Part shown: in pieces, positions 1 to 64,000 of the stretch
Layout of the letters: every line of letters begins with the position of its first letter
How positions within the stretch are numbered: the first letter of the stretch is position 1
Assembly (NCBI RefSeq): GCF_000972865.1
Contig: NZ_CP011144.1
Span: 2,542,001-2,606,000, forward strand
Length of the DNA stretch: 64,000 bases
Source of the DNA: Pseudoxanthomonas suwonensis
GTDB lineage: Bacteria; Pseudomonadota; Gammaproteobacteria; Xanthomonadales; Xanthomonadaceae
Reading direction: 5' to 3'
The notes under the pieces: model-generated
Databases searched by the model: none
What the model saw: only the letters and a program-made list of their open reading frames with translations
What the model was told of the DNA's origin: nothing
Program-made: the position numbers and the translations under genes

Positions 1-2
1 TG

Positions 3-401
3 CACACAGGCTTGCTAGGCGCCCTCGAAGCCGGCCTCATCGCCTTCGCCATCGGCGTGCTCGTCTACGCGCTGTGGGCCTGGATCTGCCGCCGCGCCGG
101 TTTGGCCATCGGCCATGCGTTGGGCTGGGGAATGGCGATCGCGGTCGTCATCGCCGCCGGCCTGGACAGCTGGAACCTGTTCTACCTGGGTATTGCCCGA
201 CTGGAATCACCGCTCTACGCGCGCCTGGCGCTGGCCGGTATCCACGATCCGGATTTCCTCGGCACCCGCGTGTTGCTGCAGATCGTCGGTGCGCTGTCGG
301 GCACGGTGCTGGGCTGGTGGCTGTTCAGCGGGCGCATGGCTGGCCGGCACGACGTTGAAGTGCCGGGTAGCGGCGAAAATCCGCCCGGACAGGGCCATTG
401 A
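3..401 (+). CDS. Small integral membrane protein, 5' partial
   Basis: The frame is open from the left edge with no upstream stop, so the true start may lie outside; the first usable codon inside is TTG at 12. About 130 residues are visible. Three hydrophobic segments stand out (about residues 5-25, 38-60 and 88-107, counted from the TTG), the last containing GALSGTVLGWWLF, followed by a polar Gly/Pro-rich tail. I recognise no family. It is probably an inner-membrane protein of unknown role. Codon use and GC match the chromosomal background. Confidence 0.6.
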   Translation, partial: HTGLLGALEAGLIAFAIGVLVYALWAWICRRAGLAIGHALGWGMAIAVVIAAGLDSWNLFYLGIARLESPLYARLALAGIHDPDFLGTRVLLQIVGALSGTVLGWWLFSGRMAGRHDVEVPGSGENPPGQGH

Positions 402-590
402 ACCGGCCGCTAACCGGCCACTGACGGGATCCTAACCAAGCCCATAACCGCATCGGCGCGTGTTGTGGTTAACGCTGCGTGCATGCCGCGATTGCGGCGC
501 AAGCGTGGTTCATGGCGACCGCGGCAATGTCCGCTTCGTGCACTGCCGATGGCACGTCACGCAACTTCCACCCGATTGCAGGAGCAAGCC

Positions 591-938
591 ATGAGCAAGA
601 AGAACAAGCGCCTCACCACCGGTTTCCTGATCCTGGGCATGGTCGCCGCGGCCCCGCTGGCCTTCGCGCAGACGCCCACCGAGGCCGAAGAGCAGACGCC
701 GCCGGCCACCGGCGCCGCCGAGCAGCAGCCGACCCAGTCCTCGGCCGCCGGCCAGGGCCTGAGCTGGGCCGACCTGGATGTCGACGGCAACGGCAGCCTC
801 AGCCGCCAGGAGGCCCAGGTCCATGCCGGCCTGAGCAATGTCTTCGCCGAGGCCGACGTCGACGCCAACGGCGAACTGACCGCCGACGAGTACCGCGGCT
901 TCATCCAGAAGCAGCAGGACGAGGCGACCCAGGACTGA
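591..938 (+). CDS. Secreted EF-hand calcium-binding protein
   Basis: 115 residues. A signal peptide (MSKKNKR, then a hydrophobic core, ending about AFA at residue 26) is followed by a Pro/Thr/Gln-rich linker and two canonical EF-hand loops: D63-x-D65-x-N67-x-S69...E74 and D89-x-D91-x-N93-x-E95...E100. Both have all calcium ligands at positions 1, 3, 5 and 12. The start is the ATG at 591 behind AGGAG (580s), which fits the signal peptide; the frame is open further upstream but has no convincing ribosome site there. A strong terminator follows at 964-991, so the gene is probably monocistronic. Role: calcium binding in the periplasm, specific function unknown. Confidence 0.88.
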   Translation: MSKKNKRLTTGFLILGMVAAAPLAFAQTPTEAEEQTPPATGAAEQQPTQSSAAGQGLSWADLDVDGNGSLSRQEAQVHAGLSNVFAEADVDANGELTADEYRGFIQKQQDEATQD

Positions 939-963
939 TCATCTCCTGAGTTGTCCCACAGCG

Positions 964-991
964 GAGCGGGCCTGCGGGCCCGCTCTTTTTT
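964..991 (+). terminator. Rho-independent terminator after EF-hand gene
   Basis: GAGCGGGCC - TGC - GGGCCCGCTC hairpin followed directly by six T residues. It lies 25 bases after the EF-hand stop codon. Confidence 0.88.
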
Positions 992-1255
992 GTCCGTTGG
1001 TCCGGGTATAGGCCGCACGGCAACGGCAAGAGCGTTTGGGGTGCTGGGCTTCGGTCTGAGCCGCGGCAGGCCGGGTGTGTTGCTGGTCGTCCCGGCGGCA
1101 CATTCATGTGCCGACTCGCCGACGCGGCCATCCCTGGCCGCTGCCGCAGCACACCCGGCCCGCACGTCTTCGGGGCGCCCACCGTTCGTGGCTTCGTTCG
1201 ATGCGTGGGACGCACTGCTATCCTGCGCGCTATTACGCATCGGCCGGTGCCCCAC
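992..1255. other. Intergenic region without recognised gene
   Basis: GC-rich spacer between the EF-hand terminator and the HAD hydrolase. Longer reading frames pass through on both strands, but none has a plausible start or a recognisable protein. A promoter for the downstream gene is expected here; I see no clear -35/-10 pair. Confidence 0.4.
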
Positions 1256-1984
1256 ATGCACGACATCCGCCTGGTCGGCTTCGACGGCGACGACACGCTC
1301 TGGCGCAGCGAGGACTACTACCGCGCCGCCGAGAAGCAGTACGAGGAAATCATCGGCCGCTACATCGACCTGCACGACGCCGGCACCCTGCGCCACCTGC
1401 TCGAGGTCGAGCGGCGCAACCTCCAGGTGTTCGGCTACGGCGTCAAGGGCATGACCCTGTCGATGATCGAGGCGGCGATCGAACTGACCGACGGCCGCAT
1501 CGCCGCGCGCGACCTGCAGCAAGTGGTGGAGATCGGTCGCGCCACGCTGCAGCACCCGGTCGAACTGATCGACGGCGTCCGCGAGGCGGTGTCGGCGATC
1601 GCCGCCGAACTGCCGGTGGTGCTGATCACCAAGGGCGACCTGTTCCACCAGGAGGCCAAGATCGCCAGCTCGGGGCTGGCCGACCTGTTCCCGCGGATCG
1701 AGATCGTCTCGGAGAAGGACCCGCCGACCTACGCGCGCGTGCTGGCGGAGTTCGGCATCGACGCGGCGCAGTTCGTGATGGTCGGCAATTCGCTGCGCTC
1801 GGACATCGAGCCGGTGGTGCGGCTGGGCGGCTGGGGCGTGCACGTGCCCTACGCACTGACCTGGGCGCACGAGGCCGAACATGGCCTGGCCGAGGCGCAT
1901 CCGCGCGTGCTGTCGGTGGAATCGGCGGCGCAGTTGCCGCCGGCGGTGCGCGGCATCGTCGAAGCGGCGCGCAACGGCGGCTGA
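1256..1984 (+). CDS. HAD-superfamily hydrolase
   Basis: 242 residues, a typical length for a COG1011-type HAD phosphatase. Motif I is D10-G-D12-D-T14-L-W, containing the nucleophile and acid/base aspartates. Motif II is in VVLITKGD, the motif III lysine in VSEKDPP, and motif IV in VGNSLRSDIEP. A helical cap lies between motifs I and II. The start at ATG 1256 (MHDIRLVGFDGDD) places motif I at the usual distance from the N-terminus; the upstream extension of the frame is not HAD-like. Cytosolic, Mg2+-dependent dephosphorylation of a small phosphorylated metabolite is expected; the substrate cannot be read from sequence. Confidence 0.9.
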   Translation: MHDIRLVGFDGDDTLWRSEDYYRAAEKQYEEIIGRYIDLHDAGTLRHLLEVERRNLQVFGYGVKGMTLSMIEAAIELTDGRIAARDLQQVVEIGRATLQHPVELIDGVREAVSAIAAELPVVLITKGDLFHQEAKIASSGLADLFPRIEIVSEKDPPTYARVLAEFGIDAAQFVMVGNSLRSDIEPVVRLGGWGVHVPYALTWAHEAEHGLAEAHPRVLSVESAAQLPPAVRGIVEAARNGG

Positions 1985-2096
1985 ACACCTTCGGCGGCCG
2001 TCGTGGCCGGTAACGTTTTCAGCGGCGTGGGTTAAATCCCGGTTCACCGGATCGGCCGCAACGTCATCGCAACGTCACCCGCCACGGAGCGCTGCC

Positions 2097-2558
2097 ATGA
2101 ATGACATGCCGTCGATCAAGTCCGCATCGGTCGCACGCTGGAGCAACAGCGCCTGGATCCGGGGCGCGCTGCTGGCCGGCGCGCTGGGTGCGAGTGCCGC
2201 GCTGTTGCCCGCCAAGGCGCAGGCGGCGGACGTGCAGGTGCGCTTGCTGGTGGATGTGGCCGACCTGATCTTCCGCAGCGGCCGGCCCTACTACTACGAC
2301 CACGGCCACTACCACCCGGTAGTGGTGGAGTACGACCGCTGGCACCGTCCGGTCTACTACCGTTATGCGCCACCGCCGCCGCCGGTGGTGATCTACCGGT
2401 CCGCGCCGCCGCCGCGCTACTACGCCCCGCCGCCGCCGCCGCACTACCGGGTCAGCTACCGCTACGACGACCGGCATCGCCACGGCCACAACAAGCACCG
2501 CGGCTACGACAAGCACCGCGGTCATGGGCGCGGCCATGACAAGCGCCGCGGCCGCTAG
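2097..2558 (+). CDS. Secreted Tyr/Pro/His-rich protein
   Basis: 153 residues. An N-terminal signal sequence (hydrophobic core LLAGALGASAALLP, cleavage near AQAA at about residue 45) is followed by a mature part of very biased composition. A Tyr-rich stretch precedes two proline runs (PPPPPVV and PPPPPHY), and the basic tail carries near-repeats of KHRGYDKHRGHG. The start ATG 2097 lies behind CGGAGCG. It probably acts in the periplasm or cell envelope; the His/Arg-rich tail could bind metal or anionic polymers, but that is inference. No named family is recognised with confidence. Confidence 0.78.
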   Translation: MNDMPSIKSASVARWSNSAWIRGALLAGALGASAALLPAKAQAADVQVRLLVDVADLIFRSGRPYYYDHGHYHPVVVEYDRWHRPVYYRYAPPPPPVVIYRSAPPPRYYAPPPPPHYRVSYRYDDRHRHGHNKHRGYDKHRGHGRGHDKRRGR

Positions 2559-2680
2559 GGGCAACTGAATCCGCTTCAGCAGCGGCCGGCACGTCCATGC
2601 CGGCCGCTGTGCTGGTCGATGCGACGTCGTCCGCCGGCGCGGCAGGGCCGCACGCGCCTGACAGCCAGCGTGCGCTACGG

Positions 2681-2686
2681 CAGAAT
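2681..2686 (+). promoter_or_regulatory. Candidate -10 box close to start codon
   Basis: CAGAAT ends 6 bases before the ATG at 2693, resembling the TAGAAT boxes found just ahead of starts at 32637 and 36325. If used, the transcript would be nearly leaderless. No convincing -35 is visible. Confidence 0.35.
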
Positions 2687-2692
2687 CCGCGC

Positions 2693-3238
2693 ATGCCTTT
2701 CCTGTCGCGCCCGGCGCAGCTCCCGTTGCGGATCGTCCTGGCCACCGTCCTGGCACTGTTATCCGCCGGTGCGGCCAGCCAGCCGGAGGACGTGTCGCCG
2801 GTCCCGGCCGTTGCAGCAGGCTACGCCACCGGCGACGCCTGGATCGACGGCCGCCTGGCTGACATCGACGCCTATGCGGAGCGCCATCCCGAGGCATTCG
2901 CCGCCGAACTGGAGCGCTATGCCGGCGTGCCGCGCGCCTACGTCGCCGGGCTGCTCGAGCAGCCGGGATGGCGCGCCGGGGACGTGTGGTTCGCCTGCTT
3001 CCTGGCGCGCGCGACCGAGGCCACCTGCCGCAGCGTCGTTCGTGGCCGCAGCCAGGCCGGTGCCGCGGCCGGCTGGCGGCCGGTTGCCGAGGATTTCGGC
3101 GCGGCGCCGGGATCGAAGGCCTACGCCGACCTGCGCCTGGCGCTGGCCGACAGCTACCGGCGCTGGGCCAGGCCGCTGCAGCCCGACCCGGCGCTGACCC
3201 GGGCGCTGAGGCAGCGGGACGCCGATTCGACGCCGTAG
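2693..3238 (+). CDS. Secreted hypothetical protein
   Basis: 181 residues. The N-terminal signal peptide has hydrophobic core RIVLATVLALLSAGAAS, with cleavage near ASQ at about residue 29. The rest is soluble, helix-rich and acidic, with segments such as WIDGRLADIDAYAERHPEAF and a Cys pair (FACFLARATEATC). The start ATG 2693 is chosen because it opens directly into the signal peptide; the frame is open upstream without a ribosome site. It is probably periplasmic. No family recognised. Confidence 0.75.
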   Translation: MPFLSRPAQLPLRIVLATVLALLSAGAASQPEDVSPVPAVAAGYATGDAWIDGRLADIDAYAERHPEAFAAELERYAGVPRAYVAGLLEQPGWRAGDVWFACFLARATEATCRSVVRGRSQAGAAAGWRPVAEDFGAAPGSKAYADLRLALADSYRRWARPLQPDPALTRALRQRDADSTP

Positions 3239-3362
3239 GAAGTCTTCCCGCGGATGCGCGGCAATTGGCGGCGTCGCAACCGCCGCAAGCTGCCGACGAC
3301 GGTCGATCGACCGCGGCGCGAGCGCGCGTCGCGGATGCGCGCCTCGTCGCGAATGGCCGGAC

Positions 3363-3860
3363 TCAAGGCCGGGCGAGGCTCCAGCGCCCCCATTCGTCGT
3401 CGATGTCGTCGCCGGCGGTACGTGCAGCGCCGAGGTCGCCGGCATAGCGGTACAGCGGTTGCCCGCGCCAGGTCAGCTGGGTCTGCTGGCCTTGCCGGTG
3501 CGTGCCGATGCCCGCCGCGTCCACCCCTGCGCCGCCGGTGGCGATGCCCTGGTCGTCGACCAGGACCGGCGGCCACACCGCCTGGCAGGCGGCATCGCAC
3601 TTGCTGCCGTCGGCGTTGCCCTCCAGCACGTAGAGCGACGCGCCGCTGGCGTCGACCAGGTGCGGCACCGGTGCGTCGGCCACCGACAGGGTCGTGCGGC
3701 TGGCGCCGGTCCCGCCGGTGGCATCGATGGGTGGCGGGGCATCTGTGGTGGGGGCGGCCGGTTGCGCGTCGCCGGCGCCGGGCGCGGCCACGTCGGTGCC
3801 GCATGCGGCCAGCGACAGCACGCACAGGCCGGCGAAGACGTTGCGGTGGATGGGCTTCAT
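3363..3860 (-). CDS. COG4315-like secreted-repeat lipoprotein
   Basis: 165 residues. The signal peptide ends in lipobox LSLAAC (Cys20), so it is a predicted lipoprotein. A low-complexity Pro/Ala linker (about 25-55) is followed by a C-terminal domain containing LYVLEGNADGSKCDAACQ..WPP and LTWRGQPLYRYAGD, the pattern of the secreted-repeat/COG4315 lipoprotein family (YxF...G..C.G.C...WPP, then GxPLYxYxxD). Cys88 and Cys92 are the conserved pair. A strong AAGGAGT site precedes the ATG. It may be transcribed with the lipoprotein gene ending 47 bases upstream. Function of the family is unknown. Confidence 0.85.
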   Translation of the reverse strand: MKPIHRNVFAGLCVLSLAACGTDVAAPGAGDAQPAAPTTDAPPPIDATGGTGASRTTLSVADAPVPHLVDASGASLYVLEGNADGSKCDAACQAVWPPVLVDDQGIATGGAGVDAAGIGTHRQGQQTQLTWRGQPLYRYAGDLGAARTAGDDIDDEWGRWSLARP

Positions 3861-3907
3861 CAAAGACTCCTTGGCTGGGCCGGGCGAGTGGCCGCGACGC
3901 TGCGGCA

Positions 3908-4198
3908 TCACTGCGGCGGCGGCGGGGTCTGGGTCGGTTGCGGCTCGATCGGCACCCGCGGGTCGTCCGTTGGGGGACAGCCCTCGGTACCGGCGCGGCC
4001 CTCGCAGTCGGGATTGGTGGTGGTCGGCGGCGGCAGGACCGGCGGCGTGGTGGCGGGTGCCGGATCCGGTGTGGTGTCGATCAGCTCGCCCGGCGGCGTG
4101 CTGCTGCCGGTGCTGGCCGGATCCACGTTCGGATCGGCGCGACGGTCGCAGCCGGCGGTGGCCAGCAGCAACACGGCCGTGAGCAGGATGGCGCGCAT
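3908..4198 (-). CDS. Small proline/threonine-rich lipoprotein
   Basis: 96 residues with signal peptide MRAILLTAVLLLATAGC; the lipobox ATAGC gives lipidated Cys17. The mature part is low-complexity (Pro, Thr, Asp), with one Cys pair (DCEGRAGTEGC) that may form a disulfide. An AGGAGA ribosome site precedes the start. It sits directly upstream of the COG4315-like lipoprotein on the same strand with a 47-base gap, so the two may be co-expressed. Envelope-located, function unknown. Confidence 0.72.
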   Translation of the reverse strand: MRAILLTAVLLLATAGCDRRADPNVDPASTGSSTPPGELIDTTPDPAPATTPPVLPPPTTTNPDCEGRAGTEGCPPTDDPRVPIEPQPTQTPPPPQ

Positions 4199-4690
4199 CG
4201 TGTTTCTCCTCGTCCGCTTCGATGTGCCCGCCATGCGCACTGCGCCCGCGCATGTGGCCACCGCATCCAATCGCGGCGGCGTGTACGGCGCAGTGAAATG
4301 CGCGTGGACGACGGATGAAGGACGTGGCGCTGCGGTACGCCCGTCATATTCGTGAAAGAGCGATGCGGATGCGAAAGATCGGTTTCGCCCAGGAGCGATC
4401 CATTCTTGCGCCGCCGGGAGGTATGCGCCGTGCTGTCGGACCGGGACTGTCGCGCCTGAGGCGAATAGGGTGTGGTGTATCTGGTTGCAAGGACGCGTGT
4501 GCAGTTTAAGCACATCTGATTTGCATACGAACAAACAACAATGAGCGCCACCCAGCAAGTAGCAAGTAGCTGGTCAGCCGCGCGCCGAAACGCTCACTCT
4601 TGGTCCAGGCCTGCGGACCGCAATCCTTCCGCGATCCGGCCGACGGAAGCCCGAAGACGAACATGCTTGCGTTGTCACGACATCACTGAT
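4199..4690. other. Intergenic region, no gene seen
   Basis: About 490 bases between the divergent lipoprotein gene and the operon starting at 4724. Short open frames on both strands lack ribosome sites and recognisable content. It must hold the promoters for both directions; the only clear element is the palindrome at its right edge. Confidence 0.5.
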
Positions 4691-4707
4691 ACTTTGATAT
4701 TCAAAGT
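4691..4707. promoter_or_regulatory. Perfect 17-bp palindromic operator candidate
   Basis: ACTTTGA-TAT-TCAAAGT is a perfect inverted repeat with 7-bp arms, followed at once by a third half-site-like ACTTTGG. It lies 17 bases before the start at 4724 and just upstream of the GGAG ribosome site, where a repressor would block transcription. The operon's own winged-helix protein (5348-5653) is the obvious candidate ligand. Confidence 0.7.
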
Positions 4708-4723
4708 ACTTTGGAGCATGTCG

Positions 4724-5344
4724 ATGACGCGCGACGATTTGGCCGAGGATCTCGCCTATGTCCGCACCCTGGCCGAGGAAGGGCGGAACGCGCCGCTGAT
4801 CGGGGGGCGCTATCTCGTGCTGTTCGGCGCGCTGCTCACGATCGCCTATGGCATGCACTGGGCGTTGATCGCCGGCGCGTTCGGCCCGACGCATTGGACC
4901 TGGATACTCGGCAACTGGTCCGGTTTCGCGATTTGCGCCGGCATCGGGTCGCTGATGGTCGGCCGGCGCGTGCGGGCGTTGCCGGGGCGTGCGGCGGTGG
5001 TCAACCGGGTGGATGGCGCGGTCTGGCGCGGTGCGGCGCTCGCCATCGTTGCGGTTGTCGTCGGCTCGGTCGCGCACGACGCTATCAACGATCGAGGCGT
5101 GGCGCAGAACGCGATCATGGCGGTCGGCTTCGCGGTCTATGGCGTCGCGCTGGGCGCGACGGCGGTGATCGCGCAGCAGGCCTGGCTGCGCTGGTTTTCC
5201 TGGCTTTCCTTCGTGGCGAGCGCGGTGTTGTGGACGTTCCTCAACGAGCCTTGGGCCTATCTGGTCGCAGCGGCGGCCAGCGTCGCCGTGCTGCTGGCGC
5301 CGGGCCTGGTGATGATGCGCGGCGAACCGTCCCGCGTGGTTTGA
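4724..5344 (+). CDS. Multi-pass membrane protein of winged-helix operon
   Basis: 206 residues. A short charged N-terminus (MTRDDLAEDLAYVRTLAEEG) precedes about six hydrophobic segments: YLVLFGALLTIAYGMHWALI, a second near FAICAGIGSLMVG, then four more up to VAVLLAPGLVMM. The start is placed at ATG 4724 because GGAG at 4713-4716 then has 7-base spacing; the ATG at 4718 would leave only one base. Three bases separate its stop from the regulator gene, so the two are surely co-transcribed. Inner-membrane location; function unknown, perhaps sensing or transport linked to the partner regulator. Confidence 0.8.
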   Translation: MTRDDLAEDLAYVRTLAEEGRNAPLIGGRYLVLFGALLTIAYGMHWALIAGAFGPTHWTWILGNWSGFAICAGIGSLMVGRRVRALPGRAAVVNRVDGAVWRGAALAIVAVVVGSVAHDAINDRGVAQNAIMAVGFAVYGVALGATAVIAQQAWLRWFSWLSFVASAVLWTFLNEPWAYLVAAAASVAVLLAPGLVMMRGEPSRVV

Positions 5345-5347
5345 GCC

Positions 5348-5653
5348 GTGTCCGATTTCGATCACTCGCAGCTCGACGACGTGATCCATGGGCGTTTGCG
5401 CCTGGGAATCATGGCTTTTCTCTCGACCGCCAGTCCGGCCAGCTTCGCCGAGATCAAGGCCAGGACCAACGCCACGGACGGCAATCTCTCGACCCATCTC
5501 GGCAAGCTCGAGGACGCCGCCTACGTCCGCATCGAGAAGAGCTTCAATGGCAAAAAGCCGCTGACACTTGTGCATCTGACCGAGACCGGACGCACGGCTT
5601 GGCTGACCTATCTGACGCAGCTCGAAAGCATGATCGCAGCGTCGCGCGACTAG
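5348..5653 (+). CDS. Winged-helix transcriptional regulator (HTH_34-like)
   Basis: 101 residues, GTG start at 5348. The pattern (RLRLGIMAFL...SFAEIKARTNATDGNLSTHLGKLEDAAYV, then a beta-wing around SFNGKKPLTLVHLTETGRTAW) is that of small MarR/ArsR-like winged-helix proteins of the PF13601 type. The recognition helix falls in TDGNLSTHLGKLE. It is sandwiched between two membrane-protein genes with gaps of 3 and 10 bases. The perfect palindrome at 4691-4707 ahead of the operon is the likely binding site, giving autoregulation; that link is inference. Confidence 0.88.
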   Translation: MSDFDHSQLDDVIHGRLRLGIMAFLSTASPASFAEIKARTNATDGNLSTHLGKLEDAAYVRIEKSFNGKKPLTLVHLTETGRTAWLTYLTQLESMIAASRD

Positions 5654-5663
5654 GAGAATGACT

Positions 5664-6158
5664 ATGACCCACGCTTCGCCGTCGAAAGGGTTCGCGCTTG
5701 GACCCGCCCTTGCTTACTTCGCGATCGCCTACGTGCTGGTGACAGTTCTGGCGGCCGCGCTCACGATTGCCTACGGCACGATCTGCCAGGTGCCCGTCGA
5801 TGCGGCGGCGGGCCAGAGCATTCTGGAAGCGCCAGCTTTCGTCGCGACCGTTCCCTTTCACGTGCTGATCATGGTGCTGGTGTGGCCAGTATTCGCGTGG
5901 CTCTATTTCCGCAAGCGCGTGCTTGACCCGCGCGCGGAGGTACACGAAACGTTCGCGCTTGGCCTGCTCTGGCTGATCGCCGCGATGGTCGTGGATTACG
6001 TCGGCTTCGTGCTGATCGACAATCCGTGGTCGCTGACGCCGCACGAACTCTATGTCGTGTACCAACCCTGGATAAGCCTGATCTATCTGGCAATCTTCGC
6101 GAGCCCATGGGTCCACCTGGCGCTGAAACGCTCGCTGAGGAATCGCACGACGTCCTGA
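5664..6158 (+). CDS. Four-helix membrane protein of winged-helix operon
   Basis: 164 residues with four hydrophobic segments: ALAYFAIAYVLVTVLAAALT, VPFHVLIMVLVWPVFAWLY, FALGLLWLIAAMVVDYVGFV and PWISLIYLAIFASPWVHLAL. The start is set at ATG 5664, seven bases after AGGAG (5652-5656); the ATG at 5658 is too close to that site. It is the last gene of the three-gene operon beginning at 4724. Inner membrane, unknown function; no catalytic motif is visible. Confidence 0.8.
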   Translation: MTHASPSKGFALGPALAYFAIAYVLVTVLAAALTIAYGTICQVPVDAAAGQSILEAPAFVATVPFHVLIMVLVWPVFAWLYFRKRVLDPRAEVHETFALGLLWLIAAMVVDYVGFVLIDNPWSLTPHELYVVYQPWISLIYLAIFASPWVHLALKRSLRNRTTS

Positions 6159-6322
6159 ATGCCTCTTGTATCGACAGAAGAGCATCCGGATCACCGCCAG
6201 TGGGCGCGTTCGGCGTCGCGGACCGGGGTCGGGTTCGCTTTCATTCAGCCGTCCGATTCGACCCGCCGCCAGCGACCGGAGAGAATAGTGGCCTGTCCGT
6301 TTCTTGCCCGCCCGTTCAAACC

Positions 6323-6451
6323 ATGACCGCTCCCGGCCAGCCGCTGTCCAACCCGTCGCCCGACGCGGCGTCACTGCGCTTGTCCGTGGCCCCTATGATG
6401 GACTGGACGGCACTTCAAAATTCCCTGCTGTTTTCTCGAATGTGCACCTAG
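6323..6451 (+). pseudogene. dusA: Severed 5' end of dusA (left of island)
   Basis: An ATG at 6323 opens a frame reading MTAPGQPLSNPSPDAASLRL, then SVAPMMDWT, which matches the APMMDWT start of the DusA fold. After the 23-bp core repeat the frame runs into unrelated island sequence and stops at 6449-6451. This is the original dusA N-terminus and its native upstream region, cut off by island integration; the rest of the gene is at 24655-25624. The 42-residue product would have no enzyme domain. Confidence 0.9.
6388..6410 (+). mobile_element. attL: core repeat of dusA genomic island
   Basis: 23 bases identical to 24655-24677, running from GGCCCCTATGATGG to the GGACGG encoding part of APMMDWT. 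The identity ends at both sides at the next base (T/C before, C/A after). Its position in dusA, with an integrase next to the other copy, identifies the left attachment site. Confidence 0.92.
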
Positions 6452-6463
6452 CTTCGTGTGCAC
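6441..6463. repeat. Paired TGTGCAC sites near attL
   Basis: TGTGCAC occurs at 6441-6447 and again at 6457-6463, 16 bases apart. The reverse orientation (GTGCACA) lies near attR at 24569-24575. These could be integrase arm-binding sites; short length makes chance possible. Confidence 0.3.
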
Positions 6464-6511
6464 AGAGTTACCCAAACGGCTCTTCGGCACCCCTGATTTT
6501 GTCGCATATAT

Positions 6512-6543
6512 TTGACATACCGTGAGGACGGGGCTAGTATGTC
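6512..6543 (+). promoter_or_regulatory. Sigma-70 promoter with overlapping inverted repeat (TA pair)
   Basis: TTGACA (6512-6517), a 17-base spacer and TAGTAT (6535-6540) form a near-consensus promoter. The predicted transcription start coincides with the ATG at 6547, so the mRNA would be leaderless. GACATAC (6514-6520) and GTATGTC (6537-6543) are inverted repeats lying over the -35 and -10 boxes, a natural operator for autorepression by the XRE protein encoded next. Confidence 0.8.
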
Positions 6544-6546
6544 CCT

Positions 6547-7053
6547 ATGAGCACCATCCATGAGCTCGGAGACGCTTTGCGGGTACGCCGCGCAGAGATG
6601 GGGCTAAGCCAGGCCCAAGTGGCTGTGCTTAGCGGTTTGTCGCGGCAAACGGTCAATCAGGTCGAGACGGGTGCGGTTCCGGACTTGGGGCTCAACAAGG
6701 CCGAGCGGCTTGCCACGGTGCTCGGGCTGGCACTACGCGTGGATGTGGGCCGTCCCGCACCCATCAGGGCGCGTCGCAAGATGACCCCGCTTGCGCGTGC
6801 GGCAGCTACCGCCAGCGTGAGCTACAAGACTCCGATTTCAGGCGCGACGCTAAAGAAGGTGCTTGCGACGGGACAAATGCACGAGAAGTACATTCCGCAC
6901 GTACATGCTTTGCTGGACGACGCGCCGGTTTCCCTGCTGGCGGCGGTAGCCGAACAGCTTCACGATGAGACGGATATCGGCCGTGACCTCGTCTGGAAGA
7001 ACTATCGGAGCTTGGCACGCGAGGTGAAAAGCAAGCGCGGAATCTGGGAATGA
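6547..7053 (+). CDS. XRE-family antitoxin/regulator
   Basis: 168 residues. Residues about 8-60 form a Cro/CI helix-turn-helix (ALRVRRAEMGLSQAQVAVLS, then SRQTVNQVETG), followed by a longer C-terminal part rich in Ala and charged residues that may bind the partner. Its stop overlaps the next start by 4 bases (ATGA), coupling translation to the nucleotidyltransferase toxin. The promoter at 6512-6540 suggests a leaderless message and autorepression. This arrangement, with an HTH protein ahead of an AbiEii-like nucleotidyltransferase, is typical of AbiE-like toxin-antitoxin and abortive-infection pairs. First cargo gene inside attL. Confidence 0.88.
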   Translation: MSTIHELGDALRVRRAEMGLSQAQVAVLSGLSRQTVNQVETGAVPDLGLNKAERLATVLGLALRVDVGRPAPIRARRKMTPLARAAATASVSYKTPISGATLKKVLATGQMHEKYIPHVHALLDDAPVSLLAAVAEQLHDETDIGRDLVWKNYRSLAREVKSKRGIWE

Positions 7054-7703
7054 GCCAGCTTGATCTGGGTAGGCCGGGCCCTTGGACTCGCTTGTTTCCC
7101 CATGCGTTGGAGTTGATGTCGCATCTGGAGCAACGGGTTCCTGGTGCAACGTGGACCTTCGGTGGAGGCACCGTGCTCATGCTGCGCATCGCGCATCGGC
7201 AGAGTAAGGATATTGATCTATTTGTCCCAGATCCCCAGTACCTAGGTTACGTTAACCCTCGACTGAGCGATGTCGCTGAGGGTATCAGCACCGACTATGA
7301 GGAGGCAGCGGAGTTCGTCAAGCTGTACCTTCCAGTTGGCGAGATCGACGTGGTCGTTGGTAAAGCAATGACCAGTGTTCCGTACGAAACGGTCGACTAC
7401 CGTGGGCGGATGATTCGGGTCGAGACGTCCGCGGAGATTATCGCCAAGAAGATGTGGCATCGCGGGGATCGTGCAAAGGGGAGGGATCTGTTCGATCTAT
7501 GCGCAGTTGCGAGTGCAGAGCCGGAACAGTTGGAGATGGCAAAGCCTTTTATGGTTCGCCATGGCATTGCTTTTCTGCAGACACTATCTGAACGCGAAGA
7601 TGTTATTAGACGGGAGTTTTTGGCAATCGACGCCATTGGAGAAACGATGGACTTCAATCAATGTCTGCTCCAGGCCGAGTCGATCATCGAACCCCTGCTT
7701 TAG
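7050..7703 (+). CDS. AbiEii-like nucleotidyltransferase toxin
   Basis: 217 residues. The motif FGGGTVLMLRIAHRQSKDID (about 37-56), continuing LFV, matches the GG(T)xL...R...DIDLF signature of AbiEii/AbiGii/MenT-type nucleotidyltransferases. A conserved Lys/Arg region follows (AKKMWHRGDRAKGRDLFDL). Known family members transfer nucleotides to tRNA or protein targets and arrest growth, for example after phage infection. It overlaps the upstream HTH gene by 4 bases. Base composition is less GC-rich than the chromosomal genes. A 9-bp hairpin at 7705-7728 follows immediately. Confidence 0.9.
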   Translation: MSQLDLGRPGPWTRLFPHALELMSHLEQRVPGATWTFGGGTVLMLRIAHRQSKDIDLFVPDPQYLGYVNPRLSDVAEGISTDYEEAAEFVKLYLPVGEIDVVVGKAMTSVPYETVDYRGRMIRVETSAEIIAKKMWHRGDRAKGRDLFDLCAVASAEPEQLEMAKPFMVRHGIAFLQTLSEREDVIRREFLAIDAIGETMDFNQCLLQAESIIEPLL

Positions 7704-7704
7704 T

Positions 7705-7728
7705 CTTCTTGTGAAGGCCCACAAGAAG
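7705..7728 (+). terminator. Hairpin after AbiEii-like gene
   Basis: CTTCTTGTG - AAGGCC - CACAAGAAG, a perfect 9-bp stem starting two bases after the stop codon. There is no T-tract, so it may stabilise the 3' end or be a weak terminator. Confidence 0.5.
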
Positions 7729-7867
7729 GGGTATGCGACGTGAGCATACTTAGCCTGATCGTAGGTATCACCCATAACTGGTTTCGACCCAAAGTGGCCA
7801 TCGGCAGCGAGTGGGTCACTCTCGGGAAACTGCCCCTGACACCTTTAGTTCCAACGCCCTCCAGCCG

Positions 7868-8113
7868 TCAACCGGGCGAGGACTTGGGATCGGCGCTACG
7901 CGGGTACGTGCGCTCTTCTTGGTAGCGGCCGTTTTCCTTCTGGATTTTCACCGAGCCGCCGCCCGTACCGACCGCATGCTTGAGCACGCCACCGGCCGTG
8001 GCGTCTTGCTTGTGCTCAAAGGTACGCACCACCCGGTTAGTGGCGTCGTTCTTGAGATCCCAGCGCTGCTTCTTGTCGTTGTGCGACAGGGTAAATTTTG
8101 GCAGACGTGGCAT
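7868..8113 (-). CDS. DUF2188-like small protein
   Basis: 81 residues resembling DUF2188: a short basic N-terminus, a core WDLKNDATNRVVRTFEHKQD, a helix with HKQDATAGGVLKHAV, then VKIQKENGRYQEERTYP. That matches the family pattern of W-x-v-k..g..r....T..A...A......GGE..I....GRI...TY. AAGGAG precedes the ATG. It lies 24 bases after the protease gene on the same strand and is likely the third gene of the IetAS-like operon. Function of DUF2188 is unknown; its place next to a protease/ATPase pair suggests an accessory or immunity role, which is speculative. Confidence 0.72.
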   Translation of the reverse strand: MPRLPKFTLSHNDKKQRWDLKNDATNRVVRTFEHKQDATAGGVLKHAVGTGGGSVKIQKENGRYQEERTYPRSADPKSSPG

Positions 8114-8137
8114 GACGCTCTCCTTAGGAATAGGCGC

Positions 8138-10492
8138 CTACGTCGAACGGCGCAACCGGGCAGCCGCCCGGACGGCGAGGTTCTGGGCCTGGAAACGCGT
8201 GGACAACGTGCGCGCCATCTCGTCGTAAACCGCCACGCGGCGCGTGGGGTCGGTGATGGTTACGATGAGCGCGAATGGCTGGCCGTTGAAGGCGGACAGA
8301 TCGTCGATGTGATGGCGCGTGAGCAGCTGCACCTTCAGGCGCCAGCGATCGCCGCGCTCGCCCTTGTCACCCAGGTCGCCGAAGTAGGTGCGCACCGGCG
8401 CCCACTTGCGCAGGTGCTGGATCTGGAAGCTTTCGAACAGCTTGCCGGGGTTCTTGTGCTCGGGCGGCACCAGGCCCTTGAACTTGCGCTTGATCTCGCC
8501 GGTGTCGCGCTTGACGACCTCGTGGTAGACGCCGAAATGCGCGTCGATATGGGTTTCGCAGTACTCGCTGCCCCAACGAGCCCCGCGCGAAGGTGCGAAG
8601 GCTACGGTCATCGCGATCTGGCCGAAGTAGCGGCCGTTGCGCTTGAGCGAGGGCGGGTACGGGAAGTCATCCCAGTCCAAGTAAAAACCCGGGCGCAGGA
8701 TGTCTTCGAAGACCAGCGTGGACGAGTACGGGCTGCACTCCAGGCAGTAAGGCACGGGAGCCGGCAAGCCGAAGCCGAAGAAGTCTTCCTCGCCATCGGG
8801 CACGCGCAGTCCCGTGCGCGGATCGCGGGCGTGGTGGGTGAGCAAGGCGCGGGCCAGCACCGGCGAGGGCGTGGGCGTGATCTGGTGGTAGATCTGGGCC
8901 AGCGTGCGCGAGACCAGCGGCGCGGCAAAGCTGGTGCCCAGATCCTCCGCGCTGCCACTGGCCGAGATCGAGCGCACGCCCGCCGCGTGGCTGCCGTCGG
9001 TGGCGCAGGTGCCGCCGTAGTGCACCAGGTCGGGCTTGATGATGTGGTTGGGACCGGCGCCGTGGCGGGAGAAGGACGATGGTTCGTGCGCCTTCGGGCC
9101 CTTGTGCTGGTAGTCCATGTGCGACACCGAGCCCACGGCGATTCCCAGCACGCTGTCAGCCGGCGCCGTAATGCGGCCGGCATCGATCTGGCCGGCGGAG
9201 CGCGGGAAATCGAGCAACGGCGCGGTGATGTAGTTGCCCGCGCTGATCACGAAGGAAACCCGATACTTTTCCTGCAGGTTGTCCAGCTCCTCGGCAAACT
9301 CGGAGAACTCATCCATCCGGCAGACCGCATCGGTGCCCAGCGACAGGTTCCACACCTTGTACTCATTGGCGTGCGCCTGCAGCGCGTCCTCGAGCGAGAT
9401 CAGGAACTCCTGTTCTCGCACCGCGTCGGTATCGCCCACCTGTGGATCGTCGTTGGGAATCAGCTGCAAGTCGAACACCGCGCAGGGGCTGGCGTCGATG
9501 CCGGCCAACTGCGGGTTTAATTCGGCACCGTGGCAGATCAGGCCTGCCACGAAGGTGCCGTGGCTGGGGTTACGGTAGGTCGGGGCGACGTGGCTTACGC
9601 GGCCGACCACCCAGGAGTTGAGTGCCTGCGCGTGTTCGGAGATGCCCGAATCGACCACCACCACTACGGGCACATCGCCTTCGATCTGGTCGCGAGTAGT
9701 CAGCGGCGGCAGCGGCTGCGGGCGGAGGTTGCTCGGGCGCAGCGTGCGCACCAGCGGCATACCAGCTACCGAGCGTACACTTACCAGCGACGACAGCGCT
9801 TCGACCTGCTCTTCATTGGTGAAGCGCACCCCATAGACGAAGCTGGCATCGGCGTAGCCGGTGCGATCGAAAGGCACCTTCAACTCGCGGCAGCGCTGCT
9901 CGAACTCGCGCACCAGCCTCAGCTGCACCGGATCCTCGCCGAAGTTGAACAGGCGCACGCGACCTGCGAAGCCGTGCTCGGCACGCGGCGAGCGCTTGAG
10001 CACGTCATGCGCCTTCAGGCCCTTGCGGCGAAAGCTGGGCGTGATCGGCTCGATGATCTCCACGCAGGACAGTTCTTTGACCATGCGCGCCGAGGTGTTG
10101 TGCAAGATCAGTGCCTGCAACTGGTCCAGGCCGTGCGGCGTGGCCTTGATGAACAGCTCGCCCGGGCCGCCGGCGCCGATGATCGGGCACGTAGTGTCGG
10201 TGAACAGGTGCTCGGGGCGGTGGCTTTTGGCCGCGGCCTTGGGGATGACCTTGACGCGGACCGGCGCGGCACCGACGCGGGCGATGGGGTCGGCCAGGCC
10301 CTGCTTGATGGCGGCGACCTGGTTGGAGAGGGCTTGCCGATAGGCCGGCGTCACCGGGCGGAACGGCGTGGGCGGGTTGCCGCCACTGGGAACGCGCCGT
10401 TCCTTGCCTTGCTTGGGAAGAATCAGCTTGATGGGCAGGCGCTCGGCACGCGGCGCGTCCTGCCCCGAAGGATGTGTCGGTCGATCAGCCAT
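8138..10492 (-). CDS. ietS: Subtilisin-like serine protease, IetS-like
   Basis: 784 residues. A ~270-residue N-terminal region of unknown fold precedes an S8 peptidase domain with a complete catalytic triad: D281 in VVVVDSGIS, H311 in PSHGTFVAG and S521 in GTSFAAPLVS, plus oxyanion N420 in SAGN. About 200 further residues follow. No signal peptide, so it acts in the cytosol. It overlaps the upstream AAA ATPase gene by 8 bases. The ATPase plus subtilisin pair matches IetAS, named from an Agrobacterium plasmid stability locus and later shown to act as an antiphage system. Target proteins are unknown. Confidence 0.88.
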   Translation of the reverse strand: MADRPTHPSGQDAPRAERLPIKLILPKQGKERRVPSGGNPPTPFRPVTPAYRQALSNQVAAIKQGLADPIARVGAAPVRVKVIPKAAAKSHRPEHLFTDTTCPIIGAGGPGELFIKATPHGLDQLQALILHNTSARMVKELSCVEIIEPITPSFRRKGLKAHDVLKRSPRAEHGFAGRVRLFNFGEDPVQLRLVREFEQRCRELKVPFDRTGYADASFVYGVRFTNEEQVEALSSLVSVRSVAGMPLVRTLRPSNLRPQPLPPLTTRDQIEGDVPVVVVVDSGISEHAQALNSWVVGRVSHVAPTYRNPSHGTFVAGLICHGAELNPQLAGIDASPCAVFDLQLIPNDDPQVGDTDAVREQEFLISLEDALQAHANEYKVWNLSLGTDAVCRMDEFSEFAEELDNLQEKYRVSFVISAGNYITAPLLDFPRSAGQIDAGRITAPADSVLGIAVGSVSHMDYQHKGPKAHEPSSFSRHGAGPNHIIKPDLVHYGGTCATDGSHAAGVRSISASGSAEDLGTSFAAPLVSRTLAQIYHQITPTPSPVLARALLTHHARDPRTGLRVPDGEEDFFGFGLPAPVPYCLECSPYSSTLVFEDILRPGFYLDWDDFPYPPSLKRNGRYFGQIAMTVAFAPSRGARWGSEYCETHIDAHFGVYHEVVKRDTGEIKRKFKGLVPPEHKNPGKLFESFQIQHLRKWAPVRTYFGDLGDKGERGDRWRLKVQLLTRHHIDDLSAFNGQPFALIVTITDPTRRVAVYDEMARTLSTRFQAQNLAVRAAARLRRST

Positions 10493-11645
10493 CGTCTATT
10501 GCTCCGCTTTGAGAGCGCCGGTGGGCCGTGGCCTTGGACAGGCCAAACAACTGCCCCACGACGGCGTTGCTGTACAACTTTCCGTTGCGTGCCTTGAGCA
10601 TCTGCATGCTCTCGGCTTCGCCCTTGCCTACTAATCCCGACAAGAACCGCCGCGACTCACCTTCGCCGGTGCTCAGGTTGCGCAAGATGGAGAAGGCATC
10701 GCGCATGGTCGGGTTGTCCTTCTGTGTAATCGTCCGGCGGCGCAAGCGCCGCGCGACTTCCTGGATGTCCGAGCCACTGAAGCCATCGGACAAATCGACC
10801 AGCAGTTGGATCTCCTTATCGGTGAACTCGATTGGCGGCAGGAAGGCGGTCCACATTCCTTTGCGCATCTCGGCCGATGGGTAATCCAGTTGCAGGCGGT
10901 AGCCGAAGCGCCGCCACACGGCCGCGTCGAGCAGTTCCTGGTGGTTGGTGGCCGCTAGTACGATCGAACTGGGACCTAGCGCATCCAGATTCTGGATGAA
11001 ACTGTTGACCACGCGCTTGAGTTCGCCCATCTCCTGGCTGTCGCCGCGCAACTTGGCGATCGCGTCGAACTCGTCGAGGAATAGCACGCACGGCGTGCGC
11101 GAGGCGAAATCGAACAATGCACGGATGTTCTTCGAGGTGCTGCCCAGAAACGAGGAGATCACCCCGTCCAGACGGGCAACGTACAAGTCCAGGTCCAACT
11201 CGCGGGCGATGTAGCGCGCCACACGGCTTTTGCCCGTGCCCGGCGGTCCAGACATCAGCAGGCTGAGCGAATCGCCCATGCCCGAAGCTTCCAGTTGGCC
11301 GAAGCTCTTAGCGACGCTGACGAACTCGTGAACAACGGCCCACTGCTCATCGGCCAAGAACACGTCCGGCTCGAGGTTGGCCGCCAAGTTGACCTTCTCG
11401 ATCAGGGGAAAGCGGCTGTCGGCATCCACCGGCAGCGCCCGGCTGAACTTGGCGTCAGTGGGGCGAAGCTGGTGGTCGGATTCTTGTAGCAGCTTGCGAA
11501 GGCGGCCGGCCGGGACGGTTTCGCCATGCTTTTCCAGTCGGTCCGCGAGGAATTCCGTATAATTCCGCACCTTATCGATGTCGAGACGAAGCGCCCCGTT
11601 GACGATACGAAAAAGCTCATTCATGAACATATCGACGTCCTTCAT
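10485..11645 (-). CDS. ietA: AAA+ ATPase, IetA-like
   Basis: 386 residues (381 from the alternative start). Walker A GPPGTGKS at 133-140, Walker B CVLFLDEFD near 186-194, sensor-1 region SIVLAATNHQ and arginine-finger region WRRFGYRL mark a classical FtsH/katanin-like AAA module. The N-terminal ~100 residues are helical. The ATG at 11645 coincides with the expected transcription start of the promoter at 11652-11680; the in-frame ATG at 11630 has AAGGA seven bases ahead and is an equally good start. First gene of the ietA-ietS-DUF2188 operon; it probably remodels or licenses the partner protease. Confidence 0.88.
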   Translation of the reverse strand: MKDVDMFMNELFRIVNGALRLDIDKVRNYTEFLADRLEKHGETVPAGRLRKLLQESDHQLRPTDAKFSRALPVDADSRFPLIEKVNLAANLEPDVFLADEQWAVVHEFVSVAKSFGQLEASGMGDSLSLLMSGPPGTGKSRVARYIARELDLDLYVARLDGVISSFLGSTSKNIRALFDFASRTPCVLFLDEFDAIAKLRGDSQEMGELKRVVNSFIQNLDALGPSSIVLAATNHQELLDAAVWRRFGYRLQLDYPSAEMRKGMWTAFLPPIEFTDKEIQLLVDLSDGFSGSDIQEVARRLRRRTITQKDNPTMRDAFSILRNLSTGEGESRRFLSGLVGKGEAESMQMLKARNGKLYSNAVVGQLFGLSKATAHRRSQSGAIDDG

Positions 11646-11651
11646 GAGACG

Positions 11652-11680
11652 ATATTGTAGATTTGTGAAACGATTGTCAA
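11652..11680 (-). promoter_or_regulatory. Promoter of ietAS-like operon
   Basis: On the minus strand, TTGACA (11680-11675) and CAATAT (11657-11652) are separated by 17 bases; TACAAT overlaps the same place with 15. The predicted start falls at or next to the ATG at 11645, giving a leaderless transcript like that of the toxin pair at 6547. Confidence 0.6.
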
Positions 11681-11802
11681 GCTGGTGTCCAGCTTCGTGC
11701 CTCGGCGTCTAATATCCTGCGACCCGCCGCGCTTTCCTACTAACTTTCCGCCGGCGGCATCTGGCCGCTCCTCGACCCTCTCAGGTTGGGTCCCGGGGAG
11801 GA

Positions 11803-11831
11803 CTTCCGGTTTTTTCACCCATGTTTCGACT
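11803..11831 (+). promoter_or_regulatory. ECF-type promoter-like motif, copy 1
   Basis: CTTCCGGTTTTTTC (11803-11816), ten variable bases, then CGACT (11827-11831). The distance from CCGG to CGACT is 17 bases, as between -35 and -10 elements. It is identical in layout to copies at 11868 and 16834. It lies upstream of the sigma-like gene. Confidence 0.6.
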
Positions 11832-11867
11832 CGAGGGACACCCCTTGAGGACGGGGCGCCGGCGGGG

Positions 11868-11896
11868 CTTCCGGTTTTTTCGCCGACGCTTCGACT
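11868..11896 (+). promoter_or_regulatory. ECF-type promoter-like motif, copy 2
   Basis: CTTCCGGTTTTTTC (11868-11881), ten bases, CGACT (11892-11896). It is 65 bases downstream of copy 1 and about 128 bases before the start of the sigma-like gene. Two tandem copies ahead of a sigma gene suggest autoregulation. Confidence 0.62.
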
Positions 11897-12023
11897 GGGA
11901 GGGAAACGACCCCAATGCGCGTTCGACGCTGGCCGTGGCCTAACCGCGATCGCGTAAGGCATCAGATCGAATGGTTCGGTCTTGCACTCGAAGAGGTCGG
12001 AAAGCCTGGAGGAAAATAGCCGT

Positions 12024-12788
12024 ATGAAGGCCGACCTAGAACCACCCGATAGCGAACCGGGGAAGCAGCCCCTGGGCCGCCTCCCCGAAGTGACAAGCCA
12101 AATCGACGCGCTCGGAGCGCTCAGCCGCGATGAGCGACTGGCTCGCCTGAAGCAAGCGGCACGAAAAAAAGACCTGCGCGCCGAGACGCTGCTGTACAGC
12201 GTATGTGCGGGCCACGACGCGAAAGACCAGGAGTTGTACTGGGCCGCGTTCGAGGCCTTGGTCAAAGCCGCCACCCCGATGATCGCCGGCCGCATGCGCC
12301 GGTTGTACGGCATCTCCGATGACGACCTGCTCGATCACCAGCAGTTGATCTTCGAGAGCGTGCACAAGAGCGTAGAACGCAACGATCCGGGCCTCGAGTA
12401 CGGCATCCGACGCTTCTCCTCGTACCTGGTGCGTCGTTCAATCGATGCCATGCGCTCGCGGCACCACCCCTGGGCGTGCAGCCTCGAACTGGCTCTGGAA
12501 AAAGTCGACCAGCATTACGACAGCGAAGGCAAGCTGATCGAGCCTGACTGGGATCCGCCGGATGTGGAGTTCGAGCCGCAAGTCCGTGCTCTGGCCCGTG
12601 AAGAGCTCGAAGCCCTCCAGCGCCGCGTGGCTCATCTGCCTAAAAAGGCCGTCGAAGCGTTCTTGCTCTCGCGCGCGCTGCAACGAACTCAACCCCAAAT
12701 TGCACAGCAGCTGGGCGTCTCCGATCGCACCGTCCGCGAGTGGATCGGCAAGATCGCTAAAGCGCTTGGTGAAAGGAAAGATCTATGA
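12024..12788 (+). CDS. ECF-like RNA polymerase sigma factor
   Basis: 254 residues. The middle (DDLLDHQQLIFESVHKSVER and then RRFSSYLVRRSIDAMRSRH) resembles sigma region 2 with its core-binding and -10-binding helices. The C-terminal part (LPKKAVEAFLLSRALQRTQP, then IAQQLGVSDRTVREWIGKI) is a region-4 helix-turn-helix. An acidic linker lies between. ATG 12024 is used because GGAGG (12008-12013) precedes it. It overlaps the next gene by 4 bases. Two copies of a promoter-like motif lie upstream and a third precedes the Bil operon, so this protein is the likely reader of that motif (inference). It could instead be a sigma-like HTH adaptor. Confidence 0.75.
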   Translation: MKADLEPPDSEPGKQPLGRLPEVTSQIDALGALSRDERLARLKQAARKKDLRAETLLYSVCAGHDAKDQELYWAAFEALVKAATPMIAGRMRRLYGISDDDLLDHQQLIFESVHKSVERNDPGLEYGIRRFSSYLVRRSIDAMRSRHHPWACSLELALEKVDQHYDSEGKLIEPDWDPPDVEFEPQVRALAREELEALQRRVAHLPKKAVEAFLLSRALQRTQPQIAQQLGVSDRTVREWIGKIAKALGERKDL

Positions 12789-13414
12789 GTTACAAAATTA
12801 TTCTCGACGACGTCCTCGGCGCCTTCGCCGCCGCGGCAGACCGCCCGTCCAAGGCCTTGGTGGACGAATGGACCGAAAAGTACCCGCAGTTCGAGACCGA
12901 GATTGTCGAGTTCGCCCTCGAATGGGCGGCGACGGTGCTAGTCGGCAGCGAACTGCTGACCGTGGAGGAGGAAGACCACCTTGTCAGCCACACCATGAGC
13001 CATCTGCAGCGTGTGAGCCAAAAGCAAGATCACGTCGCGGCCGCGCCGTCGCCAGTGCGATCGGCCGGCGCGACCCGCGACCAGATCCGACGCGTGGAAG
13101 CAGCGTTTCGTGCGCGCGGCCCCCAGGCCGCGTGGACGAAGAGCTTGGGCATCGACGAGTCGATCCTGGCGCTGTTTGAAGAGCACATGATCTTGCCGCC
13201 GGTGCCTCAACGTCTGCTCAACGCCTTTTCATCCGCGCTTAACGAAGGCGTGGACGCCGTCAGCGCCTGGTTGTTTCAAGACAACAGTAGGGTGGTTTTG
13301 GCCCGCTCGGCGGCCAAAGCCCCCACCCGTACACGCTGGACGTTCGAGCAGGCCGTTGAGAACTCCACACTGTCGGACGAAGCCAAGCAGCAATGGCTTC
13401 GTGAGACCATCTAA
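12785..13414 (+). CDS. Unknown protein between sigma factor and ImmA-helicase
   Basis: 209 residues, ATG overlapping the sigma stop (ATGA). It is soluble and acidic, with predicted helices (ALVDEWTEKYPQFETEIVEF, then ALEWAATVL), a polar linker near residues 80-100 and a C-terminal helical part with WTFEQAVENS. No family recognised. Its position, translationally coupled to an ECF-like sigma factor, is where anti-sigma factors sit, and the following gene encodes an ImmA/IrrE-type protease domain, a class known to cleave repressors. An anti-sigma or substrate role is a reasonable but untested guess. Confidence 0.7.
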   Translation: MSYKIILDDVLGAFAAAADRPSKALVDEWTEKYPQFETEIVEFALEWAATVLVGSELLTVEEEDHLVSHTMSHLQRVSQKQDHVAAAPSPVRSAGATRDQIRRVEAAFRARGPQAAWTKSLGIDESILALFEEHMILPPVPQRLLNAFSSALNEGVDAVSAWLFQDNSRVVLARSAAKAPTRTRWTFEQAVENSTLSDEAKQQWLRETI

Positions 13415-13426
13415 AGCGTATTTGCC

Positions 13427-16400
13427 GTGGATGCGTTCACTTCGGTTCGGCTAAAGGCGCAACAGGTGCGTCAGCGCCTGCAGGAAAAAACAAGCTGCGG
13501 CCAGGCGGCCCCTGCGTTGTTGAAGGCGGCGATGGAGGACGCCGAACTCACCGTCTTGCACGTGCCCGCCGACTACCCCTTGCTCGGGGGCGGTATGGGC
13601 GCGTTGCAACGCACCAGTCAGCGCATCACCCTTTCCAACGCGCTGGATCCGGAAGCGAAGGTCTTCGTCCAGGCCCACGAGTTCGGTCATTGGGTGATCG
13701 AATCGCCCGCCGATCCGGTGCTGGTGAGCTTCGATGTCGACGCCGAGGGGCCCGAACAGGCCACGCCCTTGGGCACGGGGCGCGTGGAAGGCTACAGCGC
13801 GCTGGAGATGCGCGAGCGCTATGCCAACGTGTTCGCTCGCGAATTCTTATTGCCGGTGGACCTGGCCCGGCACCTGTTCGTCGAGCAGCAGTGGCCGGCC
13901 TCGAAGATCGCCAGCGAGCTGGGAATCGCGTCGGGCCTGGTCTACCAACAGCTGCAGTACGCACTGCTGGTGCCCGATCCGCCGCCTGCGTCACCGGACA
14001 AACCGCTCGCGGAGCTGGATCCGTCGCAGCACATCGCCGCCCACCACGTGGGCACGCCGGCGCTGGTGGAAGCCGGCCCGGGCACGGGCAAGACGCGCAC
14101 GCTGATTGGACGCATCGAGCACCTGCTCAAGGCGGGCACCGATCCGCGGTCAATCCTAGCGTTGACCTTCTCCAACAAGGCGGCGCGCGAGATCAAAGAG
14201 CGCATCGCACGCATGATCCCGACCGCGAACGAGCTGTGGGCCGGGACCTTCCACGCCTTCGGCCTGGAATTGCTGCGCAAGCATGCCGCCCAAGCCGGAC
14301 TGCCCGAGCCGGTGCGCGTGGTGGACCCAGCCGATGCGCTCGAGCGCCTGGAAGCGGTGCTGCCGAGCCTGGAGTTGAACTACTACCTGCGATTGAATGA
14401 TCCGCTCGCCCAGATCCAGCCGGTGCTGGGCGCGATCTCGCGCGCCAAGGACGAGCTTTGCACGCCGGCGCAGTACGCCGCGTTGGCGGCGCAAATGGCC
14501 CAAGGCGCGCAAACCGATGCCGAACGCGAGGCCGCTGAGCGGGCCGACGAAGTGGCTCGGGTCTATGCCCGCTACGAGTCGATGCTCGAAGAAGCGGGGG
14601 CGGTAGATTTTGGCGACCTGATCTGGCGTGCCATCCGCCTGCTGGAAGATCACCCCGAGGTGCTGGCCGCGGTCCGCGACCAGTTCGCCCACGTGCTGGT
14701 GGACGAGTATCAAGACGTCAACCGCGCCAGCTCGCGCCTGCTCAAGCTGATCGCGGGCGAGGGAGAGCGCTTGTGGGTGGTCGGCGACGTGCGCCAGGCG
14801 ATCTACCGGTTCCGCGGCGCATCCCCAGGCAATATGCGCCTGTTTACGACCGAATACCCCGGCGCCAAGGTGTTGCCGCTGGAGCGCAACTACCGCTCCG
14901 GGCAACGTATCATCGATACCTACACGACTTTCGCCCGCAGCCTGGACGATCCGGTCTGGCGCGCTGTCACGCAGCTCAAAGCCGATCGCGGCGACGGGCA
15001 CCGCCCTCAGCTCCTGGTCGCACCGGACCTGGATTCGGAAGTCAGCGCCATCGCGCAGGCGATCGAGGCCCATCGCCAACAAGGCGTGGGCTACCGCGAC
15101 CAGGCCATCATCGTGCGAACGCATACCCACGCCGAGCGCGTCGCCGTGCGTTTGCAGGCGTTGGGCGTGCCGTCGATGTATCTGGGCGACATCTTCGAGC
15201 GCGCGGAAGTGCGCGATTTGCTGGCGTTGATTTCGTTCGTCGCCGAACCCAGCCGCGGCGCCTTGTTGCGGCTGGCGGCCACCGGCGCCTACGGCATGCC
15301 CCTAGAAGACGTGCGCACGTTCTTGCAGCACGCGCACGCGGCCCAGCACATGCCACTGGCGGCGTTGTCCGACCCCGCGGTCGTCGCCGCGTGCTCGCCG
15401 GCCGGGCGCACGGCCTTGGAGCGCTTGCGCGATGACCTGGCCAGCGTGTCATTCGAATCGACCGTCCCGCAGGTGCTCCATCACGTACTGTTCGAGCGTC
15501 GCGCCCTGATCGATGAACTGCTAGAAGGCGAGCGTAGCGCTGACCAGCAACGCCGCTTGGCTGTCTTCCAACTGCTGCAGTTCGCCGCTGAGCATTTCGA
15601 CCCGCGCAAGGGCAACTCCAAGAAGAACCTGCTGCGCTGGATCCGCCGGCTGGAGCAATTCGGTGAGGAGCGAGCGCTCCGCGAGTTGCCAGCGGCCGCC
15701 GCCTCGATCGATGCGGTGCGGCTGATGACGGTCCACGCCAGCAAGGGCCTGGAATTTCCGGTGGTGTACCTGCCGTACCTGGCCACCACCCACTTTCCGC
15801 AATCCGGCCGCTACGTCCCGTGCCCGCCGCCGACCGGCATGTTGCGCACCGAGGATGTCAGCGACCGGTTCGAGGAAGAAAGCCTGTTTTACGTGGCGCT
15901 CTCGCGCGCACGCGACTATGTGCATCTGTCGCGATCCCAGCGGCTGGGCGCCCGCAATGCCTCCGAATCTAAGTTCCTGCCGTCCATCGTGGGGCAGGTC
16001 ACGCGCACCGACGCCCCCCAGTGCGCGCCGTTGCCGATCGCTGACGAGTTGCCCGCTCGCCCGGAGCTCAAGCTCGAGCCGTCGATCCACGAGGCACGCG
16101 AGTTGGATCAGTACGAACGGTGCCCACGCAAGTACGCCTACTCCCGGAGCCTGGGCCTGCACGCCAGCGGGGACGATGACGGATACGCGCGTTTTCACCG
16201 CTCGGTCTACGCGGTGTTGTCGTGGGTGCTGCAGCAGCGGCAAACGCGCGAAGTTCCGCTGGAGGAGTACTGGCCCCAGCTTGAGCAGGTGTGGGCGACT
16301 CAAGGACCGGGGGATCATCCGTTTTCGCCGGTCTACAAGGACTTCGCCGTGCGCTTGCTCACTAAGGCGCAAGAACATCTGCGCGCGCCCGAGGCGACCT

Positions 16401-16789
16401 CCCAGCCAGTGGAAATGGACGTGGGCGGCGTGCGCGTGCGCGTGGAGCTCGACCAGACCGAGCCAGGCAACGGCGGCCTGGTGCGCCGCTACAAGACCGG
16501 TCGCCGCCCCAAGAAGGTGAAGGTGGAACTGCCTGAGACCTTGCGACTGCTGGCCGGCCAACAGCTCTACGGAAAAGATGCGCGTTTGCAGATGCATTAT
16601 CTGACCTCCGGCGACACCGTCGATCTGGAGATCACCGGTAAGCAGCTCGATGCCACCGTGGCCGAGGTGCGCACCATTGCCAATGCCATCGCCGCCGGCG
16701 AGTTCCCGCCGAACATCGGCGACCAATGCCCGCGTTGCCCGTTTTTCTTCTTGTGTCCGGCGATCCCGCCGGTCGCGGTGGCTTCCTGA
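13427..16789 (+). CDS. ImmA/IrrE protease - UvrD helicase - RecB-like nuclease fusion
   Basis: 1120 residues, GTG start. Domain 1 (about 35-180) is an ImmA/IrrE metalloprotease with zinc motif H84-E-F-G-H88 and ANVFAREFLLP. Domain 2 (about 200-870) is an SF1 UvrD/Rep helicase: Walker A GPGTGKT (217-223), VDEYQD (425-430), GDVRQAIYRFRGA, LERNYRSG and VHASKGLEF. Domain 3 is RecB/AddB-like, with C899 (YERCPRKY) and C1101, C1104, C1110 (CPRCPFFFLC) as likely Fe-S ligands. The nuclease motif keeps D1009, but the usual D-x-K reads R1021-Y-K1023, so cleavage activity is doubtful. Last gene of the sigma operon. Coupling a protease to a helicase suggests damage or phage-DNA sensing that releases a regulator. 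Confidence 0.88.
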   Translation: MDAFTSVRLKAQQVRQRLQEKTSCGQAAPALLKAAMEDAELTVLHVPADYPLLGGGMGALQRTSQRITLSNALDPEAKVFVQAHEFGHWVIESPADPVLVSFDVDAEGPEQATPLGTGRVEGYSALEMRERYANVFAREFLLPVDLARHLFVEQQWPASKIASELGIASGLVYQQLQYALLVPDPPPASPDKPLAELDPSQHIAAHHVGTPALVEAGPGTGKTRTLIGRIEHLLKAGTDPRSILALTFSNKAAREIKERIARMIPTANELWAGTFHAFGLELLRKHAAQAGLPEPVRVVDPADALERLEAVLPSLELNYYLRLNDPLAQIQPVLGAISRAKDELCTPAQYAALAAQMAQGAQTDAEREAAERADEVARVYARYESMLEEAGAVDFGDLIWRAIRLLEDHPEVLAAVRDQFAHVLVDEYQDVNRASSRLLKLIAGEGERLWVVGDVRQAIYRFRGASPGNMRLFTTEYPGAKVLPLERNYRSGQRIIDTYTTFARSLDDPVWRAVTQLKADRGDGHRPQLLVAPDLDSEVSAIAQAIEAHRQQGVGYRDQAIIVRTHTHAERVAVRLQALGVPSMYLGDIFERAEVRDLLALISFVAEPSRGALLRLAATGAYGMPLEDVRTFLQHAHAAQHMPLAALSDPAVVAACSPAGRTALERLRDDLASVSFESTVPQVLHHVLFERRALIDELLEGERSADQQRRLAVFQLLQFAAEHFDPRKGNSKKNLLRWIRRLEQFGEERALRELPAAAASIDAVRLMTVHASKGLEFPVVYLPYLATTHFPQSGRYVPCPPPTGMLRTEDVSDRFEEESLFYVALSRARDYVHLSRSQRLGARNASESKFLPSIVGQVTRTDAPQCAPLPIADELPARPELKLEPSIHEARELDQYERCPRKYAYSRSLGLHASGDDDGYARFHRSVYAVLSWVLQQRQTREVPLEEYWPQLEQVWATQGPGDHPFSPVYKDFAVRLLTKAQEHLRAPEATSQPVEMDVGGVRVRVELDQTEPGNGGLVRRYKTGRRPKKVKVELPETLRLLAGQQLYGKDARLQMHYLTSGDTVDLEITGKQLDATVAEVRTIANAIAAGEFPPNIGDQCPRCPFFFLCPAIPPVAVAS

Positions 16790-16833
16790 TTCGGGCGCGC
16801 CTGGCCAAGTTTCTTCGCCGCTTTCAAAATCAT

Positions 16834-16862
16834 CTTCCGGTTTTTTCTCGCGCTACGCGACT
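16834..16862 (+). promoter_or_regulatory. ECF-type promoter-like motif, copy 3 (before Bil operon)
   Basis: CTTCCGGTTTTTTC (16834-16847), ten bases, CGACT (16858-16862): the same two blocks with the same spacing as at 11803 and 11868, although the ten bases between differ. It lies 58 bases before the Bil Ubl start, in the 130-base gap after the ImmA-helicase gene. Confidence 0.65.
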
Positions 16863-16919
16863 AGCTGTGTGACGGCGTTGGAATTCCCCAACGACGAATG
16901 ACACAGAAGGTGGTGAAGC

Positions 16920-17423
16920 GTGAAAAACATCAAGATCGTATTGCAGCGCGAGGGCGCTGCGCAGGTGCTGGTCGGCGACTTGAATGGCCAGCAGACGGTG
17001 GGCGAAGCGCTCAAGGCGCTTGGCGTTACCCACATCGGGCAGGACCTCCTCCACGCCGAGGATCACGACGGCCCGGTGGAGCTGAAGACGCCGGTGCAGG
17101 CGCTGGTATCGGGCAAGGGCGAGGGCGGACCGGCGCTGGTGCGCTTGCACCAGGGCCGCTGCCGGCGCGTCAGCGTCAACGTCACCTTCAACGGGGTGAC
17201 GAAGTCGCGCGACTTCCCGCCGGTGACGCGCGTGGGCCACGTGCATCAGTGGGCGACGCACAACGCCTTCGAGATGTCGCCGCGCGACGCGGCCGAGCAC
17301 GTGCTCGAGCTCGAAGGTGGCGACGAGCGCCCCGATTCCGACGCCCAAATCGGCACGCTGACCGATGGCGTGCTGTGCGCGGTGGCCTTCGACCTGGTGC
17401 CCTTCAAGCGCGTGGAGGGCTGA
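16920..17423 (+). CDS. bilA: Ubiquitin-like protein of Bil system (BilA-like)
   Basis: 167 residues, GTG start behind AAGGTGGTG. The length and strand pattern fit two fused beta-grasp domains (about 1-85 and 86-167): KNIKIVLQREGAAQVLVGDL opens the first and RRVSVNVTFNGVTKSRDFPP the second. It ends FKRVEG, so the terminal residue is already glycine and no processing would be needed before E1 activation. It is followed by E2-like, JAB and E1-like genes. BilABCD systems attach an ISG15-like protein to phage tail components and protect bacteria. Assignment rests mainly on operon context and size. Confidence 0.78.
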   Translation: MKNIKIVLQREGAAQVLVGDLNGQQTVGEALKALGVTHIGQDLLHAEDHDGPVELKTPVQALVSGKGEGGPALVRLHQGRCRRVSVNVTFNGVTKSRDFPPVTRVGHVHQWATHNAFEMSPRDAAEHVLELEGGDERPDSDAQIGTLTDGVLCAVAFDLVPFKRVEG

Positions 17424-17427
17424 CATA

Positions 17428-17880
17428 ATGTCCTTGGACCAACAGGCCTTCGAGGCCGACGTCAACTCCGGGGCTTTCCTCAACGGCTCGTTCTCGGGCC
17501 GTTGGGGGCTGGACTCGATTGCCTGGCCGCACGCGCTGATCTGGGTGCGTGCCGGCGACGGCAGCCGGCTGCTGCTGCGCTTCGAGCTGACCAACTACCC
17601 GCGCAACGCGCCCACGGCCCAGCCGTGGGATGTCGAGTGCAACGCCAACCTGTCCCCGGCGCGGTGGCCGCGCGGCCACGAGCGGATCAACGCCGCCTTC
17701 AACCCGAACTGGAACGCCAGCGCGCTGTACATCCCTTGCGATCGCATCGCGATCCAGGGCCACGAGGCCTGGCGCCAGCAGCATCCGTCCATGCTGTGGG
17801 ATCCGGCCGTGGGCATCCACCGTTACGTGCGGGTCGTGTCCGATCTGCTGGGGTCGCCTGACTATGCCCGCGCCCAGTGA
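17428..17880 (+). CDS. bilB: E2-like conjugating enzyme (BilB-like)
   Basis: 150 residues, ATG four bases after the Ubl stop. It has the prokaryotic E2 pattern: a beta-meander (ALIWVRAGDGSRLLLRFEL), the loop TNYPRNAPTAQPWD that replaces the YPxxPP of eukaryotic E2s, and the candidate catalytic Cys104 in ALYIPCDRIAIQGHEAW, followed by helix HRYVRVVSDLL. It would receive the Ubl from the E1-like protein as a thioester and pass it to the target. It overlaps the JAB gene by 17 bases. Confidence 0.82.
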   Translation: MSLDQQAFEADVNSGAFLNGSFSGRWGLDSIAWPHALIWVRAGDGSRLLLRFELTNYPRNAPTAQPWDVECNANLSPARWPRGHERINAAFNPNWNASALYIPCDRIAIQGHEAWRQQHPSMLWDPAVGIHRYVRVVSDLLGSPDYARAQ

Positions 17881-18352
17881 ACTTCGGATGCCACGCCGGC
17901 TGTGGGACGGCCTGATCGCGCAGCTGCACGCACGCACTGGCGGTGAGACCCACGAATCGGGCGCCTTCCTGCTCGGGCAGATGACCGAGCACGGTCGCCG
18001 CGTCACCGACGTGCTGTACTTCGATGACCTGCACCCGGAAGTGCACGCCCGTGGCGTCGTGGACTTGCCTGCGGCGGCATTTCGTCGCCTGTGGGCGATC
18101 GTGCGCGAGCGCGGTGTGCAGGTGGTGGGCGATGTGCACGTGCACCCGTACAGCGCCCGACAGAGCCGCATCGATCGACAGAACCCGCTGATCGCCGCGC
18201 GCGGCCACGTCGCAATCATCTTGCCCAACTTCGCGCGGCCGCGAATCCGCCGCTGGTCGGTGGGCGTGTACGTCTACGAAGGCGACCACCAATGGCAGGC
18301 GGTGGGCGGCTGCGGCCGTCGGTTCTTGGTAATGGAGGATGACCATGAGTGA
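17864..18352 (+). CDS. bilD: JAB/MPN metalloprotease, deubiquitinase-like (BilD-like)
   Basis: 162 residues. The JAMM zinc site is visible: E31 in THESGAFLLG, H92-V-H94-P, and S101-x-x-D104 in the segment ending RQSRID. Such proteins cleave the isopeptide bond or trim Ubl precursors. The start ATG 17864 lies inside the end of the E2 gene; an in-frame ATG at 17888 is a weaker alternative. Its stop overlaps the E1 gene. As the Ubl already ends in Gly, recycling of conjugates is the more likely task here. Confidence 0.87.
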   Translation: MPAPSELRMPRRLWDGLIAQLHARTGGETHESGAFLLGQMTEHGRRVTDVLYFDDLHPEVHARGVVDLPAAAFRRLWAIVRERGVQVVGDVHVHPYSARQSRIDRQNPLIAARGHVAIILPNFARPRIRRWSVGVYVYEGDHQWQAVGGCGRRFLVMEDDHE

Positions 18353-19724
18353 GTCGATGGAGGAGCTGGGCGAGCGCCTGAGTCGGGTGCTCAAGATGGT
18401 GCTGGACACCGGCGAGGCGGCCTCCGAGGCCGAGGCGCTGGCGATCTTCGCGCGCTATCGCGTGCAGTTGGTCTTTGGCGCCGACCTAGGCGAGATGGCG
18501 CAGGCCGCCCTGCTGACGGCCGCCGCCACTGCGTTGCCGTGCCTGCTGGGCGGCGTGAGCTACTTGGGGCCCGAGCAGCCGCTGCGCGCACGCTGGCGAG
18601 GGCATCCGGATACGCCGGCGCCCGCGGGCTTGGCCGCTACCCTGGAAGCCTTCGGTGTCACGCGCGCAAGCGCGCGGGATCCCCAAGTGCCGTGCCTGGT
18701 GATCGGACGCGTGCACGCCGAAGGCTTTGGCATTCGCGCCAGCTTCAATGGCTGGACAGCCGCGGTGCTGTCGCTGGACGACGAGCCACTGGCCGAGCAG
18801 GGCAACTGCGCAGCCGCGGCGGTGCTCGCCGGCGCGATGGCGGTGAGCGAGATCTTTCAGTTCTTCCGCGGAACGCAGGCGCTGGCCTGCCATCGCCGCA
18901 TCGGCTGGTCATTGTGGGATCCGACGGTGCCGTGGACGGCGGCCGCGTCAGGTCCGGCGCTGACGGTGCTGCCGCAATCGGCTTGGCTGGTGGGCGTTGG
19001 TAACTTGGGCCAGGCCTACCTGTGGACCTTGGGCCTGCTGCCCTACGGCGCCTACCCGTGCGAGTTGGTGCTGCAGGATTTCGATCCGGTTTCGCTCGCG
19101 AATAAGAGCACCTCTTTGCTCAGTCGCGAGATCGATGTGGGACGCCGCAAGACTCGCATGGCGGCGGACTGGGCTGAGCACCGCGGCTTTCGCACGACGC
19201 TCATCGAACGGCGTTTCGGCGCTGACTTCACCGTGGCTAGCGACGAGCCGGCCGTGGCGCTGATGGGGGTGGACAATCCGGCGGCGCGACGGCTGGTCGA
19301 GCAGGTGGGCTTTTCCCGAGTGATAGAGGCCGGCCTCGGACGCGGCCCCGGCGATTACCTCGGCATCAACGTGCACACCTTCCCGGCCCCGCGCTCGGCG
19401 CTGGATTGCTGGCCGGACCCGGCGACCGCGCCCGCCGATGCGAATCCCGGCCCCTTCAACCAGGTGGCCTACCAGCAGCTGCTGGCCGACAGCGGCGATC
19501 GCTGCGGCGCGCTGCGCCTGGCGGGGCGCAGCATCGCCACGCCTTTCACTGGCGCGGCAGCGGGGGCGCTAGTGATCGGCGAATTGCTGCGGCTGTGTCA
19601 CGGCGGAGCGCGAGTGGAGTACATTGCGCTGCATCTGGCTCGGCCGCTCGAGAGCACGGCCGTGGCTGGGATGCCGTGGCCAGTCAGCAACCCCGGGCTA
19701 GTCGCAGCAGCGCTGTCGGTGTAG
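18345..19724 (+). CDS. bilC: E1-like ThiF-family activating enzyme (BilC-like)
   Basis: 459 residues. An N-terminal ~200-residue domain precedes a ThiF/UBA adenylation domain with G217-V-G-N-L-G222, acidic ligand in LVLQDFDPVSLANKST, and Arg/Lys in VGRRKTRMAA. Candidate catalytic Cys387 lies in GDRCGALRLAGRSIATPF. It would adenylate the terminal glycine of the Ubl, then hold it as a thioester before transfer to the E2. ATG 18345 is chosen over 18339 because GGAGG then has 6-base spacing. It overlaps the JAB gene by 8 bases and closes the four-gene operon. Confidence 0.88.
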   Translation: MSESMEELGERLSRVLKMVLDTGEAASEAEALAIFARYRVQLVFGADLGEMAQAALLTAAATALPCLLGGVSYLGPEQPLRARWRGHPDTPAPAGLAATLEAFGVTRASARDPQVPCLVIGRVHAEGFGIRASFNGWTAAVLSLDDEPLAEQGNCAAAAVLAGAMAVSEIFQFFRGTQALACHRRIGWSLWDPTVPWTAAASGPALTVLPQSAWLVGVGNLGQAYLWTLGLLPYGAYPCELVLQDFDPVSLANKSTSLLSREIDVGRRKTRMAADWAEHRGFRTTLIERRFGADFTVASDEPAVALMGVDNPAARRLVEQVGFSRVIEAGLGRGPGDYLGINVHTFPAPRSALDCWPDPATAPADANPGPFNQVAYQQLLADSGDRCGALRLAGRSIATPFTGAAAGALVIGELLRLCHGGARVEYIALHLARPLESTAVAGMPWPVSNPGLVAAALSV

Positions 19725-19844
19725 GCGAGCCTGGAACGTTCGGCGCGGCTTGGCTCAGGCGTTAGGCTCGAAGCTGCTTTGGCATCGTTAGACAGCCGTT
19801 TCGGATGTCCGCTTATGGCCGGTAGCTGTCGTAGAAGTGTCCGA

Positions 19845-22800
19845 TTATGGAACTCCGACAATGCAAGCTCGAATCCGCTCATCGGGATGGTGCGGTGCCG
19901 GGATCACTCCGAAATGTCGTCGAACAGCTTCAAGTACCCAATCGGGTCGTTCGAGCAGATCGCTGCGGATGTCCTCCAGTAGCAAGGGTCGCGATCGTTT
20001 CTCCCGCAATCGTTCAAACCAGATCGGACGAATGATGTCGAGCCAGCGTGCCGCGATCTCATTCCAGTCTGGTAGGCGATCCTTGCTGGGATGGCTGAGA
20101 AGATCTTGCAGTTTTTCTAGGAACTCAAGGTCTTCGGCCTGTTGCTTGCTTGACGCATACGATATGAGATGACTGCAAACATCGAGAAGTTGGTGGATTG
20201 CTCGCTGTTTCTTTCGGGAGAGTAAGTGGCGTTCCGCCATGGGCAAGCGTTCAAGGAACATGTTCATTGTCCTGGCCGACCTGTCGTCAAGCGGAAGGTT
20301 GTGAACGTCAGGTCCAAGCTGCTCACGAAGCATGGCGACTATGGCCGTAAATTCTGATTGGATATCCTCATTAGCAGAGGACATAAAAAGCCATCGTGGT
20401 GCGTTGAAAGCCCCGGCGCTAAGGCAGAAGAAAGCCCAAGGTTGTGTCGCAGAAACAAGGCTGACCCGGGAAAGCACTTTTTCAGTGACGATGCGATAGC
20501 GCTCATATACGTCTTTCGAGATCAGCGAATCTGGGCCCTCCAATAGGCCGCGAATTGGAGAGAAGGCATCATCAATACCGTCCCATGCATTTCCTGCGCT
20601 GTTCTCGTACTCTTCAACCATCTGCCTCGCAGTAACTTTTACGGGAGAAACGTCGGCTTGGCGTTGAAGGTGTTCTGGCAATGGAACATTCGATCCCAGA
20701 AGCCTTTCTACGGTCTCGAATCTCTCGATCAAGCGCTCATCTGAGCTCAACGCAAACTCATCGGCGTCATCGGGCCACCAGACATGAACAGTTGAGTGGG
20801 GGCTATCCAGCCGGTCTATGCGGCCGGCACGTTGTTCAGCGACACGCACGACACTGGGCATATCCAGGTGCACTAGGACAGATGCCCTTTGCATGTTGAC
20901 GCCTTCAGACAAGCTGTCAGAGCACAGGCCAAGAACCTTGCTTGCAGGGGATCCCAGGGATAAAGCACTTAACAGTTGATCACGATCTGACTTTGCGTCT
21001 CCAGTCGCGAGCATGGCGCCAACCCCCTTGCTGCGAAGCATGCCTTGGAGCAGGGCAAGCGTTATGGGACGGCTGTCGAAGGCGAGTACGGATTCCGATT
21101 CCTCTAGAAGAGTCGTGAGAAGCTCAGCCTTCTTGGTCTCGCGGTGAGCGGTTATCTCGCGTACTAGTCTGCTGATCTCGAGGTAGATGCTGGCATCATG
21201 CCGACAGGCTTCGGAGTGAGCCGATTCGTTAGATAGCCAGTCGGGGAGATCCACACGCAGCTTGTTCTCGGGGATACGTCCCGCAATATCCTGTACTTTC
21301 TGATACTGATTCCCGGTTTCATCCTTTCTGAAGCTTTGGGTGAGCGAGAATTCTTTAAGTGTGTTGGTTGTTCCATGAATGTGTTCGAGAAGTGCCGCAC
21401 GCGAGGAGCGTAGAGCTTTCATGATTGCGTATCTCGCTAGCTTCTTTGCCGAGGAAAGGCGGCCATGGAGATACTGTGCTTCTGTGACGCCTTGCCTGTG
21501 GAGCAGGGTAGGCATCTCAATTGGGCGGACAAAGTGAGTAACGCCATATAGCGTGTCGGCAAGATCCTTGATGCGATGCGCAAGCTCCCGATCGGATATA
21601 GGCTCTTCTAGTTTGTACACGTTGGGATTGTGTTTCGGGAACCGGCATTCCCTTCCATCGGTGCTTCGATATGCGGAAGGTTCGCGATCAATCAGGACGT
21701 TGAGCATGCTCTTGGTCCGGCGAACTGTAAATTTGCGCAACTCTAGACGCAGCTGATCAACTTCTGGGGATGTCAGTGACCGGGTGAAGTCTTTCGCCCT
21801 CAACATCTTGTGGAATGTCTCGATGGTGGAAGGTTCCAGGTTGTCGGCCCCCAGGACATCTGCAATGCGCAACAGATCAGTGATGCCGCGGTTGATTGGC
21901 GTTGCTGTTAGCATCACTACATGATCCGCCATGTTTCCTAGGATTAGCTGCGTGCGTTGAGCCTTCAGGTTAAGAAAGTTATGCCCTTCGTCTACACACA
22001 GGATTTGGGCGCGCTTTAGCTCTTCGACACGCAACGCATGGCGCCGACTACCACGATGGCTAAGCTCGCCATGGGAGCGTACATCCAGCTGGACATGGGT
22101 CCTGAGCACTTCCCGTTCCCATTCTTCGACAACGGTAGGCGGGGCGATCATTACCGCCTTCCCGTGCCACAACCTTCCGGAACGAACGATGTTGTCGTGG
22201 ACGGCACCAACCAGATGGGTGCCCATGCGAGTCTTGCCGGCACCAGTCGCGTCTGCAATAAGCACGCTGCCCTGTTGGTCAAGAACCAGTAGGGCTTGAG
22301 CAATGCCCTGTTTTTGGCTTGGCCAAAGCGTATCGGCATCGCCCAGATAGTCCCCATGTAGATAGATGCTCGCCCAGTCGCCCTCGAGCACCTCGGCGCA
22401 AGCGCGAGCGAGTGCTTCATCCCAATGGACTGGCCTCAGCAACCTTTCAAGAAGAGAGATAAGTTGATGTGAATAGTCAGTTCCTAGGGACCAGAAGCCT
22501 TCCGCAATTTTTGTTAGTTCGTGATAGCGATCCGCATCGACGCCATTTCGTTCGAAGCGCGCGTTGGCTTCATGTTGATTGACAAGCCCTGGTTCTGTGA
22601 AATTACTTGAGCCTAAGGTTGCCGCTTGATCACTACAGTAGATCTTTGCATGGAGCATGTTGCCGCCACGGAGATATCTCGCCTGTACGGAGCCTTCCTT
22701 CAGTCGTTCGATTGTCCGAATCAATGCGGCCGAGCGGATTAGGGAGACGCCACGACCCAGCCAATACTTCTCTGCGAGCGCTGGAAGCTCATCTTCAAGA

Positions 22801-23096
22801 AGTTGGAACTCCTGCCGCCGTGATGCGAAAGGTTCATTTCCGACCAGTAGTCTTACTTGCGCTTCACGGTCGCTGACCGATGCAAACTCAAGGAAGCGAT
22901 CCAGGCTGGAGTAGCCGCTGATGATCAATGGGCTACGCGATCTCTTGAGATCGTTCCAGACCCAGTTCTCGACCTTGTCTCCGCCGTCATTGAGGGGAAA
23001 TCTCCCACCATGCGGCCAATCAATCGCTATGCGCTCGCTAGCTCCTTGGGCAGAAGCGAACAGTAAGAGAGTTCGATCGTCTCCTCGCTTGCGCAC
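19845..23096 (-). CDS. PLD nuclease - SNF2-type helicase fusion
   Basis: 1083 residues. The N-terminal phospholipase-D domain carries a full HKD motif, H149-A-K151...D156, then GSSNF. An SF2 helicase follows: Walker A ATGAGKT (283-289), DEGH (369-372), MLTATPIN, and motif VI QRAGRIDRLD. About 250 C-terminal residues are of unknown fold. PLD-helicase proteins are frequent in defence islands and could degrade invading DNA. GTG 23096 is the first start in frame, but an overlapping frame opens with ATG (MEYNLRQGDG) 39 bases upstream, so the N-terminus is uncertain. GC content is clearly below that of the neighbours. Convergent with the Bil operon. Confidence 0.85.
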   Translation of the reverse strand: MRKRGDDRTLLLFASAQGASERIAIDWPHGGRFPLNDGGDKVENWVWNDLKRSRSPLIISGYSSLDRFLEFASVSDREAQVRLLVGNEPFASRRQEFQLLEDELPALAEKYWLGRGVSLIRSAALIRTIERLKEGSVQARYLRGGNMLHAKIYCSDQAATLGSSNFTEPGLVNQHEANARFERNGVDADRYHELTKIAEGFWSLGTDYSHQLISLLERLLRPVHWDEALARACAEVLEGDWASIYLHGDYLGDADTLWPSQKQGIAQALLVLDQQGSVLIADATGAGKTRMGTHLVGAVHDNIVRSGRLWHGKAVMIAPPTVVEEWEREVLRTHVQLDVRSHGELSHRGSRRHALRVEELKRAQILCVDEGHNFLNLKAQRTQLILGNMADHVVMLTATPINRGITDLLRIADVLGADNLEPSTIETFHKMLRAKDFTRSLTSPEVDQLRLELRKFTVRRTKSMLNVLIDREPSAYRSTDGRECRFPKHNPNVYKLEEPISDRELAHRIKDLADTLYGVTHFVRPIEMPTLLHRQGVTEAQYLHGRLSSAKKLARYAIMKALRSSRAALLEHIHGTTNTLKEFSLTQSFRKDETGNQYQKVQDIAGRIPENKLRVDLPDWLSNESAHSEACRHDASIYLEISRLVREITAHRETKKAELLTTLLEESESVLAFDSRPITLALLQGMLRSKGVGAMLATGDAKSDRDQLLSALSLGSPASKVLGLCSDSLSEGVNMQRASVLVHLDMPSVVRVAEQRAGRIDRLDSPHSTVHVWWPDDADEFALSSDERLIERFETVERLLGSNVPLPEHLQRQADVSPVKVTARQMVEEYENSAGNAWDGIDDAFSPIRGLLEGPDSLISKDVYERYRIVTEKVLSRVSLVSATQPWAFFCLSAGAFNAPRWLFMSSANEDIQSEFTAIVAMLREQLGPDVHNLPLDDRSARTMNMFLERLPMAERHLLSRKKQRAIHQLLDVCSHLISYASSKQQAEDLEFLEKLQDLLSHPSKDRLPDWNEIAARWLDIIRPIWFERLREKRSRPLLLEDIRSDLLERPDWVLEAVRRHFGVIPAPHHPDERIRACIVGVP

Positions 23097-23240
23097 GGCA
23101 CAACCCCATCCCCCTGCCTGAGGTTATATTCCATCGTGCCGCGGTGGTACACAAGCGATGTGAACGCTTGAGTGGAGTTCCGTTTGAAGAAAGCGTTGTT
23201 AAGTCTCTATCTGATCAAGGAACGAAGGGCTGAAAAAGCA

Positions 23241-24509
23241 TTACCTTTGCTTTCGTCGTGCCTGATCCTTGACGAGCTGCGGTACTTTTTTGGTGCCACT
23301 GCCTTCTAGCAGCAGACCAGCCAATTGTTGCGTGCGATCCGAGGTTCCATCACTTGGCTGGCGTGCATCTATGGCGGCATCCGCGCGGCTCGCCCATTCC
23401 GCCTGCAATTGAACCGCAAGCAGATATGCGGTTGCTTGGGCCGCCTTGGCCAGGCTCGAAGATCTGCTATGCGACTCGTGCAGTGCTTCCGGACGCAGAT
23501 GGGTATAGCGCTTGAGGATCTTCCAGTCACGATGACCAGTGACGAGTGCGACCTGTTCGATGCTCATGCCTGCCTCGAACAGCCGATTGGTCGCCTCGTG
23601 TCGCAGGTCGTGAAAGTGCAGGTCATGGATCTTCAGGAGCTTGCACGCACGTCGGAATGCAGTGCCAATCGAACGCGAGTTGTATGGAAAGATCAAGTCG
23701 CCACGCCGGCAATACTTGCGTTGTACCCGAATTAGACGCAGTGCATCGAAACCGGTCAGATTGAGTAGCGGTACGAACTGGTGGTTGCCGTCCTTCTCTC
23801 GCGGATCCTTGCGATCGCGTACAAGGACAACGCGCCGCTGTACGTCGACCTCGCTCCAGCGGATACGACAGATCTCCTCCTGACGCATCGCGCTGGCAAT
23901 AGCAAAGCGCACGACCCGACCCATTGGAATTTGCAGCTTGGAGTTGTCGTCGAAGTGGTCGAGCAGGCGCTGGAGTTCATCGGCGGTTGGGCGCCGGTCG
24001 CGCTGTCGCGACTGTCCGATCAGGCCCAATCGTTTGAGGGCGAACCGTGCTAGATCGACGGGTTCGGCCTTCACATTGACGCCATGCACGGCCGCCGCAT
24101 GGGTGAGTACGAGCTTGAGGTAGCTGAAGTCGGTGCTGAGTGTCACCGGGCCGGCGCCTTCCTTTGCACGATTCTTGCCGAATTGGATCAGCCGCTCGCG
24201 CGTGAGATCCTCAAGCCTGACCTTGCCGAGCTTGTCTTTCAGCGCGTCGAGCGTGAATGCCTTGGAGCGGCGCGGCGCCTTGCCCACCTCGCACATGTCT
24301 TCCACGTGCAGATCGACCAGATGGGCGAACGTGGTCGGGTCGACTTTGCCTCGCTTCAGCGGTGGTTCGCCACGATCAATCCGGTGCTCGGTTTCAGTGG
24401 CCCACCTTCGCGCGTCCTCATGGCGCAGGAAGGTCTCGCTGGCATACGATTGTTTTCGTCGAACCTGGACCCGCCAGTGGCCCGACGGCAGCTTGGTGAT
24501 CGTGGCCAT
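23241..24509 (-). CDS. Tyrosine recombinase/integrase of dusA island
   Basis: 422 residues. An N-terminal arm-binding region (ITKLPSGHWRVQVRRKQSYA) and a SAM-like core-binding domain precede the catalytic domain with R209 (AMRQEEICRIRW), H300-D-L-R303-H, H326 (GHRDWK) and nucleophile Y335 (KRYTHL). The full R-H-R-H-Y set is present, so it is probably active. It lies 145 bases from attR. The location in dusA identifies it with the dusA-targeting integrase class. The C-terminal ~80 residues are Ala-rich and not part of the core fold. Confidence 0.93.
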   Translation of the reverse strand: MATITKLPSGHWRVQVRRKQSYASETFLRHEDARRWATETEHRIDRGEPPLKRGKVDPTTFAHLVDLHVEDMCEVGKAPRRSKAFTLDALKDKLGKVRLEDLTRERLIQFGKNRAKEGAGPVTLSTDFSYLKLVLTHAAAVHGVNVKAEPVDLARFALKRLGLIGQSRQRDRRPTADELQRLLDHFDDNSKLQIPMGRVVRFAIASAMRQEEICRIRWSEVDVQRRVVLVRDRKDPREKDGNHQFVPLLNLTGFDALRLIRVQRKYCRRGDLIFPYNSRSIGTAFRRACKLLKIHDLHFHDLRHEATNRLFEAGMSIEQVALVTGHRDWKILKRYTHLRPEALHESHSRSSSLAKAAQATAYLLAVQLQAEWASRADAAIDARQPSDGTSDRTQQLAGLLLEGSGTKKVPQLVKDQARRKQR

Positions 24510-24609
24510 TTCGTGTGCGCTATGTGTGCTGTAAGAGGGCGTAGAGGGGCGAAATCGGGCAAATTCCAGTGCACATGAGAGTACGATTTTCGTCTCACAT
24601 GTTTTTGAT

Positions 24610-24615
24610 TATGAT
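24610..24615 (+). promoter_or_regulatory. Candidate -10 box for island-restored dusA
   Basis: TATGAT lies 10 bases before the new dusA ATG, in AT-rich island DNA. The -35 position (TTTTCG) is weak. It would replace the promoter left behind at attL. Confidence 0.4.
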
Positions 24616-24625
24616 ACGTAAGTAA

Positions 24626-25624
24626 ATGAATTACAAGAATAAAATTCTCGCCACGGCCCCTATGATGGACTGGACGGACCGCCACTGCCGGGTGTTCCAC
24701 CGGCTGTTGGCGCCGCATGCGCGGCTGTACACCGAGATGGTCCATGCCAACGCGGTGGTGCTGGGCAACCGCGAGCGCCTGCTCGGGTTCGACCCGGTCG
24801 AGCATCCCGTCGCCCTGCAGTTGGGCGGCAGCGAACCGCAGGCGCTGGCGCAGGCCGCGCGGATCGGCGCGGAGTGGGGCTACGACGAAGTCAACCTCAA
24901 CTGCGGCTGCCCGTCCGACCGGGTCCAGGCCGGGCGCTTCGGTGCCTGCCTGATGCGGGAGCCGGCACTGGTGGCCGACTGCGTGGCGGCGATGATCGCG
25001 GCGGCGGCCGTCGACGGACGGACGGTGCCGGTGACGGTGAAGTGCCGGCTGGGCGTGGACGACGAGCACGACTACGAGCGCTTCCGCGGCTTCGTCGACA
25101 CCGTGGCCGCGGCCGGCTGCGGCACCTTCGTGGTGCACGCGCGCAACGCCTGGCTGCAGGGCCTGTCGCCGAAGGAGAACCGCGAGATCCCGCCGCTGCG
25201 CTACGAGTGGGCCTGGCGGCTCAAGCGCGAGCGCCCGGACCTGCGGGTGCTGGTCAACGGCGGCGTCGCCGCGCCGGACCAGGCGCAGGCGCAACTGCGG
25301 CACGTCGACGGGGTGATGCTCGGCCGCGCCGCCTACCACGACCCGTACCTGCTGCACCGGCTCGAGGTCGACCTGTACGGCGGCGAGTTGCGCGGGCGCG
25401 GGGAATTGCTGCGCGCGCTGCGCCCCTACGTCGAGGCGCAGCTGGCGCGCGGGGTGGCGCTCAAGCACATCACTCGCCACGTGCTGGGCCTGTTCCACGG
25501 CCAGCCGGGCGGACGCGCCTTCCGCCAGGTGCTCAGCGAGGGCGCGCACCGCCCCGGCGCCGGCTGGGCCCTGGTCGAACAGGCGCTGGCCGCCACCGCG
25601 GCGCAGCGGCGCGCGGCGGCGTGA
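24626..25624 (+). CDS. dusA: tRNA-dihydrouridine synthase A, island-derived N-terminus
   Basis: 332 residues, full length for DusA, an FMN enzyme reducing U20/U20a in tRNA with NADPH. APMMDWTDRHCR opens the TIM barrel, the catalytic Cys is in NLNCGCPSDRV, followed by GRFGACLM, and the FMN phosphate site is in VNGGV and MLGRAAY. The first ten or so residues (MNYKNKILAT) are encoded by island DNA left of attR; the native start is at 6323. The reading frame is preserved exactly through the 23-bp core, so the gene remains functional after integration. It overlaps the next gene by 4 bases (GTGA). Confidence 0.95.
   Translation: MNYKNKILATAPMMDWTDRHCRVFHRLLAPHARLYTEMVHANAVVLGNRERLLGFDPVEHPVALQLGGSEPQALAQAARIGAEWGYDEVNLNCGCPSDRVQAGRFGACLMREPALVADCVAAMIAAAAVDGRTVPVTVKCRLGVDDEHDYERFRGFVDTVAAAGCGTFVVHARNAWLQGLSPKENREIPPLRYEWAWRLKRERPDLRVLVNGGVAAPDQAQAQLRHVDGVMLGRAAYHDPYLLHRLEVDLYGGELRGRGELLRALRPYVEAQLARGVALKHITRHVLGLFHGQPGGRAFRQVLSEGAHRPGAGWALVEQALAATAAQRRAAA
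24655..24677 (+). mobile_element. attR: core repeat of dusA genomic island
   Basis: Identical 23-bp copy of 6388-6410, within codons 10-17 of the hybrid dusA gene. Confidence 0.92.
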
Positions 25625-26562
25625 TCACCCGCGACCCCGGCGCGTTCCTGGCGCTGGCCCGCGGCTGCGCGCCGGACTTCGGCCCGGCCACCGCGCGGGC
25701 CGCGTTCCTGGTCACCCCCGAGGGGTTCGCCCGCGCCGAGGAATCGGCCCGCGACAACCGCTACATGGCCGCGGCCGAGTGCTACCGCGGCGATGCCGCG
25801 CTGGCCGAGCACCGCGCGCTGCAGCAGGCGCTGGCGGCCGACGTGCCGGTGTTCGCCTTCGCCGGCGATCCAGCCGCGCCCGACGCGGTGTTCCCCAACA
25901 ACGTCTTCGCTACCGCGCGGCCGGACGCGCGGGCGTATCCGCAGGCGCTGCCGCGGCTGGTCGTCGGCCGCATGCGCCATACCGTGCGCCAGCCCGAGGC
26001 GGCGCGGGCCGACATCCGTGGCTTCTTCCGCGAGGTGGTCGGGACCACCGAGGTGGACCTGTCGCAGCAGCCGCACCCGTGCGAGCTGACCGGTTCGCTG
26101 GTGGTCGACCGCGCCCGCGGGCTGGGCTACTGCGGCCTGTCCGAGCGCTGCGACGAGGCCGGCGCGCGGCTGATGCATGAGGCCTTCGGCCTGCGCGCCA
26201 CCCTGCTGTTCGACCTGGCCCCGGGCGAGTACCACGCCAACGTGGTGCTGGCGGTGCTGGCCGGTCGCGCGCTGCTGGCCAGCCCGGCCGGCTTCGCCGA
26301 CCCGGCCGTGGCCCACGCCATCGCCGCGTTGTACGCGCCGCATGCGGTGCTGTTGACGCCCACCCAGCAGGCCGCGTTCGCGGGCAACGCGATCGCGCTG
26401 TCGCCGCGGCGGGTGTGGATGAGCGGGGCGGCCGCCGCCTCGCTCGATCCGGCGCAGCGGCAGGCGCTGGCGGCGGCCGGATTCGAGCTGGGTCAGGTGC
26501 CGCTGGCGGCGATCGAGGCCGGTGGCGGCTCGCTGCGCTGCTGCGTGGCCGAGGTGTTCTGA
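25621..26562 (+). CDS. ctlX: Arginine deiminase-related amidinohydrolase (CtlX-type)
   Basis: 313 residues, GTG start overlapping the dusA stop. It is of the guanidino-group-modifying superfamily: PDAVFPNNVFAT near the N-terminus, TGSLVVDR, catalytic His in GEYHANVVLAVL, GNAIAL, and catalytic Cys in the C-terminal LRCCVAEVF. Members hydrolyse arginine, citrulline or dimethylarginine-like substrates; the CtlX name (citrulline utilisation hydrolase type) is used for this branch. With arginase encoded at 33566 it hints at active arginine-family catabolism. Substrate not determinable from sequence. Confidence 0.83.
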   Translation: MITRDPGAFLALARGCAPDFGPATARAAFLVTPEGFARAEESARDNRYMAAAECYRGDAALAEHRALQQALAADVPVFAFAGDPAAPDAVFPNNVFATARPDARAYPQALPRLVVGRMRHTVRQPEAARADIRGFFREVVGTTEVDLSQQPHPCELTGSLVVDRARGLGYCGLSERCDEAGARLMHEAFGLRATLLFDLAPGEYHANVVLAVLAGRALLASPAGFADPAVAHAIAALYAPHAVLLTPTQQAAFAGNAIALSPRRVWMSGAAAASLDPAQRQALAAAGFELGQVPLAAIEAGGGSLRCCVAEVF

Positions 26563-26723
26563 GTGGGCCGCCGGCTGAACAGGGGCGGCCCCGGGTGTGG
26601 ATAAGTTCAGACCGGATTCACCGCTTTCTAACGACCATCGTCTTCCAGCCAGCGCCTTGGATTCCGCCCCCGGCCTTGGGGCGGGATTTGCCATTAGCGC
26701 CAGAGTCCGTTAGGTATTCAGTA

Positions 26724-27149
26724 ATGTCCCGCATGTTCCGACTCGCCATTGCCATGTTGCCGCTCGCCCTGGGCGTGGCGGCCAGCGACGTCGGCGCGCA
26801 GGAACCCCCGCGCCCCGCCGGGCAGGAAGCCGGGCCGAGGTCGCAGGGGCCGCGCGAGGTGCGCCCGCGCGAATCGCTGATGCAGCGCGGCCGCGATGTG
26901 CCGCCGCCGCCTCGCCGGGAGGCCGGCCAGGAGTCGGCCCGCCAGGACGGCCGCTCGATCTCCGAGGCCGTGCGCCGGGTCCAGCGTTCCACCGGGGGCC
27001 AGATCCTGGGCGCCGAGCAGGTGCCGTTCGAAGGGCGCAGCATCACCCGGGTGAAATACATGGACGATCGTGGCCGGGTCCGCTACATGGACGACCCCGG
27101 GGCCGAGCGGCGCAGCGCGCCGCCACGCTCCGATAACGACGAGCGCTAG
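26724..27149 (+). CDS. Secreted basic protein upstream of PhoP-like regulator
   Basis: 141 residues. The signal peptide (MSRMFRLAIAMLPLALGVAA, cleavage near VGAQ) is followed by an Arg/Pro/Gln/Glu-rich disordered stretch and a C-terminal SISEAVRRVQRSTGGQILGA segment, then VKYMDDRGRVRYMDDPG. The latter resembles the edge of a PepSY-like fold, but weakly. It is 66 bases ahead of the response regulator on the same strand. Periplasmic proteins in this place often modulate the sensor kinase; that is inference. Confidence 0.72.
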   Translation: MSRMFRLAIAMLPLALGVAASDVGAQEPPRPAGQEAGPRSQGPREVRPRESLMQRGRDVPPPPRREAGQESARQDGRSISEAVRRVQRSTGGQILGAEQVPFEGRSITRVKYMDDRGRVRYMDDPGAERRSAPPRSDNDER

Positions 27150-27215
27150 ACACTGGAACGGTCGGCCCCGGGTCCGCGGGCCGCCCACACGAAAACCGCA
27201 ACTCAGGGAGAGTGC

Positions 27216-27899
27216 ATGCGTATCCTTCTGGTCGAAGACGAGGCGCCGCTGCGGGAAACGCTGGCCGCGCGCCTGAAGCGCGAGGGCTTCGCGGTCGATG
27301 CCGCGCAGGACGGCGAGGAAGGCCTGTACATGGGCCGCGAAGTGCCGTTCGACGTGGCCATCATCGACCTGGGCCTGCCCAAGATGTCGGGCATGGAGCT
27401 GGTCAAGGCCCTGCGCGACGAAGGCAAGAACTTCCCGGTGCTGATCCTGACCGCGCGCTCGAGCTGGCAGGACAAGGTCGAGGGCCTCAAGCAGGGCGCC
27501 GACGACTACCTGGTCAAGCCGTTCCACGTCGAGGAGCTTCTGGCCCGGCTCAACGCGCTGGTCCGCCGCGCCGCCGGCTGGAGCAAGCCGGTGCTGGAGT
27601 GCGGCCCGGTCGCGCTGGACCTGGCCGCGCAGACGGTCAGCGTCAACGGCAGCAACGTCGACCTGACCAGCTACGAGTACAAGGTGCTCGAGTACCTGAT
27701 GATGCACGCCGGCGAGCTGGTCTCGAAGGCCGACCTGACCGAGCACATCTACCAGCAGGACTTCGACCGCGACTCCAACGTGCTGGAGGTCTTCATCGGC
27801 CGCCTGCGCAAGAAGCTGGATCCGGACGGCGAGCTGAAGCCGATCGAGACCGTCCGCGGTCGTGGCTACCGCTTCGCGATCCCGCGCACCGACGGCTGA
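27216..27899 (+). CDS. phoP: OmpR-family response regulator, PhoP-like
   Basis: 227 residues. The receiver domain (1-115) has acidic pocket E7-D8, phosphoacceptor D51 (AIIDLGLP), T in LTARSS and K in LVKPF. The C-terminal winged helix-turn-helix ends with EVFIGRLRKKLDPDGELKP and ETVRGRGYRF. A GGGAGAG ribosome site precedes the ATG. It is co-directional with the sensor kinase starting 49 bases downstream. Xanthomonad PhoP-PhoQ pairs respond to Mg2+ or cationic peptides; the assignment is by similarity in sequence and gene order. Confidence 0.88.
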   Translation: MRILLVEDEAPLRETLAARLKREGFAVDAAQDGEEGLYMGREVPFDVAIIDLGLPKMSGMELVKALRDEGKNFPVLILTARSSWQDKVEGLKQGADDYLVKPFHVEELLARLNALVRRAAGWSKPVLECGPVALDLAAQTVSVNGSNVDLTSYEYKVLEYLMMHAGELVSKADLTEHIYQQDFDRDSNVLEVFIGRLRKKLDPDGELKPIETVRGRGYRFAIPRTDG

Positions 27900-27948
27900 C
27901 CGGCTGGAACCGGGGCAGACGTCGGGGCAACCCGTGGAGCGCAGCCGC

Positions 27949-29367
27949 ATGGGGTTCCGGCCATGGCGGCCGCGCTCGCTCAAGGCACGCCAGCTCACCG
28001 CGGCCAGCATCAGCCTGGTCGCGTTCCTGATGCTGGCCGGCTTCGCCCTGGACCGCGCCTTCGCCGAGACCGCCCAGGCCAACCTGCGCCAGCGGCTGGC
28101 GAGCTACGCCATGGCGTACGCCGACAACATCGATTTCGGCCGCGACGGCTCGCTGTACACGCCCGAACTGGGCCCGGATCCGCGCTTCCACCGGCCCGGC
28201 AGCGGCCTGTACGCCGAGGTGGTGATGCCGAACGGGCACTGGGCCTCGCTCTCGGCCGAAGGCCCGCTGCTGCCGGAGGTCGCCGGCCAACTGGAACCGC
28301 GGCAGGAGCGCTTCGACGGCCCGCTGGCGATGACCCAGATCGACGGCAGCGGGGGCGAGGTCTACCGCTACGGCATCGGCCTGGTCTGGGCCGAACGCGG
28401 CCCGGACAACGAGTTCCCCTACACCATCTTCGTGATGGAGGACGCGCAGATCCTGGCCGCGCAGGTGCGTGTGTTCCGCGCCGCACTGTGGGTCTACCTG
28501 GGTGGCGCCGGCCTGATCCTGCTGCTGCTGCAGGTGGTGATCCTCAACTGGAGCCTGCGCCCGCTGCAGCGGGTGATCGCCGAGCTGACCCGGGTCCAGC
28601 GCGGCCAGCTGCAGCGCATGAGCGAGCGCCATCCGCGCGAGCTGGAACCGCTGACCGAGAGCATCAACGCGCTGATCGACAGCGAGCGCGAGAACCTGGA
28701 GCGCCAGCGCAACACCCTGGCCGACCTGGCCCACAGCCTGAAGACGCCGCTGGCGGTGCTGCGCACCCAGCTTGACGCCGATACCGACGGTGCCGTTGCG
28801 CACGACCAGGCGCTGCGCGAGGAAGTGGACGTACAGCTCAAGCGCATGAGCGACCTGGTCTCCTACCAGCTGGCGCGCGCTGCGTCCGGCGGCCACAAGC
28901 TGTTCTCCGCGCCGGTGCCGATCGAATCGAGTGCCGAGGAGATCGTGCGCGGGCTGGAGAAGGTCTACGCCTCCAAGAACGTGCTGTGCGAGTTTGAGAT
29001 CGAGCCCGGCGTGCAGTTCTACGGCGAGGCCGGCGACCTGCAGGAACTGCTTGGCAACCTGCTGGAGAACGCGTTCAAGTGGGCGCGGCACCGGGTGCTG
29101 CTGACCGCGCGCTCCGGCCCGTCCGCGCCCAACCGCCGCGCCGGCCTGCAGCTGGCGGTCGACGACGACGGCCCCGGCATCGTCCCGGAGGACGTGGCCA
29201 GGGTGCTGCAGCGCGGCGTGCGCGGCGACGAGCGGGTGCAGGGCCACGGCATCGGCCTGTCGATCGTGCAGGACCTGGTCCGCGACTACCGCGGCGACCT
29301 GCAGGTCGCCCGTTCGCCCGAGCTGGGCGGCGCGCGCTTCGAGGTCACCCTGCCGCCGGGGCTCTGA
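27949..29367 (+). CDS. phoQ: Sensor histidine kinase, PhoQ-like
   Basis: 472 residues. TM1 (about 15-35) and TM2 (about 175-200, LWVYLGGAGLILLLLQVVIL) flank a periplasmic sensor domain. A HAMP segment follows, then the dimerisation/phosphoacceptor helix with LADLAHSLKTPLAVL. The ATPase domain carries an N box (LLGNLLENAFKWA), G1 box (DDDGPGI) and G2 box (GHGIGLSIV). ATG 27949 has GGAG nine bases ahead. It pairs with the response regulator just upstream. Confidence 0.88.
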   Translation: MGFRPWRPRSLKARQLTAASISLVAFLMLAGFALDRAFAETAQANLRQRLASYAMAYADNIDFGRDGSLYTPELGPDPRFHRPGSGLYAEVVMPNGHWASLSAEGPLLPEVAGQLEPRQERFDGPLAMTQIDGSGGEVYRYGIGLVWAERGPDNEFPYTIFVMEDAQILAAQVRVFRAALWVYLGGAGLILLLLQVVILNWSLRPLQRVIAELTRVQRGQLQRMSERHPRELEPLTESINALIDSERENLERQRNTLADLAHSLKTPLAVLRTQLDADTDGAVAHDQALREEVDVQLKRMSDLVSYQLARAASGGHKLFSAPVPIESSAEEIVRGLEKVYASKNVLCEFEIEPGVQFYGEAGDLQELLGNLLENAFKWARHRVLLTARSGPSAPNRRAGLQLAVDDDGPGIVPEDVARVLQRGVRGDERVQGHGIGLSIVQDLVRDYRGDLQVARSPELGGARFEVTLPPGL

Positions 29368-29699
29368 TCCCTGTGATGCGTCGGATGTGTGCAGGCGCCC
29401 GTCTTGCGATGACACACCTGCCGGCCCGCGCGCCTTCCGCAGATTCCCGACGCCCGTTGCCGTTGTAGGAGCCGGGTTCAGCCGGCGACCCCCGCCACGT
29501 CGGCACAGGCGACACCTCATGACTCCGACGCCCGTCGCCGACTGAAGTCAGCTCCTACAGAACAGCGCCGAGCCGCAGAAGGGGAAGGCCCCGCGCGGTT
29601 TGCTGTTTGTAGGAGCCGGGTTCAGCCGGCGACGCGACGCCCTCGGCCCAGGCGACGTCCTCGTGGTTCCGACGCCCCGGCCGCCAGCAAGCTGTGCTC
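29368..29699. other. Intergenic region with two palindromic repeat units
   Basis: 332 bases between the kinase and mtfA. It holds no gene; two ~95-base GTAGGAGC...GCTCCTAC units (29465-29558 and 29609-29703) fill most of it. The second unit provides the stop codon of mtfA. Confidence 0.7.
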
Positions 29700-29703
29700 C
29701 TAC
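29465..29703. repeat. GTAGGAGC palindromic repeats (2 units)
   Basis: Units 29465-29558 and 29609-29703 start GTAGGAGCCGGGTTCAGCCG and end in AGCTCCTAC or GTGCTCCTAC. Each has an internal hairpin near both ends and a divergent centre. Same family as clusters at 37997, 39253, 39920, 49288, 53483, 55760 and 62200. Confidence 0.88.
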
Positions 29704-30452
29704 AAGGGGCGGGCGGGGCCGTAGAAGCGCGCCAGGTGCGCGGCCACTTGCGGCATCGCCTCGGCCAGCAGCGCCGGCGCAGAGAAGTGGTACTCGGTGG
29801 CGACCGCGAAGAACTCCTCCGGCGCCTCGGCCGCGTACGGATCGATCGTGGTCTCGCGGCCGGCGTCCACCTCCGCGCAGAACGCGTCGTAGGCGCGCTG
29901 GAAATCGCGCGCCCATTCGCGCTGCCAGCGCGCCGGCAGCGGCGGGGTGCCGTCGAGTTCGCCGTCGAGCACGTCGAGCTTGTGCGCCATCTCGTGCACG
30001 GCCACGCAGAAGCCGGCATCGGGCTGGGCCAGGTCGGCCTGCACGTCGGCCCAGGACAGGATCAGCGGACCCTGGTCCCAGGCCTCGCCGGCCAGCTCAT
30101 CGTCCCATTCGTGCAGCACCCCGGCGGCGTCGACGTGGCTGCGGCGCACGCGGAACGCATCCGGGTACACCAGCAGCTGCGACCAGCCGCGCAGCCCGGC
30201 CTCGCCGAACTCCAGCAGCGGCAGGCAGCACAGCGCAGCCAGCTGGACCCGCTGCACCGGGTCCAGCTCGAGCCCGGACAGCGGGGTGATGGTCTTCTCG
30301 TGGAGGAAGCGCGCGGCCAGCGGGCGCAGGCGCTCGCGGCGTTTCGGTTCCAGCGCGGCCACCCACGGCAGGGGTGCGCAGGCGGCCTGCCAGGTAACGT
30401 CGTCGATGCTCGGGGAAGCCGGCCGCAGCCAGCGCGACAGCGCCCTGATCAG
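29700..30452 (-). CDS. mtfA: MtfA-type zinc peptidase (M90)
   Basis: 250 residues. It matches the MtfA/DUF980 family with LRPLAARFLHEKTITPLSGL, LLVYPDAFRVRR and zinc motif HEMAHKLDVLDG, plus the distal Glu region APEEFFAVATEYHF. E. coli MtfA binds the repressor Mlc and is an aminopeptidase. There is no ATG, GTG or TTG at the expected N-terminus; CTG at 30452 overlaps the preceding stop as CTGA, so a rare CTG start with translational coupling is proposed. The stop codon is the TAG of a GTAGGAGC repeat. Confidence 0.85.
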   Translation of the reverse strand: MIRALSRWLRPASPSIDDVTWQAACAPLPWVAALEPKRRERLRPLAARFLHEKTITPLSGLELDPVQRVQLAALCCLPLLEFGEAGLRGWSQLLVYPDAFRVRRSHVDAAGVLHEWDDELAGEAWDQGPLILSWADVQADLAQPDAGFCVAVHEMAHKLDVLDGELDGTPPLPARWQREWARDFQRAYDAFCAEVDAGRETTIDPYAAEAPEEFFAVATEYHFSAPALLAEAMPQVAAHLARFYGPARPL

Positions 30453-30739
30453 CGGAACATGCCCGGCAGGAAGCTGTGCCAGCGGTTGCCGCGGGTGCGC
30501 GGTGCCACCGCATCGCCGTCGCTGCCGCCACCGCCGGTGGCGCTGGTGCGCGGCGTGCTGCGCGCCGCCGGCGGCGTGGCCGGGCGCGCCTGCGGTGCAT
30601 CGCCGTCGGCCACCAGGGCCGGGGCCGGGCGTGCATAGACGCAGGCGCCGCGCTTGGGCGCGGGATCGGATTCGGAAGCCGTCGCCCAGCACATCGCCGG
30701 GGCGGCGAGCAGCAGCAGGAACGGGAGCAGGCGGCGCAT
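30449..30739 (-). CDS. Small secreted protein upstream of mtfA
   Basis: 96 residues. The signal peptide (MRRLLPFLLLLAAPAMCWA) is followed by a low-complexity Ala/Pro/Arg/Thr mature region with one Cys and a GGGGSDGD stretch, ending WHSFLPGMFR. An ATG at 30751 adds four residues and is equally possible. It overlaps the proposed CTG start of mtfA by four bases. Function unknown. Confidence 0.62.
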   Translation of the reverse strand: MRRLLPFLLLLAAPAMCWATASESDPAPKRGACVYARPAPALVADGDAPQARPATPPAARSTPRTSATGGGGSDGDAVAPRTRGNRWHSFLPGMFR

Positions 30740-30872
30740 CGGCGGATCCATCGACCGGCAGCGGAGACCCCGGACTATAGCGCGCCTGCGGGCCGTCGGC
30801 ATGTGTCTGGGCCACGCCGGGCCGGCGGGCGATAATCGACGGCCTGGACTGGCCGGTCGGCCTGGGGGGCAC

Positions 30873-31841
30873 GTGGACGATCGCGAACTGCTGGTCCGGC
30901 TGGGTGCCGGCGCGGTGTCCGGCGACGCGCTGGCGCGCGAGGCCGGGGTGACCCGTGCCGCCATCTGGAAGCGGATCGAGGCGCTGCGTGCGGCCGGGGT
31001 CGAGGTCGAGGCCCGGCCGGGGCAGGGCTACGCGCTGGCGCAGCCGCCGGACCTGCTGGACGTGAAGGCCCTGCGCGCCGCGCTGCCGGCGACCGTGGCC
31101 GCGGGCATCGGTTCGCTGGAGGTGGCCTGGAGCCTGGACTCGACCAACAGCGAGCTGCTGCGCCGGCCGGCGCCACCCGGCACCGCGGTATTGCTGGCCG
31201 AGCGCCAGAGCGCCGGCCGCGGCCGCCTGGGCCGGGCCTGGGCCTCGCCGCTGGGCGCGCAGGTGTGCCTGTCGGTGCGCCGCGGCTTCGAGGGCGGGCT
31301 GGCCCGCCTCGGCGGGCTGAGCCTGGTGGCCGGGGTGGCCGTGGCCGAGGCCCTGCGTGGGCACGGCTTCGACACCGTCGGGCTGAAGTGGCCGAACGAC
31401 CTGGTTGCCGGCGACCGCAAGCTGGCCGGGCTGCTGGTCGAGGGCGGCGGCGAACACGCCGGGCCGGTGCACGCGGTGGTCGGGATCGGCATCAACGTGC
31501 GCCTGCCGGCCGCATCGGCGGCGACGATCGAACAGCCCTGGACCGACCTGGCGCAGCTGCGCGGCGGCGCCCTGCCGCCGCGCAATGCCATTGCCGCGGC
31601 GGTGCTGGCCGGCCTGCTGCCGGCGCTGGACGCGTTCGACCGCGACGGCCTGGCGCCTTTCCTGCCACGCTACGCCGCCCTGGACGCGCTCGCCGGCCGG
31701 CAGGTGCGGGTACTGGCCGGCCGCGAGGAGCTCGCCGGCCGCGCCGCCGGCCTGGCTGACGACGGCGGCCTGCGGGTGCTGACCGCGGCGGGCGACGAAC
31801 GCATATTCCATGCCGGCGAAGTGAGCGTGAGACCGCAATGA
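30873..31841 (+). CDS. birA: Biotin-protein ligase / biotin operon repressor
   Basis: 322 residues, GTG start. The N-terminal winged helix (LVRLGAGAVSGDALAREAGV, then TRAAIWKRIEALR) is the operator-binding domain. The central ligase has AERQSAGRGRLGRAW for biotinoyl-AMP binding, then LKWPNDLVAGDRKLAGLLVE and GIGINV. A C-terminal SH3-like cap closes the protein. It biotinylates the AccB carrier and represses biotin synthesis. It overlaps coaX by 4 bases (ATGA), the usual birA-coaX arrangement in this family. Confidence 0.95.
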   Translation: MDDRELLVRLGAGAVSGDALAREAGVTRAAIWKRIEALRAAGVEVEARPGQGYALAQPPDLLDVKALRAALPATVAAGIGSLEVAWSLDSTNSELLRRPAPPGTAVLLAERQSAGRGRLGRAWASPLGAQVCLSVRRGFEGGLARLGGLSLVAGVAVAEALRGHGFDTVGLKWPNDLVAGDRKLAGLLVEGGGEHAGPVHAVVGIGINVRLPAASAATIEQPWTDLAQLRGGALPPRNAIAAAVLAGLLPALDAFDRDGLAPFLPRYAALDALAGRQVRVLAGREELAGRAAGLADDGGLRVLTAAGDERIFHAGEVSVRPQ

Positions 31842-32599
31842 GCGACTGGCTGTTCGACCTGGGCAACTCGCGTTTCAAGGCCGCCTCCTGGCACCACGGC
31901 GACGGCATCGGCGAGGTGCTGGCCTGGCCGCACGGCGCCGATGCGCTGGTTGCCGGCGACGCCAGCCAGGGCCCGCTGCCTCGCGGCCGCGAGGCCTGGG
32001 TGGCGAGCGTGGCCGCACCGGCGCTGACCACCCAGGTGCTGGCGCTGCTGCGCGAACGCTTCGAACGGGTCCACGTGGCCCGCACCGCGGCCGAGTGCGC
32101 CGGCGTGCGCGTGGCCTACGCGCAGCCGGAGCGGCTGGGCGTGGACCGCTTCCTGGCCCTGCTGGGCGCTCGTGCCGGCGGCGGCGACGTGCTGGTGGCC
32201 GGCGTCGGCACCGCCCTGACCATCGACCTGCTCGATGCCGACGGCGTGCACCACGGCGGCCGCATCGCCGCCTCGCCGACGCTGATGCGGCAGGCGCTGC
32301 ACCAGCGCGCGGTGCAGCTGCCGGCGGCCGGCGGCCGCTACGGCGAGTTCGCCGACGACACCGAGGACGCGCTGGCATCCGGTTGCGACGGCGCGGCGGT
32401 GGCGCTGGTCGAGCGTTCGCTGCAGCAGGCGGCGCAGCGGCTCGGCCGCGTGCCGGCGCTGCTGCTGCACGGCGGTGGCGCCGACGCGCTGCTGCCGCTG
32501 CTGCCGCAGGCGACGCTGCGCACGGCGCTGGTGCTGGAAGGCCTGGCGCTGTGGGCACGCGCGAATGGCGGCGACCGGCCTGCGCCGGCCAGCGGCTGA
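31838..32599 (+). CDS. coaX: Type III pantothenate kinase
   Basis: 253 residues. Phosphate motif DLGNSRFKAA near the N-terminus, the pantothenate/ATP region ERLGVDRFLALLGARA, and GVGTALTIDLLDADG are diagnostic of CoaX, which carries out the first step of coenzyme A synthesis and is not related to CoaA. ATG overlaps the birA stop. The next gene starts 37 bases downstream behind its own -10 box. Confidence 0.95.
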   Translation: MSDWLFDLGNSRFKAASWHHGDGIGEVLAWPHGADALVAGDASQGPLPRGREAWVASVAAPALTTQVLALLRERFERVHVARTAAECAGVRVAYAQPERLGVDRFLALLGARAGGGDVLVAGVGTALTIDLLDADGVHHGGRIAASPTLMRQALHQRAVQLPAAGGRYGEFADDTEDALASGCDGAAVALVERSLQQAAQRLGRVPALLLHGGGADALLPLLPQATLRTALVLEGLALWARANGGDRPAPASG

Positions 32600-32622
32600 C
32601 CGGCCCGCTCAGCCGCGTCGGA

Positions 32623-32628
32623 TAGAAT
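32623..32628 (+). promoter_or_regulatory. TAGAAT -10 box before SPOR gene
   Basis: TAGAAT ends 8 bases before the ATG at 32637; transcription would begin almost at the start codon. No clear -35 at the expected distance. Confidence 0.5.
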
Positions 32629-32636
32629 CGCCGCCC

Positions 32637-33296
32637 ATGTTCTCCCGTGCCCTGATCGTCGTCCTGGTCGCCCTCAACCTCGGGGTCGTCGCGTGGTGGC
32701 TGCTGCGCTCGCCGCCGCCGCCGGCGCCCGCACCTGTGTCGGACAAGGGCGGCGCCGAACTGCGGCTGCTGCCGCCGCCGGCTTCGCAGGCGGCGGAGCC
32801 CGCCGATGCACCCGTGGAGGAACCGGCGGTCGAACCGCTCGCCTGCCTGCGCCTGGGACCGTTCAGCGAGCGTGGTGCGGCCGAGGTCGCACAGGCCGGC
32901 CTGGGTGCGCTGCTGCGCGATGGCGCCATCCGCGAGCAGCCCGGCGAGGCCGCCGGCTACCGCGTGGTGCTGCCACCGGCCAGCGACCGCGCCGCGGCGC
33001 AGGCCACGGCCGCGCGCATCGCCGCCGCGGGCTTCGAGGATTTCTTCGTCCTCAACCAGGGCGCCGACGCCAACGGCATTGCCCTGGGCGCCTACCGCAG
33101 CCGCGACACGGCCGAACGCCGCGCCGCGTCCTTCCGCGCTGCCGGCTTCCCGGCCGAACTGCGCGCGCAGGGCGCCGCCGGTGCATCGCGCTGGTGGCTG
33201 GAAGGCGCCAGTGGCGACATCGCCGCGGTGCGCACCACCTTCCCCGGCGCCCAGGAACAGGACTGCGCCGCGCTGGGACGGAACACGCTGCGCTAG
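32637..33296 (+). CDS. SPOR-domain membrane-anchored protein
   Basis: 219 residues. An N-terminal membrane anchor (ALIVVLVALNLGVVAWWLL) is followed by a Pro/Ala/Glu linker and a C-terminal region with SPOR-like pattern: CLRLGPFSERGAAEVAQAGL, GYRVVLPPA and LGAYRSRDTAERRAASFRAA. SPOR domains bind denuded peptidoglycan at division sites. It lies in the birA-coaX-SPOR order found in related genomes, just ahead of tRNA-Thr. The domain call is by pattern; the repeat is somewhat degenerate. Confidence 0.82.
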   Translation: MFSRALIVVLVALNLGVVAWWLLRSPPPPAPAPVSDKGGAELRLLPPPASQAAEPADAPVEEPAVEPLACLRLGPFSERGAAEVAQAGLGALLRDGAIREQPGEAAGYRVVLPPASDRAAAQATAARIAAAGFEDFFVLNQGADANGIALGAYRSRDTAERRAASFRAAGFPAELRAQGAAGASRWWLEGASGDIAAVRTTFPGAQEQDCAALGRNTLR

Positions 33297-33311
33297 AATC
33301 CGATGCGCGAC

Positions 33312-33387
33312 GCCGCCTTAGCTCAGCTGGTAGAGCAACCGCCTTGTAAGCGGTAGGTCATCCGTTCGAATCGGATAGGCGGCACCA
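33312..33387 (+). tRNA. tRNA-Thr (anticodon UGU)
   Basis: 76 bases including encoded CCA. Acceptor stem GCCGCCT/AGGCGGC, D-arm AGCTCAGCTGGTAGAGC, anticodon stem ACCGC/GCGGT with loop CTTGTAA (anticodon TGT), and T-arm with TTCGAAT all pair correctly. Confidence 0.97.
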
Positions 33388-33565
33388 TCTCCGCACGCGG
33401 CTGCGCGCCTGCATGCGGATTCCTTGCCGCACTCCTGAAAGCTTCCAGCGCGCGCGGCGTGCGTGCGTGCGCGTGTCTGTCGCGCAGGCGCGCGTGCTCG
33501 CTGCACTGCGGCGGGTCCGCGGCGGCGCGGCTGACTAGACTGTACGGCCCACGCAACCGATCGCG

Positions 33566-34495
33566 ATGCCCATGGCCCGAAGCTATCCGCCCGTTTCCCT
33601 GATCGGCGCGCCGACCGACATCGGCGCCGGCCACCGTGGCGCCTCGCTGGGGCCGGAGGCGCTGCGCATCGCCGGCCTGGCCGAGGCGCTGGCCGGGCGC
33701 GGGGTCGACGTGCGCGACTGCGGCAACCTGGCCGGGCCGGCCAATCCCTGGCTGCCGCCGGACGCCGGCTACCGTCACCTCGAGCAGGTCGTGGCCTGGA
33801 ACGGCGCGCTGATGGAGGCCAGCCTGCGCGAACTGCGCGCCGGACGCATGCCGGTGATGCTGGGTGGCGACCATTGCCTGGCGATCGGTTCGATCACCGC
33901 GGTGGCGCGGCACTGCCGCGAGACCGGAAAGAAACTGCGCGTGCTGTGGCTGGACGCCCATGCCGACTTCAACACCAGCGAGGTCACGCCCTCGGGCAAC
34001 GTGCACGGGATGCCGGTCGCCTGCCTGTGCGGGCTCGGTCCCGAGGCGCTGACCCGGCTCGGCGGCGATGCGCCGGCGCTGCTGCCGCAGGAGATCCGCC
34101 AGATCGGGATCCGCTCGGTCGATCCGGAGGAGAAGCGCCTGGTCAAGCAGCACCGCCTGGACATCTACGACATGCGCTACATCGACGAGGTCGGCATGAA
34201 GCGGGTGATGGCGCAGGCGCTGGACGGCGTGGACGCCGATACCCACCTGCACGTCAGCTTCGACGTCGACTTCCTGGATCCGGGCATCGCCCCTGGCGTG
34301 GGCACCACGGTGCCCGGCGGGCCGAACTACCGCGAGGCGCAGCTGGTGATGGAGATGATCGCCGACACCGGGCGGATGGGCTCGCTGGACATCGTCGAGC
34401 TCAATCCGGTGCTGGACGACCACAACATCACCGCCGAACTGGCGGTCGACCTGGTGGAGAGCCTGTTCGGCAAATCGACCCTGATGCGCGACTGA
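33566..34495 (+). CDS. rocF: Arginase
   Basis: 309 residues. All Mn2+ ligands are present: GGDHCLAIG, WLDAHADFNT, and SFDVDFLDPGIAPGVGT; NVHGMP and the late ELNPVLDDHN are also typical. It hydrolyses arginine to ornithine and urea. The first ATG (MPMARSYPP) is used; the second Met is two codons later. It stands alone between tRNA-Thr and an entericidin-like gene. Confidence 0.95.
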   Translation: MPMARSYPPVSLIGAPTDIGAGHRGASLGPEALRIAGLAEALAGRGVDVRDCGNLAGPANPWLPPDAGYRHLEQVVAWNGALMEASLRELRAGRMPVMLGGDHCLAIGSITAVARHCRETGKKLRVLWLDAHADFNTSEVTPSGNVHGMPVACLCGLGPEALTRLGGDAPALLPQEIRQIGIRSVDPEEKRLVKQHRLDIYDMRYIDEVGMKRVMAQALDGVDADTHLHVSFDVDFLDPGIAPGVGTTVPGGPNYREAQLVMEMIADTGRMGSLDIVELNPVLDDHNITAELAVDLVESLFGKSTLMRD

Positions 34496-34594
34496 ACCGG
34501 GCCCGGGCGCATTCACACCGGTTCGACGGGCAGCCCGCCAGATTGGCCGCCAACCCGCACGCAGTGCGGCCGATCCGTCACGAGGAGCCCGAAC

Positions 34595-34747
34595 ATGAAG
34601 CGCATCATCGCCCTGACCCTGCTCGCCCTGTTCTCCGCCGGCACGCTGTCGGCCTGCAACACCGTGAAGGGTGCGGGTCAGGACATCCAGAAGGCCGGCG
34701 AGAAGGTCGAGGACAAGGCGCAGGACTGCAAGGACGGCCGCTGCTGA
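34595..34747 (+). CDS. Entericidin-like small lipoprotein
   Basis: 50 residues. The signal peptide MKRIIALTLLALFSAGTLSA leads into lipobox LSAC (Cys21), then NTVKGAGQDIQKAGEKVED and a short Cys-rich end. This is the entericidin A/B pattern: tiny, membrane-bound lipoproteins linked to stationary phase or cell-lysis control. GAGGAG lies upstream of the ATG. A terminator follows at 34774. Confidence 0.9.
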   Translation: MKRIIALTLLALFSAGTLSACNTVKGAGQDIQKAGEKVEDKAQDCKDGRC

Positions 34748-34773
34748 CCGCCGTCGGCACTCTGCCGCATGAA

Positions 34774-34801
34774 GGGCCGGGTTTTCCCGGCCCTTTTTTT
34801 C
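34774..34801 (+). terminator. Rho-independent terminator after entericidin
   Basis: GGGCCGGG - TTTT - CCCGGCCC followed by at least seven T residues. Confidence 0.92.
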
Positions 34802-35035
34802 TTGCTGTCCACGACACCGCATCGTGTGGCGCCGGACCGGAATACGTTGTGGATGATCCCAGCCAACCGTCGTCCCGGCGTGCGCCGGGACGATGCATGC
34901 ATGAAAGGTTCAGCCGGATAACTTCGCCTTGACGCGCGCTGGATCGGCGCCGAACGCCCCGCGGGTGACCCTGTCGCCACGGTCGCAAACAACGAAGACG
35001 ACCGTCCGATCAAGCCAACCACAACGGAGCAGCAC

Positions 35036-35251
35036 ATGAATCGCGACATCATCGGTGGCAACTGGAAGCAGCTGAAGGGTCAGATGCAGGCCAAGTGGGG
35101 CGACCTGACCAATGACGACTTCGACATCGCCGAAGGCAACGCCCAGTACCTCGCCGGCAAGCTGCAGGAGCGCTATGGCTGGGAGAAGGACCGCGCCGAG
35201 AAGGAAGTGCGCGAGTTCGAGAGCACGCTGGACGACCGTTATCGCCACTGA
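35036..35251 (+). CDS. CsbD-family stress protein
   Basis: 71 residues with the CsbD pattern [20 protein letters not shown], then [15 protein letters not shown], and a helical C-terminus. CsbD proteins are small, abundant general-stress proteins of unknown biochemical role. ATG 35036 lies behind GGAGCA. A long perfect hairpin follows at 35281. Confidence 0.93.
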
Positions 35252-35280
35252 GGCGGGTACGGGTATACGACGTCCAATGC

Positions 35281-35314
35281 ACGAAGAGAGGCGGCCCAGG
35301 CCGCCTCTCTTCGT
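35281..35314. terminator. Bidirectional terminator hairpin
   Basis: A perfect 15-bp stem (35281-35295 with 35300-35314) around loop CCAG. It lies between the converging csbD-like gene and the minus-strand gene ending at 35338. T-rich only weakly on either side. Confidence 0.75.
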
Positions 35315-35337
35315 GTGTGGCGCGGCATTTCCGCGCG

Positions 35338-36186
35338 TCAACGCGGGTCGGGGACGAAGCCGCCGGGAAAGGCGCGTGGCCGGTCCGGATAGGACGAATG
35401 GCGATGACCGTAGTAGGGCTCGACAGGGATGCCGCGCGCCAGCAATGCGCCGAACGTGTCGTAGCGCAGCTCGGTGACCTGCACCGGCCGGCCCTGGCGC
35501 TCGAATGCGGTGTAGTAGGCCTGCGAGCCTTCCAGGCTGCCGTGACCGGTGCCGACACTGGATTGCGGCGCCGGGGCGCCGTATGCGCCGCCGGGCCGGC
35601 GCGCCTCGCTCCGCGCCGCCGCGTCGGCGGTCGGGGCTGCCGCTTCCGCGGCCTTGCCTTCGGCGTCCCGCGCCCGGCTCCCGGCGATGCCGGTCGCCGG
35701 GCGCGGGTAGTACGCCGGCGGCTTCTCGCGGAACACGGCCACGCCGATCACTCCCAGGTTATCCGGGCGCCCGGTACGCGCGCCGTAGCTGGCAGCCGGA
35801 TCGACGAACACGAACTGGGCCACGGCGTGCAGCGACTTGCGCCAGCCGTTCACTTCCAGCGTCTGCCACGGTTCGAGCACGTAGCCGGCCTGGCACACGT
35901 CGGCGGTGCGGCCGTCGATGGCGTTGATGCCGTCCACCGACAACACCACCAGCACGCGCGCGCCGCCGAGGTTGCGCAGGCGCACGGCATAGCGGTGCCC
36001 GGGCTCGGCCGCGAGCCAGTCCTGGCCGCGGTGGCGGTGGTGCGGCAGCACCTGCCCGGTTTCGCGGTCGACGATATCCACCTGCACGGGCGAGCCCGGG
36101 TGCCGGATCTGCCCGGCGGCTGCCGGAGGCGACGTGGCGCACAGCAGCGCCAGGAACAGGGTCAGGAGCGCAAGGGATCGGTGCAT
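35338..36186 (-). CDS. Secreted hypothetical protein
   Basis: 282 residues. The signal peptide (MHRSLALLTLFLALLCATSP, cleavage near AAAG) precedes a globular N-terminal half with beta-rich segments (VQVDIVDRETGQVLPHHRHR, VLVVLSVDGINAIDGRTAD and QTLEVNGWRKSLHAVAQFVF) and a disordered C-terminal half rich in Ala, Arg and Tyr. I know similar proteins only as conserved hypotheticals. Likely periplasmic. Confidence 0.78.
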   Translation of the reverse strand: MHRSLALLTLFLALLCATSPPAAAGQIRHPGSPVQVDIVDRETGQVLPHHRHRGQDWLAAEPGHRYAVRLRNLGGARVLVVLSVDGINAIDGRTADVCQAGYVLEPWQTLEVNGWRKSLHAVAQFVFVDPAASYGARTGRPDNLGVIGVAVFREKPPAYYPRPATGIAGSRARDAEGKAAEAAAPTADAAARSEARRPGGAYGAPAPQSSVGTGHGSLEGSQAYYTAFERQGRPVQVTELRYDTFGALLARGIPVEPYYGHRHSSYPDRPRAFPGGFVPDPR

Positions 36187-36291
36187 GGCGGCAGTCCATC
36201 GGTGGGTTGCCGTAATCAACGCGCGGATGGGCGTGGTGGGGTTGGCGGATGCCCGTGCGGTCCGATCGACGGACCCGTGCGCGGGCCAAGG

Positions 36292-36297
36292 TAGAAT
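36292..36297 (+). promoter_or_regulatory. TAGAAT -10 box of trpS
   Basis: TAGAAT lies 28 bases before the trpS ATG, the same box as at 32623. The -35 is not obvious. Confidence 0.5.
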
Positions 36298-36324
36298 CGC
36301 CGGGTCTTTCCCGCTGCATCCGCC

Positions 36325-37686
36325 ATGACCGTCCGCGTCCTCACCGGCATCACCACCACCGGCACCCCGCACCTGGGCAACTACGCCGGCGCCATCCGCC
36401 CGGCGATCGCCGCCAGCCGCGATCCGGGGGTGGAGAGCTTCTTCTTCCTGGCCGACTACCACGCCCTGATCAAGGCCGACGATCCGCAGCGCGTGGCCCG
36501 CTCGCGCCTGGAGATCGCCGCGACCTGGCTGGCCTGCGGCCTGGACCCGCAGCGGGTGACCTTCTACCGGCAGTCGGACATCGTCGAGATCCCGCAGCTG
36601 ACCTGGCTGCTGACCTGCGTCGCGGCCAAGGGCCTGCTCAACCGCGCCCACGCCTACAAGGCGGCGGTGGACAAGAACCTGGCGTCCGGCGAGGACCCGG
36701 ACTACGGCGTCACCGCCGGCCTGTACATGTATCCGGTGCTGATGGCCGCCGACATCCTCGCATTCGGCGCGCACAAGGTGCCGGTGGGCCGCGACCAGAT
36801 CCAGCACATCGAGATGGCGCGCGACATCGGCCAGCGCTTCAACCACCTCTACGGCGACCCCTGGCGCCAGGCCACCGGCAATGGCGGCGAGCCGCTGGTG
36901 CTGCCCGAGGTGCAGATCGACGAGAACGTGGCCACGCTGCCCGGCCTGGACGGGCGCAAGATGTCCAAGAGCTACGACAACACCATCCCGTTGTTCGCGC
37001 CGCCGGCGGAGCTGAAGAAGCTGGTGATGTCCATCGTCACCGACTCGCGCGCGCCCGGCGAACCGAAGGACACCGAAGGTTCCACCCTGTTCCAGCTGTA
37101 CCAGGCCTTCGCCACTCCGCCGCAGACCGAGGAGATGCGTCACGCCTTCGCCGAGGGCATCGGCTGGGGTGATGCCAAGCAGCGCCTGTTCGTCCTGGTT
37201 GACGAGACCGTGGCGCCGATGCGCGAGCAGTACGCGCAGCTGATCGACCGGCCGGCGCAGCTGGAGGAGATCCTGCTGGAGGGCGCGCGCAAGGCGCGCG
37301 ACGTCACCGTGCCGCTGCTGGACGGCCTGCAGCGCGCGGTCGGCCTGGGACGGTTCTCGGCGCCGGGCGCCGCCGCCGCGAAGAAGAAGGCGACGGCCGC
37401 GAAGCTGCCGCAGATCAAGCAGTACCGCGAGGCCGACGGCCGCTTCCACTTCAAGCTGGTCGACGGCGATGGCCGGCTGCTGCTGCAGGGCGACGGCCAC
37501 GGCTCGCCGCGCGAGGCCGGACAGGTAATCGCCCGGCTCCGGCGCGAGGGCCTGGATGCGTTGCACGAGATGGAGCTGCGCACGGTCGGCCTGCTCGGCG
37601 AGCGGATCGGCACGCTGGGCGGGGATCTGGCCGGCGTGGACGAGATCCTCGATGCGTTGCGCCAGCTGGCCGAAGCGGAGGCCTGA
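36325..37686 (+). CDS. trpS: Tryptophanyl-tRNA synthetase with C-terminal extension
   Basis: 453 residues, about 100 longer than E. coli TrpRS. The class I signatures are TTTGTPHLGNY (HIGH-type) and LDGRKMSKSYDN (KMSKS). The catalytic part ends near residue 345. It is followed by an Ala/Lys linker and a domain (QYREADGRFHFKLVDGDGRL, then GDGHGSPREAGQVI) resembling a YegP/DUF1508 unit, then a helical tail. It charges tRNA-Trp with tryptophan. A small membrane-protein gene overlaps its stop (TGATG). Confidence 0.95.
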   Translation: MTVRVLTGITTTGTPHLGNYAGAIRPAIAASRDPGVESFFFLADYHALIKADDPQRVARSRLEIAATWLACGLDPQRVTFYRQSDIVEIPQLTWLLTCVAAKGLLNRAHAYKAAVDKNLASGEDPDYGVTAGLYMYPVLMAADILAFGAHKVPVGRDQIQHIEMARDIGQRFNHLYGDPWRQATGNGGEPLVLPEVQIDENVATLPGLDGRKMSKSYDNTIPLFAPPAELKKLVMSIVTDSRAPGEPKDTEGSTLFQLYQAFATPPQTEEMRHAFAEGIGWGDAKQRLFVLVDETVAPMREQYAQLIDRPAQLEEILLEGARKARDVTVPLLDGLQRAVGLGRFSAPGAAAAKKKATAAKLPQIKQYREADGRFHFKLVDGDGRLLLQGDGHGSPREAGQVIARLRREGLDALHEMELRTVGLLGERIGTLGGDLAGVDEILDALRQLAEAEA

Positions 37687-38000
37687 TGGCCTGGCTGTCG
37701 CTGCTGCTGTTCCTGCCCTGGTTCGGCCTGCTCGGTGTCCTGTACTGGTTCTACCCGCGCACGCCGCGACCGCTGGCGCGGCGCGCCTATGACACGACGG
37801 TGCTGCTGCTGGCCCTGGCGCTGAGCATCGCCGGCATGCACTGGGGCTACGCCGAAGGCGTGGCCGACGCGCTCAGCGGCCCGATCTGGCGCCAGGTGCT
37901 GGCGGTGCTCTACGCCTACGGCGCGTTCCTGGCGGTGCTGGCGCTGGCGATCCCGCTGCGCATGCGGCTGCTGGCCGGCTGGCGCAATCCGCCCCTGTAG
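37686..38000 (+). CDS. Small membrane protein downstream of trpS
   Basis: 104 residues with three hydrophobic segments (WLSLLLFLPWFGLLGVLYW, TTVLLLALALSIAGMHWGYA and VLAVLYAYGAFLAVLALAIP). ATG shares a base with the trpS stop. The stop codon TAG is the first part of a GTAGGAGC repeat, so the native C-terminus may have been shortened or extended. Unknown function. Confidence 0.82.
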   Translation: MAWLSLLLFLPWFGLLGVLYWFYPRTPRPLARRAYDTTVLLLALALSIAGMHWGYAEGVADALSGPIWRQVLAVLYAYGAFLAVLALAIPLRMRLLAGWRNPPL

Positions 38001-38209
38001 GAGCCCACTTCAGTGGGCGACACGGGCGTCGGAACCATGAGGACGTCGCCTGTGCCGACGGCGCCGGTCGCCGGCAAGTCCGGCTCCTACAACAGCGGCC
38101 GCGTCGGCATTTCTGTAGGAGCCCAGCTTGCTGGCGACACGGGCGTCGGGATCTGGGGGCGTCGCCTGTGCCGGAGTGGCGGGGGTCGCGCCCTGAAGTG
38201 CGCTCCTAC
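37997..38209. repeat. GTAGGAGC palindromic repeats (2 units)
   Basis: Units 37997-38090 and 38115-38209, 118 bases apart. The first starts GTAGGAGCCCACTTCAGTGG, the second GTAGGAGCCCAGCTTGCTGG; both end in CTCCTAC. Confidence 0.88.
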
Positions 38210-38323
38210 AGGGCAGCGGGATCGGCTTTTCGCCTACGACCAAAGCGGGATCGCTGCCCCGCGCGCGCCTGGCATAGGATGGCAAGCGCGTTGCAGGAGA
38301 CGGGCAGCAGGGAAGGGCGGCAC

Positions 38324-39256
38324 ATGCCGGAACATGGCATCCACACCATCGACACGGGTTACGTGCGCCCGCGCTTCGACGCGGCCTACCTGGTGGTGGA
38401 GCAGGGGCGCGGCGCCTTCGTCGACTGCGGCACCAACCACAGCGTGCCGGTGCTGCTGGCGGCGCTGGAACAGGCCGGTCTGGCCCCGGCCGACGTCGAC
38501 TGGCTGGTCCTGACCCACGTCCACCTCGACCACGCCGGCGGCGCAGGCGTGCTGATGCGGCACCTGCCGAACGCGCGCCTGGTCGCGCATCCGCGCGCGG
38601 CGCCGCACATGGTCGACCCGGCGCGCCTGGTCGCCGGCGCGACCGCGGTGTATGGCGAGGCCGAGTTCGCGCGCCACTACGGCGAACTTGTGCCGGTGCC
38701 GGCCGAGCGCGTCGTGGTGGCCGAAGACGGGCACGTCGTCGACCTGGCCGGTCGCCCGCTGCGCTGCATCGACACGCCCGGCCATGCGCGCCACCACCAG
38801 TGCGTGTGGGACGCGCGCAGCAGGAGCTGGTTCACCGGCGACACCTTCGGCCTGTCCTACCGCGAGCTGGACAGCGAACGCGGCGCCTTCATCCTGCCCA
38901 CTTCCTCGCCGGTGCAGTTCGAGCCGGAGGCGATGCAGGCCTCGATCGCGCGGATGATGGGCGCGTCGCCGCAGGCGATGTACCTGACCCACTTCGGCCG
39001 CGTCGGCGACGTGGCGCGGCTGGCGGCCGACCTGCATGAGCAGATCGATGCGATGGTCTCGCTGGCGCAGGCCTGCGACGGCGGTCCGGACCGGCACCGC
39101 GCGCTGGTCGCCGCGCTGTCGGAGTACTACCTGGAGCGCGCGCAGGCGCACGGCTGCCCGCTCGACGCCGCTGCGGTGCTGGGCGTGCTGGAGATGGACA
39201 TCGAGCTCAATGCGCAGGGCCTGGAGGTCTGGCTGGACCGCGCGCGGCGCGTGTAG
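38324..39256 (+). CDS. Metallo-beta-lactamase-fold hydrolase
   Basis: 310 residues. The zinc motif LTHVHLDHAGGAG (HxHxDH) is followed by the later ligands in DTPGHARHHQC, FTGDTFG and YLTHFGR. The C-terminal ~90 residues are helical. Hydrolase of unknown substrate, cytosolic. ATG 38324 is preceded by GGAAGGGCGG. The stop TAG is inside a GTAGGAGC repeat. Confidence 0.9.
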   Translation: MPEHGIHTIDTGYVRPRFDAAYLVVEQGRGAFVDCGTNHSVPVLLAALEQAGLAPADVDWLVLTHVHLDHAGGAGVLMRHLPNARLVAHPRAAPHMVDPARLVAGATAVYGEAEFARHYGELVPVPAERVVVAEDGHVVDLAGRPLRCIDTPGHARHHQCVWDARSRSWFTGDTFGLSYRELDSERGAFILPTSSPVQFEPEAMQASIARMMGASPQAMYLTHFGRVGDVARLAADLHEQIDAMVSLAQACDGGPDRHRALVAALSEYYLERAQAHGCPLDAAAVLGVLEMDIELNAQGLEVWLDRARRV

Positions 39257-39413
39257 GAGCCGGGCTCGTCCGCGACACGCGCCGTCGGCGCAGGCGACGG
39301 CGTCATGATCCCGACGCCCGTGTCGCCGACTGAAGTCAGCTCCTACAAAGGAGTGGCACGGGCGACGCCCTCGTGGCTCCGACGCCCGCGTCGCCAGCAA
39401 GCTGGGCTCCTGC
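39253..39413. repeat. GTAGGAGC palindromic repeat plus half unit
   Basis: A full unit spans 39253-39346. A truncated unit follows (to 39413), ending in GCTGGGCTCCTGC. Confidence 0.82.
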
Positions 39414-39449
39414 AAGAAGTGGCGCGACGATGAACGCATGAGCCGCATG

Positions 39450-39833
39450 TCACTCCCAACGGTTGAGGTGCGGGCCGAACGGCTTGCGCTGCTGGCGCAC
39501 CACGCAGAAGCGGTGGCCGGTTGGCGCCTCCATCACCCACCAGCGGTGGACGAAGGCGACCTTTTTCGCGCCCAGCTTCTCCAGGCGCTCGACTTCGGCG
39601 TCGATGTCGTCGGTCTCGATGTCCAAATGCACGCGCGAGTCGTGCTCGACCTTCTGCAGCAGGACCATCGGCTCGTCGGCGGCAGTCTCCAGCTCGGCGT
39701 ACCTGCCGTCGCCGTCCTGGTCGAGGCTGGCCACCGGCTTGCCCAGGGCCTTGCTCCAGAACTCGACGGCTTCGGCCAGGTCGTCGACCCTGCAGTCGAG
39801 GACCAGGTTGCTCAGGCGGCTGTGGTGCGGCAT
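39450..39833 (-). CDS. Glyoxalase/VOC-family protein
   Basis: 127 residues with the vicinal-oxygen-chelate pattern: LSNLVLDCRVDDLAEAVEFW, VHLDIETDDIDAEVERLEKL and the end MEAPTGHRFCVV. Two beta-alpha-beta-beta-beta units can be traced. Metal ligands of true glyoxalases are only partly present, so the activity is unknown. Flanked by repeats on both sides. Confidence 0.88.
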   Translation of the reverse strand: MPHHSRLSNLVLDCRVDDLAEAVEFWSKALGKPVASLDQDGDGRYAELETAADEPMVLLQKVEHDSRVHLDIETDDIDAEVERLEKLGAKKVAFVHRWWVMEAPTGHRFCVVRQQRKPFGPHLNRWE

Positions 39834-40290
39834 GGCGTGGCTCCGGCGGAAGGGGCTGCCGACGATACGTCGCCGTCGTCGCAGGGCGTGTGACGGGATG
39901 CGGGGCGGTTTTTCCCAGGATGGGGCGCGTCGGCACAGGCGTCTTCTTCATCGCCCCGGCGCCCGGTCGCCAGCAAGCTGGGCTCCTGCAGAAGCGCCGA
40001 CGCGACCGTTGCAGGAGCTGGGCTTGCCCGCGACGCGACACTGTCGGCCCAGGCGACGTCCTCATGATCCCGACGCCCGTGTCGCCGACTGAAGTCGGCT
40101 CCTACAGAGGAGCGCCAAGCCGCAGAAGGGGAAAACCCCGTGCGGTTTGCTGTTGTAGGAGCCGGGTTTAGTCGGCGACACGACGCCCTCGGCACGGGCG
40201 ACGCTCTCATGGCTCCGACGCCCGTGTCGCCAGCAAGCTGGGCTCCTACAAAAAAAAGCGGGACGGCGCGGGGCCGTCCCGCGGCGCCGG
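39834..40290. other. Intergenic region filled by repeats
   Basis: 457 bases between the VOC gene and the E2 gene without a gene. Most of it is GTAGGAGC-family repeat DNA (39920-40249). Confidence 0.7.
39920..40249. repeat. GTAGGAGC palindromic repeats (half unit + 2 units)
   Basis: A half unit ends near 39989 (GGGCTCCTGC), then units 40011-40105 (variant GCAGGAGC start) and 40155-40249. Confidence 0.82.
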
Positions 40291-41712
40291 CTAGTGCGGC
40301 AGCGCCATGTCGTCCAGCAGCGCCTTGAGGAAGCGCGCGGCCTCGCCGCCGGTAGCGGCGCGGTGGTCGAAGGTCAGCGAGATCGGCAGGCGGCGGTGCA
40401 CCTCGATGCCGCCGATCACCGCGACCACGTCGTGGCTCAGCTTGCCGGCGCCGACGATGGCCACGCACGGCGGCACCACCACCGGGGTGGCATAGCGGCC
40501 GGCGAACATGCCGAAGTTGGACAGCGAGATGGTGTAGCCGGCCAGTTCACTGGCCGGGATGCTGCGCTCCTCGACCTGGACGCGCAGCCGGTTGATGCCC
40601 TCGCGGATGCCGCGCGCGTCGAGCATGTCGGCATTGCGCAGCGCCGGCACGAACAGGCCGTCGTCGGTGTCCACCGCGATGCCCACGTCCACGTGCGGGT
40701 GCCGGGTCACCGCCAGCGCGTCGCCGTCGAACCAGGCGTTGAGCGCGGGCACGGTCCTGCACGCGCAGACGATCGCGCGGACCAGGCGTGCGGTGATGTC
40801 CTGTTTGCCGATCCAGGCGTGCAGGTCGGCGTCGTCGACCAGCGTGGTCGGCACTACCTTGCTGTGCGCGTCGGCCATCACCCGGGCCATGTTGCGGCGC
40901 ACGCCCTTGAGTTGCTCGGGCTGGCCGCTGGCGGCGGTGCTTGCCGCGCCCGGCGGGCGGGTGCGCATTGGTTTGCCGGCGACGGAAACCGGAGTGCGTT
41001 CTGAGCCCCTCTCCCCCCGGGAGAGGGGTTGGGGAGAGGGTGCGGGCGCCGACGTTGCGACCGGTCGCCGTGCCGCCTCCGCCGTACCCTCTCCCCCGGC
41101 CCCTCTCCCGGGGGGAGAGGGGAGCAGAGCAGAGGGATCGGCCGCGGCCTGCTTCACGTCGGCCAGGGTGACCGTGCCGTCGGCGCCCGTCGCGCGTACC
41201 CGCGCCAGGTCCACGCCCAGCTTCTTCGCCAGCGCGCGCACGACGGGCATCGCCTTGATCCCACCCACCGAGATGGCCTGCTCGCTGCGCACCGCATCCG
41301 AGGACTGCATCGCGCCGACCACGGTGCCGGCGTCACCGCCGCGCGCCTCGGACGGCGCCGGCTGCGCAGGCAGTTCGCCACCCTCGTCGCTGGCGACGAC
41401 CTTCGCCGGGGCGTGGTCGCCATGGTGGTGGCCGGTGTCCTGGCCCTCGGCGCGCTGCGGCAGGTTGGGATCGGGTTCGAACACGGCCAGCATCGCGCCG
41501 GTGACGACCACCTCGCCGGCGCCGCCGGCCAGCTTCAGCACCTTGCCGGACACCGGCGAGGGCACCTCGACCACGGCCTTGGCGGTCTCCATCGACACCA
41601 GCGGTTCGTCCAGGCGGATGCTGTCGCCTGCCTTGACGAACCACTCGACGATGGTCGCGTCCGGCAGTCCCTCGCCCAGGTCGGGCAGGTGGAAGGTCTT
41701 GGTGTCGGTCAT
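40291..41712 (-). CDS. 2-oxoacid dehydrogenase E2 (lipoamide acyltransferase)
   Basis: 473 residues. The lipoyl domain (1-80) has lipoyl-lysine in VSMETAKAVVEVP. A peripheral-subunit-binding domain (about 155-190) reads MPVVRALAKKLGVDLARVRA. The catalytic acyltransferase domain ends LTFDHRAATGGEAARFL, where the usual HxxxDG reads HxxxTG. The linker (about 195-250) contains PSPPGRGAGGEG and PSPQPLSRGERG, translated from CCCTCTCC-type repeats. It is encoded downstream of E1alpha and E1beta. A branched-chain or pyruvate-type complex is likely; an E3 is not in the window. Confidence 0.9.
   Translation of the reverse strand: MTDTKTFHLPDLGEGLPDATIVEWFVKAGDSIRLDEPLVSMETAKAVVEVPSPVSGKVLKLAGGAGEVVVTGAMLAVFEPDPNLPQRAEGQDTGHHHGDHAPAKVVASDEGGELPAQPAPSEARGGDAGTVVGAMQSSDAVRSEQAISVGGIKAMPVVRALAKKLGVDLARVRATGADGTVTLADVKQAAADPSALLPSPPGRGAGGEGTAEAARRPVATSAPAPSPQPLSRGERGSERTPVSVAGKPMRTRPPGAASTAASGQPEQLKGVRRNMARVMADAHSKVVPTTLVDDADLHAWIGKQDITARLVRAIVCACRTVPALNAWFDGDALAVTRHPHVDVGIAVDTDDGLFVPALRNADMLDARGIREGINRLRVQVEERSIPASELAGYTISLSNFGMFAGRYATPVVVPPCVAIVGAGKLSHDVVAVIGGIEVHRRLPISLTFDHRAATGGEAARFLKALLDDMALPH
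41005..41128. repeat. CCCTCTCC/GGGAGAGG repeats inside E2 coding sequence
   Basis: Two palindromic GC-rich copies (41005-41041 and 41088-41128), built from CCCCTCTCCCCCCGGGAGAG-type sequence, interrupt the linker between the binding and catalytic domains of E2. The reading frame is kept. Confidence 0.82.
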
Positions 41713-41782
41713 GGGGTCTCTCGGGTCTTTTGGTCTTCCGCCTCGCGTGCCGCGGGGTCGGGGGTTTTCGATCTTGCCTGTC

Positions 41783-41935
41783 TCCCTCCCTTGCGCGCAG
41801 CGCAGGGGAGGGTTGGGAAGGGGTGCTTTTGCTTTTGTCTTTGCCATCGCGCCATTGCATCAGCAACGGCAAGATCAAAGGCATCCCTCCCCGGTCCTCC
41901 CCTTCGCCTGCGGCGAAAGGGAGGGGGATTCGCGG
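41783..41935. repeat. CCCTCTCC/GGGAGAGG-family repeats between E1beta and E2
   Basis: Two copies (about 41783-41826 and 41885-41932) of CTCCCTCCC...GGGGAGGG type, the second with stem CCTCCCCTTCGCC and GGCGAAAGGGAGGG. They fill most of the 224-base gap between E1beta and E2 and might affect their coupling. Confidence 0.7.
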
Positions 41936-41936
41936 C

Positions 41937-42923
41937 TCAGCCGGCCGCCACCGCGCGCTTGGCCGCAGTGACAATACGCTCCACGCTCGGCAGGTACTTC
42001 ATCTCCAGCCGGAACAGCGGGATGTGGGTGTCGTAGCCGGTGACGCGCTCGACCGGGGCGAGCAGGTCGTACATCGAGTGCTCGGCCAGGCGCGCGGCGA
42101 TCTCGGCGCCGAAGCCGGCGGTGCGCGGGGCTTCCTGCACGATCACGCAGCGGCCAGTGCGCGAGACCGACTCGGCGATGGTGTCGAAGTCCAGCGGGCG
42201 CAGGGTGGCCACGTCGATGACCTCGGCGCTGATGCCATCCTTCGCCAGCGCGTCGGCGGCCTCCAGCGCCTCCTTGATCTGCGCGCCCCAGGCGACCAGG
42301 GTCACGTCGGTGCCGTCGCGCAGGACGAAGCACACGTCCAGCGGCAGCGCCTCGCCGTCGTCGGCGACGACCTCCTTGTACTGGCGGTAGATCCGCTTGG
42401 GCTCCATGTAGATCACCGGGTCCTCGTCGCGGATCGCGGCCAGCAGCAGGCCATAGGCGCGCTGCGGCGAGGACGGCATGACCACGCGCAGGCCGGGCAC
42501 GTTGGTGAAGATCGCCTCGTTGGCCTCGCTGTGGTGCTCCGGCGCGCGGATGCCGCCGCCCCAGGGCACGCGCAGCACCAGCGGGCAGTGCAGGCGGCCG
42601 CGGGTGCGGTTGCGCAGGCGCGCGGCATGGCAGATCAGGTGGTCGACCATCGGGTAGACGAAGCCGTCGAACTGGGCCTCGGCCACCGGCTTCATGCCCT
42701 GCGCGGCCAGGCCGACCGACAGGCCGGCGATGGTGGTCTCGTCCAGCGGCGTGTCCAGCACGCGCTGGGCGCCGAACTTCTGCTGCAGGCCGGCGGTGGC
42801 GCGGAACACGCCGCCGTTGACGCCCACGTCCTCGCCCAGCACCAGCACCGACGGGTCGTGTTCCAGTTCCCAGGCCAGGGCCTGGGTGATGGCCTCGATC
42901 AGGGTGATGGGCGTGGCGGTCAT
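41937..42923 (-). CDS. 2-oxoacid dehydrogenase E1 beta subunit
   Basis: 328 residues. Transketolase-type E1beta: [75 protein letters not shown] and the C-terminal domain [18 protein letters not shown] 42923 is preferred: GGAGGA precedes it and the family starts there. An upstream ATG at 43013 would add 30 low-complexity residues and overlap E1alpha. With E1alpha it decarboxylates a 2-oxoacid using thiamine diphosphate. Confidence 0.92.
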
Positions 42924-43005
42924 CGGCTGTCCTCCGCGGATGGCGTCGTGCGACGCGGCGGCGTCGCCGCCGGACTGCGCCGGGGCGGGGGCGTTGTTGC
43001 GGACC

Positions 43006-44088
43006 TCATCCATGGCGCTGCTCCAGGGCGATCGCGGCCGCGCGCTGGGCCAGCAACTCCGGCGGCGGATCCGCGTACAGGTAGTCGAACATCGCCTCCA
43101 CCGGCTGCACCGGGGTGGCCAGGTAGGCGTCGACCTCGATGTTGACCAGGCGCTCGCACTCCTCCTTCCAGGCCGCTTCCTCGGCCTCGCTCCAGGCGCC
43201 CTGCGCGGTCAGCCAGGTGCGCAGGCGCGTGATCGGCTCGCGCTCCCACGCATCCTTGACCTCGGCATCGTCGCGGTAGCGGCGCGCGTCGTCGGCGGTG
43301 GTGTGGTCGGACAGGCGGTAGGTCATGAACTCGATCACGCTGCCGCCTTCGCCGGCGCGGGCGCGCTCGCTGGCGATGCGCATGGCCTCGAGCACGGCGA
43401 CCAGGTCGTTGCCGTCGACCTGCAGGCAGAACAGCCCCCCTGCAATACCCTTCTGCGCCAGGGTCTGCGCGCCGGTCTGCGCCGCGCGCGGCACCGAGAT
43501 CGCCCAGCCGTTGTTGATCACGCCCAGCACCAGCGGCAGGTCGTAGGCGCCGGCCGAGTTGAGCGCGGCGTAGAAGTCGGTCTTGGAACTGCCGCCGTCG
43601 CCGCAGGTGGCCACCGCCAGGTGCGGCTCGCCGCGCAGCTTGAACGCCAGCGCCGCGCCGGCCGCGTGCAGGCACTGGGTCGAGATCGGCACGCAGAACG
43701 GGAAGTCGTGGCGGGCGCCGCCTTCCTGGAAGTCGTTGCCGCGCTCGTCGCCGCCCCAGTACAGCAGCACCTCGCGCGGGCGCACGCCGCGCATGAACAG
43801 CACGCCGTACTCGCGGTAGCTGGGCGCGTAGACGTCGCCCTCGGCCATCGCCGCGCCGATGCCGACGTGGGTGGCCTCGTGGCCCAGGCAGGGGGCGTAG
43901 GTGCCGAGCTTGCCGGTGCGCTGCAGGGCGATCGACTTGGTGTCGAAGGCGCGCACGTACAGCATCTGCTTGAACAGGGGCAGCAGCGCGGCCGGGTCGC
44001 GCAGGGCAGGCGGGAATTCGCGGACCGGCTGGCCGTCCGCGCCGAGGTACTGCAGGTAGTCGATCTGGAAGCTTGCTGCGAGGGTCAT
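43006..44088 (-). CDS. 2-oxoacid dehydrogenase E1 alpha subunit
   Basis: 360 residues. [20 protein letters not shown], the phosphorylation-loop region [11 protein letters not shown], and the thiamine-diphosphate motif [14 protein letters not shown]...VINNGWAIS (GDG-x-NN) are diagnostic. ATG 44088 ([16 protein letters not shown]) is used; a GTG at 44133 would extend it without a ribosome site. The N-terminal form with [11 protein letters not shown] resembles branched-chain/BkdA1-like subunits. First gene of the E1alpha-E1beta-E2 operon, divergent from kynA. Confidence 0.92.
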
Positions 44089-44307
44089 TGCGTGCGCCAG
44101 CGGAAGCCGGAATGCGATACGGGAAGGTTGCACATGGTACGGAATGCCCCGTTAAAACCCGCCGTGCAGCGCAACATCGCTTGTATTCCGCGCACTTGCG
44201 GCCGGCGGCTGCGCCGCACCCGGTGCATGACAGCGTTGGGCAGAACGCCGGTCGGCCCGCTGCGTTACCCTTGCCGGCCCCACGCATACCGTGCCGTGCC
44301 GTCTCCG

Positions 44308-45201
44308 ATGACCCTCGACAAGAACCAGCGTCCGCTCGAACCGGGCATCCACACCGACCTGCAAGGCCGGATGACCTATGCCGGCTACCTGCAGCTGGAC
44401 CGGCTGCTGTCGGCGCAGACGCCGCTGTCGGACCCGCCGCACCACGACGAGATGCTGTTCATCGTCCAGCACCAGGTCTCGGAGCTGTGGCTGAAGCTGC
44501 TGATGCACGAACTGCAGGCGGCGCGCGAGTTCCTCAAGGCCGACCAGGTCTGGCAGTGCCGCAAGGTGCTGGCGCGCAGCAAGCAGGTGCTGCGCCAGCT
44601 GACCGAGCAGTGGTCGGTGCTGGAGACCCTGACCCCGTCCGAGTACATGGGCTTCCGCCACCTGCTGGGGCCGTCCTCGGGCTTCCAGTCGCTGCAGTAC
44701 CGGGCGGTGGAGTTCCTGCTGGGCAACAAGAACGCCGGGATGGTGCGGGTGTTCGCCCACGACCCGGACGGCCAGGCGGCGCTGCGCGCGGAACTGGAAC
44801 TGCCCAGCCTGTACGAGGAATTCCTGCGCTACCTGGCCCGCTTCGGCCATGCGGTCCCGGCCGCATACCTGGACGCCGGCCACGACTGGACCGGCGCCCA
44901 CGTCTCCGACCCGGCGCTGCTGCCGGTGTTCGAGCGCATCTACGAGGACACCGACCGCTACTGGCGCGAGTACGCGCTGTGCGAGGACCTGGTCGATCTG
45001 GAGACCCAGTTCCAGCTGTGGCGCTTCCGGCACATGCGCACGGTGATGCGGATCATCGGCTTCAAGCGCGGCACCGGCGGCTCCAGCGGGGTGGGCTTCC
45101 TCAGGGAGGCGCTGGAGCTGACCTTCTTCCCGGAGCTGTTCGCGGTGCGCACCAGCATCGGCCTGGCCGGCGCGGCCGCGCCGGGAGACGCCGCGTACTG
45201 A
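44308..45201 (+). CDS. kynA: Tryptophan 2,3-dioxygenase
   Basis: 297 residues. The TDO signatures are [56 protein letters not shown], the heme-ligand region [20 protein letters not shown] and SSGVGFL. A haem enzyme opening the indole ring of tryptophan to N-formylkynurenine, the first step of the kynurenine path. Divergent from the E1alpha gene with a 219-base shared upstream region. Confidence 0.95.
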
Positions 45202-45319
45202 GGTCGCGGCCCGGGACCCGGACGGGTTGGCGCCGGGCACGCCACTGGGGTTATGGTCCCTGTCCGGGGCGCCGCGCGGCGGTGCCGGCGAGCCTTCGTT
45301 TCCAGGGGAACCTCCACGC

Positions 45320-46900
<1,581 letters not shown>

Positions 46901-47113
46901 GCCGGCCCGCCCCATCGGGGTGGGGCGCGGCGGCGGATCGTGCAAGTCCGCGCCGGGCCTGGGCTTTCCCGGTCCGGCGGCGGCCTGTGCACGGCCGCCG
47001 CCGGCGCACGCGCGCATTGACGTCCGGCGCCGGCGTCGGTGATTCTCGCCCCACTCCGGGGGCCCCTGAACCGTCATGGACCCTTCCAGAAGCCCATTCA
47101 GCAAAGGATTTCC

Positions 47114-48637
47114 ATGAGCGCCGACGTCGTCGAGCCCAAGGTCGCGGCCCCGCCGCCGCCTTCGCACCACCTGCCCGAATTCGCCCAGGTCATGGGCCAT
47201 CCGCGTCCGCTGTGGATGCTGTTCATGACCGAGTTCTGGGAGCGCTTCGCCTTCTACGGCATGCGCTGGGCCCTGGTCCTGTACATCGTCGCCCAGTTCT
47301 TCAACGGCGACGCCACCGGCGAGGCGCCGGCCAGCGAGCTGTACGGCGCCTACCTGGCGCTGGTGTACGCGGCGGCCATCTTCGGCGGCTACGTCGCCGA
47401 CAAGCTGATCGGCTACCAGCGCTCGATCCTGGTCGGCGCGGTGTTCATGGCCGCCGGCCTGTTCCTGATCACGGTGCCGAGCGAGGCGTTCCTGAAGCTG
47501 GGCCTGGCCACGATCATCGTCGGCAACGGCATGTTCAAGCCGATCATCTCCACGGTCGTCGGCAAGCTCTACGCCACCGGCGACGGGCGACGCGACTCGG
47601 GCTTCACCATCTTCTACATGGGCATCAACCTGGGCGCGTTCATCGCGCCGATCCTGACCGGCCTGCTGGCCGAGAAGGTGTTCGGCAGCGATGGCATGCC
47701 GGCCTACAAGGTGGTTTTCATCGCCTCCGGCATCGGCATGGTGCTGAGCCTGGTGTGGTTCTGGTTCGGCCGCGGCCAGCTCAAGGGCATCGGCGCCGCC
47801 GAGGGCGCCATGGCCGGGACCGGGCGGCTGCTGATGGTGGCGCTGGGCGCGCTGGTCGCGATCCCGGCCTTCTACTTCCTGCTCACGATCGAAGCCGGCG
47901 TGCTCAACTGGATCCTGATCGCCCTGTTCGTGGCGCCGGCGGTGATGCTGCTGGTGGAGGGCATGCGCGAAGGCTCCGTGCAGCGCGACATGGTCATCGC
48001 GATGCTGATCATCTTCGGCTTCAACGTGCTGTTCTGGATGTTCTTCGAGCAGGCCGGCAGTTCGTTCAACTTCCTGGCCCAGAACATCGTCAACCGCGAC
48101 CTGTGGGGCTGGGAGTTCCCGGTGGGCTGGTTCCAGTCGGTGAACTCGATCGCGATCATCACCCTGGCGCCGATCATGGCTTGGATCTGGGTGAAGATGG
48201 GCTCGGCCAATCCGTCGATCCCGCGCAAGTTCGGCCTGGGCCTGATCTTCAACGGCCTGGCGTTCCTGCTGCTGATGTTCGCCCTGTCCAGCCTGGTCGA
48301 TCCGGAGACGCTGAAGATCCCGTTCTGGACCCTGTTCATGGTCTACGTGATCCAGTCGGTGGGCGAGCTGTGCCTGTCGCCGATCGGCCTGTCGATGACC
48401 ACCAAGCTGGCGCCGGTGCGGCTGACCGGCCTGGCGATGGGCGGCTGGTTCCTGTCGATCGCCATCGGCAACAACCTGTCGGGCATCTTCGCCTCCAGCG
48501 TCAGCGGCGAGGGCGGCATGACCGTGGCCTCGGCGCACGCCGGCTATACCTTCGGCTTCTGGGCGCTGCTCGGTTCGGGCGTGCTGCTGTTCCTGATCGC
48601 GCCGCTGGTCAACCGGCTGATGCACGGAGTGAAGTGA
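47114..48637 (+). CDS. POT/PTR-family proton-coupled peptide transporter
   Basis: 507 residues, 12-14 membrane segments. The POT signatures include EFWERFAFYGMRWALVLYI (ExxER), YAAAIFGGYVADKLIGYQRS and FYMGINLGAFIAP, with SPIGLSMTTKLAP late. It imports di- and tripeptides with protons. AAGGA lies ahead of ATG 47114. The lipoprotein gene follows after 2 bases. Confidence 0.94.
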   Translation: MSADVVEPKVAAPPPPSHHLPEFAQVMGHPRPLWMLFMTEFWERFAFYGMRWALVLYIVAQFFNGDATGEAPASELYGAYLALVYAAAIFGGYVADKLIGYQRSILVGAVFMAAGLFLITVPSEAFLKLGLATIIVGNGMFKPIISTVVGKLYATGDGRRDSGFTIFYMGINLGAFIAPILTGLLAEKVFGSDGMPAYKVVFIASGIGMVLSLVWFWFGRGQLKGIGAAEGAMAGTGRLLMVALGALVAIPAFYFLLTIEAGVLNWILIALFVAPAVMLLVEGMREGSVQRDMVIAMLIIFGFNVLFWMFFEQAGSSFNFLAQNIVNRDLWGWEFPVGWFQSVNSIAIITLAPIMAWIWVKMGSANPSIPRKFGLGLIFNGLAFLLLMFALSSLVDPETLKIPFWTLFMVYVIQSVGELCLSPIGLSMTTKLAPVRLTGLAMGGWFLSIAIGNNLSGIFASSVSGEGGMTVASAHAGYTFGFWALLGSGVLLFLIAPLVNRLMHGVK

Positions 48638-48639
48638 GG

Positions 48640-49254
48640 ATGGCGGGCGGCGGTCGCCGGCCCGGCGCGGCGGTGGTCCCGGTGATGCTGGCGCTGCTGC
48701 TGTCGGCGTGCGGCGGCGAGGAGATCCCGCCCTCCGGCCCGCCGCTGCCGGTGGACACCTCGCCGCAGAAGCCGCCGGTGGCGGACGTCACCGAACCGGT
48801 CGCCTCGGGCAACACGCCCGCGGCGGCCGACATCGCGGCGATCGCCGGGCTAGGCGCGGCGTTCGATCCCGAGCGCGATGCCGTCGCCGACCTGGAGACG
48901 GCGAAGGTGGAGGCCAAGCGCGGCAACCGGCGCATCGTCCTGGAGCTGGGCGATGCGACCTGCGGCGAATGCGCGGCGCTGGACCAGCGGATCGAGGGCG
49001 AGGCGCCACTGCGGCACCTGCGCGATGCCGGCTTCATCTGGGTCAAGGTCGACCGCAGTGCGCCGGGCAATGCCGCGTTCCTGGCCGCGTGGCCAGAGAG
49101 CGCGGATGCGCCGGCGCCGCACCTGCTGGTGCTGGATGCCGACGCGCAGGTACTGCACGAGCAGGCCGGCGCCGAGCTGCTGCGCAACGGCAAGCCGGAC
49201 ACGCGCCGGATCCGCGAGTTCCTGGAGCAGTGGGCTCCGCCGCCGGCGCCCTGA
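48640..49254 (+). CDS. Thioredoxin-like lipoprotein
   Basis: 204 residues. Signal peptide and lipobox LLLSACGG give a lipidated Cys. A Pro/Ala-rich spacer is followed by a thioredoxin-like domain: KRGNRRIVLELGDATCGECA with CxxC, GFIWVKVDRSAPGNAAFL, APHLLVLDADAQVLHE and a final helix RRIREFLEQW. It is probably a periplasmic, membrane-tethered redox or heat-labile thiol protein. Two bases downstream of the peptide transporter, hence co-transcribed. Confidence 0.82.
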   Translation: MAGGGRRPGAAVVPVMLALLLSACGGEEIPPSGPPLPVDTSPQKPPVADVTEPVASGNTPAAADIAAIAGLGAAFDPERDAVADLETAKVEAKRGNRRIVLELGDATCGECAALDQRIEGEAPLRHLRDAGFIWVKVDRSAPGNAAFLAAWPESADAPAPHLLVLDADAQVLHEQAGAELLRNGKPDTRRIREFLEQWAPPPAP

Positions 49255-49886
49255 TCCCGCGCCTCCCGAAGCAGCGCCGCCGCTGTTGTAGGAGCCCACT
49301 TCAGTGGGCGACACGGGCGTCGGAATGATGAGGGAGTCGCCTGTGCCAACGGCGTCGCGTCGCCGGCTGAACCCGGCTCCTACAACAGCGGCGTGGCAGC
49401 CGCTCCTCTGTAGGAGCCCACTTCAGTGGGCGACACGGGCGTCGGAATGGTGAGGGAGTCGCCTGTGCCAACGGCGTCGTGTCGCCGGCTGAACCCGGCT
49501 CCTGCAACAGCGGCGTGGCAGCCGCTCCTCTGTAGGAGCCCACTTCAGTCGGCGACACGGGCGTCGGAATGATGAGGGAGTCGCCTGTGCCAACGGCGTC
49601 GCGTCGCCGGCTGAACCCGGCTCCTGCAACAGCGGCGTGGCAGCCGCTCCTCTGTAGGAGCCCACTTCAGTGGGCGACACGGGCGTCGGAATGATGAGGG
49701 AGTCGCCTGTGCCAACGGCGTCGTGTCGCCGGCTGAACCCGGCTCCTGCAACAGCGGCGTGGCAGCCGCTCCTCTGTAGGAGCCCACTTCAGTGGGCGAC
49801 ACGGGCGTCGGAGCGTTGAGGGAGCCGCCTGTGCCGACGTCGCGCGACGCCGGCCGCACGACTCCGCACAAGGAAGCGACCGCGGC
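49255..49886. other. Intergenic region occupied by tandem repeats
   Basis: 632 bases between convergent genes with no gene. It is almost wholly the tandem repeat array at 49288-49835. Confidence 0.75.
49288..49835. repeat. Tandem array of GTAGGAGC repeats, 122-bp period, 4.5 copies
   Basis: Units begin at 49288, 49410, 49532, 49654 and 49776, each exactly 122 bases after the previous; the last is partial. Each unit is a ~97-base palindromic element (GTAGGAGCCCACTTCAGTGG ... GAACCCGGCTCCT) plus a ~25-base spacer (ACAGCGGCGTGGCAGCCGCT), itself a hairpin. Copies differ at a handful of positions. Confidence 0.95.
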
Positions 49887-50396
49887 TCAACCGCCCTCGC
49901 GCAACGCCACCAGGCCGGGCCCGGAAAGCTTGCGCAGCAGCCGGTCGAGCACGACCTTCTCCTCCTCGTCGAGCGTGGCCACCAGCCGCTGCTCGCAGGC
50001 CAGCGCCATCGGCGCGATCTCGTCGAAGACCGAATAGCCCACTTCCGACAGCGCCAGCACCGAGCGGCGTCGGTCGTCGCTGTGGATCTCGCGCTTGATC
50101 AGGCTGCGCTCGAGCAGGCGCGCCACCGCGCGGCTGACGGCGACCTTGTCCATCGCGGTGCGCTCGGCGACCTCGTTGGCCGACAGGTCCGGGTAACGGC
50201 CGAGCACCGCCATCACCCGCCATTCAGTGATCGCCAGCCCGAAACGCTTCTGGTAGATGTCGGCGATGGTCTGGCTGACCCGGTTGGACAGCACGCTGAG
50301 CCGGTACGGCAGGAAATTCTCCAGCTCGAGCTGGGCATGGCGGGGGGCATCCGCGGTCGCGGTGCCGGGAGCTTCGGAAGCGTTCGGGGCGGACAT
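49887..50396 (-). CDS. MarR-family regulator of tyrosine catabolism
   Basis: 169 residues. A MarR winged helix: LPYRLSVLSNRVSQTIADIY, ITEWRVMAVLGRYPDLSANE, VAERTAMDKVAVSRAVARLL (recognition helix), IHSDDRRRSVLALSEVG (wing). It is divergent from hppD; an imperfect 22-bp palindrome at 50416-50437 covers the hppD -10 region. It probably represses hppD until a homogentisate-type ligand binds, as HpaR/HmgR-like MarR proteins do (inference). Confidence 0.9.
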   Translation of the reverse strand: MSAPNASEAPGTATADAPRHAQLELENFLPYRLSVLSNRVSQTIADIYQKRFGLAITEWRVMAVLGRYPDLSANEVAERTAMDKVAVSRAVARLLERSLIKREIHSDDRRRSVLALSEVGYSVFDEIAPMALACEQRLVATLDEEEKVVLDRLLRKLSGPGLVALREGG

Positions 50397-50410
50397 TGCG
50401 GCAGGGCACC

Positions 50411-50439
50411 TTGCTTATGGTTGCAGACGTAACTATAAA
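50411..50439 (+). promoter_or_regulatory. hppD promoter
   Basis: TTGCTT (50411-50416), 17-base spacer, TATAAA (50434-50439). A GGAGG follows at 50440-50444. Confidence 0.65.
50416..50437. promoter_or_regulatory. Candidate MarR operator between regulator and hppD
   Basis: An imperfect palindrome of form TATnGTTnC-nnnn-GnAACnATA, lying over the spacer and -10 of the hppD promoter and 20 bases from the regulator's start codon. Size and symmetry fit a MarR dimer site. Confidence 0.6.
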
Positions 50440-50489
50440 GGAGGCTGGATCAGAACCCGTTTTCCCGACGGGGTGTTCAGGAAGCCATC

Positions 50490-51614
50490 ATGAGCGCGCA
50501 ATCGCAAGCCCTCCCCACCAATTCGGCCCCCGACGCGGGCATGACCGTGAGCCAGTTCGAGAACCCGATGGGCATCGACGGCTTCGAGTTCGTCGAATTC
50601 GCCGCCCCGGCCGGGCAGGCGCAGCAGCTGCACGACTATTTCCGCAAGCTCGGCTTCGTCCAGGTCGCGCGGCACAAGACCCGCCCGATCAGCACCTACC
50701 GCCAGGGCGACTGCACCTTCCTGATCAACGAGGACCCGGACTCCTTCGCCGCGCGCTTCGCCGAGCAGCACGGCCCGAGCGCCTGCGGCTTTGCGATCCG
50801 GGTCAAGAAGCTGGCCGACTGGGCCCGCACCCAGGCGCTGAAGAACGGCGCCGAGGCGTTCGACGCGCGCGACGAACTGAGCAAGGCGGTGGCCGCGCCG
50901 GTGATCAAGGGCATCGGCGACTGCATGCTCTACATCGTTGACCGCTACGACGAGAAGGGCACCATCCACGACCCGGACTACGAATACCTGCCGGGCGTGG
51001 AGCTGATGCCCCAGGGCTTCGGCCTGACCTTCATCGACCACCTGACCCACAACCTTTACCACGGCAACATGGCCAAGTGGGCCGACTACTACGAGCGGCT
51101 GTTCAACTTCCGCGAAATCCGCTACTTCGACATCAAGGGCGCCAAGACCGGCCTGCTGTCCAAGGCGATGACCGCGCCGGACGGCATGGTCCGCATACCG
51201 CTCAACGAGTCGTCCGATCCGAAGTCGCAGATCAACGAGTACCTGGATACCTACGGCGGCGAAGGCATCCAGCACATCGCCTGCTTCACCAACGACATCT
51301 ACGTGACGGTGGAGCGGATGCGCGAGGCCGGGGTGGAGTTCCTGGACACGCCGGAGACCTACTTCGACGTGATCGACCAGCGCATCCCCGAGCACGGCGA
51401 GGACCTGGCGCGGCTGCGCAGGAACAAGATCCTGATCGACGCCGACCCGGAGACCAAGCAGCGCAAGCTGCTGCAGATCTTCACCCAGAACGCGATCGGC
51501 CCGATCTTCTTCGAGATCATCCAGCGCAAGGGCAACGAGGGCTTCGGCGAGGGCAATTTCCAGGCCCTGTTCGAGAGCATCGAGCGCGACCAGATGCGGC
51601 GCGGGGTTCTCTGA
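50490..51614 (+). CDS. hppD: 4-hydroxyphenylpyruvate dioxygenase
   Basis: 374 residues. Two VOC-type halves; the iron ligands are in FIDHLTHNLYHGN (His), GIQHIACFTND (His) and IGPIFFEIIQRKGNEGFGEG (Glu). It converts 4-hydroxyphenylpyruvate to homogentisate. Start ATG 50490; GGAAGCC lies ahead. It is followed by repeats, a DUF559 gene and hmgA, so tyrosine is degraded through homogentisate. Confidence 0.96.
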   Translation: MSAQSQALPTNSAPDAGMTVSQFENPMGIDGFEFVEFAAPAGQAQQLHDYFRKLGFVQVARHKTRPISTYRQGDCTFLINEDPDSFAARFAEQHGPSACGFAIRVKKLADWARTQALKNGAEAFDARDELSKAVAAPVIKGIGDCMLYIVDRYDEKGTIHDPDYEYLPGVELMPQGFGLTFIDHLTHNLYHGNMAKWADYYERLFNFREIRYFDIKGAKTGLLSKAMTAPDGMVRIPLNESSDPKSQINEYLDTYGGEGIQHIACFTNDIYVTVERMREAGVEFLDTPETYFDVIDQRIPEHGEDLARLRRNKILIDADPETKQRKLLQIFTQNAIGPIFFEIIQRKGNEGFGEGNFQALFESIERDQMRRGVL

Positions 51615-51627
51615 CGCGCTAGTGGGG

Positions 51628-51746
51628 AAAGCCCCTCTCCCTCCGGGGCGAAGGGGACCGTTTGCGAACCACCGGTTCGCGGTCCACTGAGCGCCCTCGC
51701 GCTGGCGCGAGGGCCGGGGCGCGGAGCGGGGGTTGGGGGGAGGGTA
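51628..51746. repeat. CCCTCTCC-family repeat left of DUF559 gene
   Basis: GCCCCTCTCCCTCCGGGGCG at the left and GGGGTTGGGGGGAGGGT at the right enclose GC-rich inverted segments. It lies between the hppD stop and the DUF559 start; its right end provides the upstream region of that gene. Confidence 0.72.
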
Positions 51747-51753
51747 CGGCGAA

Positions 51754-52188
51754 GTGACGAACGTCAAACCACCGTTGTCTACCGATACCCTCGGCCACGC
51801 CCGCCAGATGCGTAGCGAGTCCACCGATGTCGAGCGCCAACTGTGGCAGCACCTGCGTGCCGGTCGCCTCTCCGGCCTCAAGTTCCGCCGCCAGCATCCG
51901 ATTCCGCCGTACATCGCCGATTTCTGCTGCGTCGAAAGGAATCTGGTCATCGAACTGGATGGATCGCAGCACACCCCCGAAGCGGACGTTGCCAGGACCC
52001 GACACCTTCAGTCCCATGGCTGGCGCGCACTGCGCTTCTGGGACAATGAAGTACTGACCCAGCCCGAAGCCGTTCTCGAGGCGATCTGGAACGCCGTTTC
52101 GGAGACCGATCCTCTCCCCAACCCCTCTCTCCCACGGGGACTTCCTTCGGTCGCCGAAGGGAGAGGGCCTCAAAGGCCAGAGCCATGA
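51754..52188 (+). CDS. DUF559 (Vsr-like) endonuclease-domain protein
   Basis: 144 residues, GTG start. DUF559 pattern: [60 protein letters not shown] and [20 protein letters not shown]; the D...E-L-D core is that of a PD-(D/E)XK/Vsr-like nuclease fold. The last ~24 residues ([20 protein letters not shown]) are translated from a CCCTCTCC-type repeat. It overlaps hmgA by 4 bases. Its insertion between hppD and hmgA, with repeats at both ends, suggests a small mobile cassette. Confidence 0.88.
52110..52168. repeat. CCCTCTCC-family repeat at right of DUF559 gene
   Basis: CCTCTCCCCAACCCCTCTCT then an inverted GAAGGGAGAGGG, with an internal CCTTCGGTCGCCGAAGG hairpin. It forms the 3' end of the DUF559 reading frame. 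Confidence 0.75.
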
Positions 52189-53486
52189 ATGCATCGTCCG
52201 ACCTCCGCTACATGACCGGCTTCGGCAACGAATTCGCCACCGAGGCCGTGCCCGGCGCGCTGCCGGTCGGGCAGAACTCGCCGCAGCGGGTCGCGCACGG
52301 GCTGTATGCCGAGCAGCTGTCCGGCAGCGCCTTCACCGCGCCACGCGGGCACAACCGGCGCAGCTGGCTGTACCGGATCCGCCCGGCGGTGATGCACGGC
52401 AGCTTCGCGCCTTTCGTGCAAACCGCCTTACACAACGACTTCGGCGACGGCCCGGTCACCCCTGACCAGCTGCGCTGGGACCCGCTGCCGCTGCCGGCGA
52501 CCCCGACCGATTTCGTCGAGGGCCTGTACACCGTCGCCGGCAACGGTGGGCCGGCCGCACAGCAGGGCGTGGCCATCCACCTGTACGCAGCCGACCGCGA
52601 CATGGCCGGCCGCTTCTTCTACGACGCCGACGGCGAACTGATGCTGGTGCCGCAGCTGGGCCGGCTGCGCATCGCCACCGAGATGGGCGTGCTGGAGGTG
52701 GAGCCGCAGCAGATCGCGGTGGTCCCGCGCGGCGTGCGCTTCCGCGTCGAGCTGCCCGACGGCCCGTCGCGCGGCTACGTGCTGGAGAACTTCGGCGCGC
52801 CGCTGCGGTTGCCGGAGCTGGGGCCGATCGGCGCCAACGGCCTGGCCAACCCGCGCGACTTCGAGACGCCGATGGCGGCCTACGAGGACGTCGAGGGCGC
52901 GTTCGAGCTGGTGGCCAAGTTCCAGGGCCACCTGTGGCGCGCCGACATCGGCCACAGCCCGCTGGACGTGGTCGCCTGGCACGGCAACTACGTGCCGTAC
53001 CGCTACGACCTGCGCCGCTTCAACACGATCGGCTCGATCAGCTTCGACCATCCCGACCCGTCGATCTTCACCGTGCTCACCGGGCCCAGCGACACGTCGG
53101 GCACGGCCAACGTCGACTTCGCGATCTTCCCGCCGCGCTGGCTGGTGGCGCAGCACACCTTCCGGCCGCCGTGGTTCCACCGCAACGTGGCCAGCGAGTT
53201 CATGGGTCTGGTGCACGGTGCCTACGACGCCAAGGCCGAGGGCTTCGTGCCCGGCGGCGCCTCGCTGCACAACTGCATGAGCGGGCACGGGCCGGACGCG
53301 GCCACCTTCGACAAGGCTTCCAGCGCCGACCTGTCGAAGCCGGACGTGGTCGCCGGGACCATGGCCTTCATGTTCGAGACGCGCGCGGTGATACGGCCGA
53401 CCGCGCAGGCGCTGGACGCCGCGCACCGGCAGCGCGACTACCAGGCGTGCTGGGCGGGCCTGCGCCGCAACTTCCAGCCATCGTAG
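52185..53486 (+). CDS. hmgA: Homogentisate 1,2-dioxygenase
   Basis: 433 residues. Family features: [64 protein letters not shown], then the iron-binding part [36 protein letters not shown] and [13 protein letters not shown]. It opens homogentisate to maleylacetoacetate, the next step after HppD. ATG overlaps the DUF559 stop. The stop codon TAG belongs to a GTAGGAGC repeat. Confidence 0.97.
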
Positions 53487-53942
53487 GAGCCGGGTTCAGC
53501 CGGCGACCCGACGCCGTCTGCACAGGCGACGCCCTCGTGACCCCGACGCCCGTGTCGCCGACTGAAGTCAGCTCCTACAGAAGAGCGGCCGCGCTGCGGC
53601 TGTTGTAGGAGCCGGGTTCAGCCGGCGACCCGACGACGCCGGCACAGGCGACGTCCTCATGGTCCCGACGCCCGTGTCGCCGACTGAAGTCAGCTCCTAC
53701 AGAAGAGCGGCCGCGCTGCGGCTGTTGTAGGAGCCGGGTTCAGCCGGCGACCCGACGCCGTCGGCACAGGCGACGCCCTCGTGACCCCGACGCCCGTGTC
53801 GCCGACTGAAGTCAGCTCCTACAGGAGAGCGGTCGCGCTGCGGCTGTTGTAGGAGCCGGGTTCAGCCGGCGACACGACGCCGTCGGCCCAAGCGACGCCG
53901 TCGTGGTCCCGCCGCCCGTGTCGCACGCGAACGGGCTCCTGC
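53483..53942. repeat. Tandem array of GTAGGAGC repeats, 122-bp period, 4 copies
   Basis: Units start at 53483, 53605, 53727 and 53849, again exactly 122 bases apart, although the units are of the GGGTTCAGCCGGC...CTGAAGTCAGCTCCT subtype and the spacer (AGAGCGGCCGCGCTGCGGCT) differs from the array at 49288. The last copy diverges at its end. Confidence 0.95.
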
Positions 53943-54096
53943 AACGGAACGGCCGTCGGTGATCCGCACCGCCGCGAGCCAGGCCATTCTCCGACCGCGG
54001 GCGCTCCCAGCACTCCTGCACACGGCGGCCCGGCCTTCGCCCGCCGTTGACGTGCCGCCTGCCAACCTCGCCGCGTCGATCGCACAGGGGAACCCG
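53487..54096. other. Intergenic region, mostly tandem repeats
   Basis: 610 bases without a gene: the four-copy array to 53942, then ~150 bases upstream of the lipoprotein gene with nothing recognisable. Confidence 0.65.
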
Positions 54097-54747
54097 ATGC
54101 CTTCCAGGACGACTTCCAGGACGCTTGATGCCTGCCTGCTGACCCTCGCCCTGGTATTGGCCTCCTGCTCGCAGGCCCCGGACTCGCATGCTCTGGACGA
54201 TGCCGCGACCGCGGACGCGGAGGAGTCGGCGCTGGACGAGCCGGTGGAGGAGATACCGCCGGCCACGGTGCCGGACGCGGCCGTGGCGCTGGCGCCGCTG
54301 GCGGTGGATTTCTCCGGCTTCGGACCGGTGCCCTTCGGCAGCGATGCGCAGGCCCTGCGCCAGGCCTGGGACCGGCCGCTGGAAGGCGGGGACGAGGCGA
54401 CGGGCGACGCCTGCCACTACCTGCTGCCGCAACCGCGCCCTGCGCACGGCTACGGCATCGGCTTCATGGTGGAAGACGGGCGTTTCGTGCGGGTGGACGT
54501 GGACGATCCATCGGCCACCGCGCCGGGTGGCGGCCGCATCGGCATGACCGCCGCCGAGATCGCCGCGCTCTATCCCGGACGGGTGGAGGAACGCCTGCAC
54601 AAGTACGTGGAGGGCGGCAGGTACCTGCGCGTGGCCGGCGACAGCGGCGCTGCGGTGCTGCTGTTCGAGACCGACGCGCAGGGCCGGGTGCAGGAGTGGC
54701 GCGTGGGCCTGCCGCCGCAGGTTGACTACGTCGAAGGCTGCAGCTGA
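54097..54747 (+). CDS. Hypothetical lipoprotein
   Basis: 216 residues. Signal peptide with lipobox LVLASC; an acidic linker (DDAATADAEESALDEPVEEI) is followed by a globular C-terminal domain with FSGFGPVPFGSDAQALRQAW, GYGIGFMVEDGRFVRVDVDD, RIGMTAAEIAALYPGRVEER and a final Cys. The F-G-P-V-x-F-G / I-G-M-T-x-x-E-I pattern resembles small beta-rich lipoproteins annotated only as hypothetical. GGGGAA precedes ATG 54097. Confidence 0.8.
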   Translation: MPSRTTSRTLDACLLTLALVLASCSQAPDSHALDDAATADAEESALDEPVEEIPPATVPDAAVALAPLAVDFSGFGPVPFGSDAQALRQAWDRPLEGGDEATGDACHYLLPQPRPAHGYGIGFMVEDGRFVRVDVDDPSATAPGGGRIGMTAAEIAALYPGRVEERLHKYVEGGRYLRVAGDSGAAVLLFETDAQGRVQEWRVGLPPQVDYVEGCS

Positions 54748-54812
54748 GCCGGAGTCGACGGCCGGGCCCGGCGCCGGCATAGAATCGCGGCAGGCCAAGG
54801 GAGGGTGCGGCG

Positions 54813-55763
54813 ATGGCGGAGGCGTTGGGGCTGTTCGCGCTGGGGTTGCTGCTGCTGGCGCTGGGCGGGGACTCGGTGGTCAAGGGCGTATCCGGGCTGG
54901 CCCAGCACTGGGGCGTGCGCCCGTTCGTGGCCGGCCTGCTGCTGGTCGCCTTCGGCACCTCGGTGCCGGAGCTGGCGGTCAACCTGCGCGCGGTGGTCCA
55001 GGAGCAGCCGCACCTGGCGCTGGGCAATGCGGTGGGCAGCAACGTGGCCAACCTCGGCCTGACCCTGGGCCTGGCGGCGCTGGCCGCGCCGCTGCTGCTG
55101 CGCGCGCGGATGCTGGTGCCGCTGCTGGTGCTGCTGGCGGTGGCCACGTTCGCGCTGATGGTGTTCGGCCTGGATGGCTACATCGGCCGCATCGAAGGCG
55201 CGGTGCTGCTGCTGGGCTTCCTCGCCACCACCGCCTTCCTGCTGCGCAAGGGCGCGCGCGAATCCGACGAGGTGCAGGCGGAGATCGCCGGCTTCGCCGC
55301 GACCCGCGCCGGGCTGGGCCTTAACCTGGTCCGGCTGGTGATCGCTTTCGCCCTGCTCTGGTTCGGCGCGCGCTGGGTGGTGGCCGGCGGCCTCGGCCTG
55401 GGCCAGGCCTGGGGCCTGACCCCGCTGATGGTCGGCCTGCTGCCGGTGGCGATCGGCACCGCGCTGCCGGAGATCGCCGCGGCCATCGCCGCGGCGCGGC
55501 GCGGGCAGGGCGACATGGTCGCCGGGCACGTGATCGGCTCGAGCCTGTTCAACCTGCTGGCCATCGTCGGCGGCATGGCCGTGTTGCAGCCGCTGGCGCT
55601 GCCGGCCTCGTTCGTGAAGTTCGAGCTGCCGGCGGTGCTGGCGCTGACCCTGCTGGTCTACACGCTGCTGCGCAGCGGCCGGCGGGTCACCCGGCAGGAG
55701 GGCGTGATCCTGTGCCTGGTGTTCCTGGCCTGGGTCGTGCTGGAACTGTTGCTGTTCCTGTAG
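54813..55763 (+). CDS. CaCA-family Na+/Ca2+ exchanger
   Basis: 316 residues, ten membrane segments in two inverted halves. The alpha-1 repeat LLLVAFGTSVPELAVNLRAV with GNAVGSNVANLGLTLG and the alpha-2 repeat LLPVAIGTALPEIAAAIAAA with GHVIGSSLFNLLAIVG carry the conserved G-T-x-x-P-E ion site. Similar to YrbG. It exchanges Ca2+ for Na+ or H+. The stop codon TAG lies in a GTAGGAGC repeat. Confidence 0.93.
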   Translation: MAEALGLFALGLLLLALGGDSVVKGVSGLAQHWGVRPFVAGLLLVAFGTSVPELAVNLRAVVQEQPHLALGNAVGSNVANLGLTLGLAALAAPLLLRARMLVPLLVLLAVATFALMVFGLDGYIGRIEGAVLLLGFLATTAFLLRKGARESDEVQAEIAGFAATRAGLGLNLVRLVIAFALLWFGARWVVAGGLGLGQAWGLTPLMVGLLPVAIGTALPEIAAAIAAARRGQGDMVAGHVIGSSLFNLLAIVGGMAVLQPLALPASFVKFELPAVLALTLLVYTLLRSGRRVTRQEGVILCLVFLAWVVLELLLFL

Positions 55764-55974
55764 GAGCCCAGCTTGCTGGCGACACGGGCATCGGGTTGAC
55801 GGGGGCGTCGCCTGGGCCGACGGCGTCGGGTCGCCGGCTGAACCCGGCTCCTACAACAGCCGCGCCGCAACCGCCTTCTGTAGGAGCTGACTTCAGTCGG
55901 CGACACGGGCGTCGGAAACACGAGGGCGTCGCCTGGGCCGATGGAGTCGCGTCGCCGGCAAACCCGGCTCCTGC
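55760..55974. repeat. GTAGGAGC palindromic repeats (2 units)
   Basis: Units begin at 55760 and 55880 (120 bases apart) and lie between the convergent exchanger gene and the Mrp operon end. Confidence 0.88.
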
Positions 55975-56002
55975 AAGAAGCGCCCGTCCTCGCCGGCCGC
56001 GC

Positions 56003-56368
56003 TCACTCGTGCTGGGTGCCGCTGATGCGCGGTTCGCCGCTGCCCTCGTCGTCGGCCGGTTGCGGTGGTCGCTCGGCCATGTGCAGCGACAACGCCGCCT
56101 TGGCCATCAGGTGCGCGCTGATCGGCGCGGTGATGAACAGGAAGGCGGTGATCAGCAGTTCGCGCGGCTGTGGGTCGCTGCCGGCGAGCATGTGGTAGCC
56201 GACCGAGGCCGCCAGCACGCAGCCCACGCCCAGGGTACTGGCCTTGGTCGGCGCGTGCAGGCGCTTGAAGAACTCCGACAGCTTCACCAGGCCGAGCGAG
56301 CCGACCAGGATGAAGAAGCAGCCGGCCGCCAGCAGCAGCACCAGGGCGATGGCGTATACCCAGCTCAT
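56003..56368 (-). CDS. mrpG: Mrp/Pha antiporter subunit G
   Basis: 121 residues, three membrane segments (ALVLLLAAGCFFILVGSLGL, the segment around LGVGCVLAASVGYHML, and LLITAFLFITAPISAHLMAK). The LxRLHAPTKASTLGVG pattern is typical of MnhG/PhaG. The hydrophilic C-terminal tail is longer than usual. Overlaps mrpF by 4 bases. Part of a multi-subunit Na+(K+)/H+ antiporter. Confidence 0.92.
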   Translation of the reverse strand: MSWVYAIALVLLLAAGCFFILVGSLGLVKLSEFFKRLHAPTKASTLGVGCVLAASVGYHMLAGSDPQPRELLITAFLFITAPISAHLMAKAALSLHMAERPPQPADDEGSGEPRISGTQHE

Positions 56369-56649
56369 TCGACGATGTCCCGGCGCAGCACGTACTTGCT
56401 CAGCACCACGGTGCCGACGAAGCCGAGCATGGCGATGACCAGCGCCGCCTCGAAATACACCGCCGTGCCCAGGTGCATGCCGAACAGGATCAGCTGGGCG
56501 ATGGCGGCCACGAACAGGGTGTCCAGGGCGAGGATGCGGTCGGGCACCGCCGGGCCCTTCAGCAGCCGGTACAGCGCCAGCAGCATGGCCAGGCCGACCA
56601 GGTGCATGGAGCCGACGATGGCCACGGCGACCAGCGATTGCGGGGTCAC
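56365..56649 (-). CDS. mrpF: Mrp/Pha antiporter subunit F
   Basis: 94 residues, three membrane segments; LLKGPAVPDRILALDTLFVA is the MrpF signature, and it ends LGFVGTVVLSKYVLRRD. Overlaps both neighbours by 4 bases. Confidence 0.93.
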   Translation of the reverse strand: MTPQSLVAVAIVGSMHLVGLAMLLALYRLLKGPAVPDRILALDTLFVAAIAQLILFGMHLGTAVYFEAALVIAMLGFVGTVVLSKYVLRRDIVE

Positions 56650-57158
56650 GGGAAGATCTCCATCAGCGGGGCTTCGTAGCGGGTCTTGATCTCGCGGATC
56701 ACCTCGTCGGCGTCCTTGAGGTTGAGCACGTGCACCAGCAGGTAGCGGCGGTCGTCCGACAGCGCCGAGGACACCGTGCCCGGGGTCAGGGTGATGATGC
56801 TGGTCAGCGCGGCGATGCCGTGGATGTTGGCGATGTCCAGCGGCACCCAGATGAAGCCCGGGGTGATCTCCTCCTCCGGGCCCAGCACCTGCAGGGCCAC
56901 GGTGATGTTGGAGCGCACGATGTCCAGCAGCAGGATGCCCAGCATCCGCGGCGCCCCGCGCAGGCTGCCGATGCGCGCGAACTCGCGGTCCAGGCGCGCG
57001 GCGAAGGTGGGGATCAGCAGCGCCAGCACCAGCGCCATGAGCACGTGGCCGGTGGTGACCTGGTCGTTCATCAGCAGCCAGAAGCAGAACACGGTCGCCG
57101 CCAGCGGCAGCGAGGGCAGCCAGCGCCGGCGCCAGGCGGGCACGTGTTTCCGGTTCAT
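56646..57158 (-). CDS. mrpE: Mrp/Pha antiporter subunit E
   Basis: 170 residues. Two N-terminal membrane segments, then DIVRSNITVALQVLGPEEEI, ALTSIITLTPGTVSSALSDD and LLVHVLNLKDADEVI, all typical of MrpE. ATG 57158 follows the mrpD stop by two bases. Unlike F, G and C it carries a sizeable cytosolic domain. Confidence 0.93.
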   Translation of the reverse strand: MNRKHVPAWRRRWLPSLPLAATVFCFWLLMNDQVTTGHVLMALVLALLIPTFAARLDREFARIGSLRGAPRMLGILLLDIVRSNITVALQVLGPEEEITPGFIWVPLDIANIHGIAALTSIITLTPGTVSSALSDDRRYLLVHVLNLKDADEVIREIKTRYEAPLMEIFP

Positions 57159-57160
57159 GC

Positions 57161-58726
57161 TCAGGGCTCCCTCAGGTGCGGCGTGGCCGCGCGCACCTGC
57201 TGCACGTAGTCGCCGGGCGACTGCAGCTGCGCGGCGGCGGCGCGGGTGTAGTCCAGCAGCGGCGCGGCGGCCACCACCATGACGATGCCGTAGCCCAGCA
57301 GCAGGACGGTGGCGGCGGTCTCCAGCGGCCGGCTCGGCGCGGCCTTCATCGCGTCCACGGGCGTGTATTCGGCCAGCCGTTCCGGCGAGGCGTCGGGCCA
57401 GGGTTCCACGCGCCAGAACAGCCGCGTGCCTGCGCGCGCCAGGCCGACCAGCATCAGGAAGCTGCTGCCCAGCACCAGCGCCCATACCCACAGCGTGCGG
57501 CTGCCGGCCGGCACCGCCTCGAGCAGCAGCAGCTTGCCGATGAAGCCCGACAGCGGCGGCAACCCGGCCAGCGACACCGCCGCCACCAGGAACAGCACGC
57601 CCGGTACCAGCCGCCGGGGCAGTGCGGCGACCAGGTCCTTGCGGTCGCCGGCGCTGCCGCGGCGGCGCCGGATCAGGTCGGCCAGCAGGAACAGCGCGGC
57701 GCCGGCGAAGGTGCTGTGGACCAGGTAGTACAGTCCCGCGGCGATCGTGCCGGTCGTGGCCAGGGCGAAGGCGATGAACAGCGTCGCCGCCGAGCCCAGT
57801 ACCAGGTAGGCGGCCAGCGAACGCAGCCGCTGCGCGGCCAACACGCCCAGCGAGGCCAGCAACAGGCTGGCGCCGCCCAGTGCCAGCAGCGCCGGCCAGG
57901 CGAAGCCGTCCAGCGCGCCGGCCGCGCCGAAGCTCAGCGTGGCCACCCGCAGCACCGCGTACAGGCCGACCTTGGTCATCACCGCGAACAGGCCGGCCAC
58001 CGCCGCCGGCGCGTGGGTGTAGGTCTCGGGCAGCCAGAAGTACAGCGGGAGCAGCGCGGCCTTGGCGCAGAACACCACCAGCAGCAGGCCGGCCGCGGAC
58101 TGGATCAGCGCCAGGTCCTGCGGCGGCGCCTGCGCCACCCGCACCGCCATCTCGGCCATGTTGAGCGTGCCCAGCAGGCCGTAGAGCAGGCCCAGCGCGA
58201 TCAGGAACAGGGTGGAGGCGGCGATGTTGAAGACCACGTAGTGCATGCCGGCGCGGATGCGCTCGCCGCGGCCGCCGCTGAGCATCAGCCCGTACGAGGC
58301 GATCAGCAGCACTTCGAAGAACACGAACAGGTTGAACACGTCGCCGGTGAGGAACGCGCCGTTCAGGCCCATCATCTGGAACTGGAACAACGCGTGGAAG
58401 TGCGGCGCGCGCCGGTCCCAGCCGGCGCAGGCGTGGAGCAGGGTGGCCGCACCGAGCAGCTGGCCGACCAGCAGCATCAGCGCCGCCAGCCGGTCCACCA
58501 TCAGCGCGATGCCCAGCCGCGCCGGCCAGTCGCCGACCAGGTAGACCGGGATGCGGCCGCTGGACGCCTCCACCGCGAGCGCGACCGAGACTCCCAGCAT
58601 CGCTGCCATCGAGGTCCAGGCCACCACCCGCTGCGGGGCCATGCCGAAGCGCCGGTTCTCGAAGAACAGGGCCAGCGCCGCGGCGAACAGCGGGATCAGG
58701 ATCGGCAGGACCGGCAGATGGCTCAT
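57161..58726 (-). CDS. mrpD: Mrp/Pha antiporter subunit D
   Basis: 521 residues, ~14 membrane segments, of the NuoM/NuoN-like proton_antipo_M family. Recognisable are GVNA-equivalent LNGAFLTGDVFNLFVFFEVL, KAALLPLYFWLPETYTHAPA, AAVAGLFAVMTKVGLYAVLR and LAGLPPLSGFIGKLLLLEAV. It would form one of the two proton/cation channels of the complex. Overlaps mrpC by 4 bases. Confidence 0.94.
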   Translation of the reverse strand: MSHLPVLPILIPLFAAALALFFENRRFGMAPQRVVAWTSMAAMLGVSVALAVEASSGRIPVYLVGDWPARLGIALMVDRLAALMLLVGQLLGAATLLHACAGWDRRAPHFHALFQFQMMGLNGAFLTGDVFNLFVFFEVLLIASYGLMLSGGRGERIRAGMHYVVFNIAASTLFLIALGLLYGLLGTLNMAEMAVRVAQAPPQDLALIQSAAGLLLVVFCAKAALLPLYFWLPETYTHAPAAVAGLFAVMTKVGLYAVLRVATLSFGAAGALDGFAWPALLALGGASLLLASLGVLAAQRLRSLAAYLVLGSAATLFIAFALATTGTIAAGLYYLVHSTFAGAALFLLADLIRRRRGSAGDRKDLVAALPRRLVPGVLFLVAAVSLAGLPPLSGFIGKLLLLEAVPAGSRTLWVWALVLGSSFLMLVGLARAGTRLFWRVEPWPDASPERLAEYTPVDAMKAAPSRPLETAATVLLLGYGIVMVVAAAPLLDYTRAAAAQLQSPGDYVQQVRAATPHLREP

Positions 58727-59169
58727 GGGCGGTCTCCGGTCCGCTCGGCCTCGGCCTCGGCCTGCGCCGCGGCCCGCGCCTCCTCGCGCGCCTCCTCGTG
58801 CCGGCGTCGCTCGGCGCGCAGGAACTCGCGCTCGGCGCGGCGGCCGTCGACGTGGTCGCTGTCGTTGTCGGCGCGGCTGCGGATGGCGACCACGATGCTG
58901 ACCGCGGTCATGGCGAAGGCGATCACGATCGCGGTCAGCACCAGTGCCTGCGGCAGCGGATCGGTGTAGTTGGCCAGGTCGGCGGCCACGCCGTCGCGCA
59001 GCACCGGCGGCTTGCCGGCCACCAGCCGGCCGCCGGCGAAGATCAGCAGGTTGGTCGCGTACGAGAGCAGGGTCAGGCCCAGGATCACGTCGAAGCTGCG
59101 CGCGCGCAGCAGCAGGTACACGCCCGCGGCGGTGAGGATGCCGATCGCGCTCGCCATCGCCAGTTCCAT
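58723..59169 (-). CDS. mrpC: Mrp/Pha antiporter subunit C
   Basis: 148 residues, a NuoK-like three-helix protein: AIGILTAAGVYLLLRARSFD, VILGLTLLSYATNLLIFAGG, DPLPQALVLTAIVIAFAMTA. The C-terminal ~40 residues are an Arg/Glu/Ala-rich charged helix longer than usual. ATG 59169 is chosen because GGAGGT lies six bases before it. 28 bases after the fused AB gene. Confidence 0.93.
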   Translation of the reverse strand: MELAMASAIGILTAAGVYLLLRARSFDVILGLTLLSYATNLLIFAGGRLVAGKPPVLRDGVAADLANYTDPLPQALVLTAIVIAFAMTAVSIVVAIRSRADNDSDHVDGRRAEREFLRAERRRHEEAREEARAAAQAEAEAERTGDRP

Positions 59170-59197
59170 CAGCACACCTCCATGCGGCGCGTCCCCA

Positions 59198-62029
59198 TCA
59201 CAGTTCCCCGGTCCGGGTCGAACGATCGCCCGGCTCGATCACGCCCAGGTGCGCCACGCGGGTGCGCGAGGGCTTGATCGTGCCCATCATCGACAGGATC
59301 AGCATCGCGCCGCCGAACACCACCAGGTACACGCCGGTGTCGAAGCCGATCGCGCTGGCCAGCGGCAGCTCGCCGACCAGCGGCAGCTCCAGGTCCACGT
59401 GGCCGCTGGTCAGGAACTCGACCCCGAACAGGATCGAGGCCGCGCCGCTGACGCCGGCCACGATCAGGCCCACGCCAATGCAGCGGACATAGTCGAAGCC
59501 GAAGCGCGACTCGACCGAGGTCGCGCCCTGGATCACGTACTGGATCAGCAGCGGCACCGCCAGCACCAGGCCGGCGATGAAACCACCGCCGGGGGCGTTG
59601 TGGCCGCGCAGGAACAGGAATACCGACACCGTCAGGGTCAGCGGCAGCATCAGCTGGGCCAGGTCGGCCGGTACCGGCAGCTTGATCGGTGGCCCCGACA
59701 TCACCTTCTCCGGTGCCATCCTGGCGCGGCGCAGCAGCGCGTGCACGATCAGCGCGGCGATGCCGAACACGGTGATCTCGCCGAAGGTGTCGAAGCCGCG
59801 GAAGTCGACCAGGATGACGTTGACCACGTTGCGACCGTAGGCCTCGGGCAGCGAGCGCGCCAGCATCTCCAGGCTGGCCGGATCGGCGGCCGGGCGGGTC
59901 ATCATCGCGTACGCCAGCAGGCCGATGCCCAGGCCCGCGGCCAGGGCGACGGCGACGTCGCGCGCGCGCCGCCGCGGCGCGCGCTCGGGCGGCGAGCGCG
60001 GCGGCAGGTAGTGCAGGCCCAGCAGCAGCAGCGCCAGGCTGACCATCTCCACCAGCAACTGGGTCAGCGCCAGGTCCGGCGCGGACAGGAACACGAAGGT
60101 CATGCTGACCATCAGCCCGGCGCCGCCGAGCACGATCAACGCCAGCAGGCGCTGCCGGTACAGGCGGATGGTGTAGAGCGCGCAGGCGACCAGCACCAGC
60201 CACAGCAGCCAGCCCAGCAGCGGCATCGGCTGCGATGCGCCCAGTTGCAGCGGCGGATGGGCGCCGGACAGGAACGGCGCGGCACCGGCCAGCAGCGCCG
60301 CCACTACCAGCCAGACCAGGCTGCGCTGCAGGCTGCCGTTGGCGATCTTGAGGGTGAAGCGCTCGGCCAGGCCGTACAGCGCCTCCATGTTCCAGCGGAA
60401 CAGGTGGCGGCCGAGCGAGCGGCGCACGGCCGCGTGCAGGTTGAGCAGGCGGCGCAACCCGAGGTACAGGACGATGCCGCCGACGATGCCGGCCAGGCTC
60501 ATCAGCAGCGGCCGGTTGATGCCGTGCCACACCGCCAGGCTGTAGGCGGGCATGTCGTCGCCGAGGATCGCCGCCGCGCCGGCGTGCAGCACCGGGGCCA
60601 CCGTCCAGGCCGGGACCACGCCCACCGCCACGCACAGCAGCACCAGCACCGCCACCGGGATCCGCATCCAGCGCGGCGGCTCGTGCGGCTCGCGGTCCAG
60701 CCTGCGCGGGCCTTCGCCGAGGAAGGTCTCATGGACGAAGCGCAGGCTGTAGGCCACGCCGAACATGCCGTACAGCAGCGCCGCGACCGCGACCAGGTTG
60801 CCCATCGTCCTGTGACCCTCGATCTCCAGCGCCTCGGCGAAGAACATCTCCTTGGACAGGAAGCCGTTGAGCAGCGGGATGCCGGCCATCGCCAGCGAGG
60901 CGATGATCGCCAGGGTGCTGGTGACGGGCATCCAGCGGCGCAGGTTGCCCAGGCGGCGCATGTCGCGGGTGCCGGTCTCGTGGTCGATGATGCCGGCGGC
61001 CATGAACAGCGAGGCCTTGAAGGTGGCGTGGTTGAGGATGTGGAACACGCCGGCGACCACCGCCATCGGCGTGGACAGGCCAAACAGCACCGTGATCAGG
61101 CCCAGGTGCGAGATCGTGGAGTAGGCCAGCAGGCCCTTGAGGTCGTGCTGGAAGATCGCGTACCAGGCACCGAGCAGCAGGGTGATCGCGCCGACGCTGG
61201 TGACCACGTAGAAGAACAGCTCGGTGCCGGCCAGCGCCGGGTGCAGCCGCGCCAGCAGGAACACGCCGGCCTTCACCATCGTGGCCGAGTGCAGGTAGGC
61301 CGACACCGGCGTGGGCGCGGCCATCGCGTGCGGCAGCCAGAAGTGCAGCGGGAACTGCGCGCTCTTGGTGAACACGCCGGCCAGGACCAGGCCCAGCACC
61401 CAGGGGTACAGCTCGCTGGCGCGGATCAGGTCGCCCGAGGCCAGCACGGTGTCCAGGTCGTAGCTGCCGACGATGCGCCCGATCAGCAGCACGCCGCCAA
61501 GCAGTGCCAGGCCGCCGCCACCGGTGATCGCCAGGGCCATGCGCGCGCCTTCGCGCGCGTCCTGCTGCCGGTACCAGAAGCCGATCAGCAGGAACGAGCT
61601 GATGCTGGTCAGCTCCCAGAACACCATCAGCAGCAGCAGGTTGCCGGCGACCACCACGCCCAGCATCGAGCCCATGAACAGCAGCAGGCAGCCGAAGAAG
61701 CGCGGCGCGCTGTCCTCGTCGGCCAGATAGTAGTGCGCGTACATCACCACCAGCGCGCCGATGGCCAGGACCATGCCGGCGAACATCCAGGCCAGGCCGT
61801 CCAGGCGCAGGGTGAGGTCCAGGCCGATCTGCGGGATCCAGGCGTGGTCGGCGCGCGGCACCCAGCCCTGCAGCACCGCCGGCGTCATCCAGGCCAGCAG
61901 CAACAGGCCCAGCAGCGGCGCCGCCGCGGCCACCCATGCCACCTGCCCGCGCGATCGCTTGCGCATGAATACCATCGCCAAGGCCGCCAGGAACGGCAGG
62001 GCGAGCAGGATTTCCAGAAAGGGGATCAT
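59198..62029 (-). CDS. mrpA: Mrp/Pha antiporter fused subunit A-B
   Basis: 943 residues. Residues ~1-600 are the NuoL-like MrpA core (FWELTSISSFLLIGFWYRQQ, KSAQFPLHFWLPHAMAAPTP, VSAYLHSATMVKAGVFLL, LLNGFLSKEMFF). The MrpA C-terminal domain (DLALTQLLVEMVSLALLLLG) follows, with VDFRGFDTFGEITVFGIAAL. The last ~140 residues, PLTLTVSVFLFLRGHNAPGG onward, are MrpB. The AB fusion is the PhaAB form. ATG 62029 (MIPFLEILLALPFLAAL) is the family start. First gene of the six-gene operon A/B-C-D-E-F-G, used for pH and Na+/K+ homeostasis. Confidence 0.95.
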   Translation of the reverse strand: MIPFLEILLALPFLAALAMVFMRKRSRGQVAWVAAAAPLLGLLLLAWMTPAVLQGWVPRADHAWIPQIGLDLTLRLDGLAWMFAGMVLAIGALVVMYAHYYLADEDSAPRFFGCLLLFMGSMLGVVVAGNLLLLMVFWELTSISSFLLIGFWYRQQDAREGARMALAITGGGGLALLGGVLLIGRIVGSYDLDTVLASGDLIRASELYPWVLGLVLAGVFTKSAQFPLHFWLPHAMAAPTPVSAYLHSATMVKAGVFLLARLHPALAGTELFFYVVTSVGAITLLLGAWYAIFQHDLKGLLAYSTISHLGLITVLFGLSTPMAVVAGVFHILNHATFKASLFMAAGIIDHETGTRDMRRLGNLRRWMPVTSTLAIIASLAMAGIPLLNGFLSKEMFFAEALEIEGHRTMGNLVAVAALLYGMFGVAYSLRFVHETFLGEGPRRLDREPHEPPRWMRIPVAVLVLLCVAVGVVPAWTVAPVLHAGAAAILGDDMPAYSLAVWHGINRPLLMSLAGIVGGIVLYLGLRRLLNLHAAVRRSLGRHLFRWNMEALYGLAERFTLKIANGSLQRSLVWLVVAALLAGAAPFLSGAHPPLQLGASQPMPLLGWLLWLVLVACALYTIRLYRQRLLALIVLGGAGLMVSMTFVFLSAPDLALTQLLVEMVSLALLLLGLHYLPPRSPPERAPRRRARDVAVALAAGLGIGLLAYAMMTRPAADPASLEMLARSLPEAYGRNVVNVILVDFRGFDTFGEITVFGIAALIVHALLRRARMAPEKVMSGPPIKLPVPADLAQLMLPLTLTVSVFLFLRGHNAPGGGFIAGLVLAVPLLIQYVIQGATSVESRFGFDYVRCIGVGLIVAGVSGAASILFGVEFLTSGHVDLELPLVGELPLASAIGFDTGVYLVVFGGAMLILSMMGTIKPSRTRVAHLGVIEPGDRSTRTGEL

Positions 62030-62579
62030 CCGGGGAGGCGGGGGTCGATCGACGCGAAACGGGTTCGAGTGTAACAGCCGGCCCGCCGGCGCCGGGCAGG
62101 TCGCACCGCCCGGTCGGCGGTTTCCTGCGGGCCGGCCCACCGGCGGCGCACCCTCGGGACATGGGCGACTGTCGCGCTTTCCCGACGTCGGTGCCACCCG
62201 TAGGAGCTGGGCTTGCCCGCGACGCGACGCCGTCGGCGCAGGCGACGCCCTCGTGGTCCCGACGCTCGTGTCGCCGACTGAAGTCAGCTCCTACAGAAGA
62301 GCGGCCGCGCCGGTGCTGTTGTAGGAGCCGGGTTCAGCCGGCGACGCGACGGTGTCGGCGCAGGCGACGCCCTCGTGGTTCCGACGCTCGTGTCGCCGAC
62401 TGAAGTCAGCTCCTACAGGAGAGCGGGCGCGCCGCGGCTGTTGTAGGAGACGGGTTCAGCCGGCGACGCGACGCCGTCGGCACAGGCGACGTCCTCGTGG
62501 TTCCGACGCCCGTGTCGCCGGCTGAACCCGGCTCCTACAATGGGCCGATGCGAGCCCGCGCCGCCTACCACGCCACGCC
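62030..62579. other. Intergenic region with repeats between divergent genes
   Basis: 550 bases holding the upstream region of the Mrp operon (62030-62199, no clear promoter recognised) and three GTAGGAGC units. Confidence 0.6.
62200..62538. repeat. Tandem GTAGGAGC repeats (3 units, 121-122 bp period)
   Basis: Units start at 62200, 62321 and 62443. The last ends CTCCTACAAT, where the repeat end makes a TACAAT hexamer 40 bases before the next gene. Confidence 0.9.
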
Positions 62580-63473
62580 ATGAGCGCCCAGGCGCCACGC
62601 GTCCTGCTGTTCGGCGCCAGCGGCCAGATCGGCCGCTGCGTCCTGGCGCGGCTGGTGCGGCAGGGGGGGCGGGTAGTGGCGTTGTCGCGGCACGCGCAGC
62701 CGCCGTCGCCCGGCGTGGAGTGGCGGACGGGCGCGCTGCCGGACGCGGTCGGTGCGGCCGGGGACTTCGACGCGATCCTCAGCTGCGGACCGCTGGACCT
62801 GTTCTCGCACTGGTACGCACGGTCGCCGACCGGCGCCGCGCGCGTGGTCGCGTTCGGCTCGACCAGCGTGCACGTAAAGGGCACATCGCCCGATCCGGCC
62901 GAGCGCGAGCTGGCCGCGCGGCTGCACGATGCCGAGGCCCGGCTGGCCGATGCCGCCGCCGCGCGTGGCGTGGCGGCGACGCTGCTGCGGCCGACGCTGG
63001 TGTACGGCGCGGGCAGCGACCGCAACCTGAGCCGGATCGCGGCGCTGGCGCGCCGCCACGGGTACTTCGTGCTGCCACGCGATGCATGCGGCCTGCGCCA
63101 GCCGGTGCACGTGGGCGACCTGGCCGCGGCGGCGCTGGCCGCGCTGGCGCGGGAGGACGGCGGATTCCACTCCTACGACCTGCCGGGCGGCGAGACCCTG
63201 GCGTACCGGGAGATGGTGGCGCGGGTCCTGGCCGCGCTGCGGCCGCCGGCGCGGCTGCTGCTGCTGCCCGGCGCGCTGTTCTCGCTCGCCGCGGGCGCGG
63301 CTCGGCGCCTGGGCGTGCACGACGCGGGCGCGGCGGTGCTGGCGCGGATGCGCCAGGACCTGGCCTTCGACGATTCCGCCGCGCGGCGCGACCTGGACTA
63401 TGCGCCGCGGCCGTTCCACCCGTCGGCCGAGATGTTTTCCCCGCCACCGGACACCGCGGAGCACGGACTGTAG
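62580..63473 (+). CDS. NAD(P)-binding epimerase/dehydratase-like protein
   Basis: 297 residues. Rossmann motif VLLFGASGQIGRCVLARLVR at the N-terminus, then FGSTSVHVKGT in place of the usual S..Y..K region, LLRPTLVYGAGSDRNLSRIA, and QPVHVGDLAAAALAAL, which is the atypical/extended SDR pattern. The YxxxK catalytic pair is not apparent, so it may be a non-catalytic or NmrA-like member. Substrate unknown. Its TAG stop lies inside a short hairpin GTAGCGACC...GGTTGCTAC (63470-63493). Confidence 0.85.
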   Translation: MSAQAPRVLLFGASGQIGRCVLARLVRQGGRVVALSRHAQPPSPGVEWRTGALPDAVGAAGDFDAILSCGPLDLFSHWYARSPTGAARVVAFGSTSVHVKGTSPDPAERELAARLHDAEARLADAAAARGVAATLLRPTLVYGAGSDRNLSRIAALARRHGYFVLPRDACGLRQPVHVGDLAAAALAALAREDGGFHSYDLPGGETLAYREMVARVLAALRPPARLLLLPGALFSLAAGAARRLGVHDAGAAVLARMRQDLAFDDSAARRDLDYAPRPFHPSAEMFSPPPDTAEHGL

Positions 63474-63589
63474 CGACCAGGCTTGGTTGCTACATGGATA
63501 TTGGAATCATGCGGGCGTCGCGCCGACAGTGTCGCCAGCGCCGCGCCGCCGGGTTTTTTGCCATGGGGATTGTCGTCACCGGGTCATCT

Positions 63590-63693
63590 CCGTCGTTCCC
63601 GCGTAGGCGGGAACCCAGCGACTTGATGCTTGTAGAGGGTTGATTGGCAGCAAAGGCGAAGTCACTGGGCTCCCGCCTACGCGGGAACGACGG
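63590..63693. repeat. MITE-like element with 35-bp terminal inverted repeats
   Basis: Left arm 63590-63624 and right arm 63659-63693 are inverted copies with 33 of 35 positions identical. Each arm starts CCGTCGTTCCCGCG and has its own hairpin (TTCCCGC...GCGGGAA). The 34-base centre is unrelated. No transposase is present. Confidence 0.88.
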
Positions 63694-63725
63694 AATTTAA
63701 GTGCGCGCGGGTGGCCACCGGCCGC

Positions 63726-64000
63726 TCAATACTTCCAGCCCAGCCTCCGGTACAGCTTGGACAGCACCCATGCCGGGCCGATCAGCAAGTACACCAGGTC
63801 GGTGAGGAAGCTGGGCTTGCGGCCCTCGTACTTGTGGCCGATGAACTGCGCGATCCAAGCCACCACGAACACGGCCAGCGCCGACCACAGCAAGGTGGGC
63901 AGGCCGAAGCGTATTTCGATCAGCCGGCACAGGCAGCCGCAGAAGAAGAGCACCGCCAGCATGCCCAGCCCGAGCGGGCGCGAGAGCCGGTAATAGAACA
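63726..64000 (-). CDS. DUF962/Mpo1-like membrane protein, 5' partial
   Basis: The frame continues to the right edge: upstream of the Met at 63962 it reads FYYRLSRPLGLG, so the N-terminus is outside the window. The visible ~91 residues hold two or three hydrophobic segments and the conserved AWIAQFIGHKYEGRKPSFLT, then DLVYLLIGPAWVLSKLYRRLG, characteristic of DUF962 (yeast Mpo1 family, Fe-dependent dioxygenases of 2-hydroxy fatty acids). Bacterial members are of unproven function. Confidence 0.85.
   Translation of the reverse strand, partial: FYYRLSRPLGLGMLAVLFFCGCLCRLIEIRFGLPTLLWSALAVFVVAWIAQFIGHKYEGRKPSFLTDLVYLLIGPAWVLSKLYRRLGWKY

Follow-up and report, generated by a model that had tools for sequence, protein, structure and literature searches.

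The window analysed here, a stretch of 64,000 nucleotides of the Pseudoxanthomonas suwonensis genome, carries a Bil anti-phage operon that three copies of a promoter-like motif link to an ECF-like sigma factor gene. Our best reading is a controller of ubiquitin-like (Ubl) conjugation operons that is sigma-based and protease-gated, and the Bil system is probably switched on when a DNA-sensing protease is triggered. The cassette consists, in this order, of the sigma factor gene, a small gene termed mid, a gene for an M78-UvrD-PD-(D/E)XK fusion protein and bilABCD (see the table); PADLOC recognized BilA, BilB, BilC and BilD in order, with E-values from 1.1e-46 to 1e-154. The earlier note on this DNA does not mention two components from which a switch could be made: the Cro/CI-like product of mid, and the fusion of an M78 protease with a helicase.

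Table. Features of the sigma-Bil cassette, with positions counted from the first base of the window
Feature	Position	Strand	Evidence or remark
First promoter-like site 5' of sigma gene	11803..11831	+	-35 TTCCGGTTT 11804-11812, -10 CGACT 11827-11831; exact match
Second promoter-like site 5' of sigma gene	11868..11896	+	-35 11869-11877, -10 11892-11896; exact match
Sigma-70-family (ECF-like) sigma factor, 254 aa	12024..12788	+	Sigma70_r4_2, TIGR02937
mid, 209 aa, candidate protease substrate / anti-sigma	12785..13414	+	overlaps sigma stop
M78-UvrD-PD-(D/E)XK fusion	13427..16789	+	Pfam
Promoter-like site 5' of bilA	16834..16862	+	-35 16835-16843, -10 CGACT 16858-16862; exact match
Hairpin / inverted repeat, start of predicted bil leader	16873..16896	+	fold; own z only -0.8
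bilA, ubiquitin-like protein	16920..17423	+	PADLOC BilA E 1.1e-46
bilB, E2-like	17428..17880	+	PADLOC BilB E 1.6e-54; DUF7665
bilC, JAB/JAMM deconjugase	17864..18352	+	PADLOC BilC E 6.6e-60; Prok-JAB
bilD, E1-like	18339..19724	+	PADLOC BilD E 1e-154; ThiF

The motif CTTCCGGTTTTTTC-N10-CGACT is present in the window in three exact copies, all on the + strand and with 0 mismatches, so that the positions and identical blocks reported in the earlier note hold. Copies 1 and 2 are located between the sigma gene and a divergently oriented ietA, and the third lies 86 to 58 bases upstream of the bilA start codon; a transcript driven by this third copy would be expected to begin at about 16868-16871. 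No fourth copy was found in the window with 3 mismatches allowed, for which 0.01 copies are expected by chance (100 dinucleotide shuffles). Nor is the motif scattered over the genome (3,891,720 bases, one contig): these three are the only exact matches, with 0 for the reversed control, and a motif one base shorter matched only 2 additional places at up to 3 mismatches (2 and 3 mismatches, respectively), compared with 1 match for the control.

The adjacent sigma factor is recognized by its region 4 (Sigma70_r4_2, PF08281, E 1.7e-10, 40.8 bits against a Pfam cutoff of 25.7), a match shared by 14 of the 22 aligned members (E<=0.01). Region 2 (PF04542) scored 13.2 bits and is under the Pfam cutoff of 24, and the NCBIfam model TIGR02937 (sigma70-ECF) covers residues 75-248 with 43.2 bits, barely above its cutoff of 42.9. 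Together with mid, the sigma factor is the fastest diverging protein of the cassette (41% and 41% identity between the window and locus L012, 70-81% for the other genes). No relative of it was detected in viral contigs or, by tblastn, on plasmids, where mid gave matches in 5 records.

Sites of this kind recur at other loci. A model trained only on the upstream regions of sigma genes of other loci, with close relatives excluded from training, found a site upstream of bilA in 15 of 20 sigma-Bil loci (p<=0.005) and recovered that of the window with p=0.001. In the reverse test, in which the model was trained on the regions upstream of Ubl operons at other loci, the bipartite, fixed-spacing site preceded the sigma gene itself in the window (second site, p=0.002) and in 14 of 19 sigma-Bil loci (p<=0.006). 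Most homologous sigma-Bil islands carry copies ahead of both the sigma gene and bilA; at the divergent Robbsia locus L056 a promoter site was looked for and none was found. At L010, where a stretch of about 0.8 kb lies between uvrD and bilA, the site stays with bilA, and at Cupriavidus L034 both promoters persist although M78-UvrD is missing. A second model, built from Ubl-operon sites of the earlier loci, detected the site in 14 of 18 new genomes at p<=0.01 and in 16 of 18 at p<=0.05. The window motif was already known when the two models were seeded or built; the 18 new genomes played no part in building them. Shuffles preserved base content only in the cross-locus tests, the first new-genome test and its re-run, and the new-genome counts were unchanged when the analysis was repeated with dinucleotide shuffles. 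When the new genomes were run again, the forward strand had the site in 15 of 18 and the reverse complement in 1 of 18; spacers were concentrated at 16 and 17 bases.

Across lineages, the core is TTCCGG - 16/17 bp - CGACT/CGATT, with TT(C/A)CCG as first and CGA(C/T)T as second conserved block; loci L018, L020 and L021 depart from it, and one lineage pairs TTCCGAT with CGACTT. Of the blocks that the earlier note found identical in the window, TTCCGG and CGACT belong to this core, whereas the long T-run with TTTC is lineage-specific and found chiefly in close relatives; the ECF-type -35/-10 reading of that note fits the fixed spacing and the strand bias across loci. Moreover, the sigma and Ubl promoters co-vary within 15 loci: promoters of the same locus differed by 1.27 versus 4.53 in permuted pairs, none of 100,000 permutations was as low, and the own partner was nearest or tied in 13 of 15. 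Promoter registers of L018 and L020 were assigned manually for this test, which was also run with both loci left out; for sigma genes with multiple sites we used the second site in the window, the nearest in L010 and the best-scoring in L030. These comparisons strongly support the prediction that the three motif copies serve as promoters for the neighbouring sigma factor and would be recognized by it. The gene set beside the Bil system thus appears to supply both a protein that reads promoters and the promoters to match, so that the system could be switched on as a unit.

The cassette was found again in gamma-, beta- and alphaproteobacteria, and the triad of sigma, mid and M78-UvrD genes is found upstream of Bub (multiubiquitin) operons as well, including one in a cyanobacterium. 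These targets comprise multiubiquitin, ThiF and DUF6527 genes (annotations and tblastn), a gene set which we take to be the Bub of the literature. The regulated Bil subtype proposed in the earlier note therefore stands with respect to the promoter link to the sigma factor, but is too narrow and needs to be widened. The target operons are standard Bil or Bub gene sets that differ by the sigma triad upstream. In 18 of 18 M78-UvrD loci newly found with a helicase profile (E<=1e-200), a Ubl operon is located downstream and sigma- and mid-like ORFs upstream, an association that may be biased because the profile was built from Ubl-associated helicases; in two other orders the profile yielded 1/18 and 1/17, both already-known loci. 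The locus sample is uneven: it covers 19 of the 38 BilD-bearing plasmid records (13 of the sigma kind), and the remaining 19 are 16 apparent near-copies and 3 Bradyrhizobium records with partial matches. At L033 BilD is the only match, and no BilD was found in phage records. On the BilD tree of 35 rows, 3 changes are required to account for the sigma label, and L039 is placed inside a non-sigma group; support for the deepest split is weak. What sequence comparison shows is the pairing of the promoters, their spacing and strand, their co-variation within loci and the link of the triad to Ubl operons.

The fusion protein combines an M78 (ImmA/IrrE) protease domain (residues 59-175; Peptidase_M78, 29.0 bits against a Pfam cutoff of 22), a UvrD-type SF1 helicase (about 197-838) and a PD-(D/E)XK fold (892-1111) that contains four Cys. 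HExGH (the M78 HExxH being intact), GPGTGKT, DE-QD and the four Cys are invariant in 17 of 17 aligned fusion proteins, in which the catalytic D/ExK is, judged by eye, replaced; the PD-(D/E)XK domain is thus apparently catalytically dead. The mid protein of the window had no match in Pfam, PADLOC or NCBIfam, none in a PDB sequence search at E<=1, and only itself among 369 genomes of the class. HTH_26 (Cro/CI) weakly matches 9 of 30 mid family members, the window's own not among them. In its AlphaFold model a five-helix domain (residues 98-163) resembles Cro/CI repressors with modest Z; residues 101-166 align, among others, with CapH, DdrO and ImmR, the last of which we take to be an M78 substrate. 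CapH and DdrO are described as M78 substrates, and its weak sequence and fold likeness makes mid a candidate for a Cro/CI-type cleaved partner as in CapH+CapP. No anti-sigma fold was listed in the structure comparison, which proves nothing either way.

We consider it quite probable that the sigma factor drives its own operon and bilABCD, that mid restrains it, and that the M78-helicase frees it upon a DNA signal. In a resting cell the sigma factor would be inactive, most likely through mid acting as an anti-sigma factor. DNA damage or phage replication intermediates would engage the helicase moiety of the fusion protein, the M78 domain would then cut mid, and the freed sigma factor would turn on bilABCD as well as the operon for itself, mid and the M78-helicase where its own gene carries the promoter.

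The same promoters and sigma factor might also operate with mid as a CapH-like DNA-binding repressor, M78 cleavage lifting repression and the sigma factor giving specificity only. The Cro/CI-like domain of mid would suit this role, and so would the inverted repeats that Ubl leaders carry just 3' of the predicted start (z averaging -1.33 over 35 leaders versus 0.0 over 63 windows inside uvrD). However, upstream regions of sigma genes are without such repeats (mean z +0.4, 24 regions) though many carry the same promoter, and the repeat is not specific because 6 non-sigma Bil leaders reach a mean of -1.19, which makes this explanation unlikely. The leader hairpin was also considered as a sigma-specific element, and was dropped in view of these 6 leaders. 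We regard it as improbable that the sigma factor is governed otherwise (by being constitutively active, by degradation or by the M78-helicase) with mid as a chaperone or co-activator: Cupriavidus locus L034 has no M78-UvrD and yet retains mid, the two promoters and a sigma-like ORF, but this is a single case in which the loss may be decay, and a protease gene beside a Cro/CI-like protein is a known protease/substrate layout. It is very improbable that some regulator besides the sigma factor, encoded by the host or the island, uses the motif as its operator: CCGG is self-complementary in some lineages and L043, one of the 9 triad-less Bil operons, also scores, but the motif is asymmetric, strand-specific and of fixed spacing, and 7 of these 9 operons have p above 0.1. 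A functionless repeat kept by descent or chance is hardly credible, since the site occurs where the sigma factor is only 13-22% identical to that of the window, and in new genomes, and chance would give only 0.01 further matches in the window, even if the window and L009 are not independent because L009 genes are 87-95% identical to those of the window.

ECF sigma/anti-sigma pairs with regulated proteolysis have an autoregulated sigma factor, a 16-17 bp bipartite promoter and a sigma gene overlapping the next gene. The sigma-based, protease-gated controller proposed here would share the autoregulation and the bipartite promoter, and its sigma gene overlaps mid. It differs in that mid is Cro/CI-like and shows no membrane part, the protease is an M78-helicase fusion and the target is a Ubl conjugation operon. 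CapH+CapP controllers consist of an M78 protease and an HTH repressor (PMC13373217). Common to both are an operon-adjacent immune controller, an M78 protease, a Cro/CI-like partner and an intergenic promoter before the immune operon. In contrast to CapH+CapP as outlined there, the output would be a dedicated sigma factor, that is, activation instead of repression, and mid is only a putative DNA binder; in place of a stand-alone protease there is a fusion in which the M78 domain is joined by a UvrD helicase and a PD-(D/E)XK domain that seems dead, with a sigma gene upstream. HTH and ImmA/IrrE genes adjoin Bil in L035, L036 and L040 (annotated) and, by eye, in L042 (fused) and L052. In the accessible part of the same source, CapK+CapS and CapW/BrxR are DNA-damage controllers beside Bub, Bil and other immune operons, with five Bil operons carrying capK+capS (PMC13373217); both are repressor-based whereas the triad would be sigma-based, and no sigma-factor controller of immune operons appears in that part.

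On balance, if narrowly, we favour a fourth class of immune-operon controller, the first acting via a dedicated sigma factor (an earlier mention in the literature is possible), in which DNA engaged by the helicase would cause the fused M78 protease to cut a Cro/CI-like anti-sigma factor, resulting in a transcription burst dedicated to Bil and Bub operons across bacterial phyla. Such a circuit is specific and quickly testable with one reporter and three genes. It would put sigma-factor activation where known controllers rely on repressors and tie Bil and Bub together under a single controller, and its promoter signature could be used to find unknown Ubl operons and to track controller swapping. 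It thereby bears on how bacteria might silence Ubl conjugation until infection.

The earlier note had placed three copies of a two-block promoter-like element at 11803-11831, 11868-11896 and 16834-16862, and a pattern search of the window found each of them there with 0 mismatches and no further match in the window at up to 3 mismatches (expected 0.01). Nor is the motif scattered over the genome, where exact matches in 3.89 Mb are those three alone; a one-base-shorter pattern, at up to 3 mismatches, adds 2 genomic places and 1 control match. The genes between and around these sites are given in the table; no family match was obtained for the window's mid. Throughout the family the PD-(D/E)XK domain of the fusion keeps four Cys and appears to have lost its catalytic D/ExK, and it is perhaps a dead nuclease serving for binding.

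Features of the window surrounding and including the cassette
Feature	Position	Strand	Remark
HTH gene and AbiEii nucleotidyltransferase	6547-7703		toxin-antitoxin-like pair
IetA/IetS anti-phage pair	8138-11645	-	divergent from the sigma promoters
sigma gene	12024-12788	+	clear region 4, weak region 2
mid	12785-13414	+	start overlaps stop of sigma gene
M78-UvrD-PD-(D/E)XK fusion	13427-16789	+	
gap between fusion and bilA	130 bases	+	contains the third site
hairpin/inverted repeat	16873-16896		start of predicted bil leader
bilABCD	16920-19724	+	
PLD and SNF2/Helicase_C protein	19845-23096	-	long; immediately past bilD; similar to defence helicases
tyrosine integrase (Phage_integrase)	23241-24509		adjoins DDAH-like gene

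The integrase possibly marks the right edge of the island. In the Xanthomonas locus L029 an annotated AAA ATPase and S8 peptidase pair likewise lies upstream of the sigma gene, and an ietAS-type neighbourhood may therefore recur.

Relatives of the sigma factor are scarce: a database of 5.8 billion yielded 31 proteins (E ≤ 0.001), the family 4 in 395 genomes with that of the window included, and a scan of 84,980 species, one genome each, 4 loci. All seven genes were matched in the four species-scan loci, and these homologous islands bear out the motif, which stands in 4/4 before the sigma gene (1-3 copies) and before bilA. At locus L010 a stretch of about 0.8 kb separates uvrD from bilA, and CTTCCGTTTTTTTC-N10-CGACT is found immediately upstream of bilA. 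When the sigma upstream region of each locus was compared with its uvrD-bilA gap alone, the two-block element was recovered in distant lineages, for instance as TTCCGATT..CGACTT in Xanthomonas, TTCCGATT..CGACT in Variovorax, TTCCGG..CGATTAA in Pseudohalocynthiibacter, and TTCCGAT..TTGTA in Rhizobium (L020) as well as Sinorhizobium (this last one chosen by eye).

A forward model that took the window motif as its seed and was trained on the sigma upstream regions of other loci, with close relatives excluded, detected the site before bilA in 15/20 sigma-Bil loci at p ≤ 0.005 (missed in L018, 0.643; L020, 0.140; L021, 0.382; L032, 0.117; L039, 0.050) and a site in 3/5 multiubiquitin (Bub) loci (missed in L055, 0.074; L057, 0.338). 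Among control Bil operons lacking the triad of sigma gene, mid and fusion, 1/9 reached ≤ 0.005 (L043, 0.001), L052 gave 0.015 and the other seven lay above 0.1. The reverse test recovered the sigma-gene site at ≤ 0.006 in 14/19 Bil loci (L051, 0.028) and in 0/5 Bub loci (L060, 0.014). Across 15 loci the two promoters of the same locus differ on average by 1.27 of 16 features, versus 4.53 with permuted partners (1.0 versus 3.6 leaving out two hand-set loci); so low a difference was reached in 0/100,000 permutations, and the own partner was closest or tied in 13/15 loci, the exceptions being L010 and L011.

In one order, 18 of the 398 genomes gave a match to the helicase profile at E ≤ 1e-200, and in 18/18 a ubiquitin-like (Ubl) operon lies directly 3' of the helicase; five of these operons are Bil, eleven are Bub and two have other layouts. 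Sigma- and mid-kind ORFs occur upstream in all 18, each matched by tblastn in 16/18 and otherwise assigned by size and place. The site before the Ubl operon was found at p ≤ 0.01 in 14/18 and at ≤ 0.05 in 16/18, counts that dinucleotide shuffling left unchanged, and was missed in L096 (0.083) and L097 (0.256); the 16 sites lie at -70 to -98 relative to the predicted start codon. In this test 90 control windows within uvrD had a maximum of 14.7 and a 99th percentile of 11.6. A repeat run at ≤ 0.01 gave 15/18 for the forward, 1/18 for the reverse-complemented and 1/18 for the reversed orientation. Scores of at least 12 numbered 11 at spacer 16, 3 at spacer 17 and 0 to 2 at the other spacers from 11 to 21. 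Before the sigma gene, a site reached ≤ 0.01 in 4/18 (L085, L089, L093, L095) and ≤ 0.05 in 8/18. The two other layouts, neither plain Bil nor Bub, hold under the triad a short Ubl-like ORF with an E1-like match (L086, 6992-9002) and a Ubl with a JAB-like match (L091, 7010-8147).

At E ≤ 1e-60 the fusion has matches in 96 records from plasmids; top matches span it entirely, and 18/96 records fall below 80% coverage. In six of seven fetched non-Bil plasmid regions Bub genes adjoin the triad, among them the cyanobacterial L058, where tblastn matches of 50-65% identity confirmed them, and the divergent L056, in which no recognisable site was seen. The Pseudomonas plasmid L054 has kept the triad and the promoter-like site after it (forward model p 0.001, spacer 15) despite insertion sequences before a bubA remnant about 6.5 kb further on.

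The accessible part of PMC13373217 names CapW/BrxR, CapH with CapP and CapK with CapS as controllers, places capK and capS at five Bil operons and mentions no sigma-factor controller. The main text of PMC1779556 contains neither 'sigma' nor 'helicase', and a term search of PMC12839542 returned nothing on sigma-factor control of Ubl operons. Literature titles and the openings of abstracts, a coverage outside which key papers fall, gave no description of a sigma factor for Bil or Bub, though this does not establish that none exists.

Most Ubl leaders (24/35 with z below -1) have a hairpin of this kind after the promoter, its arms changed in sequence with pairing retained; it may act as an RNA element or as an operator.

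BilD is present in 38 plasmid records. Of 19 fetched regions, 13 are of the sigma kind, counting L032 by position (its sigma gene appears interrupted by IS256) and L034 though without M78-UvrD, and 6 lack matches to sigma, mid or linked M78-UvrD. A phylum sample had BilD in 4/398 genomes, the window's and three without triad matches. Another class had it in 7/385: two with the cassette, one with an HTH/M78-like pair, two partial, and two that belong to those three genomes without triad matches. In the BilD tree the sigma-type BilD of L039 sits within a non-sigma group; controllers seem to be swapped.
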